A stretch of 64,000 nucleotides of DNA, taken from Candidatus Saccharibacteria bacterium. GTDB taxonomy: Bacteria > Patescibacteriota > Saccharimonadia > Saccharimonadales > Saccharimonadaceae. Of the stretch, positions 1 through 64,000 are shown piece after piece. How positions within the stretch are numbered: position 1 is the stretch's first letter; each line of letters starts with the position of its first letter. Position numbers and translations under genes: made by a program. Below the pieces are notes generated by a model. The model was not told the DNA's origin, ran no database searches, and was given only the letters and a program-made list of their open reading frames with translations. The stretch is from contig CP066696.1 of assembly GCA_016432585.1 (NCBI GenBank), forward strand, positions 576,113-640,112, read 5' to 3'.

Positions 1-1
1 A

Positions 2-166
2 CAAATCACCAAGTTACTCCGCGAACAGGCTCCAAAAGTGAAGGCGCAAATCCAGGGTGACAGCGTACGCGTGACAAGCGCTAGCAAAGATGAGCTGCAA
101 AACGTTATCGCACTTCTAAATACTACCGAGTTCGACTTTCCACTGCATTACATTAATTACCGCTAG
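2..166 (+). CDS. yajQ: YajQ family protein, C-terminal part
   Basis: The last 54 codons of a gene that starts before the window. The residues include AQIQGDSVRV, a helix with LQNVIALL, and the end FPLHYINYR, which match the C-terminus of the YajQ (UPF0234/DUF520) family. Family members are small cytoplasmic proteins with two ferredoxin-like folds; some bind nucleotides or cyclic-di-GMP. The stop lies 12 bp before the ABC transporter gene on the same strand, so the two could be co-transcribed. Function beyond family membership cannot be judged from this fragment. Confidence 0.85.
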   Translation, partial: QITKLLREQAPKVKAQIQGDSVRVTSASKDELQNVIALLNTTEFDFPLHYINYR

Positions 167-178
167 ATACGAGGTTAT

Positions 179-1090
179 ATGAGCAACACTCCACTTATTA
201 CAATCGATCACTTTCGCATGGATTTCGGCAAAAAGACCGTCATCAAAGATCTTTCTCTTACTATAAATAAAGGCGAAACGTTTGGGCTTCTTGGTAGTAA
301 CGGGTCGGGCAAAACCACGACAATCCGCGCACTTCTTGGTATTTATATGCCGACCGGCGGCGAGCTTCTTATAAACGGCGAGCCGTATCGTGTAGATGGC
401 GGCGTGCGCCTTGGGTATCTTCCGGAAGAACGTGGCCTCTACAAAAAAGAAAAAGTTATCGACATAATGACGTATTTTGGTCAGCTAAAAGGCCTATCCC
501 GCAATGAAGCGCGTAGTTGGTCGATGAACTTTTTAAAGCGCGTCAACCTAGAAAACGAGGCGTCCACAAATCTCGATAAACTTTCGGGCGGTATGCAACA
601 AAAAATCCAGGTGGGTATTGCCGTTATGGGCGACCCCCAGCTGCTTATTCTCGACGAGCCTGCTAAAGGCTTCGATCCAGTCAACCGCCGACTACTCATG
701 GACATTATCGAGGAGCACCAAGCAGAGGGTGCGACGGTTATATTTGTCACCCACCAAATGGAAGAAGTCGAGCGCCTGTGCGATCGTATTCTTCTACTAA
801 AAGATGGCGAAAGTCGGCTTTACGGTACCGTCGACGAAGTAAAAGATGAGTTTGGCGGCAAAATGCTGGAAATCATCTCAGACAACCCCGTTCCAAAAAA
901 CGACAAGCTATATAAATACATTCGCAAAGAAGGGCACACGACGCTTCTCGAGCCAGTCGCTGACCTTTTAGCAATTCAGCGCTCGCTTACTACGGCAGGC
1001 GTCGCTTGCACTAAGTTCGAGCTAAAGCGCCCATCGCTCGATGATATTTTCGTAACGGTATATGGCGACACCGCAAAGGAGACAAACTAA
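179..1090 (+). CDS. ABC-2 type exporter, ATP-binding subunit
   Basis: Cytoplasmic ATPase of a NatA-like two-gene exporter, 303 residues. Walker A GSNGSGKTT is at about residues 39-47, the ABC signature LSGGMQQ near 135, Walker B LLILDEP near 155, and the switch histidine in VTHQ near 190. The last 80 or so residues match the accessory C-terminal region common in NatA-type subunits. The start is the first ATG after the yajQ stop, preceded by GAGG. Its stop overlaps the permease start by one base (TAATG), so the two are coupled. The substrate is unknown; Na+, peptide or drug export are all possible. Confidence 0.9.
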   Translation: MSNTPLITIDHFRMDFGKKTVIKDLSLTINKGETFGLLGSNGSGKTTTIRALLGIYMPTGGELLINGEPYRVDGGVRLGYLPEERGLYKKEKVIDIMTYFGQLKGLSRNEARSWSMNFLKRVNLENEASTNLDKLSGGMQQKIQVGIAVMGDPQLLILDEPAKGFDPVNRRLLMDIIEEHQAEGATVIFVTHQMEEVERLCDRILLLKDGESRLYGTVDEVKDEFGGKMLEIISDNPVPKNDKLYKYIRKEGHTTLLEPVADLLAIQRSLTTAGVACTKFELKRPSLDDIFVTVYGDTAKETN

Positions 1091-2304
1091 TGCACAATCT
1101 TGGTACAGTCATACGATTCGAAATAGTCCGCACCCTGAAAAAGAAAAGTTTTTGGATTGCAGCATTTGCCGTACCCCTTATCGTAGGGCTCGTTGGTGTG
1201 ATTATTTATTTCTCTAACAAAACAACAAACGATCAGGCAGAAAAGCTCGCAACAGAGCAGTTTGCAATCGGCGTTACCGATAAATCTGGGATTATTCCCA
1301 AAGAGACGCTAGCAGCTATTGGCGCAAAAACAATCGAGACGAAAGAGGAAGGTGAAGCCGCGGTTAAAACAGGTAAGCTCGATGGCTATTTTTATTACCC
1401 AAAGGATATCAGCAAAGATAGCGTTGAAACGTATGGCCAAGATGTAGGGTTGTTCAAGAATAACCGCTACCAAGATTTTGCCCGCGAACTACTAAAGCAA
1501 TCCGCGGCAGCGCAGGCTACCCCAAGTGTCCAAACGGCGTTACAAGACAAGATAAAATTCAATTCCGTCACCTATACATCGGAAGGCGAGATTGACCAAG
1601 GCTTCATGAAGCTTATCGCACCGGGTATTTTCCTCGTGTTGTTCTACTTTATGATCGCGACATTTGGCAATCAGATCCTCACGAGCATCACCGAAGAGAA
1701 AGAAAACCGCGTGATCGAAATGATCCTTGCAACGATCAAACCAACGACACTTCTTGTAGGCAAGCTGCTGTCGCTCATAGCGTTGGCACTCATACAGATG
1801 CTGGTGATTTTACTACCGGTTATTATCGGCTACTTCTTGTTCCGCGATCAGCTGTCGTTACCTCAGTTTGACCTTGCGGCAATTCCGCTCGATCCTATCC
1901 GCATTACGCTAGGCGCCGTCATATTCGCCGTCAGCTTCTTTATGTTTACCGGAATCCTTATGACGCTTGGCGCTGCAATGCCAACCGCAAAGGAAGCGGG
2001 TAGTTTCTTTGGTGCCGCAATGGCGCTTGTTTTCGGGCCACTCTACGCAGCGCCGCTATTTATTAGTTCGCCAGAATCAATTGTCGTGCAGATACTCAGC
2101 TATTTTCCACTCACCGCACCAATCCCATTACTCCTTAGAAACGCAGTAGGGAACCTAAGTGTCACCGAAGCACTTATATCGCTTTCCATTTTAGCCGTGA
2201 CAACAGTAGTCGTTATTTCAATTGGCGTACGCATCTTTAGGTTTGGCGCGCTTGAATACAGCCGCAAACTAAGCATGCAAGAAGTAATGCGCCGTAAAAG
2301 CTAG
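1090..2304 (+). CDS. ABC-2 type exporter, permease subunit (NatB-like)
   Basis: Integral membrane partner of the preceding ATPase, 404 residues. One membrane helix at about residues 22-42 is followed by a soluble extracytoplasmic stretch of about 130 residues, then a cluster of five or six helices from about residue 180 onward. This is the typical NatB/ABC-2 layout. The charged EEKENRV segment just after the second helix is characteristic of the family. Translation is coupled to the ATPase through TAATG. The last four bases overlap a tiny gene on the other strand. The transported substrate cannot be told from sequence. Confidence 0.87.
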   Translation: MHNLGTVIRFEIVRTLKKKSFWIAAFAVPLIVGLVGVIIYFSNKTTNDQAEKLATEQFAIGVTDKSGIIPKETLAAIGAKTIETKEEGEAAVKTGKLDGYFYYPKDISKDSVETYGQDVGLFKNNRYQDFARELLKQSAAAQATPSVQTALQDKIKFNSVTYTSEGEIDQGFMKLIAPGIFLVLFYFMIATFGNQILTSITEEKENRVIEMILATIKPTTLLVGKLLSLIALALIQMLVILLPVIIGYFLFRDQLSLPQFDLAAIPLDPIRITLGAVIFAVSFFMFTGILMTLGAAMPTAKEAGSFFGAAMALVFGPLYAAPLFISSPESIVVQILSYFPLTAPIPLLLRNAVGNLSVTEALISLSILAVTTVVVISIGVRIFRFGALEYSRKLSMQEVMRRKS

Positions 2305-2447
2305 TAGCGGCCAGAAATCGTCATTGCGCAAATAAGCACCAAAAGCGTAACGGCAACCGCCGCCACAAGAAGACCCATTTTATTTGGATAGAAGTTTTCC
2401 TTTGTCATGTGCTTTTTTGCAGGCGTAGCCCGAGTTTTTTTAACCAT
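2301..2447 (-). CDS. small single-helix membrane protein, 48 aa
   Basis: A short gene convergent with the ABC permease and overlapping its last four bases. The product begins MVKKTRATPAKKH, a strongly basic N-terminus, followed by one hydrophobic helix (about residues 27-45, GLLVAAVAVTLLVLI) and a short tail GRY. A TGAGG motif lies just upstream of the ATG. The basic head and single helix predict an anchor with the N-terminus inside. No family is recognised. Reality is supported by coherent amino-acid composition, the SD-like motif and tight packing, but not by homology. Confidence 0.55.
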   Translation of the reverse strand: MVKKTRATPAKKHMTKENFYPNKMGLLVAAVAVTLLVLICAMTISGRY

Positions 2448-2515
2448 AGCCTCAGTGTAGCGCAAGCGATAAGCATGAACAATATACGCATACGCGGGGT
2501 ATGGTCGAAAACAAA

Positions 2516-2551
2516 TTGACCAAAGTTACTAGAGAATGTATAGTATTACAT
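2516..2551 (+). promoter_or_regulatory. promoter of the HxlR-type regulator
   Basis: TTGACC (2516-2521), a 17-bp spacer and TATAGT (2539-2544) form a near-consensus vegetative promoter. The predicted transcription start falls about 7 nt below the -10 box, at or next to the ATG at 2552, so the mRNA would have no leader. The promoter lies inside the longer possible reading frame beginning at 2501, which argues for the downstream start. Confidence 0.75.
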
Positions 2552-2875
2552 ATGGAAACGGCGACTCAAACCGTGGGCTGTGTCGAAGCGGCTACTAATA
2601 TTTTAGGCGACAAGTGGACGCCACATCTCTTGCGATACTTTATAAACGAAAAGGTTGTTCGTTTTTGCCAGCTACAAGAGCTTACCGGCGGTATCAACCC
2701 ACGCACCCTTTCGTCGCGACTCGCGTACCTAGAGGAAAACAATATCGTCGAGCGTGTAATACCCGGTTCTAGTAGTCGCTGTGAATACCAACTGACTCAA
2801 AAAGGACAAGATTTGCTACCAATATTGCTAGATATGCAAAAATGGGGTGAAAAATATGATCTTGCCAATTCTTAA
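2552..2875 (+). CDS. HxlR-family winged-helix transcriptional regulator
   Basis: A 107-residue DNA-binding protein. The sequence CVEAATNILGDKWTPHLL, the helix containing FCQLQELTGGINPRTLSSRL and the wing around CEYQLTQKG are hallmarks of HxlR/MarR-like helix-turn-helix proteins, which usually sense small molecules or redox state. The start at 2552 is preferred over an in-frame ATG 51 bp upstream because a consensus promoter ends there. The cysteine in the N-terminal TVGCVE segment is at the position where several relatives have a redox-active cysteine; whether it acts so here is not shown. Confidence 0.85.
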   Translation: METATQTVGCVEAATNILGDKWTPHLLRYFINEKVVRFCQLQELTGGINPRTLSSRLAYLEENNIVERVIPGSSSRCEYQLTQKGQDLLPILLDMQKWGEKYDLANS

Positions 2876-2910
2876 GACTCTCCTCAGATAGCCACGCTAT
2901 ACTAACTACC

Positions 2911-3588
2911 ATGAGAATATTGTTAATTGAAGATGAACATAAAATCGCACGAGCGCTAAAAAAGGCACTCGAGCAAGAAAGCTATGCTGTTGATGTTGCT
3001 TTCGATGGCGATGAAGGCCATGCAATGGCAACGACCGAACCTTACGATGTGGCAATTATCGACCGAATGTTGCCAGGAGCCTACGATGGGATTGCTATCG
3101 TAAAAGCCATGCGTGAAGCAAAAATTCACACGCCAGTTATTTTTCTTACAGCGCTTGCTGGTATTAAAGACCGTACCGATGGCCTCGATAACGGCGCCGA
3201 CGATTATTTAGTAAAGCCCTTCGCGCTAGAAGAGCTTTTAGCGCGAGTACGGGCACTACTGCGCCGGCCAAAAGAGCAGCAGTCCACAACACTTACGGCA
3301 GGTGATTTATCCCTTAACACCGTTACTTTCGAGGTAAAGCGAGGTGACACGCAAATTCAACTAACCGGAAAAGAGTTCGCGCTCCTCGAATATCTTCTTC
3401 GCAACCAAGGCCGACCACTTCCAAAAGAACTGATCATATCGCACGTTTGGGATTACGACGCGGATATCTTGCCGAACACTGTCGAGGTATATATAAAGTA
3501 TCTTCGCGCAAAAATCGACCAACCATTTAGCGAGCAGCTTATCCATACAGTCCGTGGCTTTGGCTATAAACTACAGGCAAAGGCTTAG
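2911..3588 (+). CDS. OmpR/PhoB-type response regulator
   Basis: Cytoplasmic response regulator, 225 residues. The receiver domain has the acidic pair in IEDEH, the phosphoacceptor Asp51 in DRMLPG and the conserved lysine in VKPF. A C-terminal winged helix (about residues 125-222) ends with the family motif VRGFGYKL. It lies 8 bp before a sensor kinase, followed by an exporter, so it probably controls that exporter. TATACT ends 7 nt before the ATG with no SD between, indicating a leaderless mRNA. Confidence 0.92.
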   Translation: MRILLIEDEHKIARALKKALEQESYAVDVAFDGDEGHAMATTEPYDVAIIDRMLPGAYDGIAIVKAMREAKIHTPVIFLTALAGIKDRTDGLDNGADDYLVKPFALEELLARVRALLRRPKEQQSTTLTAGDLSLNTVTFEVKRGDTQIQLTGKEFALLEYLLRNQGRPLPKELIISHVWDYDADILPNTVEVYIKYLRAKIDQPFSEQLIHTVRGFGYKLQAKA

Positions 3589-3596
3589 CCGCTTTC

Positions 3597-4604
3597 ATGT
3601 TTCGCTCGGCAACATTCAAACTAACAGCCTGGTATTTATCGATACTGGTTATTATAAGTTTGTTGTTTAGCGTTATTATTTATTCAATCTCTACGTCAGA
3701 AGTTCGTACAAGGCTCGACTTTCTACAAAAATCATCGCGCATTATCATAAATGACGACCGGTTCAATTTTAACCAGTTCCGCGATAACCAAATCCACGAA
3801 GCCGAAGTAAGCCTCGTTACGTCACTCATGATAACCAATTTGGCTATTTGGCTTGCCGGTGGTATCGGCAGCTACTATCTTGCGCGCCGAACTCTCACGC
3901 CAATCGAAGAAGCCCACGAGGCACAATCGCGCTTTACAAGCGACGCCTCGCACGAGCTTCGCACGCCGCTTGCGAGCATGAAAACCGAGCTCGAAGTTGC
4001 GCTTCGGGATCCAAAACTGACAAACGAAGAAATGCGCGAACTGCTTGAAAGCAATCTCGAAGAAGTAGATAAGCTGACAAAATTATCCCAAACACTTCTT
4101 CAGATTTCCCAGCTCGATCACGAAAATATTAAGCGCGAAAAAATAGCGCTCGATGCGATTGTGCAGCCTGTTATTGATCGCCTCGATAAAACAGGCAAGC
4201 GCATTAGCCTGACTGGCAAAAAGACTCACACAATTATTGCCAATAAGGCGAGTATCGAGGAGCTTCTCACGATTCTGCTCGACAACGCCGTAAAATATAG
4301 TCCCGAGAAATCGCTTGTGCGGGTCCAGCTTGTAAGCACCAAACAAATGTCCGGCTTTGAAATTACAAATGACGGCCCGGGCATTTCCGAGGAGGTTCTT
4401 CCGCATATATTTGATCGGTTTTATCGCGCCGATTCTTCACGGACTGGCGGCGAAAAGAAGGGCTATGGCCTTGGGCTTTCGCTTGCTAAAAAAATCGTCG
4501 AGCTTCACAGCGGCGAGCTCACCGTTTCAAGTGGCGTCAACCAACCAACAACTTTTCGCGTTTTACTGCCAAATCTCAGCAAAAGCCAAGCAATTAATCA
4601 GTAA
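3597..4604 (+). CDS. sensor histidine kinase
   Basis: Membrane kinase partner of the preceding regulator, 335 residues. Helices at about 11-31 and 75-96 flank a short sensor loop of about 40 residues. The phosphorylated His119 is in SHELRTPL, the N box in LLDNAVKYS, the F box in FDRFYR and the G box in GYGLGLSLA. A HAMP domain is short or absent, the second helix leading almost directly into the dimerisation helix. A small sensor loop and a neighbouring MacB-type exporter fit BceRS-like or PhoR-like envelope stress sensing; the stimulus is unknown. Confidence 0.92.
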   Translation: MFRSATFKLTAWYLSILVIISLLFSVIIYSISTSEVRTRLDFLQKSSRIIINDDRFNFNQFRDNQIHEAEVSLVTSLMITNLAIWLAGGIGSYYLARRTLTPIEEAHEAQSRFTSDASHELRTPLASMKTELEVALRDPKLTNEEMRELLESNLEEVDKLTKLSQTLLQISQLDHENIKREKIALDAIVQPVIDRLDKTGKRISLTGKKTHTIIANKASIEELLTILLDNAVKYSPEKSLVRVQLVSTKQMSGFEITNDGPGISEEVLPHIFDRFYRADSSRTGGEKKGYGLGLSLAKKIVELHSGELTVSSGVNQPTTFRVLLPNLSKSQAINQ

Positions 4605-4645
4605 CCCCTGTTATCTTCAAGTAGTAAACTAACCAAGGAGACTAC

Positions 4646-5971
4646 ATGAATGTCATCACAAGGGGAATGCGCAATGCATTCCGCAGCCCCGTTAGATCGG
4701 TGGCGATACTCGCGATGCTTGCAATCAGCACAGGGCTTGTCCTCGCAATGCTGGTTGCACGCACCAGTGTTAACGCAAAAATCGACGAGGTAAAGTCGAG
4801 TACCGCAACGCAAATTACCATTAACCCGGCTGGCTTTATGGGTGGCATGGGCGGTGGCGATGCGCTAACCGCCGATCAAGTTACCAAGATTAAAGAGACC
4901 GCACACATCGACAGCGTGGTCGCATCGCTGACCGACCAGCTTGGCGAGGACGACACGAACCTTACGCCGTCGCTTGAACTCGGCAACCTAGGAAAGCGCT
5001 TCCAGCGATTCGATTCGAGCAACGCGCCATCGGGCGGAGCTGCTATGCCAGACGTAAAAGTCATGACACCACGCACTGCCGTTACCGGAACGACAGATCC
5101 ATCCGCAACCGTCGCGAGCGACAAAATAACCAGTGGCGAGACGATCGATGGCTCATCGTCTGACTATACCGCACTTATCGGAAGCAAACTCGCCGAAAAG
5201 AACGGATTGACGGTTGGTGAAACATTCACCATGCACGACAAAACATTTACCGTTAAGGGTATTTACACAACCGATAACGAGTTCCAGGACAGCGGATTGA
5301 TTATACCACTTGCGACACTCCAAACAATCACCGACCAAGCAGGTGCCGTAAGTAGTGTTACCGCGACAGCCGACAGTAGCGACAACGTCGCGACCGCCGT
5401 TACTGATCTTAAAACAGCACTAGGCGACAAGGCAGATATCACCAGTCAGCAGGAACAGGCAGAAAACAGCATAAAACCACTTGAAAGCATCGCGAACCTA
5501 GCACTTGCTGGTGTTATTGGCGCGGCCATTGCCGGATCGGTGATTGTGTTACTTTCTATGATCATGATTGTTCGCGAACGCCGCCGCGAGATTGGCGTTA
5601 TAAAAGCAATTGGCGGCACAAACCGCAAGGTTATTGGCCAGTTCGTATCCGAAGCACTCACCCTTACTGTTATCGGTGGAATTATTGGCCTCGGTATTGG
5701 CATAGCAGCCAGCGGGCCTATGACACAATCGCTCGTAAGCAGCAGTGACGATTCAACCCAGCAGGGACCGCCACGTGGCGCAGGCGGTGCAGTCTTTAAG
5801 TCTGTCGGCTCGCAATTACAAACAAATGTCACTAATGTCACTAGCAGCCTCACGCCTGAAACTTTTGCCGCTAGCGCAGGAATTATCATTCTTATCGCTA
5901 TCGTCGGAAGCGCGGTGCCTGCATGGTCTATTGCACGTATTCGCCCCGCCGAAGTACTGAGGACAGAATAG
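4646..5971 (+). CDS. MacB/FtsX-type ABC transporter permease
   Basis: Permease of 441 residues. One N-terminal helix (about 17-40) is followed by a large extracytoplasmic domain rich in Thr, Ser and Asp (about 45-280) and three C-terminal helices. The cytoplasmic coupling segment RERRREIGVIKAIGG is the FtsX-family signature. An AAGGAG site precedes the ATG. The stop is 8 bp before its ATPase gene. Proteins of this type use ATP hydrolysis to move envelope molecules or drugs mechanically rather than by channel transport. The upstream two-component system probably regulates it. Confidence 0.9.
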   Translation: MNVITRGMRNAFRSPVRSVAILAMLAISTGLVLAMLVARTSVNAKIDEVKSSTATQITINPAGFMGGMGGGDALTADQVTKIKETAHIDSVVASLTDQLGEDDTNLTPSLELGNLGKRFQRFDSSNAPSGGAAMPDVKVMTPRTAVTGTTDPSATVASDKITSGETIDGSSSDYTALIGSKLAEKNGLTVGETFTMHDKTFTVKGIYTTDNEFQDSGLIIPLATLQTITDQAGAVSSVTATADSSDNVATAVTDLKTALGDKADITSQQEQAENSIKPLESIANLALAGVIGAAIAGSVIVLLSMIMIVRERRREIGVIKAIGGTNRKVIGQFVSEALTLTVIGGIIGLGIGIAASGPMTQSLVSSSDDSTQQGPPRGAGGAVFKSVGSQLQTNVTNVTSSLTPETFAASAGIIILIAIVGSAVPAWSIARIRPAEVLRTE

Positions 5972-5979
5972 GAGCTACT

Positions 5980-6654
5980 ATGTTAACAGTTACAAATCTT
6001 ACAAAATCATTCGAAGCAGCACAGGGCACAGTGCACGCTATAGAGGATATAAACTTTGCGCTCGAAACCGGCCAGTTCGTTTCAATTATCGGCAAAAGCG
6101 GAAGCGGCAAATCAACACTTCTTAGTCTGCTTGGCGCGCTCGACGCCCCAACAAGTGGCAAAATAGAAGTAGACGACGTCGATATTACAAAGCTTTCCGG
6201 CGCGAAACAAACCAGTTATCGAGCTAAAAAAATCGGGTTCGTGTTTCAGCACTACAACCTCATACCAAATCTTAGTGCGCTTGAAAACGTTATGTTAGCA
6301 CTCGAATTTGGCGGGGTATCGGCCAAGAATCGACGCAGCCGCGCCGAGGATCTTCTTGAAAGCGTCGGCCTCGAGGCATCCGAACAGCTCCGAAAACCAG
6401 CACGTCTTAGCGGCGGCCAGCAACAGCGTGTATCGATCGCTAGGGCACTCGCTAACGAACCGGCAATCATACTCGCCGACGAGCCAACCGGTAACCTAGA
6501 TAGCGAGACAGGGAGAAAGATCTTTGATCTTCTTCACAGCCTTTCTCGAACAAAAAATACGACTATCATCGCCGTTACTCACGACCTTGATATAGCAGGT
6601 AGAACCGACAGAACCTTCACGCTAAAAGATGGCAAGCTTGTCGCCAATAAATAG
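5980..6654 (+). CDS. ABC transporter ATP-binding protein (MacB/LolD type)
   Basis: ATPase for the upstream FtsX-type permease, 224 residues. Walker A is GKSGSGKST, the Q-loop VFQHYNLIPNLSALENV is typical of the LolD/MacB group, the signature is LSGGQQQRVSIARAL and Walker B is IILADEPTGNLD. The start at 5980 is chosen because GGAGCT lies immediately upstream; a longer frame would begin inside the permease gene. With the permease and two-component genes it forms a four-gene set resembling antimicrobial-peptide sensing and export modules. Confidence 0.92.
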   Translation: MLTVTNLTKSFEAAQGTVHAIEDINFALETGQFVSIIGKSGSGKSTLLSLLGALDAPTSGKIEVDDVDITKLSGAKQTSYRAKKIGFVFQHYNLIPNLSALENVMLALEFGGVSAKNRRSRAEDLLESVGLEASEQLRKPARLSGGQQQRVSIARALANEPAIILADEPTGNLDSETGRKIFDLLHSLSRTKNTTIIAVTHDLDIAGRTDRTFTLKDGKLVANK

Positions 6655-6765
6655 CGTCGTGCTTTTAGCAACATTGCCTATTTTTAAGAAATAGCTCAGC
6701 ATAATATTTCATACTATCACTGCAGTGGAACAATATACTGCACAACACGAAAAAGGAGGAATAGT

Positions 6766-7233
6766 ATGAACTCTGGAAAAACAATTTTTCTTAGCAAAAA
6801 AGGCATGAAGGAACTAAAGAAAGAAGTTGCCCGGCTCGAGCGTGACGCGCACGACACAAGAGCTAAGCTGCGCGAACTGGACAAGACGGATAGCCACGAT
6901 GAACGCCTCGCACGAGCCGAACACCTAGCCACGCTAGAGATCGTCGAAAGCGAGCTAGCCGACAAAAAGGCAACCCTCGCGGCCGCCAAGCTATTCCCGC
7001 GCAAGCGTGACGCCCTCAAGGTTGCAATAGGGTCGGTTGTTGATCTTCTCGATACAAGCGGCCGCATCGTCCGCTACACAATCGTCGAGAGTATCGAGGC
7101 CAACCCTAGCGATGGCCGAATATCAGCTGTCAGCCCCCTCGGGCAAAGTCTTCTAGGCAAACAAATACAAGATATCGTTGAATGGTCGGCCGGGGTACGA
7201 ACCAACAAACTCCAGCTCGTAAGTATCACCTGA
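6766..7233 (+). CDS. GreA/GreB-family transcript cleavage factor-like protein
   Basis: A 155-residue protein with an N-terminal antiparallel coiled coil (about 10-75, rich in Lys, Glu, Arg and Leu) and a C-terminal FKBP-like domain with VVDLLDTSGRIVRYTIV and ISAVSPLGQSLLGK, typical of Gre factors. These bind RNA polymerase through the secondary channel and restart backtracked complexes. The coil tip has LDKTDSHDE, giving acidic residues that could coordinate Mg2+. A strong AAGGAGG site precedes the ATG and a clear terminator follows. It could be the main GreA or a paralogue. Confidence 0.82.
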   Translation: MNSGKTIFLSKKGMKELKKEVARLERDAHDTRAKLRELDKTDSHDERLARAEHLATLEIVESELADKKATLAAAKLFPRKRDALKVAIGSVVDLLDTSGRIVRYTIVESIEANPSDGRISAVSPLGQSLLGKQIQDIVEWSAGVRTNKLQLVSIT

Positions 7234-7255
7234 CGATTCGACACATGGGAAAAAG

Positions 7256-7280
7256 GGACGGAAAGCTCCGTCCTTTTTTC
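7256..7280 (+). terminator. intrinsic terminator after the Gre-like gene
   Basis: Seven-bp stem GGACGGA / TCCGTCC with an AAGC loop followed by six T residues. It separates the Gre-like gene from the P-type ATPase. Confidence 0.9.
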
Positions 7281-7331
7281 TTTCTCTATCCATACACATA
7301 AACAGCCCCAAGGTTTGTTATAATACTACTA

Positions 7332-9857
7332 ATGCTTTACTACACAAAAACCGTTCGCGAAACATATAGCGAACTAAAAACGTCGGCCAGTGGCCTTGCT
7401 ATCAGCGAAGCAAAAGAGCGGCTGCGTATTTACGGGCCAAACGCCATAAAAATCACCGGCGAGCCCCTATGGCGAAAGCTTATCGAGCCATTTGCTAACG
7501 TTTTTATGCTCGTTCTTTTTATTGCAGCGCTTATCAGTGTTTGGCACAAAGACTATCTCGATGCGGGTATTATCGGCACAATCATGGCGGCAAGCGCAAC
7601 TATTTATTATATTCAGCGCTTTTCAACGGAGCGGATTTTGCGATCACTGCGAAAGCACGAAGCCCAGGCGGTCGATGTTCTTCGCGACGGCAAAGAAACC
7701 GAGATAGACTCCAGCCTCCTCGTACCTGGCGATATTATCACGCTCACCGAAGGTGAAAAGATTCCAGCTGACGCCCGAATCATCGAATCTCGCTCGTTGC
7801 GGGTCGATGAATCGCAGCTTACCGGCGAATCGCTACCAATCGACAAGCAGTCCGAGCCACTCGGCGAGGGGAAGGAAGTCTACGAGCAAAGCAATATGCT
7901 CTTCCAGGGTTCGTTTGTCGTCGCGGGCACCGCTATAGCGATTGTTACCACCACCGGCAACGACACCGAGTTTGGCCAGCTGGCGGCCCTCACGAAAGAT
8001 TCGGCGACCGAAAGCCCTGTCCAGAAAAAAATCGACAAACTTCTAACACAAATCATCGCTGTTGTCGGCGCAGTTGCAACTGTCGCTTTTATGCTTGCTC
8101 TCGCACGCGGAATGGAACTTACCGAGAGTCTAAAGTTCGTGTTGGCGCTTTCGGTTAGCGCCGTTCCAGAAAGCCTGCCAGTGGCCATATCCGTCGTTCT
8201 TGTTCTGGGAATGCGCCGCATGGCTGCAAAAAAAGCGCTTATCCGTACCATGCGCTCTATCGAAACAATCGGTGTTATTACTACCATCGCCACCGACAAA
8301 ACAGGAACACTGACAAAAAACCAACTTACCGTGCAAGAAACATGGCAGTTTCATAAAGACACGCGCAAATTCATTCGTTCTATCGCGTACGCTGTTAATC
8401 ATTCATCACACAAAACACACGACCCACTCGACACAGCTCTTGCAAATTTTGCAGAAGAAAAGGGCACTAAAGAGCCCGCATACCAGCCGTTTGCCACGCT
8501 TCCATTTGATCAATCTGTCGCTATGAGCGGCAATGTATGGCATAACGGCAGCGATTATCACCTGGCAATTAAAGGTGCGCCCGAGCATGTACTTGCTCGC
8601 TGTGATCTTACTGAAAATGAGCGTGAAATCGCAAGTGCCGAACTTCACAAGCTGACAGCAAGCGGCTACCGCGTTGTCGCCGTCGCGCATAGCGATCTTT
8701 CAAAGCCAATTGAGGACTTCGACGACCTAAAGGGCAGGCACCCTCTCGAATTCGACGGCTACGTTGCCATTGCCGATATTCTACGTCCCGAGGCGAAAAA
8801 ATCAATCCAGGCCGCTCTGCGCGCGGGCGTCACCGTTCGTATGATTACTGGCGATCATTTTGAAACGGCGTACCATATTGGCAAGCAGCTTGGCATGGTA
8901 ACAAGCCGTGACCAAGTGTTTGATAGCCGACGCATGAATGTTATGAGCGACGAACAGCTCGAAAAAATTATCGAGAACACCCGCGTTTTCTCGCGCGTTG
9001 TCCCCGAACATAAGTATCGTATTCTTGAACTGCTCAAAAAGAACAATATTACCGCAATGACAGGTGATGGTGTTAACGATGTTCCAGCACTTGCTAACGC
9101 ACATGTGGGCGTTGCTATGGGCAGCGGGGCAGGAATCGCCAAAGACGCAGGCGACATCATCCTTCTAAACGACAACTTCAAAAGTATTGTCGATGCCATG
9201 CACGAGGGAAGAACGATTTTTGCTAACATACGCCGAATGCTGTTTTATCTGCTCTCTACAAACGCTGGCGAGGTAATTACCATGATCGGCTCGCTCGCTA
9301 TCGGGCTACCGATTCCGCTCGTTCCTGTGCAAATCCTTTGGGTCAACCTTGTTACCGACACGGCTTTGGTTATTCCTCTTGGACTCGAACCAGGCGAAAA
9401 AACCAACATGACAAAAAAGCCCGCGCAGCCTAACGCGCCAATCCTTAGCAAGTTTCTTATCTCACGCATGATCCTTGTTGCGCTCACCATGGCCATGCTC
9501 ACTATCAGCATGTACGCATTCTTTAGTGCGCAGTTTGGTCACGAATACGGTCGCACGATCGCGTTTAGTGCGCTTGTTACTATGCAGTGGGCAAACGCAT
9601 TTAACGCCCGCAGCGATGAAGAGTCAATTTTCGTCCGTATCAGAACATTTAACGGCAAATTCGTTGCCGGCCTTTCAATCGCTATCACGCTTCAAATGCT
9701 CGTTCTGTTCGGCCCGCTTGGGCAATTCCTTCATGTATCACCGGTTGCAATAAACGATCTTGCAGTTACTGGCGCAATCGCGTTTATTGTGCCGATTCTT
9801 TTTGTAGAAATTCACAAGTTTATCGGTCGAAAATATCTTAATCGAACGAATCGTTAA
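7332..9857 (+). CDS. P2-type cation-transporting ATPase
   Basis: Membrane pump of 841 residues. An N-terminal cation-ATPase domain (about 1-65) is followed by the actuator motif LTGES, the TM4 ion-binding motif VPESLPVAIS, the phosphorylation site DKTGTLTKN, the hinge TGDGVNDVPAL and four further C-terminal helices. The set resembles Ca2+ or Na+/K+ type P2 pumps, with Ser replacing the usual Gly after PE in TM4. TATAAT with TG one base upstream ends 7 nt before the ATG, so the mRNA is probably leaderless. It converges with another P-type ATPase and overlaps its stop by four bases. Confidence 0.9.
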   Translation: MLYYTKTVRETYSELKTSASGLAISEAKERLRIYGPNAIKITGEPLWRKLIEPFANVFMLVLFIAALISVWHKDYLDAGIIGTIMAASATIYYIQRFSTERILRSLRKHEAQAVDVLRDGKETEIDSSLLVPGDIITLTEGEKIPADARIIESRSLRVDESQLTGESLPIDKQSEPLGEGKEVYEQSNMLFQGSFVVAGTAIAIVTTTGNDTEFGQLAALTKDSATESPVQKKIDKLLTQIIAVVGAVATVAFMLALARGMELTESLKFVLALSVSAVPESLPVAISVVLVLGMRRMAAKKALIRTMRSIETIGVITTIATDKTGTLTKNQLTVQETWQFHKDTRKFIRSIAYAVNHSSHKTHDPLDTALANFAEEKGTKEPAYQPFATLPFDQSVAMSGNVWHNGSDYHLAIKGAPEHVLARCDLTENEREIASAELHKLTASGYRVVAVAHSDLSKPIEDFDDLKGRHPLEFDGYVAIADILRPEAKKSIQAALRAGVTVRMITGDHFETAYHIGKQLGMVTSRDQVFDSRRMNVMSDEQLEKIIENTRVFSRVVPEHKYRILELLKKNNITAMTGDGVNDVPALANAHVGVAMGSGAGIAKDAGDIILLNDNFKSIVDAMHEGRTIFANIRRMLFYLLSTNAGEVITMIGSLAIGLPIPLVPVQILWVNLVTDTALVIPLGLEPGEKTNMTKKPAQPNAPILSKFLISRMILVALTMAMLTISMYAFFSAQFGHEYGRTIAFSALVTMQWANAFNARSDEESIFVRIRTFNGKFVAGLSIAITLQMLVLFGPLGQFLHVSPVAINDLAVTGAIAFIVPILFVEIHKFIGRKYLNRTNR

Positions 9858-12184
9858 ATATTGTAATGAGCTTGGCGCAATTTTGCACCGGCTCGAACGG
9901 CCAAAACATATTGCAAAATAGCAGCAATCGCAACAACAAATAAAGCTGGCCATGCATATGTCCAGCTAGGGCTTGTAAAGTCGAAGAAATCACGCGCGAA
10001 ACCCCATCCAAAGCTTGCAAGCGCAACAACTGTCGCTGCAGCAACATACAAAAGCCGTGCTGTTCGGGCAGGCGCATCGTACATAACGGCCAGCATTTTC
10101 GATGCCAAAAACACCAGAAAGACACCAAAGAACGTTGCAACAATCACTGTCGTTGTCGCTACTTCGGCAGGGTTGTTTGGGTACAGTTGAGTCATCGCCC
10201 AGTAAATAAAGGTAACTGCAACTCCCGAAACAGCAGCGATTGGTGCAACCGCCAGTAACGTATCACGCCAAAAATGTTGCGGCTGCACACGGTGATGCGG
10301 TCGGGGAGGAAATAGTGTCCACATAACCGTCGGCATCGTCACAAGAAAGATATTCATAAATGTTACATGGCGAGGCTGGAACGGATACACCATACCGAGC
10401 GCCAGCGTCGCAAGCAACAACACCACGCCAAATATAATTTTATGAAAGAACAGCACGGCAATAATTTCAATCGCCTGCATAATACGATTGCCTAGTTTCA
10501 TACCAAGTGGCAGCGACGCAAACGAGTTATCTAGCAGCACAATATCGGCCACGCGCCTGCTCGCCGCCACGCCTGCATACATAGCAACGCCAAGATCTGC
10601 TTTTTTAAGTGCAAGCGCATCGTTGACGCCATCGCCAACCATACCCGTAAACTTACCACTTTCTTTAAACGTGGCGATAAGGCGCTCTTTTTGCTCTGGC
10701 AATACCCGCGCAAAAATAGTGGTGGCGAGCACTTTCGCATTCCATTGTTTATCAGAAAGTTCGGCAAGCTCGGCGCCTGTCATAACCGCCGCACTGTCGC
10801 GAATACCGGCCTTGGCAGCGATATAACGTACCGTTTGCGGATTATCACCGCTAATAACGCGAATACTCACGTCGTTATCCTGAAGATATGCGACTGTCTT
10901 TTCGACACCCGCACGCAGAGGATTATTAAGAATTGCAAGGCCAACCGCAGTTCCGGAGCCAGACGCAAGCTCCTTAAATGGTGTCTTATGGTCGCTAAAC
11001 GAAGCCACAAGCAGCACTCGGCGACCTTCTTGCGCTAGCAACTCTATTTGTTTTTTGTGTCGCGCGGTAAGCGGTGCGAGCTTCGATAAAAACTCGGGTG
11101 CTCCTATTAAAACAGTGTGCGTTTCGCCATTTAAAACAAACCGTACGCCGCTCATTTTTCGTTCAGACGAAAAGGCAAGCGTCGCTTTAACAGTGTAGCC
11201 TTTGGGCGCAGGCAAGGCAGCTATAAGTGCATCGCCCGTTGCATTGCCGCCAGACGTCCCCGCCGCGACCACACCAACAATATCATTCCACTTCGCGCGC
11301 TCGGCGTCGCTTTTTGCAGTAAACAAATCTAGTGAATCGAACGTTATTTCATCACTCGTTAGCGTACCTGTTTTATCGACACAAAGCACCGAAAGCAGTG
11401 CCATTGCCTCTATCGCGGCAAGCTTTTGCGGCAAAACTTTGGCCTGGGCTAGCCGCAATGATCCAAACGCAAGTAGCAGGGAGCTTGCCAGTAACAACCC
11501 TTCGGGAACAACAGTTACCGCTGCCGATGTAATGGTCTTAAATATCAGTATGGCATCTTTACCCGACGCAAAATACACAATAAAAATAAGCGCCGCAAGG
11601 CCAAGCGCACCATACGTAAGTATTGTGATTGCACGGTTAATCGCTCGCTGAAGCGGAGTGAGCTGCGGGGTATAGCGTTTTAATGAGGCTGTCATTTGAC
11701 CGGCTTTTGTGTTGTCGCCAACAGCCGTTACTTTCGCTAGGGCAGCACCCGCAACAACGGCACTTGCCGCCAAAACCTGCATATCTTTTTCTTTTTCTAC
11801 CGACGCCGACTCACCAGTCAGCATACTTTCGTCTACTTCGAGCCCACGGCTTTCGAGTAAAAGACAATCCGCCGGCACGTCATCACCCGATCGCAACTCA
11901 ATAATGTCACCAACGATCAACTGATCATACATAATCTCCTCAAAGGTGCCGTCGGCCAGTTTACGCCTTGCATGAGGCGCGCTCATTAGTTCAAGTTTTT
12001 TAAGAGCCCGCTGCGCACGAACCTCCTGAACAATCGCAAAAAGGGTATTAAGAACAATAACAACCGAGATAAACCATGCGTCACGAAACTCACCCAAAAG
12101 CAAAAGAATTGTCGCGAGTGTCAGAATTGCAATCACAATAGGAGACACGAAATTGCGGCGCAATATAATAAGAAAATCTTTCAT
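9854..12184 (-). CDS. P-type cation ATPase, CtpE-like
   Basis: Membrane pump of 776 residues lacking the N-terminal cation-ATPase domain of its neighbour. It starts almost directly with a membrane helix, then LTGES, TM4 motif VPEGLLLASS, phosphorylation site CVDKTGTLTSDE and hinge VGDGVNDALAL. The segment between PEGL and DKTG resembles the mycobacterial CtpE group, implicated in Ca2+ uptake. TGC-TATACT ends 8 nt above the ATG, indicating a leaderless mRNA. The two convergent pumps are different subfamilies, not a recent duplication. Confidence 0.88.
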   Translation of the reverse strand: MKDFLIILRRNFVSPIVIAILTLATILLLLGEFRDAWFISVVIVLNTLFAIVQEVRAQRALKKLELMSAPHARRKLADGTFEEIMYDQLIVGDIIELRSGDDVPADCLLLESRGLEVDESMLTGESASVEKEKDMQVLAASAVVAGAALAKVTAVGDNTKAGQMTASLKRYTPQLTPLQRAINRAITILTYGALGLAALIFIVYFASGKDAILIFKTITSAAVTVVPEGLLLASSLLLAFGSLRLAQAKVLPQKLAAIEAMALLSVLCVDKTGTLTSDEITFDSLDLFTAKSDAERAKWNDIVGVVAAGTSGGNATGDALIAALPAPKGYTVKATLAFSSERKMSGVRFVLNGETHTVLIGAPEFLSKLAPLTARHKKQIELLAQEGRRVLLVASFSDHKTPFKELASGSGTAVGLAILNNPLRAGVEKTVAYLQDNDVSIRVISGDNPQTVRYIAAKAGIRDSAAVMTGAELAELSDKQWNAKVLATTIFARVLPEQKERLIATFKESGKFTGMVGDGVNDALALKKADLGVAMYAGVAASRRVADIVLLDNSFASLPLGMKLGNRIMQAIEIIAVLFFHKIIFGVVLLLATLALGMVYPFQPRHVTFMNIFLVTMPTVMWTLFPPRPHHRVQPQHFWRDTLLAVAPIAAVSGVAVTFIYWAMTQLYPNNPAEVATTTVIVATFFGVFLVFLASKMLAVMYDAPARTARLLYVAAATVVALASFGWGFARDFFDFTSPSWTYAWPALFVVAIAAILQYVLAVRAGAKLRQAHYNI

Positions 12185-12224
12185 CTTCTTTCAGTATAGC
12201 AAACCGGCGCTCATCGGTTCTGTA

Positions 12225-12313
12225 TTGCAATATTTCTCGTTTTGTGTTATAATGTATATAAGTGCATTCGCATGTCCTCGCACCTGACCGCGACAATTCG
12301 GAGGAAAATCCTC
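12225..12313 (+). promoter_or_regulatory. promoter and leader of GC-rich unit A
   Basis: TTGCAA (12225-12230), exactly 17 bp, then TATAAT (12248-12253). The leader becomes GC-rich just after the predicted start. It ends with the SD GGAGG (12300-12304) inside a small hairpin, GAGGA / TCCTC (12301-12305 with 12309-12313), which abuts the ATG. Confidence 0.8.
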
Positions 12314-12961
12314 ATGCTCACGCCCGACGACACTCCTACTCAACCCCTGCCGCGCATTACAGACACCATGCCGTTGCCCGCGCTGCAGACGGACACAGTG
12401 GAGTTGCCGGTAGCACTCAGCCCTCGCGGCCTTCCCGCAGACCCGCCGGAGCCTCCCTACCAGGGAACTCCGCCGCCACTCTTCGGATGGTTCGCGCGCC
12501 TGCTGTTGGTTGCCGCGTTCGGCCTTCTGAGCATCAGCGGGGTACTGATCGCGTACCAAGCAGGCCAGCTCAGCGTCCCGGCCACGCCGTTCGCTGGCGA
12601 CCAGCCTCAGGCAACCGCCAGCGCGTCACCGAAGCCCAAGAACACTCCCAAGGCTTCGCCGACACCCACCAAGACCACGCCGCGCACCGTGCCAACGCAA
12701 GATCCTGCGCCCACGCAAAACGGCGACGGTATCGTTCCGGTCGTTGACATTCCGGCCACACCGCCGGCAGCAACACCCGAAACGCCATCCGCAACGCCCA
12801 GCAATCCGCCCACCGCCCCTTCCTCCGAACCGTCCATGCCAACACCAACGGCGTCTGCCACTACGCAGCCGCCCGCGAGTACGCCGCCGGTTCCAACGGA
12901 CCAGCCGACAGCATCCGCACCGCCTTCAGAAGATCTGGAGACGACCCCGCCCACCGAGTGA
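12314..12961 (+). CDS. membrane-anchored Pro/Thr-rich protein (GC-rich unit A)
   Basis: A 215-residue protein. A cytoplasmic N-terminus of about 57 residues, rich in Pro and Thr, is followed by a single helix (about 58-82, LLLVAAFGLLSISGVLIAY) and an extracellular tail of about 130 residues made almost wholly of Pro, Thr, Ala and Ser with the acidic end LETTPPTE. The tail would be an extended stalk. Codons are strongly GC-rich (GCC, ACC, CCG), unlike the flanking genes. The start follows GGAGG by 9 nt. Similar low-complexity membrane proteins are common in actinobacteria. No catalytic domain is visible; a surface spacer or adhesin role is conjecture. Confidence 0.75.
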   Translation: MLTPDDTPTQPLPRITDTMPLPALQTDTVELPVALSPRGLPADPPEPPYQGTPPPLFGWFARLLLVAAFGLLSISGVLIAYQAGQLSVPATPFAGDQPQATASASPKPKNTPKASPTPTKTTPRTVPTQDPAPTQNGDGIVPVVDIPATPPAATPETPSATPSNPPTAPSSEPSMPTPTASATTQPPASTPPVPTDQPTASAPPSEDLETTPPTE

Positions 12962-12982
12962 CAACCTCACCGGAAGCGGCCC

Positions 12983-13026
12983 GCCGGGTTCCCACCACCA
13001 TGGGAACCCGGCAGTTTGTTTTTTAG
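12983..13026 (+). terminator. intrinsic terminator of GC-rich unit A
   Basis: A perfect 12-bp stem, GCCGGGTTCCCA / TGGGAACCCGGC (12983-12994 with 13001-13012), six-base loop, followed by a T-rich tract ending in TTTTTT. Confidence 0.92.
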
Positions 13027-13098
13027 AGCCCCTATTTACCACAAGCGTGATCAAAATCATAGATTTTCATATAACTTCATGGTTGTTATTATTAGTCT

Positions 13099-14448
13099 AT
13101 GACATTCGACACATCTTCAGTTCACGCGTTCCAATCACATTTCGATGGTGATATTATCCTGCCAGAAAGCCCAGAATACGAAAGCGCGAGCACGGTATTC
13201 ATGGCAAAAGGAGCACCTGCAATTGTCGTAAGGCCCCGAACCGACGTCGCCGTTGCCGAGAGTGTGAAATTTGCGAAAGAGCATACCCTTGTTATTTCGG
13301 TTCGCAGCGGTGGGCATAGCGGTGCAGGCCACAGCACAAACGACAGTGGTATTATTATCGACCTTATGCATTTGAACAAAGTAGAAGTTATCGATACTGC
13401 AAAAAATACTGTTCGCATAGAAGGCGGCGCGCACTGGGGACCTACAGCCGACCAACTGCAAAAACTTGGCCTGGCAATTTCATCGGGCGATACGAATACG
13501 GTTGGCGTTGGTGGGCTTGCCACAGCCGGAGGTATCGGATGGATGGTTCGTAAGTACGGTCTCACGATCGACAGCCTCGTTGGCGCCACTGTCGTTACAG
13601 CATCTGGTGAAATCTTGCAGGCAAGCAAAACTACAAACCCAGATCTATTTTGGGGAATCCGTGGCGGTGGCGGTAATTTTGGTATCGTTACAAGCTTTGA
13701 GTTCGAGGCTCACCCTATAGGCGAGGTATACGCCGGGTCGATCGTTTACGATTTTGCCGAACGCGGCGAAATACTAAAAAAATGGCGCGATTACATGCGA
13801 ACAGCGTCCGAAGACCTATCGACAATGATCATGCCAATGCCAAGCATGCCGGCATTTGGCGGGCAGCCAGCCGCGCTTGTTTTGCTTGCGTGTTACGCTA
13901 GCGATAATCAAGAAGAGGCAACAAAGGTGATTGCAGCCTTAAAAGATTTCGGCACCGTTCTTAGCGACGACATACAGAAAAAGCCCTATGCCGAAGTGCT
14001 CGAAGATGCACATCCACCCCAAGGCTTCCAGGTTCTTGTTAATGACGCGCTGATTAGCGATTTCAGCGATGAGCTTATTGACACTATCGTAAAAAACGAC
14101 ACGCAAATGCTGCAAATACGAAGTGTCGGTGGCGCCATGAATAGGGTAAGTAAAGACGCAACAGCATTTGCCCACCGCGCAAGCGAAGCGCTTATTATTG
14201 CTCCTGTTTTTATGAGCCCTGCAGCATCGCAATCCGAAATTGATTCCGCACTGGAGCCGTGGCGCGCAATTGCCAAATTTGGCCAAGGCGCCTATATCAA
14301 TTTCTTCAATGAGTGGACGTCAGTCGAATCGACAGCAGCCTATCCTCCAGCAACATTCAATAAGCTTGTCGCGCTAAAGCGTCAGTACGACCCTGAAAAT
14401 ATCTTCCACCGAAACTACAATATCGCGCCAGATAGCGAACTACGCTAG
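13099..14448 (+). CDS. FAD-linked oxidase, berberine-bridge family
   Basis: Flavoprotein oxidase of 449 residues. The PCMH-type FAD domain has SVRSGGHSGAGHS, whose first His is the usual site of covalent FAD attachment, and GGGGNFGIVTSFEF. The C-terminal BBE motif is YDPENIFHRNYNI. Relatives oxidise sugars, alcohols or alkaloids with O2. There is no signal peptide, so it is cytoplasmic. TATTAT (13087-13092) ends 6 nt before the ATG with TTTTCA 17 bp above, so the mRNA is probably leaderless. The last bases overlap the convergent antiporter gene. The substrate is not evident. Confidence 0.88.
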   Translation: MTFDTSSVHAFQSHFDGDIILPESPEYESASTVFMAKGAPAIVVRPRTDVAVAESVKFAKEHTLVISVRSGGHSGAGHSTNDSGIIIDLMHLNKVEVIDTAKNTVRIEGGAHWGPTADQLQKLGLAISSGDTNTVGVGGLATAGGIGWMVRKYGLTIDSLVGATVVTASGEILQASKTTNPDLFWGIRGGGGNFGIVTSFEFEAHPIGEVYAGSIVYDFAERGEILKKWRDYMRTASEDLSTMIMPMPSMPAFGGQPAALVLLACYASDNQEEATKVIAALKDFGTVLSDDIQKKPYAEVLEDAHPPQGFQVLVNDALISDFSDELIDTIVKNDTQMLQIRSVGGAMNRVSKDATAFAHRASEALIIAPVFMSPAASQSEIDSALEPWRAIAKFGQGAYINFFNEWTSVESTAAYPPATFNKLVALKRQYDPENIFHRNYNIAPDSELR

Positions 14449-15558
14449 TTTGCTATAGCGGTCGAAAAGACCGTTACAAACGGCGTTGAGGGCATTCACT
14501 GTTACGATCGCAAGCGACACTACCGCAACGCTACCGTTAATGACAGGCTCTAGGTTGAGCGCTAAAACAATTGCCGTAATACCGTTTTGCTGGCTAAGCG
14601 CCAGATGCCACGTATCGCGGCGCGATAATTTGCTTTTTGAGTGATTCTCTTTTTTACTTACCAGTAACGCCGCCCACATAACAAGCCACGCCACTACTAT
14701 TTGCGACCCGTATGTTGCAACACCCAGCGTTATGCCGCCGACAATATCGACACCTCCGGCCAGTAAAATACCAAGCAAAAACGTCGCGCTATACAGTGCA
14801 ATGTTAAGCGCAAACTCGGCGCGGCGGCCAGCGCCTAGCCAAGACGGGCGAACGAACCATCCGGCAAGTGCGGCCATACTGTAAAGGCGCATAGGAATCG
14901 CGATAATGGCAGTTAAGCCCGAGATAACGTTTTTGCCAGACTCGTGATTATCTAGTTTTTCCTGCAGAATTGCATGAACGTTTTTTGATTTCATGCGACG
15001 ATAAAGCGCAAGCAAGCCGACCATAAGAAGCGTTCCCGCAAATGGTGTAATACTCACAAGAACGTCAACCCAGCTCGATCCCTCGGCTATTTTTTGGTGC
15101 GCCAATGTTGCAGCGGCACCAAGCAAAAGTGGCGTTGCAATTGCCGTCATAGGATCGTCGAACGACGCCCACATATTCAAGATAGTTCGCGTGCGCTTTG
15201 TCATACGCTTGTCGCTGCTCAGGGCCGCAACAGACAGCGGGTCAATCTGCGCCAGCGCCATACTTAGTACTGCATACTGCCAACTTTGAGTCACTAAATA
15301 TGTCGCGCCAAAAATAATCAAATATTTACAAAGCACACCAAACGTCACCGCAATAAGGACGATTCGCCAGTGACGCTTTGCCTCTTGGCGGTCGATACCG
15401 TATACCGCCATATACAGACCAAAGCATAGAAGGGCACTTGCCACCAAAATATACCATGGCGAATGCTCAAGCCCCTGCCAACCAAATACAACGGCAAGAA
15501 TAAGCCCCGCCAAAGCGGCAATAACAAGAAATGTCATGAATTTTAATCGATCAAACAT
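14440..15558 (-). CDS. cation:proton antiporter-like membrane protein
   Basis: A 372-residue protein with about ten membrane helices. SMALAQIDPLSVAALSSDKRM and MWASFDDPMTAIATP resemble the unwound core helices with paired Asp of CPA-type Na+(K+)/H+ antiporters, and SQQNGITAIVLALNLEP near the end is typical of that fold. It lacks any regulatory C-terminal domain. A TATGAT box is about 14 nt above the ATG with no SD. A role in pH or Na+ homeostasis is likely from the family, not proven. Confidence 0.72.
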   Translation of the reverse strand: MFDRLKFMTFLVIAALAGLILAVVFGWQGLEHSPWYILVASALLCFGLYMAVYGIDRQEAKRHWRIVLIAVTFGVLCKYLIIFGATYLVTQSWQYAVLSMALAQIDPLSVAALSSDKRMTKRTRTILNMWASFDDPMTAIATPLLLGAAATLAHQKIAEGSSWVDVLVSITPFAGTLLMVGLLALYRRMKSKNVHAILQEKLDNHESGKNVISGLTAIIAIPMRLYSMAALAGWFVRPSWLGAGRRAEFALNIALYSATFLLGILLAGGVDIVGGITLGVATYGSQIVVAWLVMWAALLVSKKENHSKSKLSRRDTWHLALSQQNGITAIVLALNLEPVINGSVAVVSLAIVTVNALNAVCNGLFDRYSKLA

Positions 15559-15615
15559 AGCGCGTTCTTCATATCATACACCTACACTACGCCGCCGTAA
15601 ATGCTAGTAATGGCT

Positions 15616-16422
15616 TTAGAAATTAAACAGCCGACATGTCAGATTTTCGTAAAAGAGCTCGACTTCTTCGCGGTATTCAGCGGACTGTTTGACATAATGT
15701 TCGAGCGAGAACCCACTGTTTATCTCTATAACACTCATTTCGCCTTCAGCAGTCTTAATAATATCCACGGCACCAAGGCGCAGTCCAATCGCATCCATTG
15801 CGGCCCTCGCTATAGCAACCATATCAGCATCAAGATCAGAGATGGAAAGTTTTTTTGCGTCTGCCCCAAGGTGTAAGTTGTACATTTTAAGCCCTCCGAT
15901 TTCGCGAGGGTTTGTTTTTTCATAGGCAATGCTCACCACACCGTCTAGTACAATAAGACGTGTCTCAGACACAATCGCCTCGTACGGGGCAATCGCCCAC
16001 GAGGGTATATTCGAACTCTCCATGTAGCGCATTGCGTCGTCTGCCGACCAAAAACGCGCAACGTTTTCGCCGCGACTCCCAAGCACAGGCTTAATAACAA
16101 TACTCTCGTGCCGCTTTATCATTTCGTCGACCAATCTCTTGTTGGGAAGTGGGGAATCGGGCGTACTAAGTAATTCGTGCCGCATACTGGCAACCCCGTT
16201 TTCTTTTAATAGATCATGCGTTGCTGCTTTGTCTCGGGCGATTGCAGCGGAGGCCTGGCCATTGCAGTCAAAGTTATAGCCAAGAACAAACTGGCGCGCA
16301 TCACCCAGGGTTAATCGAATAATCCATTCGTCTGAGAAGGCGCTATAGCGTATGCCATATTTTTCGCACGCACGTTTTATGCCCGCAATAACTGCTCTGT
16401 TTTCTAAAATATAATTTGTCAT
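15616..16422 (-). CDS. ATP-grasp ligase, RimK-like
   Basis: A 268-residue soluble enzyme. IVIKPVLGSRGENVARF is the ATP-grasp lysine/glycine loop, SETRLIVLDG follows, and the metal-binding end is SVIEINSGFSLEHY. The fold joins a carboxylate to an amine using ATP. The N-terminal third is poorly conserved. Family members modify ribosomal S6 or make small peptides and amino-acid conjugates. It stands alone, so no partner gene hints at the substrate. Confidence 0.8.
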   Translation of the reverse strand: MTNYILENRAVIAGIKRACEKYGIRYSAFSDEWIIRLTLGDARQFVLGYNFDCNGQASAAIARDKAATHDLLKENGVASMRHELLSTPDSPLPNKRLVDEMIKRHESIVIKPVLGSRGENVARFWSADDAMRYMESSNIPSWAIAPYEAIVSETRLIVLDGVVSIAYEKTNPREIGGLKMYNLHLGADAKKLSISDLDADMVAIARAAMDAIGLRLGAVDIIKTAEGEMSVIEINSGFSLEHYVKQSAEYREEVELFYENLTCRLFNF

Positions 16423-16479
16423 GCCTAAAAAACTTTCGTTCCTTCAGCATAGCATACGACCATAGGCTAAGATGTTAAA

Positions 16480-16983
16480 TTATGAGAGTTTTGCAAAACC
16501 TATAACGTAATTATTGCCGTAATGCTTGGCACATTTTGGACAAGTTGTATAGAAAAAGTAGATATCAGTTGCCTTACTACCATGCTCCACGACAAGATCT
16601 TGCATTTCTGCGTGCCATCTGGCGGCGTTTTTATATGGACCATTAAAAACTTTCGTGACGTACGAACCGCTAAGCGTCACCATGTCAGCACCTTCTATGG
16701 ACTTACTAACACCATATAACTGCTCGGCCTTCCAGGGGGATACATCTCTGCTAAGAATCATGCCGTCTTCCATAGGCAGCGCTGTACCAGTAGCGCTAGC
16801 GAGTTCCTGAAGTTTTGCCATAACCTTACCCATATTCAGCGGCACAAATAAAAAGCTTCGCGTGTACATACGAACAAAGAGTTTATTCTCGAATGTCACT
16901 TCCTTATTATCCCAGGCGTCTACGTTCGGAACAGGGCAACAACCGGTTTCGTTACTACTAGTGTATGTTGGTGGCATTCTCAT
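16480..16983 (-). CDS. conserved protein of the CCP...WD family
   Basis: A 167-residue cytoplasmic protein. TGCCPVPNVDAWDNKEVTFENKLF, LNMGKVM, the FNGPYKNAARWHAEM segment and TTCPKCAKHYGNNYV match a widespread family usually annotated only as 'hydrolase' or GyrI-like. The CPKC near the C-terminus and GCCP near the N-terminus could bind metal. AAGGAGG lies a few bases above the ATG with TATACT further up. No biochemical role is firmly known to me. Confidence 0.75.
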   Translation of the reverse strand: MRMPPTYTSSNETGCCPVPNVDAWDNKEVTFENKLFVRMYTRSFLFVPLNMGKVMAKLQELASATGTALPMEDGMILSRDVSPWKAEQLYGVSKSIEGADMVTLSGSYVTKVFNGPYKNAARWHAEMQDLVVEHGSKATDIYFFYTTCPKCAKHYGNNYVIGFAKLS

Positions 16984-17044
16984 ATATCCTCCTTTTTTAT
17001 GTAGTATAGTCTGCTATTTCTAGATTTTCTGTGATACTCCGCAT

Positions 17045-17069
17045 AACAAAAAACTCCCAAAAGGGAGTT
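17045..17069 (-). terminator. intrinsic terminator of GC-rich unit B
   Basis: Stem AACTCCC / GGGAGTT (17052-17058 with 17063-17069), AAAA loop, T tract on the minus strand. A second hairpin just upstream on the transcript, about 17107-17140 (GCCTG..CCGGA / TCCGG..CAGGC with two G-U pairs), strengthens it. Confidence 0.85.
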
Positions 17070-17158
17070 GCTTTAAAATACATGGTAGCTGGAAGTATCA
17101 CCCATGCCACCAGCCTGAACCGGAAAAATAATCCGGCCCAGGCGCGTCTTTGTTACTG

Positions 17159-17644
17159 CTACGGCCGGCATGCCGCGCGGACCCAGCGAAACACCGAGAC
17201 CACCCACGGAACTGCGGCACACGCAGCGACGAAGATGATTCCGAGGCGCGGCCACGGAGTCAGCACGTGGTAGAACTGCTGCATGTACTCGCCGTAGTAC
17301 ACGGCGATTCCAGCAACAAGCCAGCCCACGGGGATCTTCCATGCCAGCGCCATTACGAGGCCAAAGATCAGCATGGCGCCAGCAAGGCCGAAGCCCAGGT
17401 ACGTCCCCATGTTGACGCCGCACCCGATGTAGTAATCGGGGCGGCAAGGGGTACGCACTCCGTAGGCGACCAGCATCATGAGACCCGAAAGAAAAACGAT
17501 CGGATAGATCTGATAGAGGTGCGTGTAGCGCTTGGTGCGCCCCTCGGCAATCCGCATCGAGGCGACCCAAGAGACTACAAGAACAACGAGCATCAGACCG
17601 ATCTGGCGCGATGCGCCGTTAAGGTCGAGTGTGTCAAGGTGCAA
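17159..17644 (-). CDS. polytopic membrane protein (GC-rich unit B)
   Basis: A 161-residue protein with about five hydrophobic helices (around residues 15-30, 46-62, 82-100, 104-120 and 132-152). The short loop CRPDYYIGCG has two Cys and faces outside if the N-terminus is inside. The start codon is TTG, chosen because GGAGG lies five bases upstream. The SD is part of a hairpin (GAACC / GGTTC). Codons are GC-rich (CTG, GTC, GGC, TGG), unlike its neighbours, and it carries its own promoter and terminator. I recognise no family. Confidence 0.75.
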   Translation of the reverse strand: MHLDTLDLNGASRQIGLMLVVLVVSWVASMRIAEGRTKRYTHLYQIYPIVFLSGLMMLVAYGVRTPCRPDYYIGCGVNMGTYLGFGLAGAMLIFGLVMALAWKIPVGWLVAGIAVYYGEYMQQFYHVLTPWPRLGIIFVAACAAVPWVVSVFRWVRAACRP

Positions 17645-17711
17645 CGGAACCTCCAGGGTTCGTAGGTGATACTTCCTTTACTATAATAGCATATTTCTAG
17701 AATAAAGTCAA
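17645..17711 (-). promoter_or_regulatory. promoter and leader of GC-rich unit B
   Basis: On the minus strand: TTGACT (17706-17711), exactly 17 bp, TATTAT (17683-17688), then a short leader with the hairpin GAACC / GGTTC whose 3' side overlaps the GGAGG ribosome-binding site. Confidence 0.82.
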
Positions 17712-17729
17712 TCCGTAACAGATGTCGGG

Positions 17730-18512
17730 CTAGCTTAAACGAACACTTAAGCCAATGCCGCCGAACGTTTCGCAAACGAAAACGGGTCGCGCTGGAGTAC
17801 TGAGCTTTTTATCGTATCGATAATTAAGTTCATCGAATTTCAAAATATCAACAGGCTTTGTGATACGGTTTCGAATCAACCACGAGGCAAATGCGCCACG
17901 AGCAATCTTTGTATGAACCACCACAAAGCCTGGTTCATGCGTTTTTGGATTAACCGTTAAAAATTCGGGCGTCACAACAAGTTGTGGATCGTGGTATTTT
18001 GTCACAGGTTTAGAGTACTCGACCGCCGCCAAATTAATAATCGTCTCGTCTCCTGGGATTGTCTCTGCTACAGAACTGCCCCAAAAGTCGTAAAGGTTTT
18101 TAAAACGATCACCCGGAAGCCGGTACCCCATTTCTAGGCGATACGGATAAATACCATCGAGAGGCCGCAAGATGCCATATAGTCCCGAAAGAATGCGAAG
18201 CGTCTTGTTTGCATAGCGACGATCCTCGTTCGTCCAACTCGCAACCTGAAGTCCACTGTAGATATCACCCAGAAAACTATCGACCGCTGCGCGCTGGCGT
18301 GCAGCATCATCCGTCCAGCCGGCGGCAAGCTCGTGTGTGATGATTGCCAACTTATTCGATATCTTCATCGTTTTCGCAATCTGGGCGGGCGTCAGAGACT
18401 TCAGATATTGGGCTAGCTCGTGCGTTTTTGTTGCAAGCGCCGGACGTTCAGAAATGGCCAATCCTGTTCCTGGCGGCCGCATTGTTTTCGATGAGTGAAT
18501 AAGAATATACAT
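17730..18512 (-). CDS. yaaA: YaaA family protein (DUF328)
   Basis: A 260-residue cytoplasmic protein. LIHSSKTM at the start, SGLYGILRPLDGIYPYRLEMG, LYDFWGSS and the end KARGAF-like segment followed by FDELNYRY are diagnostic of YaaA. In E. coli, YaaA lowers free iron during peroxide stress and binds DNA. It starts two bases after the stop of the upstream membrane protein gene, so the two form an operon. Start confirmed by the conserved N-terminal strand. Confidence 0.92.
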   Translation of the reverse strand: MYILIHSSKTMRPPGTGLAISERPALATKTHELAQYLKSLTPAQIAKTMKISNKLAIITHELAAGWTDDAARQRAAVDSFLGDIYSGLQVASWTNEDRRYANKTLRILSGLYGILRPLDGIYPYRLEMGYRLPGDRFKNLYDFWGSSVAETIPGDETIINLAAVEYSKPVTKYHDPQLVVTPEFLTVNPKTHEPGFVVVHTKIARGAFASWLIRNRITKPVDILKFDELNYRYDKKLSTPARPVFVCETFGGIGLSVRLS

Positions 18513-18513
18513 A

Positions 18514-19368
18514 CTAGTCCTTAGATTTTTGCAGGAATCTCACAGAAGAGAGGAATACGCCCGTCGCAATAGCGTACGACACTACATGAATGCTTATATA
18601 AAACGGGTTATTATTTGAATCCGAGATAAAAAAATTGCCAAATTGCTGTATTGTTTCAGCCGTAAGCACAGCAATAGCACAACTAACTATTATATTGAAA
18701 GAGCGACGACGCACGCTTCCAACCCTAACAAGCACATAACCAATCAGTGTGAGAAGTAGGATAAAAACAAGTGGCGCAAAGTTATGGTACACCATAGGGA
18801 ACGTTGCGAATATTAGGTCGAAGATAATATCGGACCCACCAGAATTGACATACATAAACGCTCGGTATATCGCCAAAAACGGCCGAATTGCTAGCGTAGC
18901 AAGGTAGAGTAGCGCCGTAGACACTATGATTTTATTCAGCAGCGCTTGCGTATGACCGCCTCGTAAGTAATAGCCAAGTAGTCCAAGTATTATAGCTATC
19001 GTTACGCTTGGCGATGCAAACTCCCGCCACGCGCTCATATCAACATACGGCTCAACGAGATAACGTAGCAAAACAATAACGAACGAAAGTAGGAATAAGC
19101 TGACTAGTGACCATAGCGCAGATTGATAAAAAAGCTCGAACCGGGGTGTCACGCGACGGCGAAGCGCCATATAGGCAATCAAAAAGACAAGCGGAGTAAA
19201 TACGATTGAAATATACAACCCTACAGCAACACCTTGCGATGCATACTGATAAAAAGAATACTGTGATGCCAGCCCAACATTAGCCACGAGCTGCATGAGA
19301 TAAAGAGCAAAAATCACACTAACGATAATTTTCTTCACCTTGCTAGAAGTCACTAACGCTTTATTCAT
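18514..19368 (-). CDS. polytopic membrane protein, unknown
   Basis: A 284-residue protein with about eight hydrophobic helices separated by very short loops and ending in a charged tail RFLQKSKD. AT-rich codons match the background genes, so it is native. Translation ends immediately before yaaA. I recognise no domain or catalytic motif. A transporter or sensor function is possible, but the sequence gives no support for either. Confidence 0.7.
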   Translation of the reverse strand: MNKALVTSSKVKKIIVSVIFALYLMQLVANVGLASQYSFYQYASQGVAVGLYISIVFTPLVFLIAYMALRRRVTPRFELFYQSALWSLVSLFLLSFVIVLLRYLVEPYVDMSAWREFASPSVTIAIILGLLGYYLRGGHTQALLNKIIVSTALLYLATLAIRPFLAIYRAFMYVNSGGSDIIFDLIFATFPMVYHNFAPLVFILLLTLIGYVLVRVGSVRRRSFNIIVSCAIAVLTAETIQQFGNFFISDSNNNPFYISIHVVSYAIATGVFLSSVRFLQKSKD

Positions 19369-19402
19369 ACAGCTATCATACCACGGCCTTAAGTAGCGAA
19401 AA

Positions 19403-20056
19403 CTATGAACCTAAAATACTTACCGATCTTGCCACCACAAGCGCCAGCGTTAATACCGAGATAAGCGCCTGCGACCCCATAAGAATCTTAGCCGCGTGCG
19501 TTAACGGCTTTGCGTCTGCCGGGGCAAAGTTGACGGCATTTGACAGCGAAAGGTAGAAATAGTCAAAAAACTGGGGCCGCCAGCCAGGAAACTCGCTTTT
19601 CATATCTTGTTGAGGAAACTGGAAATCCTTATCACTTTTAGACCAGCGCTTTCGCGACAGGCCAGGCGCATCAATCTCCCAATACCACAGCGCAAACACT
19701 ATGATATTCGTCATAAAAATTGCGATTGCCGCACCTAGAAGCTCGATGCCGCTAATAGTTGCGTGCGTCACAACCAGCATTTGAAGTACGAGAATCAACG
19801 AACTCGCGTTGCCAATCGACATCAGCGCAAGAAGCGTCAGCACCGATAAGCGCTGCATAAAATGACGATAGGTTTTGTGGCGGTTAACCGTAAAGCCGAT
19901 CAAAAGAACAAGAGCAACCTCGATAGGAAGCAGTAGGTACTGCAGCCCAACCAAAAGCTCACCATTAATTTGCCATACGGCAAGTTGCAGCAAGATTGAA
20001 GCAAAAAGAGCTATTTGCGCGTGAATGAGTTCGCGGCGAGTAATAAAGTAGGTCAT
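19403..20056 (-). CDS. DUF1345-like membrane protein, possible ion channel
   Basis: A 217-residue protein with five helices and a long loop between the fourth and fifth. FFDYFYLSLSNAVNFAPADAKPLTHAAKILMGSQALISV resembles a channel pore loop followed by the inner helix of two-helix K+ channels, in the DUF1345 group. The start at 20056 is preferred to one ten codons upstream because TATACT (20064-20069, minus strand) ends 7 nt above it, giving a leaderless mRNA. It shares a short divergent promoter region with the VIT1-like gene. Ion selectivity is unknown. Confidence 0.7.
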   Translation of the reverse strand: MTYFITRRELIHAQIALFASILLQLAVWQINGELLVGLQYLLLPIEVALVLLIGFTVNRHKTYRHFMQRLSVLTLLALMSIGNASSLILVLQMLVVTHATISGIELLGAAIAIFMTNIIVFALWYWEIDAPGLSRKRWSKSDKDFQFPQQDMKSEFPGWRPQFFDYFYLSLSNAVNFAPADAKPLTHAAKILMGSQALISVLTLALVVARSVSILGS

Positions 20057-20130
20057 ACATGCCAGTATATAGTGCCGGCCGAGCATTTGCCAGTCGGCAA
20101 AAGACCCGCCAGAAATGCTATACTAATGAT

Positions 20131-20859
20131 ATGAAACTGACAAAAACCGATACTTCAAAACCTCGCCAATATCCAGAGCATCATGCAACTCCAAACAATA
20201 AAATGAACCAGCTGCGTGCCGCGGTGCTTGGCGCAAACGACGGTATTGTCTCGATTGCCGGACTTGTTGTGGGTGTTGCGGGGGCTACCAATTCGCAAAC
20301 AGTTATTCTTATGTCGGGTATTGCCGGCGTTGTTGCGGGCGCGCTATCTATGGCGGCGGGCGAGTACGTTTCGGTTAGTAGTCAGCGCGATACTGAAAGG
20401 GCGCTAATCGCCCAGGAGCGCGAAGAGCATGCGCATTTTCCCGACGAAGAACAAAAAGAACTTGCAAAAATCTACGAAGAAAAGGGACTTTCGCAGCAAA
20501 CTGCAGCACTGGTTGCAAAAGAACTCTCAGATCACGACGCAATCGGCGCTCACCTCGACGCCGAGCATGGGCTCGATCCAGACAATCTTACTAGCCCTTG
20601 GCATGCAGCAGTTGCATCGGCGCTCTCGTTTCTTGCCGGCGCCGCGATTCCTATTGCCGCGGTCGTTATTCCGCCCGAACCACTTCGGGTTCCACTGGCG
20701 TTCGTAGCTGTTATTTTTGCCCTCATGCTAACAGGTAGTCTTAGCGCCTATGTTGGCGGCGCAAGCAAAACCCGCGCTACGCTTCGGGTGGTTGCCGGTG
20801 GCATGATTGCCATGATTGTAACATATGGCATTGGTAATCTCGTAGGGCTCACAATTTAG
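20131..20859 (+). CDS. VIT1/CCC1-family metal transporter
   Basis: A 242-residue membrane protein. AAVLGANDGIVSIAGLVVGVAGA is the first-helix signature of the vacuolar iron transporter family. AAGEYVSVSSQRDTERALIAQE gives the helix-2 and cytoplasmic Glu-rich metal-binding region, and three further helices follow. Relatives export Fe2+ or Mn2+ by proton exchange. The start at 20131 is chosen because TGC-TATACT (20119-20124) ends 6 nt above it. A longer reading frame exists but would begin inside the promoter. The next gene (DUF2277) follows after 8 bp. Confidence 0.9.
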   Translation: MKLTKTDTSKPRQYPEHHATPNNKMNQLRAAVLGANDGIVSIAGLVVGVAGATNSQTVILMSGIAGVVAGALSMAAGEYVSVSSQRDTERALIAQEREEHAHFPDEEQKELAKIYEEKGLSQQTAALVAKELSDHDAIGAHLDAEHGLDPDNLTSPWHAAVASALSFLAGAAIPIAAVVIPPEPLRVPLAFVAVIFALMLTGSLSAYVGGASKTRATLRVVAGGMIAMIVTYGIGNLVGLTI

Positions 20860-20867
20860 GAGAAGCT

Positions 20868-21143
20868 ATGTGCCGAAATATAAAACCACTTTTCAATTTT
20901 GACCCACCCGCAACCGACGAGGAAATTCACGCATCTGCCTTGCAGTTCGTACGCAAGGTGAGTGGCTTTCACGAGCCGTCGCAGGTAAACGAAGCCGCCT
21001 TTAATCAAGGAATCGCAGATGTCGCAGCAGCATGCAAAAAACTACTCGATTCACTAGAGACGAATGCCGATCCTAAAAACAGGGAAGAAGAAGCACACAA
21101 GGCAAAAGAACGGAACGAAAAGCGTTTTGGAACCGGAGCCTAG
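20868..21143 (+). CDS. DUF2277 protein
   Basis: A 91-residue protein. MCRNIKPLFNFDPPATDEEIHASALQF and the GFHEPSQVNEAAF segment match DUF2277 closely at normal length. A GGAGAAGC site precedes the ATG, and it is probably co-transcribed with the metal transporter. The conserved Cys-Arg-Asn start and Asn/Glu residues are invariant in the family, but no function is established. Confidence 0.92.
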   Translation: MCRNIKPLFNFDPPATDEEIHASALQFVRKVSGFHEPSQVNEAAFNQGIADVAAACKKLLDSLETNADPKNREEEAHKAKERNEKRFGTGA

Positions 21144-21592
21144 TTCATAAGTTTCGCGTAACGATAGATTCGACGCTCAACCTCCGACTCCGACTTTTCA
21201 AAAGTCATAGGATCAATAAATGCTACCTCGTCGCCATCTTCACCAGCGCTAAATTGCATCAGCTCTGGCTTTACTGCAAATATCAATCGGACCTGCCAAA
21301 AATCGTGCGCCTTTAGGTACGCCGGTTCATCGACATGAAGTATTTTGTACGTAAAATCACCTTCAAGATTTACCTCTTCTTTCATTTCTCGAGCGATCGC
21401 CAAGCGAATGTTCTCGCTATGATCCATACCGCCGCCCGGTAAATCCCACCAATCGCGCCCAGATTCCTTTACGACAAGGACCTCGCCAATACTATTACGC
21501 ACATAGCCCTTTATCGAGATCCTATACAGATAATCAGTTTTTCGCGTTGAAGTTTTATGATTGATAATACCTAGAGAAGTTTTTTCAGACAT
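21140..21592 (-). CDS. NUDIX hydrolase
   Basis: A 150-residue enzyme. The NUDIX box begins in GGGMDHSENIRLAIAREMKEEV, giving the GX5EX7REUXEEXG-like helix, although Gly after EEV is replaced. Such enzymes hydrolyse nucleoside diphosphates linked to another group, for cleaning or signalling. TATACT ends 6 nt above the ATG (leaderless). Its -35 region overlaps that of the divergent GC-rich unit C. Confidence 0.87.
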   Translation of the reverse strand: MSEKTSLGIINHKTSTRKTDYLYRISIKGYVRNSIGEVLVVKESGRDWWDLPGGGMDHSENIRLAIAREMKEEVNLEGDFTYKILHVDEPAYLKAHDFWQVRLIFAVKPELMQFSAGEDGDEVAFIDPMTFEKSESEVERRIYRYAKLMN

Positions 21593-21620
21593 GTGGCTAG
21601 TATACTACACACTCCAGCTA

Positions 21621-21702
21621 TTGACATATAAACTTAGATGTAGTATTATATTCGAGCACTAGATTGCACGCAATGACGAAAGTCACCGACGGAAGGAACG
21701 CC
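21621..21702 (+). promoter_or_regulatory. promoter and leader of GC-rich unit C
   Basis: Perfect TTGACA (21621-21626), exactly 17 bp, TATTAT (21644-21649). Hairpins follow close to the predicted 5' end: ATTGC / GCAAT (21663-21674) and TGAC-GAAA-GTCA (21674-21685), the latter with a GNRA-type tetraloop. GGAAGGA precedes the ATG. Confidence 0.85.
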
Positions 21703-22134
21703 ATGTCCTACGGTCGCTACAGCAACCGGAGCTCCAACTCCTCGCTCGGACCGATCGGCGCTCTGCTGCTCGCTCTCGTCCTGCTGGCGGGCCTGTCGTG
21801 GACCATCTACTGGTACACCGGTCCCAAGCAGGGCCTCCACACCGAGACCATCACGGTCTGCGACATGGAGGACAGCAAGACGAGCGACGGTCACGAGTAC
21901 CGGATCTACGCGTCGAACGACACGTACAAGATGGCGGACAGCTGGTTCGGCGTCAAGCGCCGGGACACCGCCAACGACTACGGGCAGATGATGCGCGAGA
22001 TCAAGAACGGCCCGGTCACCTACGACGTCACCGTCAAGGGCGAGCGCTGGAACACGCCGACGAACTTCGGCAACATCGTGGAGTTCACGAAGGCCGCCGT
22101 TCAGACGCCCGAGAAATGCGCCGCCGAAGGCTGA
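21703..22134 (+). CDS. membrane-anchored protein, DUF1523-like (GC-rich unit C)
   Basis: A 143-residue protein with a polar N-terminus (about 20 residues, rich in Ser, Asn, Arg), one helix (about 21-40) and an extracytoplasmic domain. The pattern EYRIYASNDTYKMADSW, a later YGQMMREIKNGPVTYDVTVKGERW, and FGNIVEF resembles small anchored proteins I associate with actinobacterial genomes and their phages. The start at 21703 follows GGAAGGA at good spacing; an upstream in-frame ATG would lack an SD. Codons are extremely GC-rich (CTC, GAC, ACC, CGC). Assignment to DUF1523 is by pattern only. Confidence 0.7.
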   Translation: MSYGRYSNRSSNSSLGPIGALLLALVLLAGLSWTIYWYTGPKQGLHTETITVCDMEDSKTSDGHEYRIYASNDTYKMADSWFGVKRRDTANDYGQMMREIKNGPVTYDVTVKGERWNTPTNFGNIVEFTKAAVQTPEKCAAEG

Positions 22135-22190
22135 TCGCCTCACGGCCTTCTCGCTAGCAAGTGCACTACAAGCCTCTAGGGGCGCAAGTC

Positions 22191-22223
22191 GACGAAAGTC
22201 CCTGCGCTCCAGGGGCTTTCGTC
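22191..22223 (+). terminator. 3' hairpin of GC-rich unit C
   Basis: Fourteen-bp stem GACGAAAG-T-CCCTG / CAGGG-G-CTTTCGTC with one G-U pair and a five-base loop. The following tract (ATATCTTGG) is only weakly T-rich, so it may stabilise the 3' end as much as terminate. Confidence 0.75.
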
Positions 22224-22249
22224 ATATCTTGGAGATTTTACAGTTTCCT

Positions 22250-23464
22250 CTAGGCAATGACTCCCGTCGACTCGTTCTTAAGATGCCGGATAAGCCAATA
22301 CGTACAGGGCAAAAGAATAGCGAGTGCGATGGCGGCAAAAACCATATAGGCGCCTCGGGGTGTACCCGCCCGCTGAACCAACAAGCCCGTCGCCGTGCTT
22401 GCACCGAGTCCTACTAAAATCGCAAGTGTCTTAAAGTTGCTTAGGATCGTAGAACGATGTGAGGCGGGTATCTGATCTTGAATGATCACTCGAAGAAACG
22501 AGCTTGTCGCATTAAGACAGCACCAAAAAATATACCCTACGAGAAAAAGTGGCACTATAGGAACACTAAGAATTCCGTAGGTAAGCACAGCGCCAAACCC
22601 CATGTACGCAACGCGCGCGATATCAGTTTTGAGTATTTTCAATAAAAATAGGTTCAATATAGCCAGCACCACAATTCCCGCACCCGAAACGATAAACCCA
22701 CGCGTTGTAGCCTCGAAGCCATACTCGATCATAGCCGCTTCGTTTACAAACTGAATACACATTCCCAGCATGACAGAAAAGATAACGCCCATAAGCACAA
22801 TCACGCGAAGAAAAGTGGTTTCCATAAGATAGCTGACACTTCGAAAAAAATGTTGCCTATGTGTCGCCGTTGATTTTACGTGGCCGTCCTTGTAGCGTTC
22901 TTGCATAAAAAAGATAAGAACGACGCAAAGAAACCCAGTGAAAGCCTCGACCATAAAGGGAAGGGCGGCATTAAACGAAAACAACATGCCGCCAACCGCC
23001 GCACTTGCGAGAATTCCGGCTTGTCCGTAGGTTATTTCGTAAGCATTCACTCTTCGGTATGCCGCTTTGGTGACATTGGCGTGATCATACACCATCGCCT
23101 CGAGCGTGCCACTCAAAAACGCGCGACCAAGACCATAGAACAGAGCTGCCAGCATATACGCCGAAAAATCGTGCCCGAAAAATACAATCAACGGCGCAAC
23201 AAGCAGCAGCGACATGCCCGCGAGTGCACAAAATTTTCGACTGTATTTATCGGCAATTATACTTGTTGGGATTTCAGCAATCAGCCCAAAGACCCCTATA
23301 GTACTAAAGAATAGTCCAACCTGGACTGGTGTGATTGCCTGCGACGCGTACTCGTAAAATATTGGATAGGTGAAATAGAGCGTGCTAAAAAACTTCACCG
23401 CAAGATACAGACGCGCCGTCCGATCAAGCGGGGCACCTGTTTTGTTACGTATTTTAAGGAACAT
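22250..23464 (-). CDS. MFS transporter
   Basis: A 404-residue protein with twelve predicted helices. The loop between helices 2 and 3 carries IADKYSRKFCALAG, the major facilitator motif A. The central loop (about residues 190-205) is short and charged. Close family members export drugs or sugars. GGAGG precedes the ATG by 8 nt, so unlike many neighbours it is translated with a leader. TATACT sits about 70 bp above. Substrate unknown. Confidence 0.85.
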   Translation of the reverse strand: MFLKIRNKTGAPLDRTARLYLAVKFFSTLYFTYPIFYEYASQAITPVQVGLFFSTIGVFGLIAEIPTSIIADKYSRKFCALAGMSLLLVAPLIVFFGHDFSAYMLAALFYGLGRAFLSGTLEAMVYDHANVTKAAYRRVNAYEITYGQAGILASAAVGGMLFSFNAALPFMVEAFTGFLCVVLIFFMQERYKDGHVKSTATHRQHFFRSVSYLMETTFLRVIVLMGVIFSVMLGMCIQFVNEAAMIEYGFEATTRGFIVSGAGIVVLAILNLFLLKILKTDIARVAYMGFGAVLTYGILSVPIVPLFLVGYIFWCCLNATSSFLRVIIQDQIPASHRSTILSNFKTLAILVGLGASTATGLLVQRAGTPRGAYMVFAAIALAILLPCTYWLIRHLKNESTGVIA

Positions 23465-23593
23465 TTAAAAAACCTCCGTTTTTGTTTTAAGTATTTTTTT
23501 GTTTCAGCCTCTCAAAGCTTGTTCATAGTATAGTGCGTCGATATAAAACTGAATACTGTAGTATTCACAGCAATAAATATTTTTCTAGTAGGA

Positions 23594-24844
23594 TTACTCG
23601 AGAGTTTTAACCACGTCTTTGGCCGCACGCCAACCGCTCTCTATTGCACCATGAACCGTTGCATAATTACCGTTTAAAGCAGTGGCTTCGCCGGCAAAGA
23701 ACAAGCGCTCGCTGATTGGCTCTGTTAGTGCGGTGTGGTCACTTAGCGAAGCGCCGACAGGGTGATTACTATAAGCACCCTTGGTAAATGGGTTGTTGTC
23801 CCAGCGCGCAATTTTATACGCCACGATATCATCTTGCAGGTCTCGGCCAACGATAGCGCCAAGATCGGCCATTATGTTTGCAATAAGATCCTGCGGGTCC
23901 ATCATTAAAACCGCCGCGGCTCTGCTGCCACCGCAGTAGCCCACAAGAACATGTGGATCGGCGGCGCTCGACCACCAGTTGGTGATTGTTTGTAGCGCGG
24001 CGCTTTCGCCATCGGCGTAATTAAATAGTTCGCGCGCAAGTTCCGCATCACGAAACCGAAGAATTAACTTCATGGCGTTTCCCATACCAAGCTTTTTAAC
24101 ACTCTGCTGAAATTTTGCTGGCAACGCGGGAGAAAAGGTGATGTCGCCACTTTTCAAAACCCCAAGAGAGACAGTAACTATGCATTTTTTCGCATACAAC
24201 ACTTCGCCATTTGTCAGGGTAATCGCAACACCCTGTTCATGGTAATCGATCGCTTTCACTACTGCCTGAAGACGGACAAGAAGATTTTTTGCCAGGCGCT
24301 TCACAATAGGCTGATAGCCACCTACGGGAATAAAGTTTTCGCCATTGTCTTTGGTTTCACGCAACATATCGGCAAACGCGCCGCTATCTAGGCTGGCGGC
24401 ATCACCACCTTCGTAATCGCCAACCGAGATCTCGGCAAGCTGTTTTATGATAGGCGCTATGTCTTTATTTGCGGCGATATGATCTGCTACCGAGATTCCT
24501 TTCGCGCCACTTTGCGCCAATGATTCCATGATAGCGTCGTACGCTTGCTTTTGTTCAGCTGACATACTGTGACCATTTTTATCAACCAAGCGCACCGCGC
24601 CATCTGCCCGAATAGTAGCGAGGTTAAGCTCCTCAACATACTGCCATGTTGCTGTGTGATCACCATGAATAAATTCGGCGCCAATCTCGATAGGCATACC
24701 CCAGCCGTACCATGTTTTAATTCGCCCGCCAACATAGTCTTGGGCATCAATAACCAAGACATTCGTTATGTTTTGCTTGCGTAATTCTTGCGCTGCCGCG
24801 AGGCCCGCCGCACCAGCTCCAACAATAATAACGTCGTATAGCAT
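23594..24844 (-). CDS. flavin monoamine oxidase family protein
   Basis: A 416-residue FAD enzyme. The dinucleotide fold is VIIVGAGAAGLAAA (about 5-18), then GGRIKTW. The substrate domain and the end RLFFAGEATALNGNYATVHGAIESG (FAD-contacting) are typical of amine and polyamine oxidases. It lacks a signal peptide. It starts two bases after a small membrane gene, with which it must be co-transcribed. Substrates in the family include polyamines, aromatic amines and carotenoid-like molecules; none can be selected here. Confidence 0.87.
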   Translation of the reverse strand: MLYDVIIVGAGAAGLAAAQELRKQNITNVLVIDAQDYVGGRIKTWYGWGMPIEIGAEFIHGDHTATWQYVEELNLATIRADGAVRLVDKNGHSMSAEQKQAYDAIMESLAQSGAKGISVADHIAANKDIAPIIKQLAEISVGDYEGGDAASLDSGAFADMLRETKDNGENFIPVGGYQPIVKRLAKNLLVRLQAVVKAIDYHEQGVAITLTNGEVLYAKKCIVTVSLGVLKSGDITFSPALPAKFQQSVKKLGMGNAMKLILRFRDAELARELFNYADGESAALQTITNWWSSAADPHVLVGYCGGSRAAAVLMMDPQDLIANIMADLGAIVGRDLQDDIVAYKIARWDNNPFTKGAYSNHPVGASLSDHTALTEPISERLFFAGEATALNGNYATVHGAIESGWRAAKDVVKTLE

Positions 24845-24846
24845 GA

Positions 24847-25017
24847 TTATTTTTTCTTGTTTTTAGTTTTGGCTTTTGGCTGCCAAGCAATCAAAAAATA
24901 GACAATAACAGCGACAAGCACCACAATAACGATGCCAGCGCCGATCATTACCGGAAGACAGTGATCAAAATCATTCATTGAATGCGAGTGACCCGCATGA
25001 GCAAATATTGTCAACAT
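24847..25017 (-). CDS. small His-rich membrane protein, 56 aa
   Basis: A short gene directly upstream of the amine oxidase. The N-terminal part MLTIFAHAGHSHSMNDFDHC has five His and one Cys, then comes one helix (about 23-45, rich in Ile and Val) and a basic tail KAKTKNKKK, so the His-rich part should face outside. TGG-TATACT ends 7 nt above the ATG, a leaderless mRNA. The two-base gap to the oxidase suggests joint function; a metal-binding or delivery role is inference from the His and Cys residues. No family recognised. Confidence 0.68.
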   Translation of the reverse strand: MLTIFAHAGHSHSMNDFDHCLPVMIGAGIVIVVLVAVIVYFLIAWQPKAKTKNKKK

Positions 25018-25082
25018 AAGCGCTAGTATACCATGTCGCTTATGTACTTTGGTAGCGATTTACTACATGCTAGAATAACGAC

Positions 25083-25298
25083 ATGACAACAAGCACTTTA
25101 CGAAAGTTTTTATCAATAGTTTTTGCAATAGTAGCCATTGCGCTTGTAGGGTATGCAGCCATACAAGTATTCACTGGCAACCCGGTACCTAGTAAAATAC
25201 GCAGCTTCGATGAATGTGCAGCAGCAGGATATCCTATTCAGGATAGCTACCCTGAACGATGTTCGGTTCCTGGTGGCGATACATTTACCAATCAATAA
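25083..25298 (+). CDS. small anchored protein with a CxxxG...YPxxC motif
   Basis: A 71-residue protein. A helix at about 8-30 anchors an exported C-terminal part containing FDECAAAGYPIQDSYPERCSVPGG. This Cys-Gly-Tyr-Pro-Cys pattern is a short domain that I know from secreted proteins of several candidate phyla, probably held by one disulfide. TGC-TAGAAT (25071-25076) ends 6 nt above the ATG, a leaderless mRNA. No function is known. Confidence 0.75.
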   Translation: MTTSTLRKFLSIVFAIVAIALVGYAAIQVFTGNPVPSKIRSFDECAAAGYPIQDSYPERCSVPGGDTFTNQ

Positions 25299-25308
25299 AG
25301 TCGCCTTA

Positions 25309-25394
25309 TTGTAAATATTATTTGATTATTGTATAGTTACTATGCACATACCGTGCAGACACGGCCTACAGAGGCCACCGACGAGAGGGATCTC
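25309..25394 (+). promoter_or_regulatory. promoter and leader of GC-rich unit D
   Basis: TTGTAA (25309-25314), exactly 17 bp, TATAGT (25332-25337). Two successive hairpins lie near the predicted 5' end: CCGTG-CAGA-CACGG (25351-25364) and GGCCT-ACAG-AGGCC (25363-25376). They overlap by two bases and so may be alternatives. The SD lies in a third small hairpin, GAGA-GGGA-TCTC (25383-25394), which abuts the ATG. Confidence 0.82.
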
Positions 25395-25940
25395 ATGCTT
25401 TCCATCAAGAGGGCGACAGTGGCATTGGTCGCTGCGCTTCTGCTGTCCACACCCGTCAGCGCATGCGGCGGGAACACGAGCGACGGCAGCAGCGCCAGCT
25501 CGGCCACAACTTCCGCGGAAGCTCCGCAGAAGAAGCCGCTCAACACGACCCCGGTCTGCGAGCTTCTGCCGATCGCAGATGTTCAGCCCCTTCTCGGGCA
25601 GGCGATCATCCGCACCGACAGCAAGCCGCTCCTGGAGGACGAACCGCTTCCGGGTGAATACCTCTGCCGCTACTACGTGGCCGAGGATGACGAGTTCAAG
25701 GTCCTCGAGATCTACCGGATCAAGGAGTCAGAGACCGCCACTCAGTGGCAGGACCAGCACGCCGAATCCCACATCACCGTGGGCGACGGCTGGGACACCA
25801 TCATCCGAGAGGGTGGCAACGTCGTCATGGTGCGGCCCGATAACGGCCTGATCACCTTCGTGTCGTACCTCGGCCCCAACGTGAGCCAGGACGCACTGGT
25901 GAAGATCGCCGAACTCGCCGCCACCCGAATGGCCTCGTAG
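25395..25940 (+). CDS. DUF3558-like lipoprotein (GC-rich unit D)
   Basis: A 181-residue protein. The signal peptide MLSIKRATVALVAALLLSTPVSAC ends with lipobox VSAC, so lipidation at Cys24 is predicted. A Ser/Thr/Ala linker leads to a domain with VCELLPIADVQPLLG and YLCRYYV, the paired cysteines and 'LLP..dv..llG' phrase of actinobacterial DUF3558 lipoproteins. Codons are GC-rich. The start at 25395 is supported by the SD GAGAGGGA and by the signal peptide; a longer frame would spoil the latter. Function in the family is unknown. Confidence 0.75.
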   Translation: MLSIKRATVALVAALLLSTPVSACGGNTSDGSSASSATTSAEAPQKKPLNTTPVCELLPIADVQPLLGQAIIRTDSKPLLEDEPLPGEYLCRYYVAEDDEFKVLEIYRIKESETATQWQDQHAESHITVGDGWDTIIREGGNVVMVRPDNGLITFVSYLGPNVSQDALVKIAELAATRMAS

Positions 25941-25990
25941 GTCGACTGGCTGGCCCGCGGAGCGCTCGCTCCCGGGCCGGCCGATCGACC
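25940..25990 (+). terminator. 3' hairpin of GC-rich unit D
   Basis: Long stem GGTCGA...GGC-T-GGCCCG / CGGGCC-G-GCC...TCGACC beginning at the last base of the stop codon. No strong T tract follows, only ATTGACAAAT. Confidence 0.75.
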
Positions 25991-26069
25991 ATTGACAAAT
26001 CTACTTTTTGACTGGAATACGCCCTGCCGGCTACCGGCTGGGCTATTTCATGCTAGAATTAAATTCAGT

Positions 26070-26423
26070 ATGAAGCCTCGAATTTACAGTATCAGTTTCG
26101 CTCGTATTTATCCGCTTTATATAACTAAAGCCGAGAATAAAGGGCATACCAAAGAAGAGGTCGACACAATTATCTTTTGGCTGACCGGCCATACGCAAAA
26201 AACGCTTGCGAAACAGCTTGAAAAACAGACCGATCTCGAAACTTTTTTCGCAGAGGCGCCCAAACTCAACCCCGCGCGCACGTTAATTAAAGGTGTAATT
26301 TGTGGCGTTCGCGTAGAGGATATCGAAGAGCCAACGATGCGCGAAATTCGCTACCTCGATAAGCTTATCGACGAACTCGCACGGGGAAAGGCGATCGAAA
26401 AGATCCTTCGAACCGACAGCTAG
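26070..26423 (+). CDS. DUF2200 protein
   Basis: A 117-residue cytoplasmic protein. [41 protein letters not shown] and [41 protein letters not shown], read with breaks, match DUF2200 along its full length. The start at 26070 is chosen because TGC-TAGAAT ends 10 nt above and the family begins here. A longer frame upstream would run into the hairpin of unit D. Its last four bases overlap the convergent reductase gene. No function known. Confidence 0.88.
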
Positions 26424-27082
26424 GCCCTTGTCTCCACTATTTCGACCCTAGCTGGCTCACGCATTATTTTAGCAAAACGATACCTATAGTCGTCACCGCG
26501 AAGCTTCATTACTTCCCCCGCCACCCATGCGGGGTCAAGCATACTGCTAACGTCATGGTCGGTACCTTCCCAAAATGCCGTATCCATTCCGGCAGGGCCA
26601 GCTACTAATACCTTAGCGATGCGACCATCCTCGGCCATAGCATTACTAAAATGAGCAGCTCCTGCTTTTGCAAAATTATATATGGGCTCTAGCTTGCGAG
26701 GCGTCCACTGCGACGTAGACGTAATAGTAATAAGTTCCCTCAGCTTGCCTTGCTTTGCTAGCACGGCTTGCACCGCATAAATGAGACCACGACCACCGAC
26801 GTCTATCATTTCTTCTATTTGCTTTTCAGTTAGATCGGTCACACTGCCTTCCTGAAAGTAACCGGCCGCATACACTAGGGTAGTGATCTCTGGCATTTTT
26901 GTTATAAAATCGTTGAGTCGTTGAGGTAAATCTGGGGCAGAGAGATCAAAAGATTCGTAATGAAGCGACGGCTCATCCAGCTTGCGCCTTCCTGTTACGT
27001 ACACATCGTCACCCGAAATTTGCATATCTTTCGCTAATTCTAAACCTAAACCCGAAGTTCCACCAATAATAAGCGTATTCAT
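26420..27082 (-). CDS. short-chain dehydrogenase/reductase
   Basis: A 220-residue enzyme. [16 protein letters not shown] is the nucleotide-binding TGxxxGxG variant, with Arg-Arg-Lys at the end of the second strand favouring NADPH. The active-site Ser is in [26 protein letters not shown], where the expected YxxxK appears as Y..AK-A. The enzyme is short, lacking part of the usual C-terminal substrate loop. TGC-TATACT ends 6 nt above the ATG (leaderless). Substrate unknown. Confidence 0.85.
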
Positions 27083-27115
27083 TCTATAAGTATAGCAAAA
27101 TCCGAAAGTCGGTGT

Positions 27116-27150
27116 CGCGCCGGAATGAGAAACTCTCCCATTCCGGCGCG
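27116..27150 (-). terminator. 3' hairpin of GC-rich unit E
   Basis: A perfect 12-bp stem CGCGCCGGAATG / CATTCCGGCGCG (27116-27127 with 27139-27150), extended by two more pairs. It lacks a T tract on the transcribed strand. Confidence 0.8.
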
Positions 27151-27176
27151 AACGTAGACGCGTGCTGGTCTTGTGA

Positions 27177-28106
27177 TCAGAGCCTGACCCCGAAGCCCAT
27201 CTCCTCGAGCCACTGCTGTCCCTCGCGGGGGCTGGCGGTGTTGAAGAGTCGAACGAGGCTCAGGTCGAGCCCCTCGTCGAGGATCGTCTGGTAGTGCTTG
27301 CGGATCCCGTCTTCGGCGACCGAGTCGAGGTTGCCGTTCTTCAGATGAACGAGATCATCCGCCGCGCGACCACTGCCCACAGCGCCGAGCACCGGGATGT
27401 CGTCGCGGAGCGCGAGCAGCACTTCTTCTGCAGTGACTCCACCCCCACTCAGCACCAGCATCCCCGACCGGCCGACGCCGGAATCGGCGAACAGCCGGAG
27501 CAGTTCGATGTACTTGGGCAGATCGCCATTCCAGCCCGCCGGAGTGCTGGCACCTTTCTGAAGAATCCAGAGGAGGTGTAGCAGCGGATTGGGAATGGCG
27601 CTCTTGTCGAGATCCTCGGCGAGCTGGAAGCTGGAATGCTCCCCGCCATAGCCGAGGGTTTCGTTGGTACGGGGAGTGTGGCCCCAGGTGCGGGGCCACA
27701 ACTCCGGCTGATCCGGGTAGAGGCGCCGGGCGATGGCGTACGCCAGGCCTGGCGCCTCTACTGCGGTCATCGAACCGGTGAGGGGATTGGTTCCGTCCAG
27801 GACTCGCGTACCGCCGCTGCCGAGGGCGATCTGGTTGAGCCGGAACGGCTCCGCCGGATTGCCACCGAACAGGCGGACCACCAGGTCGAACAGCGCCAGG
27901 CGTTCGGCCTCTGTGCGGATAGTCGTTGCACCGGCGACGTTGAGGTTGCCCTCGACGCCCTTCATGGTACGAAGGACGACCGGAGCGGGAACCTCCTCGT
28001 TCACGTCGCTGACCACCAGGGCCACGTTGCGGCCGCTGACACTCGAAACGAGCCGAGTGTCCCGGGCCTCGCCCGGGACAAAGAACTCGTCGTAGCGAAT
28101 AGTCAT
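27177..28106 (-). CDS. SLOG/LSDAT (TRPM-type) domain protein (GC-rich unit E)
   Basis: A 309-residue soluble protein. The C-terminal half holds LVLSGGGVTAEEVLLALRDDIPVLGAVGSGRAADDL (given here with its key positions Gly-Gly-Gly and Gly-Ser-Gly-Arg-x-Ala-Asp). The 'GSGRaaD' phrase is the signature of the SLOG superfamily LSDAT group, known from the N-terminus of TRPM channels and thought to bind nucleotide-derived ligands. The N-terminal half has LRTMKGVEGNLNVAG and no known motif. The start at 28106 follows GGAG. It is the second gene of a GC-rich pair; the upstream stop lies 17 bp before. Homology is by motif only. Confidence 0.65.
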   Translation of the reverse strand: MTIRYDEFFVPGEARDTRLVSSVSGRNVALVVSDVNEEVPAPVVLRTMKGVEGNLNVAGATTIRTEAERLALFDLVVRLFGGNPAEPFRLNQIALGSGGTRVLDGTNPLTGSMTAVEAPGLAYAIARRLYPDQPELWPRTWGHTPRTNETLGYGGEHSSFQLAEDLDKSAIPNPLLHLLWILQKGASTPAGWNGDLPKYIELLRLFADSGVGRSGMLVLSGGGVTAEEVLLALRDDIPVLGAVGSGRAADDLVHLKNGNLDSVAEDGIRKHYQTILDEGLDLSLVRLFNTASPREGQQWLEEMGFGVRL

Positions 28107-28123
28107 CGCTTTCTCCACTTCAC

Positions 28124-28966
28124 TTAGGGCGCAAAGCCCATTTGACGGACGACGGTCACGAGCTCGCGCTTGCTGCACGAGACCACGTGAGGATACGTAC
28201 TGCGGAAGTCCCGATCGTTCGCCAACTCGGTGGCAGTCCGACCAGAATCTTCCACGAGGAGCAGCTGCCACGGACTGTCACCCGGGGGGAGTGCAGCCAC
28301 GTGCAGGCATTCGTTGCGCGTCACTCTTCCTCCATTGAAGGCAAGGTGAAGCGACGAATACTGCGCCTCGTTTCGAAGCAGTTCCATGTAGTCGATCGAC
28401 ACTCGCCATTCGTCGTCCCACGTCAGTCCCGGCCTGTCGGTCGAGAACTGAAGCAGAAGACAAACTGGACAGCGTCCATCGACCACCGTGTACGAGCCGT
28501 GCCCTGGCGTGTTACTCACCATCATAAACCCGCCGTAAAGCGACAGGTCACCGATAGTAGGAACAATGCCGATGGTTCGGGCAGGCGCGCCCATAGCCGA
28601 GAGTTGCATGAGTGTATCCATGACCCCCGGCCGGGGCGTAATGTGTCCGAAACCGTGGTCAGGGCAGTGAACTCGGTGTTCGTCGCACGCCAGACATAGG
28701 CCTGGCGTTGGACGGTTGATGGTCATGGTGGCGCCAGCAATCACTGCGGCGTCACATGCTGATCCTCCTAGCGCATTGGCGAGAAGAAGACCAACGCCGT
28801 CACCTTCGGTTTCGCTCATAAGAGCGGCCCCTCCGGTAACGCGCACAATGCACTCTCGCCGGGACGCGGCAAGCCGTACAAGGTCGCGACGAGACAGGGC
28901 ACTGCGCCCTGGATCGCTAAGCGACGCGTGGCGAAGTGCAGTGCCGGGCAGCTTTCGCGGAGCCAC
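28124..28966 (-). CDS. Cys/His-rich protein of unknown function (GC-rich unit E)
   Basis: A 280-residue soluble protein. CLACDEHRVHCPDHGFGH has the Cys and His spacing of a zinc site and a later DGRCPVC adds two Cys, so one or two structural Zn sites are likely. The N-terminal part has REDL-type basic helices and the middle is rich in Gly. The start is GTG at 28966, chosen because GAGGAGG lies 8 nt upstream. It is the first gene of the pair with the SLOG-domain protein and shares its promoter, GC-rich codons and 3' hairpin. No family is recognised. Confidence 0.65.
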   Translation of the reverse strand: MAPRKLPGTALRHASLSDPGRSALSRRDLVRLAASRRECIVRVTGGAALMSETEGDGVGLLLANALGGSACDAAVIAGATMTINRPTPGLCLACDEHRVHCPDHGFGHITPRPGVMDTLMQLSAMGAPARTIGIVPTIGDLSLYGGFMMVSNTPGHGSYTVVDGRCPVCLLLQFSTDRPGLTWDDEWRVSIDYMELLRNEAQYSSLHLAFNGGRVTRNECLHVAALPPGDSPWQLLLVEDSGRTATELANDRDFRSTYPHVVSCSKRELVTVVRQMGFAP

Positions 28967-29079
28967 GTATTTCACCTCCTCAATCACAGACACACGCATG
29001 CGTCTAATGTACAAACAACTACCGGCGGGTTACCGGTAGCGTACTAGTGTTTTTTATCATATTACTCTTATTTTGTCTA
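28967..29079 (-). promoter_or_regulatory. promoter and leader of GC-rich unit E
   Basis: On the minus strand: TAGACA (29074-29079), exactly 17 bp, TAAAAA (29051-29056). It is weaker than the other units' boxes. A 7-bp hairpin CTACCGG / CCGGTAG (29019-29039) lies about five bases from the predicted start. The hairpin contains CCGGTAACCCGCCGG, nearly identical to one in the leader of unit H. GAGGAGG lies above the GTG start. Confidence 0.68.
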
Positions 29080-29103
29080 GACAGTCCAGCCGACAGAAGC
29101 CAC

Positions 29104-29598
29104 CTAAAGCCACCTTCGGGTCGATTGTTTATACTGCAAGTACTTGTTGCCAAACACTTTTTCAAGCTCTCGTTCTTCGTGCGGAATAACAACAAAGTTT
29201 AGCACCAAAAAATAAATAGCTGGTCCGATAAACGAAACCGGCGAACCAGCAAAAGTAGCCACGCCGACAACGAATAGAAGCTCAACCAGGTAAAGCGGGT
29301 TGCGGCTCAAACGAAAATACTTGTCTGTAATAAGTAATTTGGAAGTTTTGACCACATCGGTCGAGCCGCCACGCCGTATCATGAACGCGAGAATTGCCAT
29401 GCTAAGGCCTAAACTCCCAACGATAAGGACCGCGCCTACGACAGAACTGACCGTAGCAGCCGACAGCTGAGTATCGGGAAATAACTTGCCCAAAAGAAGA
29501 GCGATGATTATTGATGCAAAAAGCGTAAGGTCGGGAAGTGTATTTAGCGGTTTATTTTTCATAATATAAGCTGCGATGTATCCCTTGATAGTACTCAT
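29104..29598 (-). CDS. isoprenylcysteine methyltransferase-like membrane protein
   Basis: A 164-residue protein with four hydrophobic helices. YFRLSRNPLYLVELL and the end EERELEKVFGNKYLQYKQSTRRWL are the signature of the ICMT/PEMT-type membrane methyltransferase fold, which uses S-adenosylmethionine to methylate lipid-linked acceptors. The start could be residue 1 (29598) or the Met 12 codons downstream; TATACT is 13 nt above the former, giving a short leader. The acceptor is unknown. Confidence 0.8.
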   Translation of the reverse strand: MSTIKGYIAAYIMKNKPLNTLPDLTLFASIIIALLLGKLFPDTQLSAATVSSVVGAVLIVGSLGLSMAILAFMIRRGGSTDVVKTSKLLITDKYFRLSRNPLYLVELLFVVGVATFAGSPVSFIGPAIYFLVLNFVVIPHEERELEKVFGNKYLQYKQSTRRWL

Positions 29599-29644
29599 TA
29601 ATCATGTCGTTAGTATACCAAAATATACCAGCATAATCGGTATT

Positions 29645-29660
29645 GTGCAAAGTTCTGCAC
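29645..29660. promoter_or_regulatory. inverted repeat in front of an SDR gene
   Basis: GTGCA-N6-TGCAC, overlapping a second direct copy of TGTGCAA ending at 29667, within the probable promoter of the downstream gene. It has the size and position of a repressor operator, but no regulator is assigned. Confidence 0.4.
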
Positions 29661-29697
29661 TGTGCAATTATAACTACGACGTAGAAGGAGACGTTGA

Positions 29698-30528
29698 ATG
29701 GCCATTATATTATCTCTTAGAGGCAAAACAGCAATTGTAACAGGTGGCGCAAACGGCATTGGGCGAGCTACCGCCGAACAACTCGCGCAAGCAGAGGCCA
29801 CTGTAATTATTTTTGACATCGATGATGAGGCCGGACAAATGGTCGCCGCACAGGGCACAAACATCCACTTCATACATTGCGATATGGGCAATAAACAAGA
29901 TATCGACCGCGCATATCACGAGGCCATCGATTCCAATAAAAAGATCGACATACTTATAAATAATGTTGGCATCGAAGTACTTGACGGCCATATCATGGAG
30001 ATGTCTGAACAGGGTATTGCAAACATGGAACAGGTAAACGTGCAGGGGCCGTTCCATCTTACCCGACGTATAATGAACCATATGCAGAAACATGGCGGCT
30101 GTATTACGTTTGTAGCATCTACACAGGCACTTATCGTAGAAGGAGCGCCTAGTGTCTACAATATACAGAAAAACACCATTCTTGGCATGGTCAAGGCTTT
30201 TGCTGTGGCTGGGGGTCCGTTTGGGATTCGTGTTAATGCAGTATCACCGGGCGCCATAGCTACAGAGGGCATGGGATCGGCGGAGTCGGCTGGCGAAGAG
30301 CGAATCCGCGCCATCAACCACAACACGCCTCTCGGCAGGAGGGGACGTCCAGAAGAAGTAGCGCACGAAATCATCAACCTCTGTTTTGCTAAGTATACAA
30401 CTGGCGACAACCGCCTAGTCGACGGTGGCTTCAGTAAGGTCGCCCTACCGGTTGAGCTTAGACCGTCAAAGCGAAGCGTACTTAACGACCCTGATGCAGC
30501 ATTTTTCAATCACATCAGCCGAGAATGA
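29698..30528 (+). CDS. short-chain dehydrogenase/reductase
   Basis: A classical SDR of 276 residues. The cofactor site is VTGGANGIGRA, the structural motif LINNVGIEV, the active-site Ser in FVASTQ, and the YxxxK motif appears as YNIQKN, all in normal spacing. The C-terminal ASLVDGGF-like end appears as NRLVDGGFSK, then a 30-residue tail. AAGGAG lies 7 nt above the ATG. It is separate from the convergent exporter operon by 22 bp. Substrate unknown; a sugar or polyol is common for this type. Confidence 0.88.
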   Translation: MAIILSLRGKTAIVTGGANGIGRATAEQLAQAEATVIIFDIDDEAGQMVAAQGTNIHFIHCDMGNKQDIDRAYHEAIDSNKKIDILINNVGIEVLDGHIMEMSEQGIANMEQVNVQGPFHLTRRIMNHMQKHGGCITFVASTQALIVEGAPSVYNIQKNTILGMVKAFAVAGGPFGIRVNAVSPGAIATEGMGSAESAGEERIRAINHNTPLGRRGRPEEVAHEIINLCFAKYTTGDNRLVDGGFSKVALPVELRPSKRSVLNDPDAAFFNHISRE

Positions 30529-30550
30529 GGAGCGTAACACAACCTCAGCC

Positions 30551-31318
30551 TTACGCAGTCTGGCGCTGAAACAACATGCGCGCAATCGCATACATAACGG
30601 CAGTGATACCCAGACACCAAATAGCAGTAATCCATGCGTGGTCTCCTACAGTGCCGTTCAAAAGAAGCGCACGGATTGCCTCGACAGCGTGATTGATAGG
30701 CTGTTCGCGGGCAAAACCCTCAAGCCAGTCTGGCAATGTCGAAATAAGCACGAAGCTGCTGCTAAGGTAGGGGAATAGCATCGTTGTAAACATAAACGAT
30801 CCGGCCGCTTCGATGTTTTTTACAAACAAGCCAAATGCCGCTGCCGCCCACGTTAAGGCCAACATTAACAGCCAAAGAATTCCAAAAACGCCTAGCCAAT
30901 CAGCAAAATCTGCAGTGGGCCGAAAACCAAGGGCAATCGCCAAAAGGGAAACGACAATCATGGCAAATGTATTGCGTATCATACTTGCAACAACATGCCC
31001 TGTTAAAACAGATGAGCTATTGATTGGCATCGAACGAAAGCGATCGATAATTCCTTTCATATTGTCATCGCACACACTAACGGCCGTGCCCGCCGTGCCA
31101 AAACTCAGGCACACCATAAAAACGCCAGGAACAACGTAGTTTATATATTCAGTACCCGTGTTGATTGCGCCACCAAAAATCGTGGTAAAAAGAACGAGGA
31201 GCATGACAGGAAGAATTATTGACATCGCCAATGCATCGACACTACGAAGATCGTGCTTAATCGATCGCTTTATCATTGTCCAAGAATTTCGCGTACCTTT
31301 AAATAGCTTCGTTTTCAT
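30551..31318 (-). CDS. ABC-2 type drug exporter permease (DrrB-like)
   Basis: A 255-residue permease with six helices. RSVDALAMSIILPVMLLVLFTTIFGGAI and FEXXREQPINHAVEAIRALLLNG-like end (AREQPINHAVEAIRALL) are typical of DrrB. The start is set at 31318; an ATG nine bases upstream is possible but its SD-like AAGG would be too close. The first codons overlap the end of the ATPase gene. With the TetR gene it forms a three-gene operon for efflux of hydrophobic drugs. Confidence 0.85.
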   Translation of the reverse strand: MKTKLFKGTRNSWTMIKRSIKHDLRSVDALAMSIILPVMLLVLFTTIFGGAINTGTEYINYVVPGVFMVCLSFGTAGTAVSVCDDNMKGIIDRFRSMPINSSSVLTGHVVASMIRNTFAMIVVSLLAIALGFRPTADFADWLGVFGILWLLMLALTWAAAAFGLFVKNIEAAGSFMFTTMLFPYLSSSFVLISTLPDWLEGFAREQPINHAVEAIRALLLNGTVGDHAWITAIWCLGITAVMYAIARMLFQRQTA

Positions 31319-32270
31319 GGCTGTCATCCTTCTTTTTATCGTTGTTGCCAGTAAGAGCAAAAAATACTTCGTCGAGCGATGGCGCGTGAAATGTCATGTC
31401 GCTAGGGTTTGATCCGGCGGCATGCAAGGTGTCCATCACTTTTTTAGTGTGAGCAACACTACCGTCGGTCTTAATACTAACCGTCACTCCGCCTTTTTTC
31501 GACAATACATCGCCAGGCTTGAACAAGCTAGCTGCCACTTCGGCCTCTTTTTGGGTTGCAAATGTCAGTTGCAGCGAGCGATCCCCAACGCGACGCTTTA
31601 GCTCTTCGGGCGTACCCTCGGCAACCACAACACCATCATCAATAACGATAATCGTATCAGCAAGTTGATCGGCCTCTTCCAGGTATTGCGTCGTCAAAAA
31701 GATAGTCACGCCTTTTTTGCGAAGCCCACCAATAATCTCCCACATTGCGCGGCGACTTCTAGGGTCGAGACCCGTCGTAGGTTCGTCTAAAAAGATTATC
31801 TCGGGCGAGTTAATAAGGCTCATCGCTAGGTCGAGCTTACGACGCATGCCGCCAGAATACGTACCAGATATTTTATCTGCATCATCCAGCAGATCAAACT
31901 GCGCGAGGAGCTGCTGAGTGCGCTCTTTCGTCTCTTTTTTATTAATACCGCACAGCTCGCCAATCATGGACATGTTTTCACGACCCGTCAGTTTTTCGTC
32001 GACTGCCGCATATTGGCCCGTAAGGCTGATCTTTGATCGAATAGCGCCAACTTCCAGGGCAAGTGCGTGACCTGCCACATACACTTCGCCGCTATCAAGC
32101 TTCGTGAGCGTGCTAAGTATCCGCACGGCTGTCGTTTTTCCGGCACCGTTTGGTCCAAGGACCGCAAAGACCGATCCTTTTTTAACGCGCAAATTAATGT
32201 CTTTTAGTATCGTTCGTTTGCCGTAGAATTTTGTTATGCCTTTGGCTTCGATTGCCAATTCACCGTTCAT
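31299..32270 (-). CDS. ABC transporter ATP-binding protein (DrrA-like)
   Basis: A 323-residue ATPase. Walker A is GPNGAGKTT, the signature YSGGMRRKLDLAMSL, Walker B IIFLDEPTTGLDPRSR, and the switch His is replaced in TTQYLEEADQLAD by Gln, the DrrA-type TTQYLEEAD phrase. The C-terminal region (about 220-305) matches DrrA-type accessory domains. The ATG overlaps the TetR stop (ATGA). GGAGA lies just upstream inside the TetR gene. It powers the DrrB-like permease. Confidence 0.9.
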   Translation of the reverse strand: MNGELAIEAKGITKFYGKRTILKDINLRVKKGSVFAVLGPNGAGKTTAVRILSTLTKLDSGEVYVAGHALALEVGAIRSKISLTGQYAAVDEKLTGRENMSMIGELCGINKKETKERTQQLLAQFDLLDDADKISGTYSGGMRRKLDLAMSLINSPEIIFLDEPTTGLDPRSRRAMWEIIGGLRKKGVTIFLTTQYLEEADQLADTIIVIDDGVVVAEGTPEELKRRVGDRSLQLTFATQKEAEVAASLFKPGDVLSKKGGVTVSIKTDGSVAHTKKVMDTLHAAGSNPSDMTFHAPSLDEVFFALTGNNDKKKDDSHENEAI

Positions 32271-32920
32271 TTTTTGTCTCCTTTTTTCACAATCATAAGC
32301 GCCGTTTCTACAAGGTTATTACTAAATCGTTCCAGATCGGCGTTGGGTCGCAGTGGCAAAAGTGCCAAAAAGTTATCGCGCGCGGCATCAATAATAAGCG
32401 CGGCATGTTCTACGTCGAACTCGCCAAATTCGCCGCTTTTTTGACCCGCGGACATAATATCCTCAAGAAGTTTCGTCGCAGGATCGGCCTGCGGCTCGTC
32501 GTTTTCGTCGGCCATGTAGGTTATGCGACCGTTAGCGTCGCGGGAATTAAACGATATTTCAACGATTGCCGGAAAACGCTTCGGGTGCGTACCCATATGT
32601 GCCAGGTCGGCTTCTATCGCCACTCGCAGCTTGTCGGCCGCGGTTGGTGCGGCATCAACAACCGCCTGCACATGCTGAATGCGATCCATCGAAATAGTCA
32701 TTAAAACTTCGTACAGAAGCTCTTTTTTATCTTTAAAATGATACGATATCAGGCTTGGGCTGATTTTTGCGTGCTTGGCAATTCGATTAAACGAAAGGTT
32801 GATATAGCCGTAGTCAGCCAAAACCTCAATCGTCGCCTCGACAATCTGGGCGCGACGCGCTTGTTCAATAAAACTACGCACTGGCGCAGATTGGTCATCT
32901 GTATTATTTTTTGAATGCAT
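32267..32920 (-). CDS. TetR-family regulator of the DrrAB-like exporter
   Basis: A 217-residue repressor. The N-terminal helix-turn-helix is in EVLADYGYINLSFNRIAKHAKISPSLISYHFKDKKELLYEV (key phrase SLISYHFKDK). The C-terminal half is a variable ligand domain. The ATG at 32920 is preferred over a TTG two codons earlier because TATATT ends 6 nt above it (leaderless). It is the first gene of the operon, so it probably represses itself and the exporter until a ligand binds. Confidence 0.88.
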   Translation of the reverse strand: MHSKNNTDDQSAPVRSFIEQARRAQIVEATIEVLADYGYINLSFNRIAKHAKISPSLISYHFKDKKELLYEVLMTISMDRIQHVQAVVDAAPTAADKLRVAIEADLAHMGTHPKRFPAIVEISFNSRDANGRITYMADENDEPQADPATKLLEDIMSAGQKSGEFGEFDVEHAALIIDAARDNFLALLPLRPNADLERFSNNLVETALMIVKKGDKK

Positions 32921-33013
32921 GACCAAAATATAACATATGCGTTCAATATATACAAGATTTTATTGTTAAACGATTGGTGTCCAAAATTTACGCGCGTGAT
33001 AAAGTAATATTAT

Positions 33014-33583
33014 ATGAGCAAAATTATCCTTGAAATCACCATGTCACTCGACGGGTTTGTTGCCGGTCCAAATATTAGTATCGAAAACCCGCTAGGCGAG
33101 GGTGGCGAGCGTTTGCACGACTGGCTTTTTAGCGCCAAAACCAGCGTCGACGACGCGGTATTAGCGGCAGTACACGACAACGCAGGGGCTGTCGTTGTTG
33201 GTGGTCGCACCTACGCTATTGCAATAGACGACGCATGGGAAGGCAAGACACCATTTGATATTCCGGCTTTCGTTGACACCTACGCGCTGCCAAACACAGA
33301 AAAAGAGGGCTTTACCTATATAACCACCGGCCTAGAAGATACCATCGCCCAGGCAAAAAAGACCGCAGGCGAAAAGGATATTTGGGTTATGGGTGGCGGC
33401 AGTACGGTTGCAGCTTGTATCGAAAACGGATGGTACGACGAAATCTATCTGCACGTTGCACCGGTTTTGCTAAAACAAGGCCTCTATCTTTTTGATCACT
33501 TAAGCGACCAGCGCGTAGAGTTTAAAAACCTGGGTGCTAGCCAAAGCCCGCAGGCAACGCATATTGTTTTAGGCAAGATTTAA
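33014..33583 (+). CDS. dihydrofolate reductase-family protein (RibD C-terminal type)
   Basis: A 189-residue enzyme. KIILEITMSLDGFVAGPN, VVVGGRTYAIAIDDAW and VMGGGSTVAACIENGWYDEIYLHVAPVLL fit the RibD-C/YwjB reductase family. The GGGS nucleotide loop suggests NADPH. Relatives act in flavin or folate-like metabolism, but many single-domain versions have no known substrate. A TA-rich stretch lies immediately upstream without an SD, so the mRNA is probably leaderless. Confidence 0.85.
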   Translation: MSKIILEITMSLDGFVAGPNISIENPLGEGGERLHDWLFSAKTSVDDAVLAAVHDNAGAVVVGGRTYAIAIDDAWEGKTPFDIPAFVDTYALPNTEKEGFTYITTGLEDTIAQAKKTAGEKDIWVMGGGSTVAACIENGWYDEIYLHVAPVLLKQGLYLFDHLSDQRVEFKNLGASQSPQATHIVLGKI

Positions 33584-33593
33584 AAGAGCACGA

Positions 33594-33959
33594 CTATTTA
33601 ATAAGCTGCTGTACCGACCACGTATTTCCATCTGGATCACTGAAAAAGGTAAAGATTCCCCATGGCATGGTTTGTACCTCTGAAGCCTCGACACCGTTCT
33701 TTTTCAGCTCATCGTAGACCGCCTGCGTGTCGTCGACAACCACCTGAAGACCCTGTTGGCTACCCGGCTTCATCTCGGTAACGCCTTCGCCGATAACAAT
33801 CGAACAAGCCGAACCCTCTGGCGTTAGCTGCACAAACCGCACAGATTCGCTAACGCGGTGGTCGTGATCAAGATTAAAGCCTACTTTGTTCGTATAAAAA
33901 TCGATTGCTTTATCTACATTTGTCACCGGCACTGGTACAAGTTCTAATTTCATTTTCAT
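33594..33959 (-). CDS. glyoxalase/VOC-family protein
   Basis: A 121-residue protein built of two betaalphabetabetabeta modules. VPVTNVDKAIDFYTNKVGFNLDHDHRV and the end FTFFSDPDGNTWSVQQL are the family signature. Metal-ligand candidates are His in DHDH and Glu in several positions, but the first-strand His common in metal enzymes is replaced (LELVPV). It may be an enzyme or a drug- or metabolite-binding protein. GGAG lies above the ATG. Confidence 0.85.
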   Translation of the reverse strand: MKMKLELVPVPVTNVDKAIDFYTNKVGFNLDHDHRVSESVRFVQLTPEGSACSIVIGEGVTEMKPGSQQGLQVVVDDTQAVYDELKKNGVEASEVQTMPWGIFTFFSDPDGNTWSVQQLIK

Positions 33960-34036
33960 ATTGTTTCTCCTTTGCTTTGTTGATACATGTATTTAAACAC
34001 GCACAGCAAGGGTGAGTTTTGTAAAAAAACGACAAT

Positions 34037-34714
34037 CTATAACTTGTGAATATAGCCGGTGGCCGACGATCCCGCGCCCATGATCTTTTTGAGATCTTTG
34101 GTAAGGTGGGACTGATCAGTATAGCCCACCTCGGCCGCCACTTCGGCGGTTACCGTTCCGGCCTGTAGCATTGCCACTGCGTCTTGCGCTCGCCGTATTT
34201 TGCCCAGCGCCTTACGACTAATGCCCGTCACCTCGTGGAAATGCCGCTGCATCGTGCGACTCGACATAGCTTTGGGGCGGCCTTCGAGTACCGAAGCCAC
34301 TACATCATCTTGCTTCAAAATCCCCGCAGAAACCATTGCCTCTACAAGTTTTTCTGCCGTGTCGTATTCGGGAAACTCAAATGCATGATCCAGCAAAATA
34401 AAACGCCCCGCAGTATCGTTTGGCAACATAATTGTCGCATCGACCAATTCATCACCCTTAAATCCCGCCAAGTACGCACTTGCCGTAAAAGAAATAACTA
34501 CAGCGCTTGTGCCAGCAGCGTAGGGCACAGGCAAATACTTCGTCTGTTGTCCCGCGAGCATCATCATCCGGGTGCCATCTTGCAATTGCAGGGCAAGCAA
34601 ATCCCACGCGCAATCGGGCGTTGCAATATACACGCCATCGGTAATGTTTTGCGTATGCCACACGCGGGCAATTAAAGGGCTCGCCGACAACCGGCTGGTG
34701 TGTTTTTGGGTCAT
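34037..34714 (-). CDS. AraC-family transcriptional regulator
   Basis: A 225-residue regulator. The N-terminal about 130 residues resemble a cupin-like sensor. The C-terminal region has two helix-turn-helix units, with SSRTMQRHFHEVTGISRKALGKIRR and AEVAAEVGYTDQSHLTKDLKKIMG typical of the family (recognition helix in DQSHLTK). TAGAAT (34721-34726, minus strand) ends 6 nt above the ATG (leaderless). Its target is unknown. Confidence 0.85.
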   Translation of the reverse strand: MTQKHTSRLSASPLIARVWHTQNITDGVYIATPDCAWDLLALQLQDGTRMMMLAGQQTKYLPVPYAAGTSAVVISFTASAYLAGFKGDELVDATIMLPNDTAGRFILLDHAFEFPEYDTAEKLVEAMVSAGILKQDDVVASVLEGRPKAMSSRTMQRHFHEVTGISRKALGKIRRAQDAVAMLQAGTVTAEVAAEVGYTDQSHLTKDLKKIMGAGSSATGYIHKL

Positions 34715-34754
34715 GTATCTATTCTATACGAAAGTATGTTCAGGGGCTTATCTA

Positions 34755-35051
34755 CTAAAAGGTATTCACGAACGTAATATATATCCAAAGGAAATAGAGT
34801 ACCGACCCCACGCCAATAATATCCAAAAGGATGATAATCCGCCTTAATACTTCTGATTTGATCTTATTCTTCAAAACAGCATAAGAACATCCTATAGCTA
34901 CAGAGTACGGAAGAGCATACACTAGGTACAGTGCATTTTTGCTAATTATTGCAACCCACCCAATAAGCAATACAGCCAATGCCATGATAGTAATACTGAT
35001 CGTCAGTGCCTCGTACTTAAGACTATTGTTAGCTGTATTTGGTTTTGTCAT
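34755..35051 (-). CDS. small membrane protein, 98 aa
   Basis: A 98-residue protein with three hydrophobic helices (about 15-36, 41-60 and 72-95) and a basic loop KNKIKSEVLRR between helices two and three, so the N-terminus is probably outside. TATACT ends 7 nt above the ATG, a leaderless mRNA. AT-rich codons match the background genes. No family is recognised. Confidence 0.68.
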   Translation of the reverse strand: MTKPNTANNSLKYEALTISITIMALAVLLIGWVAIISKNALYLVYALPYSVAIGCSYAVLKNKIKSEVLRRIIILLDIIGVGSVLYFLWIYITFVNTF

Positions 35052-35089
35052 GACATTTAGTATAAAGCATTACGGATCGAGAGGAGTAA

Positions 35090-36685
35090 CTACTGCGTCC
35101 ACCAAGATACTGGCTCTACGACTGAGGCTCCACTTACATGAACCCCTGCAGCGCCCTTCGATATTGCTTCGTCGTAGGTCGCTTGGTCGGTAATAACATG
35201 TCCAATAACAGGCTTTCCAAGTGCAATCGCTTCATTCCAAATAGCCTGCGATGCGCTACGGACCATGCCAATAAGTGTCCAATAAGGACCCCAGGTTTGA
35301 AGATTGCCGTTGCCTCCTTGGGCAGCCGACGCATCCTCCGCATAGAAGTAGCCCCACGTTTCAAAACCCAGAGCCTGGGCGGCTGTAGATAGTGCTGTTG
35401 CACCTGAACCGCCGCCGCTATATTTAATAATCACTCTTTCAGAGGCCAAGTCGTTAGAGACCATGTTTAAAAATTCAGTTCGGTACGAACCAAGAGTGTA
35501 TTTTGGGTCTATAACAAAAATATGAGTGCTTCCGTAGGCGGCGACAATTTCTTCCCAACGCATATACGGCTGTGGATCGCCAGGTCCAATAAGGTTTTGC
35601 TGCGCTTGAATTTGTGCCCATGTTTGACTCGAGGCATTTCCATAGGTTCCGCCCGAGGTTCGATCGGTTGAGATATCGTGAAGACCAAACCACACGCCAT
35701 CACTTGTTCGGGCTAACGAAACTTCCAACACACCGTAGCCCCGCACAACCGCCTGAGTATAGGCAAAGAGTGACATTTCGGGATATGAAGCAGACCCGCC
35801 TCGATGCGCCCACGTAAACCCAGGGGTTGCGAGCATCTCGGCTACAGAGTTAAATCCACGTCGAACCGGAATAACGTTCGCAGGAGTGCGCGGACCATCT
35901 ATAGACGTATAGTAGAGGCGCGTTTCAGCCCCGTTGCCATCGGCCTCGGGATATCCCGCTCCAGTTGGATCTGGCGGATCGACACCCCCTCGTAGCGCAA
36001 TACCCTGAGCAACAGCTGCTGTTGGGGAACCCCAAGTCATACTTACTGCGCCCACTGGCGATGCAGCCACCTCTTGAGCACCCACCCAAGTATATGTCCT
36101 TGATACAGTAATATTTGCCGATGTCACCGCTTGCGCGGCTTCTGTATATCCCGTCGGATACGTGAGAGGGATATGGTCATTATTTGCCGTAAACTCCGAT
36201 CCGGCCGCAAAAAGAGCAAGCACCGGAGGGTCGGCAGCCGTATAAGATCCAACCTCTCGGCCAATTGTCGCCGAAGCTCCATTTAGTACTGCATTTCCAC
36301 TATAACTATCGTAAAAACCAGCCACTGGGTTCACAAGATCCACTCCGCGAACAATAAATGCCAAGACTATACACCGATTAGTTCCGGTCGTAGTAGTAAC
36401 CGAGAACACGTAGTTAGCAGGCTCAGACGAGGCGTCCGTTACTGCATGACCATAGTATCCGTTCACCCTAAACGATGTATTATTCGCCAGAAACGCCGTT
36501 CCTAAGTGATCGAACCCAGGGCTTGACGGCTCGGCGGATGCCGTAGAGCTTTGATTACGCACAAAAACGACAATATAATCGCCGTCTACGACACCAGAAG
36601 GGCGGGGAATTGAAACTAAGGCAACACCAGCAGACGTTACACCGATGAAAGATGTAAAAGAACCGACTACCGATGGCGCCGCCAT
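35090..36685 (-). CDS. GDPD-domain protein with phage-fibre-like N-terminus
   Basis: A 531-residue protein. Residues 1 to about 245 form a beta-rich region full of Ser, Thr, Ala, Gly and Val (MAAPSVVGSF..., repeats of FVRNQS-like strands), like phage tail or surface proteins. Residues about 275-530 resemble glycerophosphodiester phosphodiesterase: TWAHRGGSASYPEMS, LEVSLARTSDGVWFGLHD and later VIDPKYT. In GDPDs HRG, the Glu/Asp after PEN and HD are catalytic; here PEM replaces PEN. No signal peptide. The ATG overlaps the preceding stop (TAATG), so it is coupled to the ARLP-type gene. Confidence 0.7.
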   Translation of the reverse strand: MAAPSVVGSFTSFIGVTSAGVALVSIPRPSGVVDGDYIVVFVRNQSSTASAEPSSPGFDHLGTAFLANNTSFRVNGYYGHAVTDASSEPANYVFSVTTTTGTNRCIVLAFIVRGVDLVNPVAGFYDSYSGNAVLNGASATIGREVGSYTAADPPVLALFAAGSEFTANNDHIPLTYPTGYTEAAQAVTSANITVSRTYTWVGAQEVAASPVGAVSMTWGSPTAAVAQGIALRGGVDPPDPTGAGYPEADGNGAETRLYYTSIDGPRTPANVIPVRRGFNSVAEMLATPGFTWAHRGGSASYPEMSLFAYTQAVVRGYGVLEVSLARTSDGVWFGLHDISTDRTSGGTYGNASSQTWAQIQAQQNLIGPGDPQPYMRWEEIVAAYGSTHIFVIDPKYTLGSYRTEFLNMVSNDLASERVIIKYSGGGSGATALSTAAQALGFETWGYFYAEDASAAQGGNGNLQTWGPYWTLIGMVRSASQAIWNEAIALGKPVIGHVITDQATYDEAISKGAAGVHVSGASVVEPVSWWTQ

Positions 36686-37017
36686 TAGGCCGCCCTTACG
36701 ATTACCAGCGTATCAACCGGAGTTCCCGGAGGAATTTCGCTTAATGCATCAACGAAAATAATTGGATTCGCAACCGCAGTTATGGCTGCGTTCACCCCGG
36801 CAGCAGTCACCGCCTTTGTTGTATCCGTTCCAGCAATAGCTTCGCTGGAACTAGCAAGTTGCACGACGCCCTTTGTTGAAGACGAGGCATCGGGAGCGGC
36901 ACTCGAAATACTGTCAGCCTTAAGTGTTCCACTAGGATTATGCGATACGCTTAAGTACTCGTTAAGAAGGAGCCCCCATTGCCCGTCGTCACCGCCTGGT
37001 TCGGGTAATCGTGCCAC
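36685..37017 (-). CDS. ARLP-type N-terminal domain protein, 110 aa
   Basis: A 110-residue protein starting MARLPEPGGDDGQWGLLLNEYL and continuing with SVSHNPSGTLK, a segment found again at the start of the fibre-like protein at 51228. Then comes a Ser/Ala/Thr-rich stretch VVQLASSSEAIAGTDTTKAVTAAG, a phrase typical of phage tail-fibre repeats, and FVDALSEIPPGTPVDTLVIVRA. It is the first gene of a pair with the GDPD protein. TGC-TATACT and AAGG precede the ATG. It may be a connector or assembly protein for a surface fibre; this is inference. Confidence 0.68.
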   Translation of the reverse strand: MARLPEPGGDDGQWGLLLNEYLSVSHNPSGTLKADSISSAAPDASSSTKGVVQLASSSEAIAGTDTTKAVTAAGVNAAITAVANPIIFVDALSEIPPGTPVDTLVIVRAA

Positions 37018-37167
37018 GATGCTACCTTTCTACTTAAACGCTATAAAGATAGTATAGCAAAAACGCTAATGGATTTAAAAACCGCCCAGTTTCAAGAACA
37101 CACCCCCTCCGGATCAGGCTAGCGCTGGATAGCCCTCAACCACAATCAATGTGCGCAAGCACCTCTA

Positions 37168-37242
37168 TTGACATATATGTTAGAGTATGTTATAAATAAA
37201 ATGAACACTGTAAGCCGACACCCCGTATCGGGAGAGTCTCGT
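37168..37242 (+). promoter_or_regulatory. promoter and leader of GC-rich unit F
   Basis: Perfect TTGACA (37168-37173), exactly 17 bp, TATAAA (37191-37196). The first bases resemble the unit C promoter (both TTGACATATA). A small hairpin CCCG-TAT-CGGG (37222-37232) precedes GGGAGAG, and GAG-AGT-CTC follows the SD before the ATG. Confidence 0.83.
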
Positions 37243-37506
37243 ATGAGTTCAGAAGAGAGCCGACTGGAGATCGCTGCCACGGTGCTTACTCGCGGCTTCC
37301 GCGACCACTGCGTTCGGATCGCCCTGGAGGCTGGTGTGATCGACATCGATCGCGCTGCCGCTCTGCGAAAGAGCGACAACCTTCAGGAAGTGGTCGATGC
37401 ACTGGGTGAGGACCTGCAGACATACGCCCACGGTCAACGCCTGACGCCCGAACAGTTCGACGTCCTCTGCAACGCGATCTTCCCCAATCCACTCAACTTC
37501 ATCTAG
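37243..37506 (+). CDS. small acidic helical protein (GC-rich unit F)
   Basis: An 87-residue soluble protein, rich in Glu, Asp, Arg and Ala and predicted almost all helical: EIAATVLTRGFRDHCVRIALEAG, then RAAALRKSDNLQEVVDAL, then LTPEQFDVLCNAIFPNPLNFI. It lacks a signal or membrane helix. The start at 37243 follows GGGAGAG. GC-rich codons (CTG, GTG, ATC, GCC) and its own promoter and terminator set it apart from the flanking genes. The end LCNAIFPNPLNFI could be a partner-binding helix. No family recognised. Confidence 0.7.
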   Translation: MSSEESRLEIAATVLTRGFRDHCVRIALEAGVIDIDRAAALRKSDNLQEVVDALGEDLQTYAHGQRLTPEQFDVLCNAIFPNPLNFI

Positions 37507-37521
37507 CGCTGCCCGCGCTTC

Positions 37522-37590
37522 CACCCCGCACCATACTACAAGAGACACCTCGTGCCTGTAGTGTGGCCGGGGTGTTTCCTCTTTTACACC
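37522..37590 (+). terminator. intrinsic terminator of GC-rich unit F
   Basis: Long two-part stem: CACCCCG / CGGGGTG (37522-37528 with 37568-37574) and CCATACTAC / GTAGTGTGG (37531-37539 with 37558-37566), followed by TTTCCTCTTTT. Confidence 0.85.
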
Positions 37591-37700
37591 AAAGTCCATA
37601 AAACAGCCCACCCCTTTAATAGCATTTTTAATCATCTGCGCGTATTCTTCCTACTCAAGGGTATTTGGATGGCGTACTCTTAGATGCTAGTATTAATATT

Positions 37701-38060
37701 ATGATAAACAAGCCTAAAGCAACGGTACAACCAAAGCATCTTAGATCAATCTTAATTACTGCAGGCAGCATTCTGACTTTTGGTTGGGCTCTGCTTCTTG
37801 CAATTACGACATGGCTAAGCGACCTGCCGTGCGCAATTAGCCCCACTAGCTGCGCGGATGGAGTGGCATTGGCTAATTTTATACTTTACAGTCCCATCAT
37901 CACCGGAGCATTTATACTCCCAATAGGTTTTATATATGAGAATAAAATGTCACGAGAAGCTAAATTTGGCATAACACTAGTTGCTGCCGGTTTACTATTC
38001 TTTATTGCCTTTTGGCTTATTGTTTTTACCGGTATCTCTATCCACGGCCTTAGGGGTTAG
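37701..38060 (+). CDS. membrane protein, 119 aa
   Basis: A 119-residue protein with three helices (about 16-40, 55-75 and 88-112) and a Cys-containing external loop SDLPCAISPTSCADG, which could form a disulfide. The start at 37701 is preferred over an upstream in-frame ATG because TGC-TAGTAT ends 7 nt above it (leaderless). AT-rich codons match the background genes. Function unknown. Confidence 0.7.
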   Translation: MINKPKATVQPKHLRSILITAGSILTFGWALLLAITTWLSDLPCAISPTSCADGVALANFILYSPIITGAFILPIGFIYENKMSREAKFGITLVAAGLLFFIAFWLIVFTGISIHGLRG

Positions 38061-38091
38061 ATAGGAAAAAACATAAAATGATATGAAGAAA

Positions 38092-38139
38092 CCCTCAGCT
38101 CAGCTCCACCTGGTTGGCGGAACTGGAGCTGAGGGTTTT
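38092..38139. terminator. hairpin terminator between a membrane gene and GC-rich unit G
   Basis: Stem around CCCTCAGCT...CCA / TGGAGCTGAGGG, with AAA on one side and TTTT on the other, so it can act for both converging genes. The 5' arm has a 5-base insertion (CAGCT doubled), giving alternative pairings. Confidence 0.75.
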
Positions 38140-38159
38140 GACTCTTCAGTCATTCAGTC

Positions 38160-40472
38160 TTACGGCGTCAGCATCGCAGCCACTGCAATATCTGCGTAGG
38201 CCTGCTGACCATATTCGTTCGGGTGAAGCGTGTAGGCCGGATGCCCAGCCCACTGATCGAGGTTGTGGAAGTAGGAACTTTCAGGATCAGCACACACAGT
38301 ATGTCCATCGAACGGGGAACCGTTCTCATTGACAGACACGTAGTGAAGCCGCTGGGAGTAGTCCGTATTGATCCCACGGACTGTGTCGACGACGTCTGCA
38401 ATCTTGTCGTCCAACTTGGTCACGACATCGCGAGCCGCTTGAGCGTCGGCCCAGTACATCGGGATTGTACCCGTCGAGTCGTACCCGCTGTCGTACAAGT
38501 ACGAGCATCGAGGGTCTTGCGGATCACCGGTCGTCTTGATCGGAGCCACCTGCGGGTAGTCCAGCACGTAGACCTGGGCCGCCGGAGCCTCGTCGAGAAT
38601 CTTCCTGTAGGTATCCTCGAGTTCGGACGGCAGCTCGTTGTTGATCTTGCCGACAGCCGTGGTATGAGCACTACTGCCGATTCGACAGGTACTGGTCGGG
38701 TTGGCGCACGCCGTTCCGAAGTCCACGAACCCGATGTTGTTCCCGCCGATCGTGATCGTCACGACCTTCGTGTTGACATTCAGGTTCGTGACTTGAAGCG
38801 GCTCCGTGTTGTAGGTGGGTGGGTCGTTGGGCGTAGGTGTGAGCTGAACATGCTCAGTCTTCGCACCGGAACATGCCGCGAACTCTCCCGTTGTCAGGTC
38901 AGCCTTGACCTTTGGATTGCGGCTGACCAACTTGGCGTAGGCCAGCTCGCTTCGATGACACTTGTCCGCTGAGGTATCGCTACCGTCCTCGAAAGGCTCG
39001 ACTCCCTCTCCGGAAGAGTAGGAGTCGCCAAGTGCCACGTAGGCTCCCGGCGCTGGTTGCGCCGGAGTGTTGGCGACGAGAATATCCCCTTGAGGATAGC
39101 TCGTGCCCATGCCCGTCACAGCAACAGCGAACAGCTTCTTGCTGCCGTCGCAGTTGTTGGTGCATTCCGCCCTCACATAGAGGGTGTTGTTTACCGGTTG
39201 CGAGGCGATCAGGTCCATGGATTCGAGCTTGTAGCCGCTCGGACCGCCGGACTTGGTCAGATCACCGATGATGCCCTGACTGTACGTCCAGGTGTTGCTT
39301 GACGGGTCGAAGACCCGAACAGCGACACCGGGAACGGTTGTCGGGTTACTGAGGCCGGTATTGACCGCTAGCTCCCGAGTTACCACCACCTTACCTCCAC
39401 TCTCGGAGGCGAGGTAGCCGTTGCCGAACGTGCCGCCAGCGTAGGTGTTCTCAAGTTGTTCCGAGTACACCTTTACTCCGGCGGCGTTGATCACCACCAG
39501 AGTCTTGACCCACACCGTCGGTGAGGCCGGCAACCCACCACTGAGCATCTTCTGCTCGGTGATGAGTGCCGCCACAGCCCCTCCAGGGAGGGGTGACAGC
39601 GTGATGTCATTGACTGCTGCTCCAGTTGTTGAAGCGGCGGCCGTCCAGCGCACGTCTCCCTTGTTGGGATCGTACCTTGAGACCCCGTAACCCTGCACAC
39701 CGCCCGAGGACATCACGGATGCGACGAAGAGACGCCCTTCGGCGTCGATCTTCTCATCCCAGAGCGAGCCGATAGTGGCCTGCCCCAGGAACTTGCCGCC
39801 GTAGCTGTAGTACAGAGCGTGTCCACCCGACTGAGCGTGCACCACGACGCCGTCCTTGTAGGTACGGAGAATCGTGGTGCAGTTCGTCGGGATAGAGATG
39901 TCCAGAACCTTGGTGGGCTCCGTCTGGCCGACCGCGACCTCCGGGCTGAGCCCGATGAGATGCACCGATCCATCACTCATCCTTGCGGTCGAGTAGATGT
40001 TGCCGTTGGCACCGACCTCGTAGGACGGTACGCCCGAGCTACACGCCAGTGGGTATTTCCACTTCAGCGTGTTGCCGTTGTACGCCAGCAGGTTTGCCCC
40101 GAACTTCCACGTGCTACCGACCTTGCCGTACGGCCGTCCGTAGACGTGACCGTTCTTGTCGGCGGTCGGCGCAGTGATGCAGTTCGGGACGCCGTCGACG
40201 ACCGTGGTTCGGTCGATCTGGCGCACCAGCTGCCCGGTAGCGCCGTAGGTGACCAGGTCACTTCCAGAACTTCCAGGCTGGCAGGGTACGGTAATGTCAC
40301 CGTTGGGACTCGTCACGGGAGAGCCGTCCGTCGCCCCGATAGTGACCGAAGGCCACTGCAGGGTCGGGATCGATTCCGCCGCGTTGGCGACCCCCGAAGG
40401 GATCAGGATCATCAGCGACGCCAGCAAGCTGAGGAGACTCAGCAGTACTGGTGTGCGTCGTGACTTTTGCAT
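38160..40472 (-). CDS. secreted SGNH/GDSL hydrolase with beta-propeller (GC-rich unit G)
   Basis: A 770-residue exported enzyme. The signal peptide (residues 1-31) ends GVANA-AES. About residues 40-475 carry repeated blades like PQQ/propeller repeats (LLAYNGNTLKWKYPL, AEGRLFVAS). The C-terminal SGNH hydrolase has block I GDSYSSGEG (catalytic Ser), the Asn block TIGGNNIGF and the end HPNEYGQ (catalytic His). Such enzymes de-esterify lipids or polysaccharides. The start follows GGTGG. Codons are GC-rich and similar architectures are frequent in actinobacteria. It could act on host envelope lipids or glycans. Confidence 0.85.
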   Translation of the reverse strand: MQKSRRTPVLLSLLSLLASLMILIPSGVANAAESIPTLQWPSVTIGATDGSPVTSPNGDITVPCQPGSSGSDLVTYGATGQLVRQIDRTTVVDGVPNCITAPTADKNGHVYGRPYGKVGSTWKFGANLLAYNGNTLKWKYPLACSSGVPSYEVGANGNIYSTARMSDGSVHLIGLSPEVAVGQTEPTKVLDISIPTNCTTILRTYKDGVVVHAQSGGHALYYSYGGKFLGQATIGSLWDEKIDAEGRLFVASVMSSGGVQGYGVSRYDPNKGDVRWTAAASTTGAAVNDITLSPLPGGAVAALITEQKMLSGGLPASPTVWVKTLVVINAAGVKVYSEQLENTYAGGTFGNGYLASESGGKVVVTRELAVNTGLSNPTTVPGVAVRVFDPSSNTWTYSQGIIGDLTKSGGPSGYKLESMDLIASQPVNNTLYVRAECTNNCDGSKKLFAVAVTGMGTSYPQGDILVANTPAQPAPGAYVALGDSYSSGEGVEPFEDGSDTSADKCHRSELAYAKLVSRNPKVKADLTTGEFAACSGAKTEHVQLTPTPNDPPTYNTEPLQVTNLNVNTKVVTITIGGNNIGFVDFGTACANPTSTCRIGSSAHTTAVGKINNELPSELEDTYRKILDEAPAAQVYVLDYPQVAPIKTTGDPQDPRCSYLYDSGYDSTGTIPMYWADAQAARDVVTKLDDKIADVVDTVRGINTDYSQRLHYVSVNENGSPFDGHTVCADPESSYFHNLDQWAGHPAYTLHPNEYGQQAYADIAVAAMLTP

Positions 40473-40526
40473 GACGTTCCACCATCTTTCGCTTGTTGAA
40501 CCGAATTGTTGATGAGCGAGACAAAC

Positions 40527-40553
40527 AAAAAAAGGAGCGCCTTACGGCACACC
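40527..40553 (-). terminator. attenuator-like terminator in the unit G leader
   Basis: On the minus strand GGTGTGCC-GTAA-GGCGCTCC (seven of eight bases pair, one by G-U) followed by seven T residues. It lies between the promoter and the SGNH gene, about 32-58 nt into the transcript, so it would cut off the gene unless read through. Confidence 0.72.
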
Positions 40554-40620
40554 CATCCTGTTCGTCCTGTTGCGACTGAAGAGTCGTATTACTTATACCA
40601 TTATATCCATTTTTTGTATA
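40554..40620 (-). promoter_or_regulatory. promoter and leader of GC-rich unit G
   Basis: On the minus strand TATACA (40615-40620), exactly 17 bp, TATAAG (40592-40597). A hairpin CGACT-CTTC-AGTCG (40573-40586) begins at the predicted transcription start. A second -10 candidate TATAAT lies slightly upstream. The attenuator follows, and GGTGG precedes the SGNH start. Confidence 0.7.
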
Positions 40621-40725
40621 GAGGTGCATGATCCGCGATAAGGATTCGAGCCCACATAACAGCTGGATTGGATTTATGAGAAATAAAAAAATGCTATCTT
40701 TCAAGCATTTTTATATCTGTAATGA

Positions 40726-40750
40726 TTTCTTGGCTGGGGTGGAGGGATTC
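40726..40750 (-). repeat. partial duplicate of tRNA-Gln 3' end
   Basis: A perfect 25-bp copy of 40969-40993: the last 20 bases of the tRNA-Gln gene (CCA end, acceptor arm and part of the T arm) plus five flanking bases. The copies are 243 bp apart in the same orientation. The interval has no convincing ORF but contains several T-arm-like fragments (near 40644 and 40916). This is the footprint expected of a tRNA-targeting integrative element, or a decayed tRNA copy. Confidence 0.75.
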
Positions 40751-40942
40751 CATAAAGGACCTCACCCAACACAGACGACTATCTTTTTTACAAGCAGGAG
40801 GGATATCGGCTAAAGCCTCCTCCGTTCGCGCATTCAGAAAAATAGCTAGCGCTGCTTTTCTTCATTTTGCTCACTTCGCCGAACCCCGCGTCGTTTTGCT
40901 TTAGCAAAACCGGGGATTCAAAACCTCAGCCACAAATCAAGA

Positions 40943-40968
40943 AAAAAGCCGAGCAAATGCTCGACTCT
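40943..40968 (-). terminator. intrinsic terminator of tRNA-Gln
   Basis: On the minus strand CGAGCA-TT-TGCTCG followed by GC and six T residues, five bases below the CCA end of the tRNA. Confidence 0.88.
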
Positions 40969-40973
40969 TTTCT

Positions 40974-41048
40974 TGGCTGGGGTGGAGGGATTCGAACCCC
41001 CGAATGCATGGACCAAAACCATGTGCCTTACCACTTGGCGACACCCCA
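40974..41048 (-). tRNA. tRNA-Gln (anticodon TTG), CCA encoded
   Basis: Seventy-five bases with a 7-bp acceptor stem TGGGGTG / CACCCCA, discriminator G and encoded CCA. The D arm contains AAGTGGTAAGGC, the anticodon stem CATGG / CCATG flanks TTTTGGT (anticodon TTG, decoding CAA and CAG), and the T arm has GGTTCGAATCC. It is the only tRNA gene in the window, lies 115 bp before the UvrA-like gene on the other strand, and its 3' end is duplicated at 40726. Confidence 0.95.
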
Positions 41049-41163
41049 AAGCTTTGCTAGTATACCATATTCTCATCTATTAAATCCATAGGCTGGCGAG
41101 GGTAGTCATATGCGCCAAGCTGCGATATTATTATTTGATACCCCGAATAAAAAAGGAGCGAAG

Positions 41164-43392
41164 ATGGAAGAATTTATAGAGATCGTTGGCGCGCGCGAAA
41201 ACAACCTTAAAAACGTGTCGCTTCGCATACCAAAACGCAAAATTACCATCTTTACCGGTGTTTCGGGATCGGGCAAGTCTTCGATCGTATTCGATACGGT
41301 CGCCGCCGAAGCTCAGCGCCTGCTAAATGAAAACTTTAGTATGTTTATCCGCACGTTTTTACCTAAGGTAAAGCAGCCCGAGGCCGACAGAATTGAAAAC
41401 CTTAATATGCCGGTTATTGTTGACCAGCGCAAACTTGGTGGTGGGTCTAGCTCGACCGTTGGCACCGTAACTGACATTGCCTCTATTTTGCGACGGCTAT
41501 TTGCAAGGATTGGACAGCCAAACCTCGAACATGTCTATCTGTTTTCGTTTAACAACCCGCAGGGCATGTGCCCGGAATGTAAGGGACTTGGCCGCCAAAT
41601 GGCGCTTGATACCGACGCCGCGCTCGACTATTCAAAATCGCTTAACGAAGGGGCGATAAAAATGCCCGACTATGCGGTCGACGGCTGGTACTGGAAAGTT
41701 ATTGTAGAGTCTGGCGTGTTCGACAACGACAAAAAACTAAGTGACTTTACCGAAGCCGAGATGAACGAGCTGCTGCACGGCAAACCGCAAAAGGTAAAAA
41801 TGGCCGGCATGAACCTAACAATGGAAGGGATCGCCGACAGATTTGCGCATAAATATATCATGCGCGATCTTACAACGCTTTCGGAGCGCACGCAAAAAGC
41901 GGTAAAACCATACCTTAGCATGGGAATGTGTACGCTTTGCCACGGCGCGCGCCTTAGCCAAGAGGCGCTTGCTAGCAAAATTAACGGTTACAATATCGCC
42001 GACCTGTCTGCCATGCAGGTAGATACACTTATCGAAACGATACGGGCAATCGATGAACCGCGCGTTGCAAATCTAAAAGCAATGCTACTTGAGCGCCTAG
42101 AGCATTTGGTGGATATCGGCCTCGATTACCTAAGCCTCGACCGCGCCACCGATACGCTTTCGGGCGGTGAATCGCAGCGTATCAAAATTGTGAAGTACCT
42201 CAACGGCACGCTTAGCGACGTTATGTATATTTTCGATGAACCAAGTGTCGGTCTGCACCCACGCGACGTTCACCGCTTAAACGAACTACTTAAAAAATTA
42301 CGAGATCTAGGCAATACGGTTATTGTGGTCGAACACGACCCAGATGTTATTAAAGTTGCCGATCACGTTGTTGATGTTGGGCCAAAGGCAGGATCGGGCG
42401 GTGGGCAAATTATGTTCGAGGGAAGCTACGCCGACCTCCTAAAATCTTCGACTCTTACCGGCACAGCACTTAACAATGAACTGCCAATTAAAACAGATGT
42501 CCGCACCGGCAAAGGCGCGCTTTCTATTAGCGGCGCCACCACGAACAACCTGAAAAACGTCAGCGTTGATATTCCAAAAGGAGTTCTTACCGCCGTAACT
42601 GGCGTGGCCGGGTCGGGTAAAAGCTCGCTTATCAACCAGACTTTCGTGCGCAACTACCCAGATTCAATCGTTATCGATCAAGCGCCAGTATCCGCCTCTA
42701 GCAGGTCGAATGTTCTTACATACACCGGCGTGATGGATGCGATTCGCAAAAGTTTTGCAAAAGCAAACAATGTCGACGCAAGCCTGTTTAGCTTCAACTC
42801 TAAGGGCGCATGCGAAAACTGCCAGGGAACAGGCTATGTCGCCGTTGAGCTTGCGTATGTTGAAGAGGCAAAGGTGCTCTGCGAGATTTGCGAAGGCAAG
42901 CGATTTAAAGAAGAAGTACTCGGCTACACGCTAAACGGCAAAAATATTACCGACGTTCTGGACATGACGATTAGTGACGCCGTAGACTTTTTTGAAAACC
43001 GTGAGGTAAGCAAGCAGCTACAGGCACTTCACGATGTCGGACTCGACTACCTTACGCTCGGACAGCCGCTTAGCACGCTTTCGGGCGGTGAGTGCCAGCG
43101 TATAAAACTCGCCGGCGAGCTTCACAAAGAGGGCAGTATCTATGTGCTCGACGAGCCAACGACAGGGCTTCACACCTCTGATATCGCACACCTGCTGGCG
43201 ATTTTGAACCGTCTTGTCGATAGTGGCAACACCGTGGTCGTTATCGAGCATAATATCGATGTTATTCGTCAGGCAGATTGGATTATCGACATCGGTCCCG
43301 AGGCTGGATCGGGTGGTGGAGAGGTAGTGTTTGAAGGCACGCCAAGCGACCTTAAAAAGATCGAGCGTTCAATTACCGCAAAGTATATCTAG
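41164..43392 (+). CDS. UvrA-like ABC ATPase (UvrA2 type)
   Basis: A 742-residue tandem ABC ATPase. Walker A sites are GVSGSGKSS and GVAGSGKSS. Zinc motifs are CPECKG, CTLCHG and CENCQG...CEICEG. The signatures are LSGGESQRIKI and LSGGECQRIKL, and EHDPDVI and EHNIDVI are the H-loops. It is about 200 residues shorter than UvrA and lacks room for the UvrB-binding domain, as in class II UvrA proteins, linked to drug and damage resistance. The start at 41164 follows AAGGAG; a longer frame begins 54 bp upstream with no SD. A second true UvrA probably exists elsewhere. Confidence 0.88.
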   Translation: MEEFIEIVGARENNLKNVSLRIPKRKITIFTGVSGSGKSSIVFDTVAAEAQRLLNENFSMFIRTFLPKVKQPEADRIENLNMPVIVDQRKLGGGSSSTVGTVTDIASILRRLFARIGQPNLEHVYLFSFNNPQGMCPECKGLGRQMALDTDAALDYSKSLNEGAIKMPDYAVDGWYWKVIVESGVFDNDKKLSDFTEAEMNELLHGKPQKVKMAGMNLTMEGIADRFAHKYIMRDLTTLSERTQKAVKPYLSMGMCTLCHGARLSQEALASKINGYNIADLSAMQVDTLIETIRAIDEPRVANLKAMLLERLEHLVDIGLDYLSLDRATDTLSGGESQRIKIVKYLNGTLSDVMYIFDEPSVGLHPRDVHRLNELLKKLRDLGNTVIVVEHDPDVIKVADHVVDVGPKAGSGGGQIMFEGSYADLLKSSTLTGTALNNELPIKTDVRTGKGALSISGATTNNLKNVSVDIPKGVLTAVTGVAGSGKSSLINQTFVRNYPDSIVIDQAPVSASSRSNVLTYTGVMDAIRKSFAKANNVDASLFSFNSKGACENCQGTGYVAVELAYVEEAKVLCEICEGKRFKEEVLGYTLNGKNITDVLDMTISDAVDFFENREVSKQLQALHDVGLDYLTLGQPLSTLSGGECQRIKLAGELHKEGSIYVLDEPTTGLHTSDIAHLLAILNRLVDSGNTVVVIEHNIDVIRQADWIIDIGPEAGSGGGEVVFEGTPSDLKKIERSITAKYI

Positions 43393-43448
43393 TAGCTTAC
43401 AGTTTTGTAGCTTTCACTTATACAATAAATTGCATATACTGAATAGAT

Positions 43449-44744
43449 ATGAAACAACCACTTATTAAAACGCTCACCCTAGATAAAATCATTGGCGGCG
43501 GGCAGACCCTTGGGCAGCTCGACTACGGCAAGAAAGCCCTGGTATGGGGCGGACTACCTGGCGAGAAGGTAGATATTCTTGTTACGAAAAAGAAGTCGAG
43601 CTTTATTGAAGGTATCGTTACCGAAGTACACGAACCCAGCGCCCAGCGTGTCGAACCAGTCGACGGCGAAAGTTATCTTTCTACCAGCCCGTGGCAAATC
43701 ATGACCTTTGACGCCGAGCAGCACTACAAAGCAGCGCTTATCGAGGAAGCATTTGAACTTCACGATATTGTTGTACCCGAACCTATCGATGTCTATACCG
43801 ACGGCCGCGAGCTTGCCTATCGCAATAAAATCGAATTCAGCTGGTGGTGGGATAAAGAATCCGCACAGCTGGATCTTGCGTTTTTTAGGCGTGGCACGCA
43901 CGGTAAACTACCGGTAGACGGCACGAGCCTAGCAAACCCTGCAATCAACACTGCTGCACATGCTGTTCGCGACGTTTTGCGCGCACGCGGCACTCAGGCA
44001 TTTACGCTTAAAACCGTTATCATCCGCTGCGATCAAAACGGCAATACCGTTGCCCAACTATACGTAAAAGACGAAGAATTTGCCGTATTTACCGAAGACG
44101 AGCTAAAATCGCTGGGCATTGCAGGCTTCGAGCTTATCTTTAGCAACCCAAAAAGCCCGGCGAGCGTTATTACACACCGCATGCAAAGCTGGGGAACCGT
44201 AACGCTTACCGACACGATTTTAGATGTTCCGTTTACGTATGCCGTAGAAGGGTTTTTCCAGATTAATATCCCTGTATACGAGCAGGCGCTTCTTGATATG
44301 AAAGAGTGGGTAGAGCCAAGCAAACCAACCGTCGATTTGTATAGCGGCGTTGGCACGATTGGCCTTACGATTGGCGGCGACAATATCACTATGGTAGAAA
44401 TCAACGAACACGCGGTCCGCGAAATGGAGCGTAACATTACTGCGCTGCAACGCGAAAACGCGGCAAAAGCGATTCTTGCACCAAGCGAGCAAGTACTCGA
44501 AAACATCACTGCCGACGCGACGATTATCGTGGACCCGCCACGCGCAGGCCTGCACGAAGACGTGGTTAAAAAACTACTTGAAGCGCAGCCAGCCCGAATC
44601 ATCTACCTTAGCTGTAACCCGGTTACTCAGGCACGCGACGTCGCACGCCTCGCCGAAAAATACGGCATTCGCGCGCACCGTGGCTACAACTTTTTCCCGC
44701 GTACACCACATATCGAACATCTTATTGTGCTTGATTTAAAGTAA
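43449..44744 (+). CDS. RumA/TrmA-family RNA uracil-5-methyltransferase
   Basis: A 431-residue SAM-dependent enzyme. The N-terminal TRAM domain (about 1-60) has LPGEKVDI. The SAM motif is VDLYSGVGTIGL, motif IV IVDPPRAGL, and the catalytic Cys is in YLSCNPVTQARD. It methylates C5 of a uridine in 23S rRNA or tRNA. The usual four-Cys [4Fe-4S] site of RumA is missing: the corresponding place reads YLSTSPWQIMTFDAEQ. TATACT (43435-43440) ends 8 nt above the ATG (leaderless). The target position is not predictable. Confidence 0.9.
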   Translation: MKQPLIKTLTLDKIIGGGQTLGQLDYGKKALVWGGLPGEKVDILVTKKKSSFIEGIVTEVHEPSAQRVEPVDGESYLSTSPWQIMTFDAEQHYKAALIEEAFELHDIVVPEPIDVYTDGRELAYRNKIEFSWWWDKESAQLDLAFFRRGTHGKLPVDGTSLANPAINTAAHAVRDVLRARGTQAFTLKTVIIRCDQNGNTVAQLYVKDEEFAVFTEDELKSLGIAGFELIFSNPKSPASVITHRMQSWGTVTLTDTILDVPFTYAVEGFFQINIPVYEQALLDMKEWVEPSKPTVDLYSGVGTIGLTIGGDNITMVEINEHAVREMERNITALQRENAAKAILAPSEQVLENITADATIIVDPPRAGLHEDVVKKLLEAQPARIIYLSCNPVTQARDVARLAEKYGIRAHRGYNFFPRTPHIEHLIVLDLK

Positions 44745-44755
44745 CGGAGGAATCT

Positions 44756-45619
44756 ATGAACATTACTACCGCAGCAATTATTACCGATTGCGCCGACGAC
44801 AATGCTCGCGCGCGCCAACAATTGCGTTTTTCGAGCTTATTTGGCATTCAGCCAACATTCCTTGGCGTTGGCCGCGAAGCACCAGATATTGAAGCCGCTG
44901 GTAATCTTATCGATCAGCTCGACGCGCTTACTAACTTGCCAAAATCCCGTAGCGACAAAAACCTCGAATCGGTTATTTTGGTAAATGTTGCGCCACGTGG
45001 CGATGCGGTTAAAAAGAAGTGGGATAACGGCACGCCGTTTTGCTATTTTCGTATTAACGGAACGCTGGTTGTTAGCACCTACGCCGGCCGTAGCCTTGGC
45101 CTCGCAAAAGCCCGCGGGCTGGTAAGCGATGTGCAGCTAATGGATATTCCAACGGTCATGAAAGCTGCCGTGGAGTGGGGTGAGCTCACCCAGGAACAGG
45201 CGACTCATGTCAGTCAAACACAGTTCCGCAGCTACGAATTTTTGCCGCTTGCCGCGTATTGGCTTACCAGTGGCCGCGACGTTCCCGCAACGACCGCCCC
45301 AGTTGAAACATTTGACAATTCAAACGGTATGGTCTGGTGTATTGATGCATTTGGAAATGCAAAAACAACACTTCGCGCCTCGGATATTGATTTCGAAGAA
45401 GGCAAGACTGTGACGCTCGCCGATGGACAGTCTGCCGTTTGCGTTCGCAGGCTTGCCGACGTACCAAAAAACACTTCGGCACTCGTTATTGGCAGCTCAG
45501 GCAAAGACGGTGATCGATTTATCGAACTTGTCGTGCAGTGGAGCGACGATGGTTTTCACAAAAGCGACAGCGCAGCATCGCGCCACGGTCTTGGCGTAGG
45601 CTCGAACGTTTTAGCCTAG
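44756..45619 (+). CDS. DUF62-like protein (SAM hydroxide adenosyltransferase type), divergent
   Basis: A 287-residue protein 11 bp after the methyltransferase gene, with GGAGG near its start. AIITDCADDNARARQQLRFSSLF resembles the N-terminal strand-helix of DUF62 enzymes, which cleave S-adenosylmethionine with water. VILVNVAPRGDAVKKKW replaces the usual VVDPGVGT motif, and WCIDAFGNAKTT matches the 'D.FGN' loop. The family Asp-Arg-His triad is not evident, so activity is uncertain. Co-transcription with a SAM-dependent enzyme fits a SAM-related role. The assignment is by pattern only. Confidence 0.55.
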   Translation: MNITTAAIITDCADDNARARQQLRFSSLFGIQPTFLGVGREAPDIEAAGNLIDQLDALTNLPKSRSDKNLESVILVNVAPRGDAVKKKWDNGTPFCYFRINGTLVVSTYAGRSLGLAKARGLVSDVQLMDIPTVMKAAVEWGELTQEQATHVSQTQFRSYEFLPLAAYWLTSGRDVPATTAPVETFDNSNGMVWCIDAFGNAKTTLRASDIDFEEGKTVTLADGQSAVCVRRLADVPKNTSALVIGSSGKDGDRFIELVVQWSDDGFHKSDSAASRHGLGVGSNVLA

Positions 45620-46104
45620 CTTGTTTTTATACGACGGTACGCAAATTTAGCGGCAACTCGCCAACCACTGTGCGAGTCGCTGTCGTATTTATAGATTTCG
45701 CCGTTTTTCACTTCGCTAATAAGGACAAGGGCAGGGTTGTACGGCGCGAGTGTTCGATAAAACAAAATATCGTCGTCGCTAATATGCGAACGGCCCGGAA
45801 AAACATCGCGGAATTTTTCGCGCCCTACCGCATCAAAATAATCGGGCTGTCCTTTTGGCGGCAGATAAAGCTCCGCCTTTAACCCCATGCGAGCAATAAG
45901 TTTTTTGATATCACCAAGAAGCAGTCGTGAATTGCCACTAATATATACCAAAAGCTGTTTTTTCTTCGTAAGAAACACCGTAGCAGATGTCGTGCGGCTG
46001 ATCTCGATATCCCGCAAAATAACCTGGCTTATTTCAACTTCCAGGCCAAAACGCTCTTTTGATATACGCTCAAGCGCCATGTCATCGTAGACTTCTTCTT
46101 GCAT
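45616..46104 (-). CDS. conserved hypothetical protein, 162 aa
   Basis: A soluble protein, convergent with and overlapping the end of the DUF62-like gene by four bases. The N-terminal half is EDDMALERISKERFGLEVEISQVILRD-like with alternating charges, then ATVFLTKKKQLLVYISGNSRLLLGDIKKLIARMG, and the C-terminal part has GREKFRDVFPGRSHISDDD and ending RRIKTS. TACAAT ends 8 nt above the ATG (leaderless), and codons match the background genes. No family is recognised. Confidence 0.72.
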   Translation of the reverse strand: MQEEVYDDMALERISKERFGLEVEISQVILRDIEISRTTSATVFLTKKKQLLVYISGNSRLLLGDIKKLIARMGLKAELYLPPKGQPDYFDAVGREKFRDVFPGRSHISDDDILFYRTLAPYNPALVLISEVKNGEIYKYDSDSHSGWRVAAKFAYRRIKTS

Positions 46105-46188
46105 ATATCCTTATTGTACCACTTTAGTAACACTTTGACACCATGTTATTACATAATATGCAAATCTGTGTTATTTACGAGACGTCTA

Positions 46189-46404
46189 TTGCAATATATA
46201 AGCATATGTGGTATTATATAGATCTGATTTGTTGAATATTGATTTCCAAATCACACCTTGACAAGTGATAAGAAAAAAGAAGATTCACGCAAGACGAACC
46301 GCGCACATATCCAATATGTTCGTCGTTCGTCATGTGTGATTTTCATCATGCAATCTCCATGAGGAGCCGGCAACCCGCCGGGACGATACCGAAAGGAAAC
46401 GACC
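46189..46404 (+). promoter_or_regulatory. promoter and long structured leader of GC-rich unit H
   Basis: TTGCAA (46189-46194), exactly 17 bp, TATTAT (46212-46217). A 7-bp hairpin TGATTTG / CAAATCA (46225-46253) begins at the predicted start. A leader of about 180 nt follows with GACGAAC / GTTCGTC and, near its end, the hairpin CCGGC-AACCC-GCCGG, almost the same as one in unit E. AAAGGA precedes the TTG start. A second TTGACA (46258) lies in the leader. The 300 bp from 46105 to 46404 hold no other gene I can support. Confidence 0.72.
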
Positions 46405-46563
46405 TTGGTCAAGAACATCGACGTCAACTCCGGGTTCTCCAGCGAGGACGCCGACCAGGCAGTCACCAACGCCGAGTCCCTGCCGGGATTCGTGTCGGTC
46501 ACCAAGACCTACGACAGGAAGTCGCAGAGCTGGGTAGTGACAACCGTCACCGAGACCCACTGA
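46405..46563 (+). CDS. 52-aa protein with TTG start (GC-rich unit H)
   Basis: A 52-residue soluble protein: MVKNIDVNSGFSSEDADQAV..., then TNAESLPGFVSVTKTYDRKSQ and SWVVTTVTETH. The pattern of a helix followed by two strands is compact and could be a small alpha/beta domain. The start is TTG at 46405, chosen for AAAGGA seven bases upstream; no ATG is available. It lies 30 bp before the second gene of the unit. The GC-rich codons (GTC, GAC, ACC) match the other insertion-like genes. No family recognised. Confidence 0.6.
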   Translation: MVKNIDVNSGFSSEDADQAVTNAESLPGFVSVTKTYDRKSQSWVVTTVTETH

Positions 46564-46593
46564 CATCACCCCGCCAACTCAGAGAGGCGAACT

Positions 46594-46806
46594 ATGAAGC
46601 AGTACAGTCTCTTCCTACCACCAAACACAAGCGAGGACGAGATCCGAGCGGCAATCGCTCAGGTCGGACCGATTCACTTCCAGAACGTCGAACATGGCCC
46701 GGTCACCATTCCCGACCGCGGCGACTTCGTTCGCGTCTCGCTAAGGGCGACCAACGACGGTGCCTACGACAGAATATGTCGTAAGCTCGGCAGCGTCGAG
46801 CCCTAG
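46594..46806 (+). CDS. 70-aa protein (GC-rich unit H)
   Basis: A 70-residue soluble protein. MKQYSLFLPPNTSEDEIRAAIAQVG is followed by PIHFQNVEHGPVTIPDRGDFVRV and SLRATNDGAYDRICRKLGSVEP. The order strand-helix-strand-strand-helix suggests a ferredoxin-like alpha/beta fold. AGAGAGG precedes the ATG. It is the second gene of a two-gene GC-rich operon with a structured leader and a structured 3' region. No homologue is recognised. Confidence 0.65.
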   Translation: MKQYSLFLPPNTSEDEIRAAIAQVGPIHFQNVEHGPVTIPDRGDFVRVSLRATNDGAYDRICRKLGSVEP

Positions 46807-46812
46807 CGCCGA

Positions 46813-46906
46813 GCAGGCATGATGAGCAAAAGAATGAGTGTTCAAGTGGCAGTAGCCGCTGGCTACCTCTTCTTGTCTTCTTACTTCTTTCACTTGCCAT
46901 GCCTGC
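46813..46906 (+). other. nested hairpin region after GC-rich unit H, possible terminator RNA
   Basis: Three nested inverted repeats on one axis: GCAGGCATG / CATGCCTGC (46813-46821 with 46898-46906), CAAGTG / CACTTG (46843-46848 with 46891-46896) and GTAGCC / GGCTAC (46852-46866). The inner hairpin is followed by a T- and C-rich tract (CTCTTCTTGTCTTCTT) typical of a loose terminator. Confidence 0.5.
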
Positions 46907-47019
46907 TTCCACGAATACAATCGTCGTGCCGATGAGCCCCGTTAGGGCGAAAAGCAAGCAGCCAAACATACGCCTATCTCTATAACCTAAAGTGACGACT
47001 TTACGCTACAATAGAGATA

Positions 47020-50000
47020 ATGGATTTTACGACGCGCTACAACAAACTAAACCCGGCGCAAAAACAAGCAGTCGATCATATCGACGGGCCTGTTATGGTA
47101 ATTGCCGGGCCAGGAACCGGCAAAACCGAGCTACTCAGCATGCGCGCGGCAAATATTCTTAAAAAAACCGACGTTCTGCCAAGTAACATTCTGTGCCTTA
47201 CGTTTACCGAAAGCGGCGCAACTGCCATGCGCCAGCGTCTTACTAAAATCATTGGAGCCGACGCTTACAAAGTGGCGATCCATACATTCCACAGTTTTGG
47301 TACAGAAATCATCAATCAAAATGGCGAATTTTTTTATCACGGCGCCAATTTTAGAGCGGCCGATGAACTTAGCAGCCACGAAATACTTCGCGCGATTTTC
47401 GACGAGTTAGAGTATAGCAATCCACTCGCCAGCAAAATGAACGGCGAATATACCCATATCGGCGATACGCTCACTGTTATATCCGAGCTAAAACGAAGTG
47501 GTCTTACCAGCGACGAATTACTGGCAGTTCTTGATGCTAACGACCACGTTATCGATACGGTCGAGCCACTGCTTGCCCAGGTTTTTGCCGGCCGGCTTTC
47601 AAAAAGCACTGTGCCACTGCTTATTCCTATTGTCGACCAGGCACGTACCTGTGGCGACGAAATAACACTGCCCGGCATTTCGCTACTGTCGCGCATACTC
47701 GCCGACGCCCTCGAAGAGGCGATAGCAGCCAGCGAAGCAACCAATTCGACAAAACCAATTACCGCCTGGCGCAACACCTGGATGAAAAAAGATGAGCAGG
47801 GAAACTTTGTTCTAAAATCTCGCAGTCGCAGCCAGAAACTTCGTGCCGTTAGTTATATTTATTATCAATATCTTTCACGCATGCAAGAGGCCGAACTGTA
47901 CGATTTCGACGATATGATTTTGCGCGTCGTTCATGCCATGGAGGTTTTTCCCGAGCTTCGCTTCAACCTGCAAGAAAAGTTCCAGTACATTATGGTGGAC
48001 GAATTTCAGGACACCAACATGGCGCAAATGCGTATTTTGTTCGACCTTACAAGCAACGAGGCAAATAACGGAAGGCCTAATATTCTTGTTGTTGGCGACG
48101 ACGACCAAGCGATTTACAGCTTTCAGGGTGCCAATGTGGGTAATATTAGCACGTTCCGTGACACCTTTGGCGAGACCGAGCTTATTACGCTTACCGATAA
48201 CTACCGCTCAAGCGGCGTTATCCTTGAACATGCCCGAAGCGTTATTACGCTTGGCCAGGACCGCCTCGAAAACCATATTCCCGAACTCAACAAACAACTT
48301 ACCCCACACCGCATGGAGCAGGGAAGCGTTGAGCTGGTAGAGCTACCCGCGATAAACGATGAACGAGCTTGGCTTGCTAGCAGTATCGAGGCCGCATTAA
48401 AAGATGGCGAATCCGCCGGATCGATCGCTGTTCTTGCTCGACGACATCACGAGATTATCGCACTACTGCCGTACTTTGCCGAAAAGGGGATCCGTGTCAA
48501 TTACGAGCGCCGCGACAATCTGCTTGATATGGATATTATCATGCTTATCGAGCATGTCGCCGGCACGCTGGTGGCACTTTACGAACAACGCCACGCCGAC
48601 GCAAACAGCATGTTGCCACAAATGCTCGCGCACCCAGCGTTTAAACTTGACCCTCAAGAGATTTGGCGGCTAAGCCTGCGCTCCCAGCAAAATCACCAAA
48701 CCTGGATGGAAATTATGGCCGTCACGCCAGACCTCCTTCCGCTGCATGCATGGCTCGTAGCTTCATCGCAAATGCTCGCGCACACTCCACTCGAACAAAT
48801 GCTCGATGTTATTATTGGGTCACCACGTCTTACCGCAAAAGAGCCCGAGACCGCCACGTTTATATCGCCCCTCTACGAATATTTTTTCAATACGGATACA
48901 ATCGCCGAGGAGCCCGATGCCTATCTGTCGTATCTCGAAGCCCTACGAACAATTCGCACAAAGCTGCGCGAGTACCGGCCAAAAGACGTTCCAACGATTC
49001 AGTCTTTCCTTGAATTTATTCGAATGCACCGGCGCCTAGGCAGCACTATTACCAGTGTTCGCCCGCGATCGACCCACGCAACCGACGCCGTAACACTTAT
49101 GACCGCTCATAAATCGAAGGGGCTCGAATTTGATACGGTGTATATCGTGGGTGCTGTCGATAACGCCTGGGGCGAGCGCGTTCGCACACGTAGCCGGCTT
49201 ATTGGCTACCCCGAAAACCTTCCACTGGCACCGTCGGGCGATACGTTCGACGAGCGCCTGCGCCTGTTCTTTGTTGCCATGACACGTGCCCGCGCACGGC
49301 TTGTTATAAGCTATAGCCTTACCGACAGCAGTAATAAATCGACGCTTCGCGGTAGTTTTTTAACAGGCGACCTATGGATTGCTTCAGAGCCACATCTTCA
49401 TTCGTCTATCGAAACACTCGTGCACGACGCCGAAATCGCCTGGTATCAGCCACTTGTTTCGCCGATTAAGCCCACGATGCGCGAGCTTTTGGCGCCAGTC
49501 CTCGAAAACTACAAACTTAGCAGCACCCACTTAAACAATTTTCTTGATGTGTCGCGCGGCGGACCAGAAGCGTTCCTTATGAATAATCTTTTGCGTTTTC
49601 CGCAGGCGATTAGCCCAAGCGCCGCGTACGGTTCGGCAATTCACGCTACGCTTCAGCAGGCACATTCGCATCTTACCGCCACCGGCAAACACCGGCCAAT
49701 AGAAGACATTCTTCATGATTTCGAAGAGAACTTAAAAGCGCAGCGGCTCGACGACAAAGACTTCCAAACCTATTCACAAAAGGGCAGCGACACATTATCG
49801 GTGTTCCTCGATGCCAAGCTAAAAGAGTTCGCACCTACCCAAAAAACCGAGCTAAGTTTTGCAAACCAAGGCGTGTTCCTAGGCGAAGCGCACCTCACGG
49901 GCTCACTTGACCTTGTTGATTTTAACGGTGATTCGATTATCGTTACCGACTACAAAACAGGCAAACCGCTTCGTAGCTGGACCGGCAAAACCGACTACGA

Positions 50001-50301
50001 AAAAATTAAACTTCACAAGTACAAACAGCAGCTCATGTTCTACAACCTTCTTATTAAACATTCGCGTGATTTCAATAAATACACGCACGAAAAGGGGATT
50101 TTGCAATTTGTCGAGCCAACACAATCCGGCGAAATCATTGCACTCGAAGCGCAGTTTAGTAGCGACGATCTTGATCAGTTCGCACTACTTATTCAAAAAA
50201 TCTGGCAACATATCATTACTCTCGACCTCCCGGATACAAGCCACTACGAGCCGTCATACAAAGGTATGCTACAGTTTGAAGCTGATCTTCTCGAATCATA
50301 G
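47020..50301 (+). CDS. UvrD/Rep-type helicase with PD-(D/E)XK nuclease domain
   Basis: A 1093-residue cytoplasmic enzyme. Helicase motifs: GPGTGKTELL (I), VDEFQDT (II), GDDDQAIYSFQGA (III), TAHKSKGLEF (V) and FFVAMTRARARL (VI). The C-terminal part (about 880-1090) is a RecB/AddB-like nuclease with YGSAIHATLQQAH, GSLDLVDF and IIVTDYKTGK (catalytic Asp and Lys). It thus resembles single-chain AdnA/AddA-type recombination nucleases that resect DNA ends. TACAAT (47007-47012) ends 7 nt above the ATG, a leaderless mRNA. No partner subunit gene is adjacent. Confidence 0.92.
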   Translation: MDFTTRYNKLNPAQKQAVDHIDGPVMVIAGPGTGKTELLSMRAANILKKTDVLPSNILCLTFTESGATAMRQRLTKIIGADAYKVAIHTFHSFGTEIINQNGEFFYHGANFRAADELSSHEILRAIFDELEYSNPLASKMNGEYTHIGDTLTVISELKRSGLTSDELLAVLDANDHVIDTVEPLLAQVFAGRLSKSTVPLLIPIVDQARTCGDEITLPGISLLSRILADALEEAIAASEATNSTKPITAWRNTWMKKDEQGNFVLKSRSRSQKLRAVSYIYYQYLSRMQEAELYDFDDMILRVVHAMEVFPELRFNLQEKFQYIMVDEFQDTNMAQMRILFDLTSNEANNGRPNILVVGDDDQAIYSFQGANVGNISTFRDTFGETELITLTDNYRSSGVILEHARSVITLGQDRLENHIPELNKQLTPHRMEQGSVELVELPAINDERAWLASSIEAALKDGESAGSIAVLARRHHEIIALLPYFAEKGIRVNYERRDNLLDMDIIMLIEHVAGTLVALYEQRHADANSMLPQMLAHPAFKLDPQEIWRLSLRSQQNHQTWMEIMAVTPDLLPLHAWLVASSQMLAHTPLEQMLDVIIGSPRLTAKEPETATFISPLYEYFFNTDTIAEEPDAYLSYLEALRTIRTKLREYRPKDVPTIQSFLEFIRMHRRLGSTITSVRPRSTHATDAVTLMTAHKSKGLEFDTVYIVGAVDNAWGERVRTRSRLIGYPENLPLAPSGDTFDERLRLFFVAMTRARARLVISYSLTDSSNKSTLRGSFLTGDLWIASEPHLHSSIETLVHDAEIAWYQPLVSPIKPTMRELLAPVLENYKLSSTHLNNFLDVSRGGPEAFLMNNLLRFPQAISPSAAYGSAIHATLQQAHSHLTATGKHRPIEDILHDFEENLKAQRLDDKDFQTYSQKGSDTLSVFLDAKLKEFAPTQKTELSFANQGVFLGEAHLTGSLDLVDFNGDSIIVTDYKTGKPLRSWTGKTDYEKIKLHKYKQQLMFYNLLIKHSRDFNKYTHEKGILQFVEPTQSGEIIALEAQFSSDDLDQFALLIQKIWQHIITLDLPDTSHYEPSYKGMLQFEADLLES

Positions 50302-50307
50302 AGCTTA

Positions 50308-50448
50308 TTGACTAATACTAGATTTTATTCTATTATAGATAGTGCTCTGAGCTTTTTTTGACTTCGGTCGAGCGAATACTCACGGGCCCGACAGGAATAG
50401 TACGCATACTCATTGCGTGCGCTACATTTCGAGAGGACGGTGAGCGGC
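50308..50448 (+). promoter_or_regulatory. promoter and leader of GC-rich unit I
   Basis: TTGACT (50308-50313), exactly 17 bp, TATTAT (50331-50336), starting just after the helicase stop. Leader hairpins include TTGAC-TTCG-GTCGA (about 50358-50371, with a UUCG-type loop) and ACGCA / TGCGT around 50404-50420. The SD before the ATG is GGTGAG. Confidence 0.75.
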
Positions 50449-50616
50449 ATGTCCGCGAAACCGCGCACGAAGCCGGCTAATGTCGATGCCAGCAAGAAGC
50501 TGACATCCGACTGCCAGTGGTGCTGCGACAACACCCACCGGGGAATCGCAGGCGCCCTGACGTGCAACGCGTGCAGCAACACCGGCCACAAGCCGAGCTG
50601 CGCCACCCGCACCTAG
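50449..50616 (+). CDS. 55-aa zinc-ribbon-like protein (GC-rich unit I)
   Basis: A 55-residue basic protein: an N-terminal Lys/Arg/Pro stretch MSAKPRTKPANVDASKK, then CQWCCDNTHRGIAGALTCNACSNTGHKPSC. Four Cys arranged as C-x2-C...C-x2-C form a likely zinc ribbon, reminiscent of DnaJ-type zinc centres. The GC-rich codons and own promoter match the other insertion-like units. It could bind nucleic acid or protein; the sequence does not decide. Confidence 0.68.
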   Translation: MSAKPRTKPANVDASKKLTSDCQWCCDNTHRGIAGALTCNACSNTGHKPSCATRT

Positions 50617-50718
50617 CGGTGCTTGAGACGTCTGGACACCCCTGTCCATTCGCAAAATCGGACTATTCCTGTCCGTCTCTCATTGTTCATAATACGACAT
50701 TGTGAATAGCGGGAGACG

Positions 50719-50802
50719 TTGTATATACACATGGTCGGCGTATACTAACAAGTATGCTCCTTTTTTGGAGTGCCGCAAGCGGACCTTGGATAGGGGAAGA
50801 GC
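50719..50802 (+). promoter_or_regulatory. second promoter of GC-rich unit I
   Basis: TTGTAT (50719-50724), 16 bp, TATACT (50741-50746). It has a shorter spacer than the other units. The leader carries a short hairpin-like stretch around CTCCTTTTTTGGAG and GGGGAAGAG before the ATG at 50803. Confidence 0.6.
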
Positions 50803-50982
50803 ATGCCAAAATCAAACGACAACCAGATATGGGCGGCTATTTCCGCCGTGCGCCATGGCGTTGGCAACGAGGAGGATCGCGAGATCGTCCGAGAAGTGTG
50901 CAAGCGCGATGACGAAATGGGGCGAGCCGCCACAAGGGCGCTGCCCCCTCACGAACGACCGAAAACCGAGGAGGAGACATGA
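50803..50982 (+). CDS. 59-aa protein (GC-rich unit I)
   Basis: A 59-residue soluble protein starting MPKSNDNQIWAAISAVRHGVG and continuing with NEEDREIVREVCKRDDEMG, then RAATRALPPHERPKTEEET. It is highly charged and predicted helical. GGGGAAGAG precedes the ATG. Its stop overlaps the next start by four bases (ATGA), so the two are translationally coupled. The ending EEET is acidic. No family recognised. Confidence 0.6.
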   Translation: MPKSNDNQIWAAISAVRHGVGNEEDREIVREVCKRDDEMGRAATRALPPHERPKTEEET

Positions 50983-51128
50983 GTGAGTCCACGTCTGGAT
51001 CGCGGTTACCCGATCCGGAGGTAAAGCTATGTCCCTGCTGTCAAAAACGATACACCACCTTCAGCAAGTGCCAGACTTGCCGAGGGGCCAAATGCACAAT
51101 CGTCAAATGCAAAGTCAATCCCAAATAG
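50979..51128 (+). CDS. 49-aa zinc-ribbon-like protein (GC-rich unit I)
   Basis: A 49-residue protein with MSESTSGSRLPDPEVKL, then CPCCQKRYTTFSKCQTCRGAKC and a basic tail KCKVNPK. C-x2-C...C-x2-C forms a likely zinc ribbon, and four Lys or Arg residues follow. It overlaps the preceding gene (ATGA). With 50449 it makes two tiny zinc-ribbon genes in one GC-rich stretch, suggesting small nucleic-acid- or protein-binding adaptors. Function unknown. Confidence 0.63.
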   Translation: MSESTSGSRLPDPEVKLCPCCQKRYTTFSKCQTCRGAKCTIVKCKVNPK

Positions 51129-51142
51129 GCAACCGCGGCGGC

Positions 51143-51185
51143 GTTCGCTTTCCTCCTCGAGATGTTGTCTCGGAGGAAAGCGAAC
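51143..51185 (+). terminator. 3' hairpin of GC-rich unit I
   Basis: Stem of 13 bp GTTCGCTTTCCTC / GAGGAAAGCGAAC plus an inner CGAGA / TCTCG, loop TGTTG. No T tract follows, so it may serve as a stabiliser or a rho-independent end of limited strength. Confidence 0.75.
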
Positions 51186-51227
51186 GAATGCCCTAGGTGC
51201 TTATGGTGTGATATGATAGAAGAAATT

Positions 51228-52445
51228 ATGGCACGACTTCCGCAACCTGGGCAAGACGAGAACGTATGGGGCGACGTATTAAACGATTTTTTGTCGCAAT
51301 CCCTTACTGGTGCCGGTCTACTAAAAGCCGGAACGGTAGACACAACCCAGCTGACTGATAATTCCGTAGACGGTACAAAGTTACAAGATAACAGCGTAAC
51401 AGCAGATCATTTGACAGCTAATGCCGTCACGACAGGCAAAATAGCCGCGGGCGCAGTTACTGGCACGCAAATTGCCGATGGATCTGTCACCAGTGCAAAG
51501 CTCGCAAGCGGCATTATACCAGATACTAGCGACGGCCTTCGTTCGCTTTGTATTTTTTATTCTGCGCCAAACATTGCAAATGCCGCCTACAGCGATGATT
51601 ACGCTGCGGGTTACTTATCACGCTTTAACGATGTCGTTCTCGGCAACGGACTGCAGGACCCAGGGCATCAATACTACGCGAGTTCGGTTGCTATTCTTCA
51701 AAAGATTGCCGATATCGGAACAGATACTGTTATTTGGGGATATATCGATGCCGGCGTCACCACGAGCAATTTATCTCTACCCGCACTTCAAGTGCTTATC
51801 GACCAATGGATAGATATCGGCGTGACGAATATTTTTATCGATCTGTTTGGCTACGATTATGGGGTTACCAGGGCACGCCAAAACGCAATTCTTGATTATA
51901 TTCATGCCCAAAACTGCCATGCCTTTATAAACGTATGGAACATGGATGACGCGTTTAGTTCGGCAGTGAATGTCACCTACAATCCAAGTGGTATCGCCAC
52001 TACAGCAAACTCTGGCGATGTCGTATTGCTAGAATCGTGGATATGTAACAGCGACGCTTACTCGGCTCCTCATTTTGCCACCATGTCAGACATAAAAACC
52101 CGTGGCGATAAGGCAAGGGCATATCGCACCAGCCTTGGCATTCGTATCTACGCGGTAAATATCTTCGAACACAATGGGGCAACAACACAAGAACTTGATA
52201 ATTATTACGGCGTCAGCGAAGCATTCGCGCGCGCATTCCGGCTCGATGGCTCCGGGCTCATGCCAAGCAATTTCTCGTCTACAGGCAACGATATTGGGCG
52301 TCTTGCGCCCCGCAGGTCGACATTTGGACCGCTTCCATTTAGGCCAACCGCAACCTATTGGCTAAACAACACCTGGACCCAAGTACAAGCTCCCGACCTT
52401 GGTGTTATCGCCAATTTAGACACGGGTACCTGGGAACGCCTTTGA
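51228..52445 (+). CDS. ARLP-type surface or tail-fibre-like protein with TIM-barrel domain
   Basis: A 405-residue protein. It starts MARLPQPGQDENVWGDVLNDFL like the protein at 36685. A repeat region (about 30-115) has four to six copies of a 'DGS/DNSVTxxKL.xxxVT' heptad-like motif (DNSVDGTKLQDNSVTADHL), typical of fibre shafts. The rest (about 120-405) resembles a TIM-barrel glycoside hydrolase-like domain of the polygalactosaminidase/spherulin type (IWGYIDAG, FIDLFGYDYG). The start at 51228 is chosen over an upstream ATG because TATGAT ends 10 nt above. There is no signal peptide, so export needs another route. Confidence 0.7.
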   Translation: MARLPQPGQDENVWGDVLNDFLSQSLTGAGLLKAGTVDTTQLTDNSVDGTKLQDNSVTADHLTANAVTTGKIAAGAVTGTQIADGSVTSAKLASGIIPDTSDGLRSLCIFYSAPNIANAAYSDDYAAGYLSRFNDVVLGNGLQDPGHQYYASSVAILQKIADIGTDTVIWGYIDAGVTTSNLSLPALQVLIDQWIDIGVTNIFIDLFGYDYGVTRARQNAILDYIHAQNCHAFINVWNMDDAFSSAVNVTYNPSGIATTANSGDVVLLESWICNSDAYSAPHFATMSDIKTRGDKARAYRTSLGIRIYAVNIFEHNGATTQELDNYYGVSEAFARAFRLDGSGLMPSNFSSTGNDIGRLAPRRSTFGPLPFRPTATYWLNNTWTQVQAPDLGVIANLDTGTWERL

Positions 52446-52485
52446 TTTATATTGAAAATATATTGTGATATAATAAATCGATACT

Positions 52486-53445
52486 ATGCACAACTTTTGG
52501 AACGAATTACCGCGACCATTTTTTATTCTGGCTCCTATGGAGGCAGTGACTGACGTCGTTTTTCGCCACGTTGTTGCCAGCGCAGCGCGTCCCGACATAT
52601 TTTTTACAGAGTTCACCAACGCCAGCAGTTATTGTAGCCCAAAGGGGATTCACAGCACTCGCGGACGCCTAGCGTTTACAAGCGATGAACAGCCAATGGT
52701 CGCCCAAATATGGGGGAGTCGTCCTCATGAATTCGCGCAAATGGCCCACGGGCTAGCCGACATGGGATATAGCGGCATTGATATAAACATGGGCTGCCCC
52801 GATAAGTCTGTCGTTAAGGGCGGGGCAGGAAGCGCGCTTATCAAAAATCCCGAGCTTGCCGCCGAACTTATTGCAGCCGCAAAACAAGGTGGATTGCCAG
52901 TAAGTGTTAAAACCCGCCTAGGCTATAGCTCGAAAGATGAATGGCTTGAGTGGCTAACACACATTTTAAAGCAAGATATCGTTAACCTTACGATTCACCT
53001 GCGCACCCGAAAAGAGATGAGCAAAGTAGACGCCCACTACGAGATGATTCCCGAGATCAAAGCGCTCCGCGACAAGATAGCGCCGCAAACACTCCTTACG
53101 ATCAACGGCGACATCCACAACCGTCAGCACGGCGAAGAGCTTGTGCAAACATATGGCGTCGATGGTATTATGATTGGTCGTGGCATTTTTACAAACCCAT
53201 TTGCGTTCGAAACCGAGCAAAAAGAACATTCAAGAGAAGAGCTTGTGCGGCTACTTCAACACCACCTCGACTTGTTCGATAAATACTCACGCGAACTCGA
53301 GCCACGTAACTTCGAACCCCTAAAACGCTTTTTCAAGATTTATATTCGTGACTTTCCTGGCGCAAGTGAGCTACGTGAGCAGCTAATGCACACAAAAAGC
53401 ACGGACGAAGCCCGTGCTTTGATTAGCAAGCAGCCGTCTCTTTAG
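52486..53445 (+). CDS. dus: tRNA-dihydrouridine synthase
   Basis: A 319-residue flavoenzyme. [15 protein letters not shown], the catalytic Cys in [25 protein letters not shown], and [16 protein letters not shown] (FMN phosphate site) identify the Dus family. It reduces a uridine in the tRNA D or variable loop with NADPH. TATAAT (52469-52474) ends 11 nt above the ATG, so only a very short leader exists. The gene's last codons contain a hairpin that acts for the convergent dab operon. The Dus subtype cannot be fixed. Confidence 0.92.
53394..53420 (-). terminator. intrinsic terminator of the dab operon, inside dus
   Basis: On the minus strand AAAGCACGG-N7-CCGTGC followed by five T residues. It lies within the last codons of dus on the opposite strand, about 30 bases past the dabB stop. 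Confidence 0.78.
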
Positions 53446-53448
53446 CTG

Positions 53449-55299
53449 TTATGACGACCGGTAGGCTATTTCGTGGTGGCTTGTTTTGTGTGGACCAAAG
53501 AATACCTTGGTGTAAAGCCGTATGGTACTTACCCCCACAAGTAAATATGAGAAGCAGAAGAGCACCACTAGAAACGCTTGACTCTCGGGAATCGAGCTTA
53601 AAAGGACATCCTGCGCTAAGAACGATGGGCTAATAGGAAACGCCATAAAGAGAAGCGCAACAATAAAGAAGATGTTGCCTAGCTTTGTAAATGCATATAT
53701 AGAACCATGGTAATCACGCAGTGCGGTTTGTTCGCCTTTCGCTTCTAGATACCAAAGGCATGCATGACCTACTATAAATGCCGCCAGTACCCCGACACCA
53801 TACATAGCTAGATACTCCCAGCTTCCAGCAGACGCTAAGACTAAGAATAATATACTGAATAGATTTCCTAACATTATAAGATTCCAACATATTTTTGCTG
53901 CATTTTTTGTTGTATACGCCCGTATATAAAAGCCACAACTAACGACCGCGGCGATTGTAGAAACGACAAGCAGCCAGCCAGCGGAAAAATGAGCAAGCGC
54001 AGCACTAGCAAGAACAGCCAGAAATACAATCACCGATATAATCTGAGCTGGGGCTGTATCAAGAACGGCTAATGTCCGGCCAACGAACTTCAACGGCTTC
54101 CATACGTAGTAGCTAACGGTAGCGTTCATGTTCCATTCCTTGATACCCAAAACATACAATGCAGCACGCAGCTTTCCCAAAAACGTGTTCTTGATTTTTT
54201 GGACAGGGGCCACAAAGTGAAAGAACTGGTCGTGAACAAGATAGCCAACGACTGATGGCGAAATAAGCAGCTGATACGTTCGAAGTGAAGCGTTACTTAC
54301 AAAATGAAGTAGGGCGAGCCAGTGAAGTCCGGCGGCAAGTTCTATAAACATTATGCCAATCTGCGTAATTGAAGCGTAGGCAATCTGCGTTTTCACAGAT
54401 GATTGAACCCTCGCGATAGACGATGCGACAACTGCAGTAACAAGACCAACAACCGCAACCGCGATTCGGAGCCACATGTTATCTTCCCATAGAGGGAATG
54501 TTCGTAGGAGTAGGAAAAGCCCCATATGCACCGAAAGTGCGCCATAAAAAATCGCACTCGACGATGTAGGTCCTTCCATGGCGCGCGGCAACCAGTACGA
54601 AAACGGAAATTGCGCCGACTTTATCATAGCCACCATTAATAGCAGAAGGCCGAGGATAAGAATACTGTCTCCATGATGCGCCGCAAGCTCAGAAAACTCT
54701 GAAAAGTTCGCACTTTTCTCGAAGATATGATGCGCATACCATATGGCCGCAAGCAAAAAAGCGTCGCCAATTCGATACACAGAAAAGACTTTTAATGCGT
54801 TTCGCGTTGGCAAAAAGCGATCCCTATAAAAGGCAATGAGCAGTACCGTGCTAATTCCGATAAGTTCCCAACCAACAAAAAGGACTTCAAAATTGCCAGC
54901 AAGAATTATAAGAGACAATCCGATAAAAAAGAGAAGGATGGTACTATAGAATCTCTTAAACCCTTGTTCGCGGTGCAAATAATACTTGCTAAAAATGAAG
55001 ATAAGGGTAGTCATAACAAGGGCCACGCCTAAGAATGTTGCCGCCAGACTATCAAAATAGAAGTCGAGATTAAACACATATTCATGACCTATCAGCAGCG
55101 ACCCGACGCTTGCTAACGCCGGGGAACCGCCGGCACTAAGCCACTGAAAGCCAAACAAGACAAAGATAACGAGCTCTAAAAGCACCGCCGTAATCGCAAC
55201 TCCAAAAATCGTGCGTTCCCATTTTCGTGGCGTAAAAATACAGACAATAAAGCCAAGAATCGGAACAAGCAGCAATGCGGTGAGAAATTGTATTAACAT
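53449..55299 (-). CDS. dabB: DabB/MpsA-type proton-channel subunit (NuoL family)
   Basis: A 616-residue membrane protein with about 14-16 helices. FVGWELIGISTVLLIAFYRDR, FPFSYWLPRAMEGPTSSSAIFYGALSVHMGLFLLLR and KTQIAYASITQIGIMF are the proton-translocating core motifs of the NuoL/MrpA family. Adjacent to dabA, it is the cation-channel half of the DAB complex, which couples an ion gradient to CO2 hydration and bicarbonate accumulation. The N-terminus lies 9 bp after dabA. Its homologues in bacilli (MpsA) power growth at low CO2. Confidence 0.87.
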   Translation of the reverse strand: MLIQFLTALLLVPILGFIVCIFTPRKWERTIFGVAITAVLLELVIFVLFGFQWLSAGGSPALASVGSLLIGHEYVFNLDFYFDSLAATFLGVALVMTTLIFIFSKYYLHREQGFKRFYSTILLFFIGLSLIILAGNFEVLFVGWELIGISTVLLIAFYRDRFLPTRNALKVFSVYRIGDAFLLAAIWYAHHIFEKSANFSEFSELAAHHGDSILILGLLLLMVAMIKSAQFPFSYWLPRAMEGPTSSSAIFYGALSVHMGLFLLLRTFPLWEDNMWLRIAVAVVGLVTAVVASSIARVQSSVKTQIAYASITQIGIMFIELAAGLHWLALLHFVSNASLRTYQLLISPSVVGYLVHDQFFHFVAPVQKIKNTFLGKLRAALYVLGIKEWNMNATVSYYVWKPLKFVGRTLAVLDTAPAQIISVIVFLAVLASAALAHFSAGWLLVVSTIAAVVSCGFYIRAYTTKNAAKICWNLIMLGNLFSILFLVLASAGSWEYLAMYGVGVLAAFIVGHACLWYLEAKGEQTALRDYHGSIYAFTKLGNIFFIVALLFMAFPISPSFLAQDVLLSSIPESQAFLVVLFCFSYLLVGVSTIRLYTKVFFGPHKTSHHEIAYRSS

Positions 55300-55308
55300 A
55301 TTTTATCC

Positions 55309-57861
55309 TTACTTTATTATATGCACGGGCAAATTCTCTTCCGTGGCATCCAAAATGTGGTTCGTTTTCATTTTCTTTGCAGATTCAATTGTATGTGAAA
55401 GGCTGCGCATAGTCGGAATACTCTTTGTTAGGGGATCATATGGCACAAATTTATCGTCTTTCAGAACATGCAACGTTTTTTTGTCTGGATCCAACGCAAC
55501 CAGATGAATCCATTCGTTTGCAAACCACTCGTACAACGCTGGGTTTGACTGTATCACTTTCTTAATGACCGCAGGGTGATGCTCCACTACCATGAGTAGA
55601 CGTACGGGGTCGTGGACCTCAACCATCTGTAGCGGAAGCCCGGAACGAAGATCGCCATCGCTACTGTTTGCCACACCGACAAGCCCCATAACATTGTGAG
55701 GCAGCTTTGTGCCCGCACCAAGTTTGTAGTTATCCGTTCGCGAAAAGTAATACTCCAAGTTAATGCCACCACAAACAACACCAAGGGGAGAAAGAACATT
55801 TAGGAGTAGTGTGCCATCAGGATCGGTCGTATAGTCGTAAGAGTTCAAGAAGGCCCTTCGATCAAGAAACAGACGTTTCGTAAGACTTCGTCGCCCCACA
55901 ATACATAGCGCATTCGTCCCATGACCAAGCTCTGGACGCGGTTCAAAGTAAGACACAGATCGTTTTTTAATGTCTTTTCTAATCTTTTTTATGTGCTGCT
56001 TGGTGCTAATAGACATAAATCGGCGCGAACGTTCCTTCGCATCAAGGTCGAGCGCTTCTTCAAATAAGCGCGCATTCTTACTGTGTCGCTCTTTATTTTC
56101 CTCGCTCAGGATATCTGCGTCGTAAAACTGGATTTCGTCAGACGCCGTATCGTGCAAGGCACTCAGGAACTGCGTAGAATGGGGAATGTCTAGCCCGCGC
56201 GTCTTAAGTACCTCTCGTACAGGCGCATAGTTTGCCATATACGCAAAAACTCGCGCATTAACCATACCAGGCCTTCCACTACACGCACCACAATCATGCG
56301 CGCCATGATGAGGATTGTTAGCGCTGCTCGAGCCGTGGCCTATAACATACACAATCGAAGAAAAATTCTTAGTAAAGCCGATGCATCGAAGCGTTTTTTC
56401 AACACGATCCGCCATCTCTTGCACAGTAAATCCTACCTGCAGGCCTTTTTCGTGATCCTTTTCTCCGGTATGAAGGATTGTCAGGTCAGCATTCGGATCC
56501 ATATGCGCAGATGCATCAGCAATAGCAGGACTCATAGCAGGGTTTATAAGGTTAGCGATCAGTTTGCCCATTGCCGGAATTCCTAACAAGTACGAGAAAA
56601 ACAGGCCTCGCACCAGTTTGTGAGAGTGCTTACTGTACATGATCTCTTTTTCGTGTGCGTGCTTGCCGTCTTTTGGAATCTCTTTAATAAGATATTTTGG
56701 AGTAACCGGAGCGGGGCAAAGCTTATCGTAGAACTTTGCGCCAGCTGGGTGAAAATAGAACTCCACGCCAAAAAAGCCAGGAGCACCGAATGTCTCGGTT
56801 TGATCATCTAAGCTCTCGACATACGTACGTAACGAATACTCTCGGTCATCAATACAAAAGATCGACTGAAAGCTCTTTGGCGCCATATCTTCATTTTTTA
56901 TAGACTGAGCAGGGAGTGTCAGCAACACTCCTGAAAGCACCGTGTCGTAATAACTCCACTCAAAAGCGTCCTGCCATATCTTAATAACTTCTTCTAACTC
57001 CGTAGATGGTTCATCGGCGAACATATCTACTGGTGGCTGTGTTATTCCACTGCCTAGCGGCATCCAGGTATCTGCTAGCCGTTCGGTCAGTGTATCAATC
57101 TCGAGTAGAAGCTCGAGAATTATCATGTCTTCAAGAGATATCTTTTTTGAATACAAAAGCGATTCTGGCTTATCTTCGAGCGTCGATACGATACCAGACC
57201 AGCCTCGGTGCGCAAACTGCTGATCATAGATATACTGTTCAAAATATGATTTGTCGCCAACCAGCATCTCGAGAAGCTTTGTTATAGTGCATGATTTGTC
57301 ATATAAAAGATCGCGTGCTTTTTTTGTTTTGAAAAAACTTATTAAGCTATGACGCTCTAGATCCCTTAGAGCGTTTAAAAGGCCTTTATCTTCGAACGGA
57401 AAGGGCGAAATAGCGATACCTTGATCGATATAGCTACAAATAATACGAAAAAGAAGCGGCTGCACGGCATTATCCATATCGATAAAGTATCGCTGTCTCC
57501 ACTCCTCGCGAAGCCTTCCTATGCGGGGTTGACGTGTCCAGTCGTATTCCTTATACAAAGCTCGCTCATGCCATGTATCAAAAGCAGCGTCGCCCTTACG
57601 CTCTCGTATAACTCTGGCTAGCGTCTTTGGCGTGATCCGCCTAATTGCATAAAGGTCTCTATACTCGGTAAGCGTAAGAGTGGTTTGATACCCAAAAATT
57701 GCAGATGCCTTATAAATTGCATCGTAGAATTTCATGTCTTGAAACGCATGTAGCGTATTGTGATGAACAAAATCTTTTAACGGCCCTTGGGTAGGAAGAT
57801 AATGTTTTAGTGTATGGAGAAGATGTGACTCGTCGAAATGATGATTATTTTTTTCAAACAT
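55309..57861 (-). CDS. dabA: DabA/MpsB-type carbonic anhydrase-like subunit (DUF2309)
   Basis: An 850-residue soluble protein of normal family length. Residues around 335 read FCIDDREYSLR, holding the Cys and Asp of the predicted beta-carbonic-anhydrase-like zinc site; near 508 is YVIGHGSSSANNPHHGAHDCGACSGRPG, with the conserved His and Cys at the other side of the site. It binds the membrane subunit encoded next and hydrates CO2 to bicarbonate in one direction. TTTACA-N16-TAGAAT about 115 bp above the ATG is the probable promoter. This is one of the clearest complete systems in the window. Confidence 0.9.
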   Translation of the reverse strand: MFEKNNHHFDESHLLHTLKHYLPTQGPLKDFVHHNTLHAFQDMKFYDAIYKASAIFGYQTTLTLTEYRDLYAIRRITPKTLARVIRERKGDAAFDTWHERALYKEYDWTRQPRIGRLREEWRQRYFIDMDNAVQPLLFRIICSYIDQGIAISPFPFEDKGLLNALRDLERHSLISFFKTKKARDLLYDKSCTITKLLEMLVGDKSYFEQYIYDQQFAHRGWSGIVSTLEDKPESLLYSKKISLEDMIILELLLEIDTLTERLADTWMPLGSGITQPPVDMFADEPSTELEEVIKIWQDAFEWSYYDTVLSGVLLTLPAQSIKNEDMAPKSFQSIFCIDDREYSLRTYVESLDDQTETFGAPGFFGVEFYFHPAGAKFYDKLCPAPVTPKYLIKEIPKDGKHAHEKEIMYSKHSHKLVRGLFFSYLLGIPAMGKLIANLINPAMSPAIADASAHMDPNADLTILHTGEKDHEKGLQVGFTVQEMADRVEKTLRCIGFTKNFSSIVYVIGHGSSSANNPHHGAHDCGACSGRPGMVNARVFAYMANYAPVREVLKTRGLDIPHSTQFLSALHDTASDEIQFYDADILSEENKERHSKNARLFEEALDLDAKERSRRFMSISTKQHIKKIRKDIKKRSVSYFEPRPELGHGTNALCIVGRRSLTKRLFLDRRAFLNSYDYTTDPDGTLLLNVLSPLGVVCGGINLEYYFSRTDNYKLGAGTKLPHNVMGLVGVANSSDGDLRSGLPLQMVEVHDPVRLLMVVEHHPAVIKKVIQSNPALYEWFANEWIHLVALDPDKKTLHVLKDDKFVPYDPLTKSIPTMRSLSHTIESAKKMKTNHILDATEENLPVHIIK

Positions 57862-57974
57862 AATTAAACTTGCATCCAGTCAATGCTGTATTCTTTTGAA
57901 TTTAACTCGTGACAAAACCAACGCAGAGGCGTCTACTGATAATCAACAAGATTTGCAGTCTTTGCTACTGCCTT

Positions 57975-58002
57975 ATTCTACTCCTATTCGCGATTTTGTA
58001 AA
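57975..58002 (-). promoter_or_regulatory. promoter of the dabAB operon
   Basis: On the minus strand TTTACA (57997-58002), 16 bp, TAGAAT (57975-57980). The leader to the dabA ATG is about 110 nt, much longer than in most neighbours. The rest of the 220-bp gap between dabA and atpC holds no ORF. Confidence 0.6.
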
Positions 58003-58081
58003 CACACAATATATGTAACCCTACTGCTAGAGCCTTACGCTATATGTGTTATTCACAAAGCAAAGCTACGTCGGTCATCTG

Positions 58082-58507
58082 TTACGATCGGCGGTGACGG
58101 CGGCGAAGATCGGCAACTTTAAGTCGTACCGAGTGGCGATCAACAAGCTGATGCGCTTTCTCGAGCTCGACTTGGTCTTTAGCGTTCTCACGCATTTCCA
58201 TTGCACGTTCGAGTGCTGCACGGCTTTCAGATTCAATAATATCTTCACCGTGATCAGCCTCATCTACAAGAACACGAACGCGCTTTTGCGAAACTTCAAC
58301 AACTCCGCCACTAATCGCAAAGAAATCTAGCTGAGAGTCTGGATCGCCCTTTTTATAGCGAACGGCAATGGCGCCAGGAACAGCGATAGTAACAAGTGGC
58401 TCATGATCAGGGAATACTGCAATTTCACCAGCAGCAGTCGGAATCATGACTTCGTATACTTCTTGGTCAACTTTTTTGCCAAGAAGAGTAATAAGTTCTA
58501 AATTCAT
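58082..58507 (-). CDS. atpC: F-type ATP synthase subunit epsilon
   Basis: A 141-residue cytoplasmic subunit of the F1 stalk. The N-terminal beta sandwich has EVMIPTAAGEIAVFPDHEPLVTI and AISGGVVEV, and the C-terminal helical hairpin has ESRAALERAMEMRENAKDQVELEKAH. It normally follows atpD directly, but here a GC-rich gene and several terminators lie between them. AGGAG precedes the ATG and TACTAT lies about 16 nt above it, so it may have its own weak promoter. It regulates ATP hydrolysis. Confidence 0.92.
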   Translation of the reverse strand: MNLELITLLGKKVDQEVYEVMIPTAAGEIAVFPDHEPLVTIAVPGAIAVRYKKGDPDSQLDFFAISGGVVEVSQKRVRVLVDEADHGEDIIESESRAALERAMEMRENAKDQVELEKAHQLVDRHSVRLKVADLRRRHRRS

Positions 58508-58525
58508 ATCAACTCCTATAGTAGC

Positions 58526-58547
58526 AAAAAAACTCGCACATGGCGAG
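58526..58547 (-). terminator. intrinsic terminator between GC-rich unit J and atpC
   Basis: On the minus strand CTCGC-CATGT-GCGAG followed by seven T residues, about 19 bases above the atpC start. A second, longer hairpin, GGGCGGAG / CTCCGCCC with an inner GGTCGC / GCGACC (58584-58621), lies just after the unit J stop. Confidence 0.85.
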
Positions 58548-58627
58548 AGGTGATATGGGGAAGTGATAGATAGTCCCCAGCGTGGGCGGAGACGAGGTCG
58601 CGTAGCGACCTGCCTCCGCCCGTTCGC

Positions 58628-58954
58628 TCACTTCGTGGACATGAAGTATGTCCAGAAGAGGACCGACCCGACCACCGAGATGAGCAGAACGACGAACCAG
58701 AGGAGCGAGAAGTGCTTGCCTCGGAAACGTCGAACCACCCAGGCGATGGTCAGGATCGGCGCGCCGAACATGAAGTACATCTGCACCGTGAGCGGAACCA
58801 GACCACCCCACCAGCAGATCCAGAGCACCAGCAAGGTGACCGGAATGCCGATGAGCAGTGGAACGAAGTTGCCCTTGGGCTGCTTCGTGGGCTCCTCCTG
58901 AAACACGGGCGGGTCGTAGGGGTTGGGACGTCGCGGTCGCGAGTCGCTGGGCAT
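58628..58954 (-). CDS. three-helix membrane protein (GC-rich unit J) inside the atp operon
   Basis: A 108-residue protein. A Pro/Arg/Asp-rich N-terminus (MPSDSRPRRPNPYDPPVFQEE, to about residue 27) is followed by three helices (about 30-50, 54-72 and 80-104) with aromatic interior (WICWWGG). GGAGG lies 4 nt above the ATG. GC-rich codons differ from the flanking atp genes. It sits on the same strand between atpD and atpC with its own promoter and two 3' hairpins. It is not a known ATP synthase subunit. A link to the synthase is unproven. Confidence 0.75.
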   Translation of the reverse strand: MPSDSRPRRPNPYDPPVFQEEPTKQPKGNFVPLLIGIPVTLLVLWICWWGGLVPLTVQMYFMFGAPILTIAWVVRRFRGKHFSLLWFVVLLISVVGSVLFWTYFMSTK

Positions 58955-59035
58955 TGTGCCTCCAGGTTGCGGGAACTATCTATCGGTTGAACGATTGTTC
59001 ACCATAATTATATCATAAATTACTGTAAAAAGCAA
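58955..59035 (-). promoter_or_regulatory. promoter and leader of GC-rich unit J
   Basis: On the minus strand TTGCTT (59030-59035), exactly 17 bp, TATAAT (59007-59012). The hairpin TGAAC-AATC-GTTCA (58988-59001) begins at the predicted transcription start. GGAGG precedes the ATG. Confidence 0.8.
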
Positions 59036-59041
59036 TAATCT

Positions 59042-59075
59042 AAAAACAACCCGCCTGCATAGGCGGGTTGTTTTA
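59042..59075. terminator. bidirectional intrinsic terminator after atpD
   Basis: An 11-bp stem ACAACCCGCCT / AGGCGGGTTGT with GCAT loop and A/T runs on both sides. On the minus strand it ends the atpD transcript 13 bases after the stop. Confidence 0.9.
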
Positions 59076-59087
59076 GTAGAAAACTGA

Positions 59088-61348
<2,261 letters not shown>

Positions 61349-61351
61349 GTT

Positions 61352-62878
61352 TTACTCCTCAAACCCTTTGGCGACAGCCTTGGCGGTTTTTTGCAAAAGT
61401 TTTATCGTGTCTTCGGTTGGCTTATCACCCTTGTTGATATCGCGCATAACGTCTTTGTGATCGGTCCATAGGCGAGTCAAAAGCGCAGCCTGCGCATCTT
61501 TGATCTTCGCGACCGGAACGTTATCAAAGAAGCCGCCGTTTGCTGCCGTAAGGCTCGCAACTTGTTCCCAAATACTCATTGGCTGGTATTGTGGCTGTTT
61601 CAAAAGCTCGGTAAGGCGCATACCGCGGTCGATCTGAGATTTCGTCTCGGCATCGAGGTCGCTACCAAACTGCGCAAAGCTTGCAAGCTCGCGGAACTGG
61701 CTAAGGCCCAGCTTTAGGTGCCCACTAACGCTCTTAACCGCTTTGGTTTGAGCGTCACCACCCACACGAGAAACCGAAAGACCTGCCGAAATAGCTGGTC
61801 GGATACCCTGGTAAAAGAGGTCGGTCTCCATAAAGATCTGACCATCGGTGATAGAAATCACGTTAGTTGGAATATATGCCGAGATATCACCAGCTTGCGT
61901 TTCGATAATAGGCAAGGCAGTAAGACTACCGGCGCCAAGATCATCGGAAAGCTTAGCTGATCGTTCAAGAAGACGAGAGTGAAGATAGAAAACGTCACCC
62001 GGGTAGGCTTCGCGTCCTGGTGGGCGACGAAGAAGCAATGACATCTGTCGGTAGGCAACAGCGTGCTTAGTAAGGTCGTCGTAGATCATAAGCGCGTGCT
62101 GTTTGTTGTCGCGGAAGTATTCGCCCATAGCGGTAGCGGCATATGGCGCAAGATACAGCATAGACGCAGGATCGCTAGGACCAGTCGCAACGATAATCGT
62201 TTGATCCATAACGCCCTCTTGCTTGAGACGATCAACAAGACGAGCGATCTTCGAAAGCTTTTGACCAATAGCAACATACACGTTTACCACACCAGTTTTT
62301 TGCTTTGCCTGGTTAATCATGGTGTCAATCGCAATTGCTGTTTTACCAGTTTGGCGGTCACCGATGATAAGCTCTCGCTGGCCACGACCAACAGGGAACA
62401 TAGCGTCGATTGCCATGATACCGGTCATAAGTGGCTCGTGCACGTGCTTTCGGCCAAGAACACCGACCGCTTCGCGCTCGACAAGACCAGTGAGCTTCGT
62501 TTTGATAGCCGGTCCACCATCAAGAGGGCGACCGAGTGGGTCAACGATACGGCCAAGAAGTTCAGGGCCAACCGGAACCTCAAGCTGCGTACCCTTTAAA
62601 CGAACCGTGTTTCCAGCAGAAACATCGGCATCGCTACCTAAAAGTACCGCACCAATTTCGTCTTCCATAAGGTTGAGGGCAAACGCCTCAACTGTTCCGT
62701 TTTTCGTCTCGATCTCGAGCATTTCAGAGAATCCAGCACTGCGAAGGCCATGAACCCATGCAACACCGTCACCAATTCGGGTGACAATTCCAACGCTTTC
62801 GAGGTTTTCGGACGTGTCAAGAGCCGCGATTGCGTCGCGGAGATCCTTTGACAATTCTGTTACTGCTATATCAGCCAT
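61352..62878 (-). CDS. atpA: F-type ATP synthase subunit alpha
   Basis: A 508-residue regulatory subunit. The P-loop is GDRQTGKTAIAIDTM, ISITDGQIFMETDLFYQGIRPA and SRVGGDAQTKAVKSVSG are conserved, and the N-terminal crown domain begins VGIVTRIGDGVAWVHGL. It is native in composition and lies 15 bp after atpH. Normal length. Confidence 0.97.
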   Translation of the reverse strand: MADIAVTELSKDLRDAIAALDTSENLESVGIVTRIGDGVAWVHGLRSAGFSEMLEIETKNGTVEAFALNLMEDEIGAVLLGSDADVSAGNTVRLKGTQLEVPVGPELLGRIVDPLGRPLDGGPAIKTKLTGLVEREAVGVLGRKHVHEPLMTGIMAIDAMFPVGRGQRELIIGDRQTGKTAIAIDTMINQAKQKTGVVNVYVAIGQKLSKIARLVDRLKQEGVMDQTIIVATGPSDPASMLYLAPYAATAMGEYFRDNKQHALMIYDDLTKHAVAYRQMSLLLRRPPGREAYPGDVFYLHSRLLERSAKLSDDLGAGSLTALPIIETQAGDISAYIPTNVISITDGQIFMETDLFYQGIRPAISAGLSVSRVGGDAQTKAVKSVSGHLKLGLSQFRELASFAQFGSDLDAETKSQIDRGMRLTELLKQPQYQPMSIWEQVASLTAANGGFFDNVPVAKIKDAQAALLTRLWTDHKDVMRDINKGDKPTEDTIKLLQKTAKAVAKGFEE

Positions 62879-62893
62879 AATTCCTCTTTTTCC

Positions 62894-63277
62894 TTACAGT
62901 TGTTTCGCCCGTAGGGCAGTTAGTTTTCGTCGCACCGTTCCATCGAAACGCTTACCTGGAATATCTATCCGAATTCCGCCAAGAAGGGTTGGGTCGATCG
63001 TTTCGCGTAGTTGGACTGATTTTCCGCCGATCATCTTGGCAACCTCGGTCTTTAGCGTAGCGGATAGTGGATGCGCGCTTGCGACATCGGCTACCGTAAC
63101 ACCACGTTCTGAAAGGGCGGTTTCGATATCGCGGACAAGTAACTCTAGCTCGCGTGTTCGTCTCGTATCAACAAGGTACGCGGCAACCGTGCGCATAACA
63201 TCGCCAGGCTTTTTGCCACTTACCAGGCTATCCGCAACATGCGCGGCAATTTTTCGGCGGGACAAACGTGCGGCCAT
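62894..63277 (-). CDS. atpH: F-type ATP synthase subunit delta, short form
   Basis: A 127-residue subunit, about 50 residues shorter than typical delta (near 178). VADSLVSGKKPGDVMRTVAAYLVDTRRTRELELLVRDIE replaces part of the N-terminal helical domain. The C-terminal part has VTVADVASAHPLSATLKTEVAKM and IDPTLLGGIRIDIPGKRFDGTVRRKL, the conserved delta signature. It links F1 to the b stalk. The shortening affects the domain that sits on top of alpha subunits. Position between atpF and atpA confirms identity. Confidence 0.9.
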   Translation of the reverse strand: MAARLSRRKIAAHVADSLVSGKKPGDVMRTVAAYLVDTRRTRELELLVRDIETALSERGVTVADVASAHPLSATLKTEVAKMIGGKSVQLRETIDPTLLGGIRIDIPGKRFDGTVRRKLTALRAKQL

Positions 63278-63281
63278 TAAA

Positions 63282-63827
63282 TTACTTCGCCTCCCGAACT
63301 GCTGCGGCGATCACTTTTTCATCTACCTGAGACGAAACCGCTTTACCAACAACTTTTTCGGTTGCCTGAGCAACAAGTTCGATCGTTTCGTTGTGCAGTG
63401 CTTTACGAGCGCTTAAAACTTCTTTATCGATTTGATCTTTAGCGTCGGCAATCGTTCGTTCGGCGCGTTCTTTTGCTTTCGTGTCAGCAAGACTCACGGC
63501 AGCAGCGGCTTCTTCTTTGGCAGTCGAAACGATTTCGCTGGCTTCACGGCGAGCTTCTTTTAGAAGCTTTTCAACTTCGGTCTTAGCGGCATCTGCTTTC
63601 TTTTCGGCAGCTTGAGCCGCTTGAACGCCAGCCTCAATATCAGCATCACGCTTTTCGAGCATACGTGTCAGCGGCGGAAAGACGAACTTCGACAAGAACC
63701 ATAGCAAAATCAAGAAAGCGACCGTCTGAAGAATCAGCAGTTTCCAGTCGATACCAAGCGCGGTGAACAGATTGCTCTCTTCGGCTGCAGCTTCGCTCGA
63801 TGCCATAATTGTTAGTATCGTATTCAT
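63282..63827 (-). CDS. atpF: F-type ATP synthase subunit b
   Basis: A 181-residue membrane-anchored stator. The membrane helix is at about 29-48 (LLILQTVAFLILLWFLSKF), followed by FPPLTRMLEKRDADIEAGV and a long helix rich in Ala, Glu and Lys. The start could be 63827 or the Met seven codons downstream (63806); neither has a perfect SD, but AGGAA lies upstream of the first. It precedes atpH by four bases. The N-terminus has an acidic stretch SSEAAAEESN. Confidence 0.93.
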   Translation of the reverse strand: MNTILTIMASSEAAAEESNLFTALGIDWKLLILQTVAFLILLWFLSKFVFPPLTRMLEKRDADIEAGVQAAQAAEKKADAAKTEVEKLLKEARREASEIVSTAKEEAAAAVSLADTKAKERAERTIADAKDQIDKEVLSARKALHNETIELVAQATEKVVGKAVSSQVDEKVIAAAVREAK

Positions 63828-63841
63828 CTGGGATTATATTC

Positions 63842-64000
63842 CTAGATAAACTTCGCGATAATAGCAACGATGATACCGATGATAGCAAGGGCGTCGATGA
63901 ACGAGATACCCAAGATCATCATGGTTCGGATTTCGTTGACTTTTTCTGGGTTGCGGCCAAGTGCGTTTACCGCAGCGCTACCAACAAGACCAGCACCAAG
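63842..64000 (-). CDS. atpE: F-type ATP synthase subunit c, C-terminal part
   Basis: The last 52 residues of the ring subunit. The polar loop is ALGRNPEK and the second helix MMILGISFIDALAIIGIIVAIIAKFI contains Asp in SFIDALA at the ion-binding position, as in proton-type c subunits. The following residue is Ala rather than the Ser/Thr of Na+-type rings, favouring protons. The N-terminus is outside the window. Confidence 0.93.
   Translation of the reverse strand, partial: LGAGLVGSAAVNALGRNPEKVNEIRTMMILGISFIDALAIIGIIVAIIAKFI

Follow-up and report, generated by a model that had tools for sequence, protein, structure and literature searches.

A predicted closed-loop transcription unit between the atpD and atpC genes in part of the Saccharibacteria

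The ATP synthase operon of a Candidatus Saccharibacteria bacterium is split between atpD and atpC by a separate transcription unit, as was claimed in an earlier note on the 64,000-nucleotide stretch of DNA analyzed here (the window). The preferred explanation, held with slightly better than even confidence, is that the insert is a closed-loop unit fixed at this site, that the epsilon subunit is expressed from a promoter of its own and that the unit belongs to a small class with variable cargo. The architecture of the unit, its covarying closing helix, the two terminators and a conserved promoter-like box before atpC have been documented by comparing sequences among relatives. In part of the Saccharibacteria, the insert would be an independent transcription unit with a fixed place at the atpD-atpC junction. 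The mRNA of this unit would carry a hairpin at the start and a terminator at the end, and a helix of 12-17 bp between the 5' and 3' UTRs would close it into a loop around a fast-evolving gene for a small membrane protein.

The genome around the window consists of 952,504 bp in a single contig, and the beta subunit encoded in the window shows 91% identity with that of a Candidatus Saccharibacteria genome. The gene order of ATP synthase is among the most conserved in bacteria. In the window, the order of the genes on the minus strand is atpA, atpG, atpD, the insert, atpC, dabA and a dabB-like gene. The genes atpD (59088-60470, minus strand; TIGR01039, E = 7e-224) and atpC (58082-58507, minus strand; TIGR01216, E = 9e-24) encode the beta and epsilon subunits, respectively. 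They are separated by a gap of 580 bp and are not adjacent as in the standard F-type ATP synthase operon. An AtpZ-like open reading frame (PF09527) is present at its usual place, before atpB, in the same genome. The dabA gene (inorganic carbon transporter, PF10070) and the dabB-like gene are located directly after atpC at 53449-57861. Genes of this kind also occur near the atp genes in L074 (dabA and part of dabB) and in G036 (L137), which has dabA beside atpC; apart from these two, no dab genes were found beside atpC in the other loci searched.

Sequence inspection and folding recovered the elements described in the earlier note at their places, namely a bidirectional terminator, a promoter, a three-helix open reading frame, a long hairpin and a second terminator. 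The bidirectional intrinsic terminator after atpD (59043-59074) contains a perfect 14-bp inverted repeat with a 4-nt loop and is T-rich on both sides. The putative promoter of the small gene (59007-59035, minus strand) is composed of TTGCTT, 17 nt and the extended -10 box TGATATAAT (TATAAT with a TGn extension), and extended -10 boxes of this kind also precede the small genes in most relatives. The remaining parts of the unit are likewise read from the minus strand. Folding predicts a 5' hairpin of the mRNA, P1 (GGTGAACAATCGTTCAACC, 58985-59003), and a hairpin at this position is present in most relatives folded. The 5' strand of the closing helix P2 (GATAGATAGTTCCCG, 58970-58984) is predicted to pair over 15 bp with the 3' strand (TGGGGACTATCTATC, 58565-58579), with covariation in eight species. 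Between these two strands lie the ribosome-binding site TGGAGG (58959-58964), the open reading frame of a 108-aa membrane protein (58628-58954) with three predicted helices (31-49, 53-76 and 82-107) and a GC-rich hairpin, P3, directly past the stop codon (58584-58621). The T-tract of the small-gene terminator (58526-58547) runs straight into the atpC promoter, a layout that is shared by most large-gap relatives, and the extended -10 box of atpC (TGCTACTAT, 58518-58526) is located 10 nt before the ATG. This box, the complementary ends of the small-gene mRNA and a second unit at 50390-50673 are additions to the earlier note. The fold of the whole insert transcript has a z-score of -7.6 relative to dinucleotide shuffles. 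A promoter-like site on the plus strand (58987-59016) points away from the mRNA body, and a consensus scan found 5 sites in the region against 2.8 expected. Rfam matches to the insert RNA were far below the gathering score, and a known RNA family was rejected on this basis.

The closing helix was aligned in eight species (the window, L031, L032, L114, L115, L117, L118 and L116). It opens with an invariant GATAG/CTATC and continues with bases that differ between the species and still match each other. Pairing was found in 97.9% of the cells of this alignment, compared with 79.0% in shuffles and 29-38% when the strands were slid by one to three bases. Compensatory changes occur at six of the 12 pairs, and the covariation was 0.50 versus 0.085, a value that none of 500 shuffles reached in a control that leaves the kinship of the species in. 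Own-species pairing exceeded every cross-species pairing in the window, L031, L032, L114, L117 and L116, and all but one in L118. The 12 non-Watson-Crick cells comprised five G-U pairs, no A-C pairs and seven of other kinds; the presence of G-U without A-C mismatches leans towards a helix formed in the sense-strand RNA. When whole transcripts were folded, the mean pairing probability of the GATAG stretch was 1.00 in all eight species.

In L032, L114 and L115, the closing helix takes in all or part of the ribosome-binding site; in the window this site is located just outside the helix. An 11-bp helix (TAGGTAGGAGG x CCTCCTACCTA) over the ribosome-binding site of G069 was read by eye; since MAFFT misplaced this helix, it was excluded from the covariation count. 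The clade around the window, L116 and G069 show the helix clearly. End pairing is also predicted in L119, L121 and L057, where it is non-significant on its own, and the helix is weak or absent in L120, L063, L055 and L039. Inverted repeats of this strength are frequent by chance (7-24 per shuffled strand in a blind scan), and a blind search for closing helices was dropped because chance matches were so numerous that a single sequence did not suffice to recognize units. What makes the end pairing credible is where it lies and how it covaries in relatives; its strength in a single sequence does not.

The inserted gene differs in composition from its neighbours. Its GC3 in the window is 0.84-0.85, compared with 0.53-0.54 for atpD and 0.32-0.34 for atpC. 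Over 15 loci, the mean GC3 was 0.70 for the inserted genes and 0.54 for atpD (Wilcoxon p = 6e-4, which is optimistic because the 15 loci are related). The high GC is not universal, as the inserted genes of L032, L114, L055 and L039 are close to the atpD value. The gene was earlier called foreign-looking, which holds for its composition; it is not a one-off, since units built in the same way, with proteins that can hardly be aligned, are found in the closest relatives.

Such a gene could also be a mobile cassette or moron, i.e., a gene of foreign origin, equipped with a promoter and a terminator and bounded by terminal inverted repeats, that moved into the junction. The foreign codon usage, the inverted repeats at the ends, a patchy distribution that requires at least 12 changes on the tree, cargo that can hardly be aligned between close relatives and the other genes found in some gaps (an MFS transporter and a carbonic-anhydrase-like protein) all agree with this explanation, which is nonetheless clearly improbable. 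The repeats vary and co-vary between species and do not share one end sequence. No transposase or recombinase gene lies in the 580-bp insert, which has no plasmid or phage relative, and visual inspection of its ends showed no target-site duplication. In six of eight genomes, convergent GATAGATAG pairs (within 1 kb) were confined to the atpD-atpC site, and the remaining two genomes had none; GATAGATAGTYCCC occurs in the window's own genome at this site only. Because the helix motif pairs up at no other place in the genomes tested, the insert is not a dispersed mobile element. An identity of the arms as DNA terminal repeats of such an element was rejected, since they co-vary and are single-copy. 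Phage morons and integron cassettes are likewise single foreign-looking genes with their own promoter and terminator between conserved genes, whereas the insert is not dispersed, lacks a recombinase and has ends that co-vary as a helix.

The atpD-atpC junction was compared in 80 atpD loci from public genomes and in further loci from the family, with some genomes entered twice, once per collection. Among 102 Saccharibacteria junctions, 71 are compact (20 bp or less), six have gaps of 21-200 bp and 25 have gaps of more than 200 bp, so the adjacency of the two genes that had been taken as normal is borne out. The atpC promoter box, defined as an extended -10 TGnTAnnnT that ends 6-10 nt before the atpC start codon, was found at 22 of the 25 large-gap junctions and at none of the 71 compact ones. 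A ribosome-binding site of atpC was found at 48 of the 71 compact junctions versus four of the 25 long ones. Given this distribution of the box, epsilon is most likely expressed from a near-leaderless promoter of its own, as predicted from these sequences. It would be transcribed independently of atpD, with a leader of roughly 0-4 nt, and need not depend on read-through or on a weak promoter, as had been supposed. In leaderless bacterial transcripts in general, a -10 box likewise precedes the start codon by 6-10 nt; unlike these, the atpC box is present only where the operon is split among the junctions compared.

Split junctions cluster on a tree of beta plus epsilon, but no fewer than 12 changes are required to account for them. 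Nearly all members of the clade around the window have a split junction, with the compact L145 as the exception, and the distribution in other groups is patchy. The locus L033 is without the small gene, yet has the terminators and the atpC promoter box. The box is also present with inserts that lack a small membrane gene (L056, L082, L102, L067 and L146), which would fit a neutral horizontal insertion that is tolerated at the site, the atpC promoter having arisen only to rescue the expression of epsilon. Such an origin is very improbable, as the covariation of the closing helix and the coding-type substitutions described below point to selection on the unit itself.

Several gaps differ in content from that of the window. 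The gap of G036 contains an MFS transporter gene in addition to a small gene. In L102, a cadmium-carbonic-anhydrase-like protein (PF18484, E = 4e-7) is encoded, and an atpC promoter box of the same type follows. The gap of L067 (3737 bp) holds several minus-strand open reading frames, one of which (525 aa) resembles a MoxR-type ATPase by eye. The gaps of L056 and L146 (431 and 391 bp, respectively) have no clear forward open reading frame and share hairpin-rich stretches that are possibly non-coding RNA; no Rfam match at E 0.1 was found for these inserts, which were searched as L130 and L122. Gaps of 140-147 bp in L061, L081 and L101 have similar hairpin-rich sequence together with an atpC ribosome-binding site, and represent a further type of insertion at this site. 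A match to atpC at E 1e-40 was found in just 132 of 394 family genomes; many genomes of the family may lack ATP synthase or carry a diverged epsilon.

The proteins encoded by the inserted genes are 90-191 aa long; in them, a polar N-terminus is followed by two to five hydrophobic helices, in most cases three. Small multi-helix membrane proteins of similar shape are encoded at the same site and in the same orientation in about 16 loci, and the inserts are nearly unalignable between close relatives despite synthase proteins that are 90% identical. The window protein matched no Pfam family at E<1 and no NCBIfam family above the cut-off (a sub-cut-off match had E = 0.04). No match was found in PHROGs, PADLOC, phages or plasmids, and a phage, plasmid or defence origin of the protein was rejected. 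The small membrane proteins of nine relatives gave no Pfam match above the cut-off, and a search of 198 family genomes for homologues of the window protein returned weak partial matches only. Weak similarity to the window protein was detected in L057 (E = 0.001), L121 (E = 0.003) and G069 (E = 0.002). With leave-one-out profiles, the left-out protein ranked first in seven of 17 cases. It is possible, judging from these comparisons, that all of the small proteins belong to a single family. In the alignable pair L039/L055, substitutions at codon positions 1, 2 and 3 numbered 36, 22 and 58, respectively, which is a coding-type pattern. The interiors of the open reading frames are more structured than synonymous shuffles (mean z of -2.3 versus -0.5 for atpC). 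A structure model of the 108-aa protein has three helices and a pTM of 0.30, which is too weak for use in a fold search.

These proteins might represent an accessory ATP synthase protein, i.e., a positional orthologue that evolves fast, cooperates with the synthase and has a functional place in the operon. The recurrence of a similar shape at one site and in one orientation, the detectable similarity among some of the proteins and the coding-type substitutions in one alignable pair are consistent with such a role. It is unlikely, as the gene is absent from most relatives and is parted from the operon by terminators, the usual accessory subunit AtpZ is already encoded before atpB and no conserved motif was seen among the small proteins. 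AtpI and AtpZ (PF09527) are likewise small membrane proteins with several helices, and their genes also lie in the atp operon, but the 108-aa protein has no sequence match. A relocated AtpI/AtpZ was rejected because the protein matches no Pfam family and the AtpZ match belongs to another open reading frame. Coordinated expression of the small gene with the synthase, which had been suggested earlier, is not favoured because terminators lie on both sides of the gene. The plainest guess is that the small protein acts in the membrane at a low level, perhaps in connection with the proton gradient or the synthase.

A second closed-loop unit (50390-50673, plus strand) is predicted 8 kb from the insert, between a uvrD-like helicase gene and dusB. 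Its arms, GACAGGAATAGTACG (50390-50404) and CGGACTATTCCTGTC (50659-50673), form an inverted repeat with compensatory changes in 15 species and enclose a 55-aa cysteine-rich open reading frame (50449-50616, plus strand; GC3 0.88) that has no Pfam match. An exact inverted-repeat scan of 900 kb found a strong excess of arms with GACAG (20 versus 0.9) and with GATAG (14 versus 1.1). Most of these arms are located between uvrD-like and dusB genes, near the atp operon, where they flank short high-GC stretches containing small cysteine-rich or helical open reading frames and sometimes tRNA-like genes. The uvrD-dusB site is conserved across the Saccharibacteria, with changing content. In the GACAG-type helix of the 15 species, positions 0-9 are always paired and compensatory changes occur at positions 5-11; the pairing percentage is no test because the species were chosen for pairing, and the weight of the case is carried by the compensatory changes and the motif excess. 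The convergent uvrD-dusB pair occurs once per genome in G000, G023, G104 and G157, the four genomes out of 12 in which both arms match the pattern. No third unit with such arms stood out in the window's own genome, which was read whole. Directly past the second unit (50803-51128), two short open reading frames of 59 and 49 aa (GC3 0.60-0.65) were observed; the second is cysteine-rich and has no Pfam match.

Since the second unit has the same design and a different cargo, the two would belong to a small class of closed-loop units in which the site is fixed and the cargo varies. It is possible, though doubtful, that they define a new class at atpD-atpC and uvrD-dusB in which the covarying 5'-3' helix is kept and the enclosed high-GC small genes (at uvrD-dusB also tRNA-like genes) are exchanged between species.

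In the proposed mechanism, the closing helix would form only once the 3' end has been made, and ribosomes would load mainly on the nascent mRNA. As the 3' strand is the last part to be synthesized and the helix covers or adjoins the ribosome-binding site, translation would be mostly limited to the growing transcript. The finished mRNA, with hairpins at both ends, would be stable but poorly translated, like fold-back-inhibited mRNAs. In the hok/sok and aapA-type mRNAs of type I toxin-antitoxin systems, the 5' and 3' ends pair near the ribosome-binding site. The insert likewise has a short mRNA for a small membrane protein with ends that are predicted, from covariation, to pair at this place, and we infer that end pairing restrains translation in a hok-like manner. 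Unlike these systems, the insert encodes larger proteins and variable cargo, no antisense RNA or other regulator was found, and it occupies a fixed single site between housekeeping genes with a terminator-promoter hand-off to atpC. The insert is hok-like in its presumed working but is probably not a member of that class. A type I toxin-antitoxin-like unit in the stricter sense, with a small membrane-acting toxin whose mRNA is kept inactive by end pairing, is hardly probable at all. The small hydrophobic protein, the predicted 5'-3' paired mRNA and the ribosome-binding site within the helix in several species agree with it, but no antisense RNA gene was identified, the site is single and chromosomal, and proteins of 90-191 aa with two to five helices are longer than type I toxins are known to be.

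No description of atpD-atpC splitting by closed-loop units was found in the openly licensed literature, in which nothing relevant was found on leaderless genes, atpC, start sites, inverted repeats or small membrane proteins of Saccharibacteria. The epsilon subunit restrains ATP hydrolysis. With atpC frequently separated from the operon and under a predicted near-leaderless promoter of its own, this lineage is a natural test of a separately tuned epsilon dose. The closed-loop units provide testable small-protein genes with an unusual predicted mRNA design in cultivable episymbionts. If the class is true, it would be a dedicated way to express small proteins that change quickly, which may be connected with living on high-GC actinobacterial hosts.
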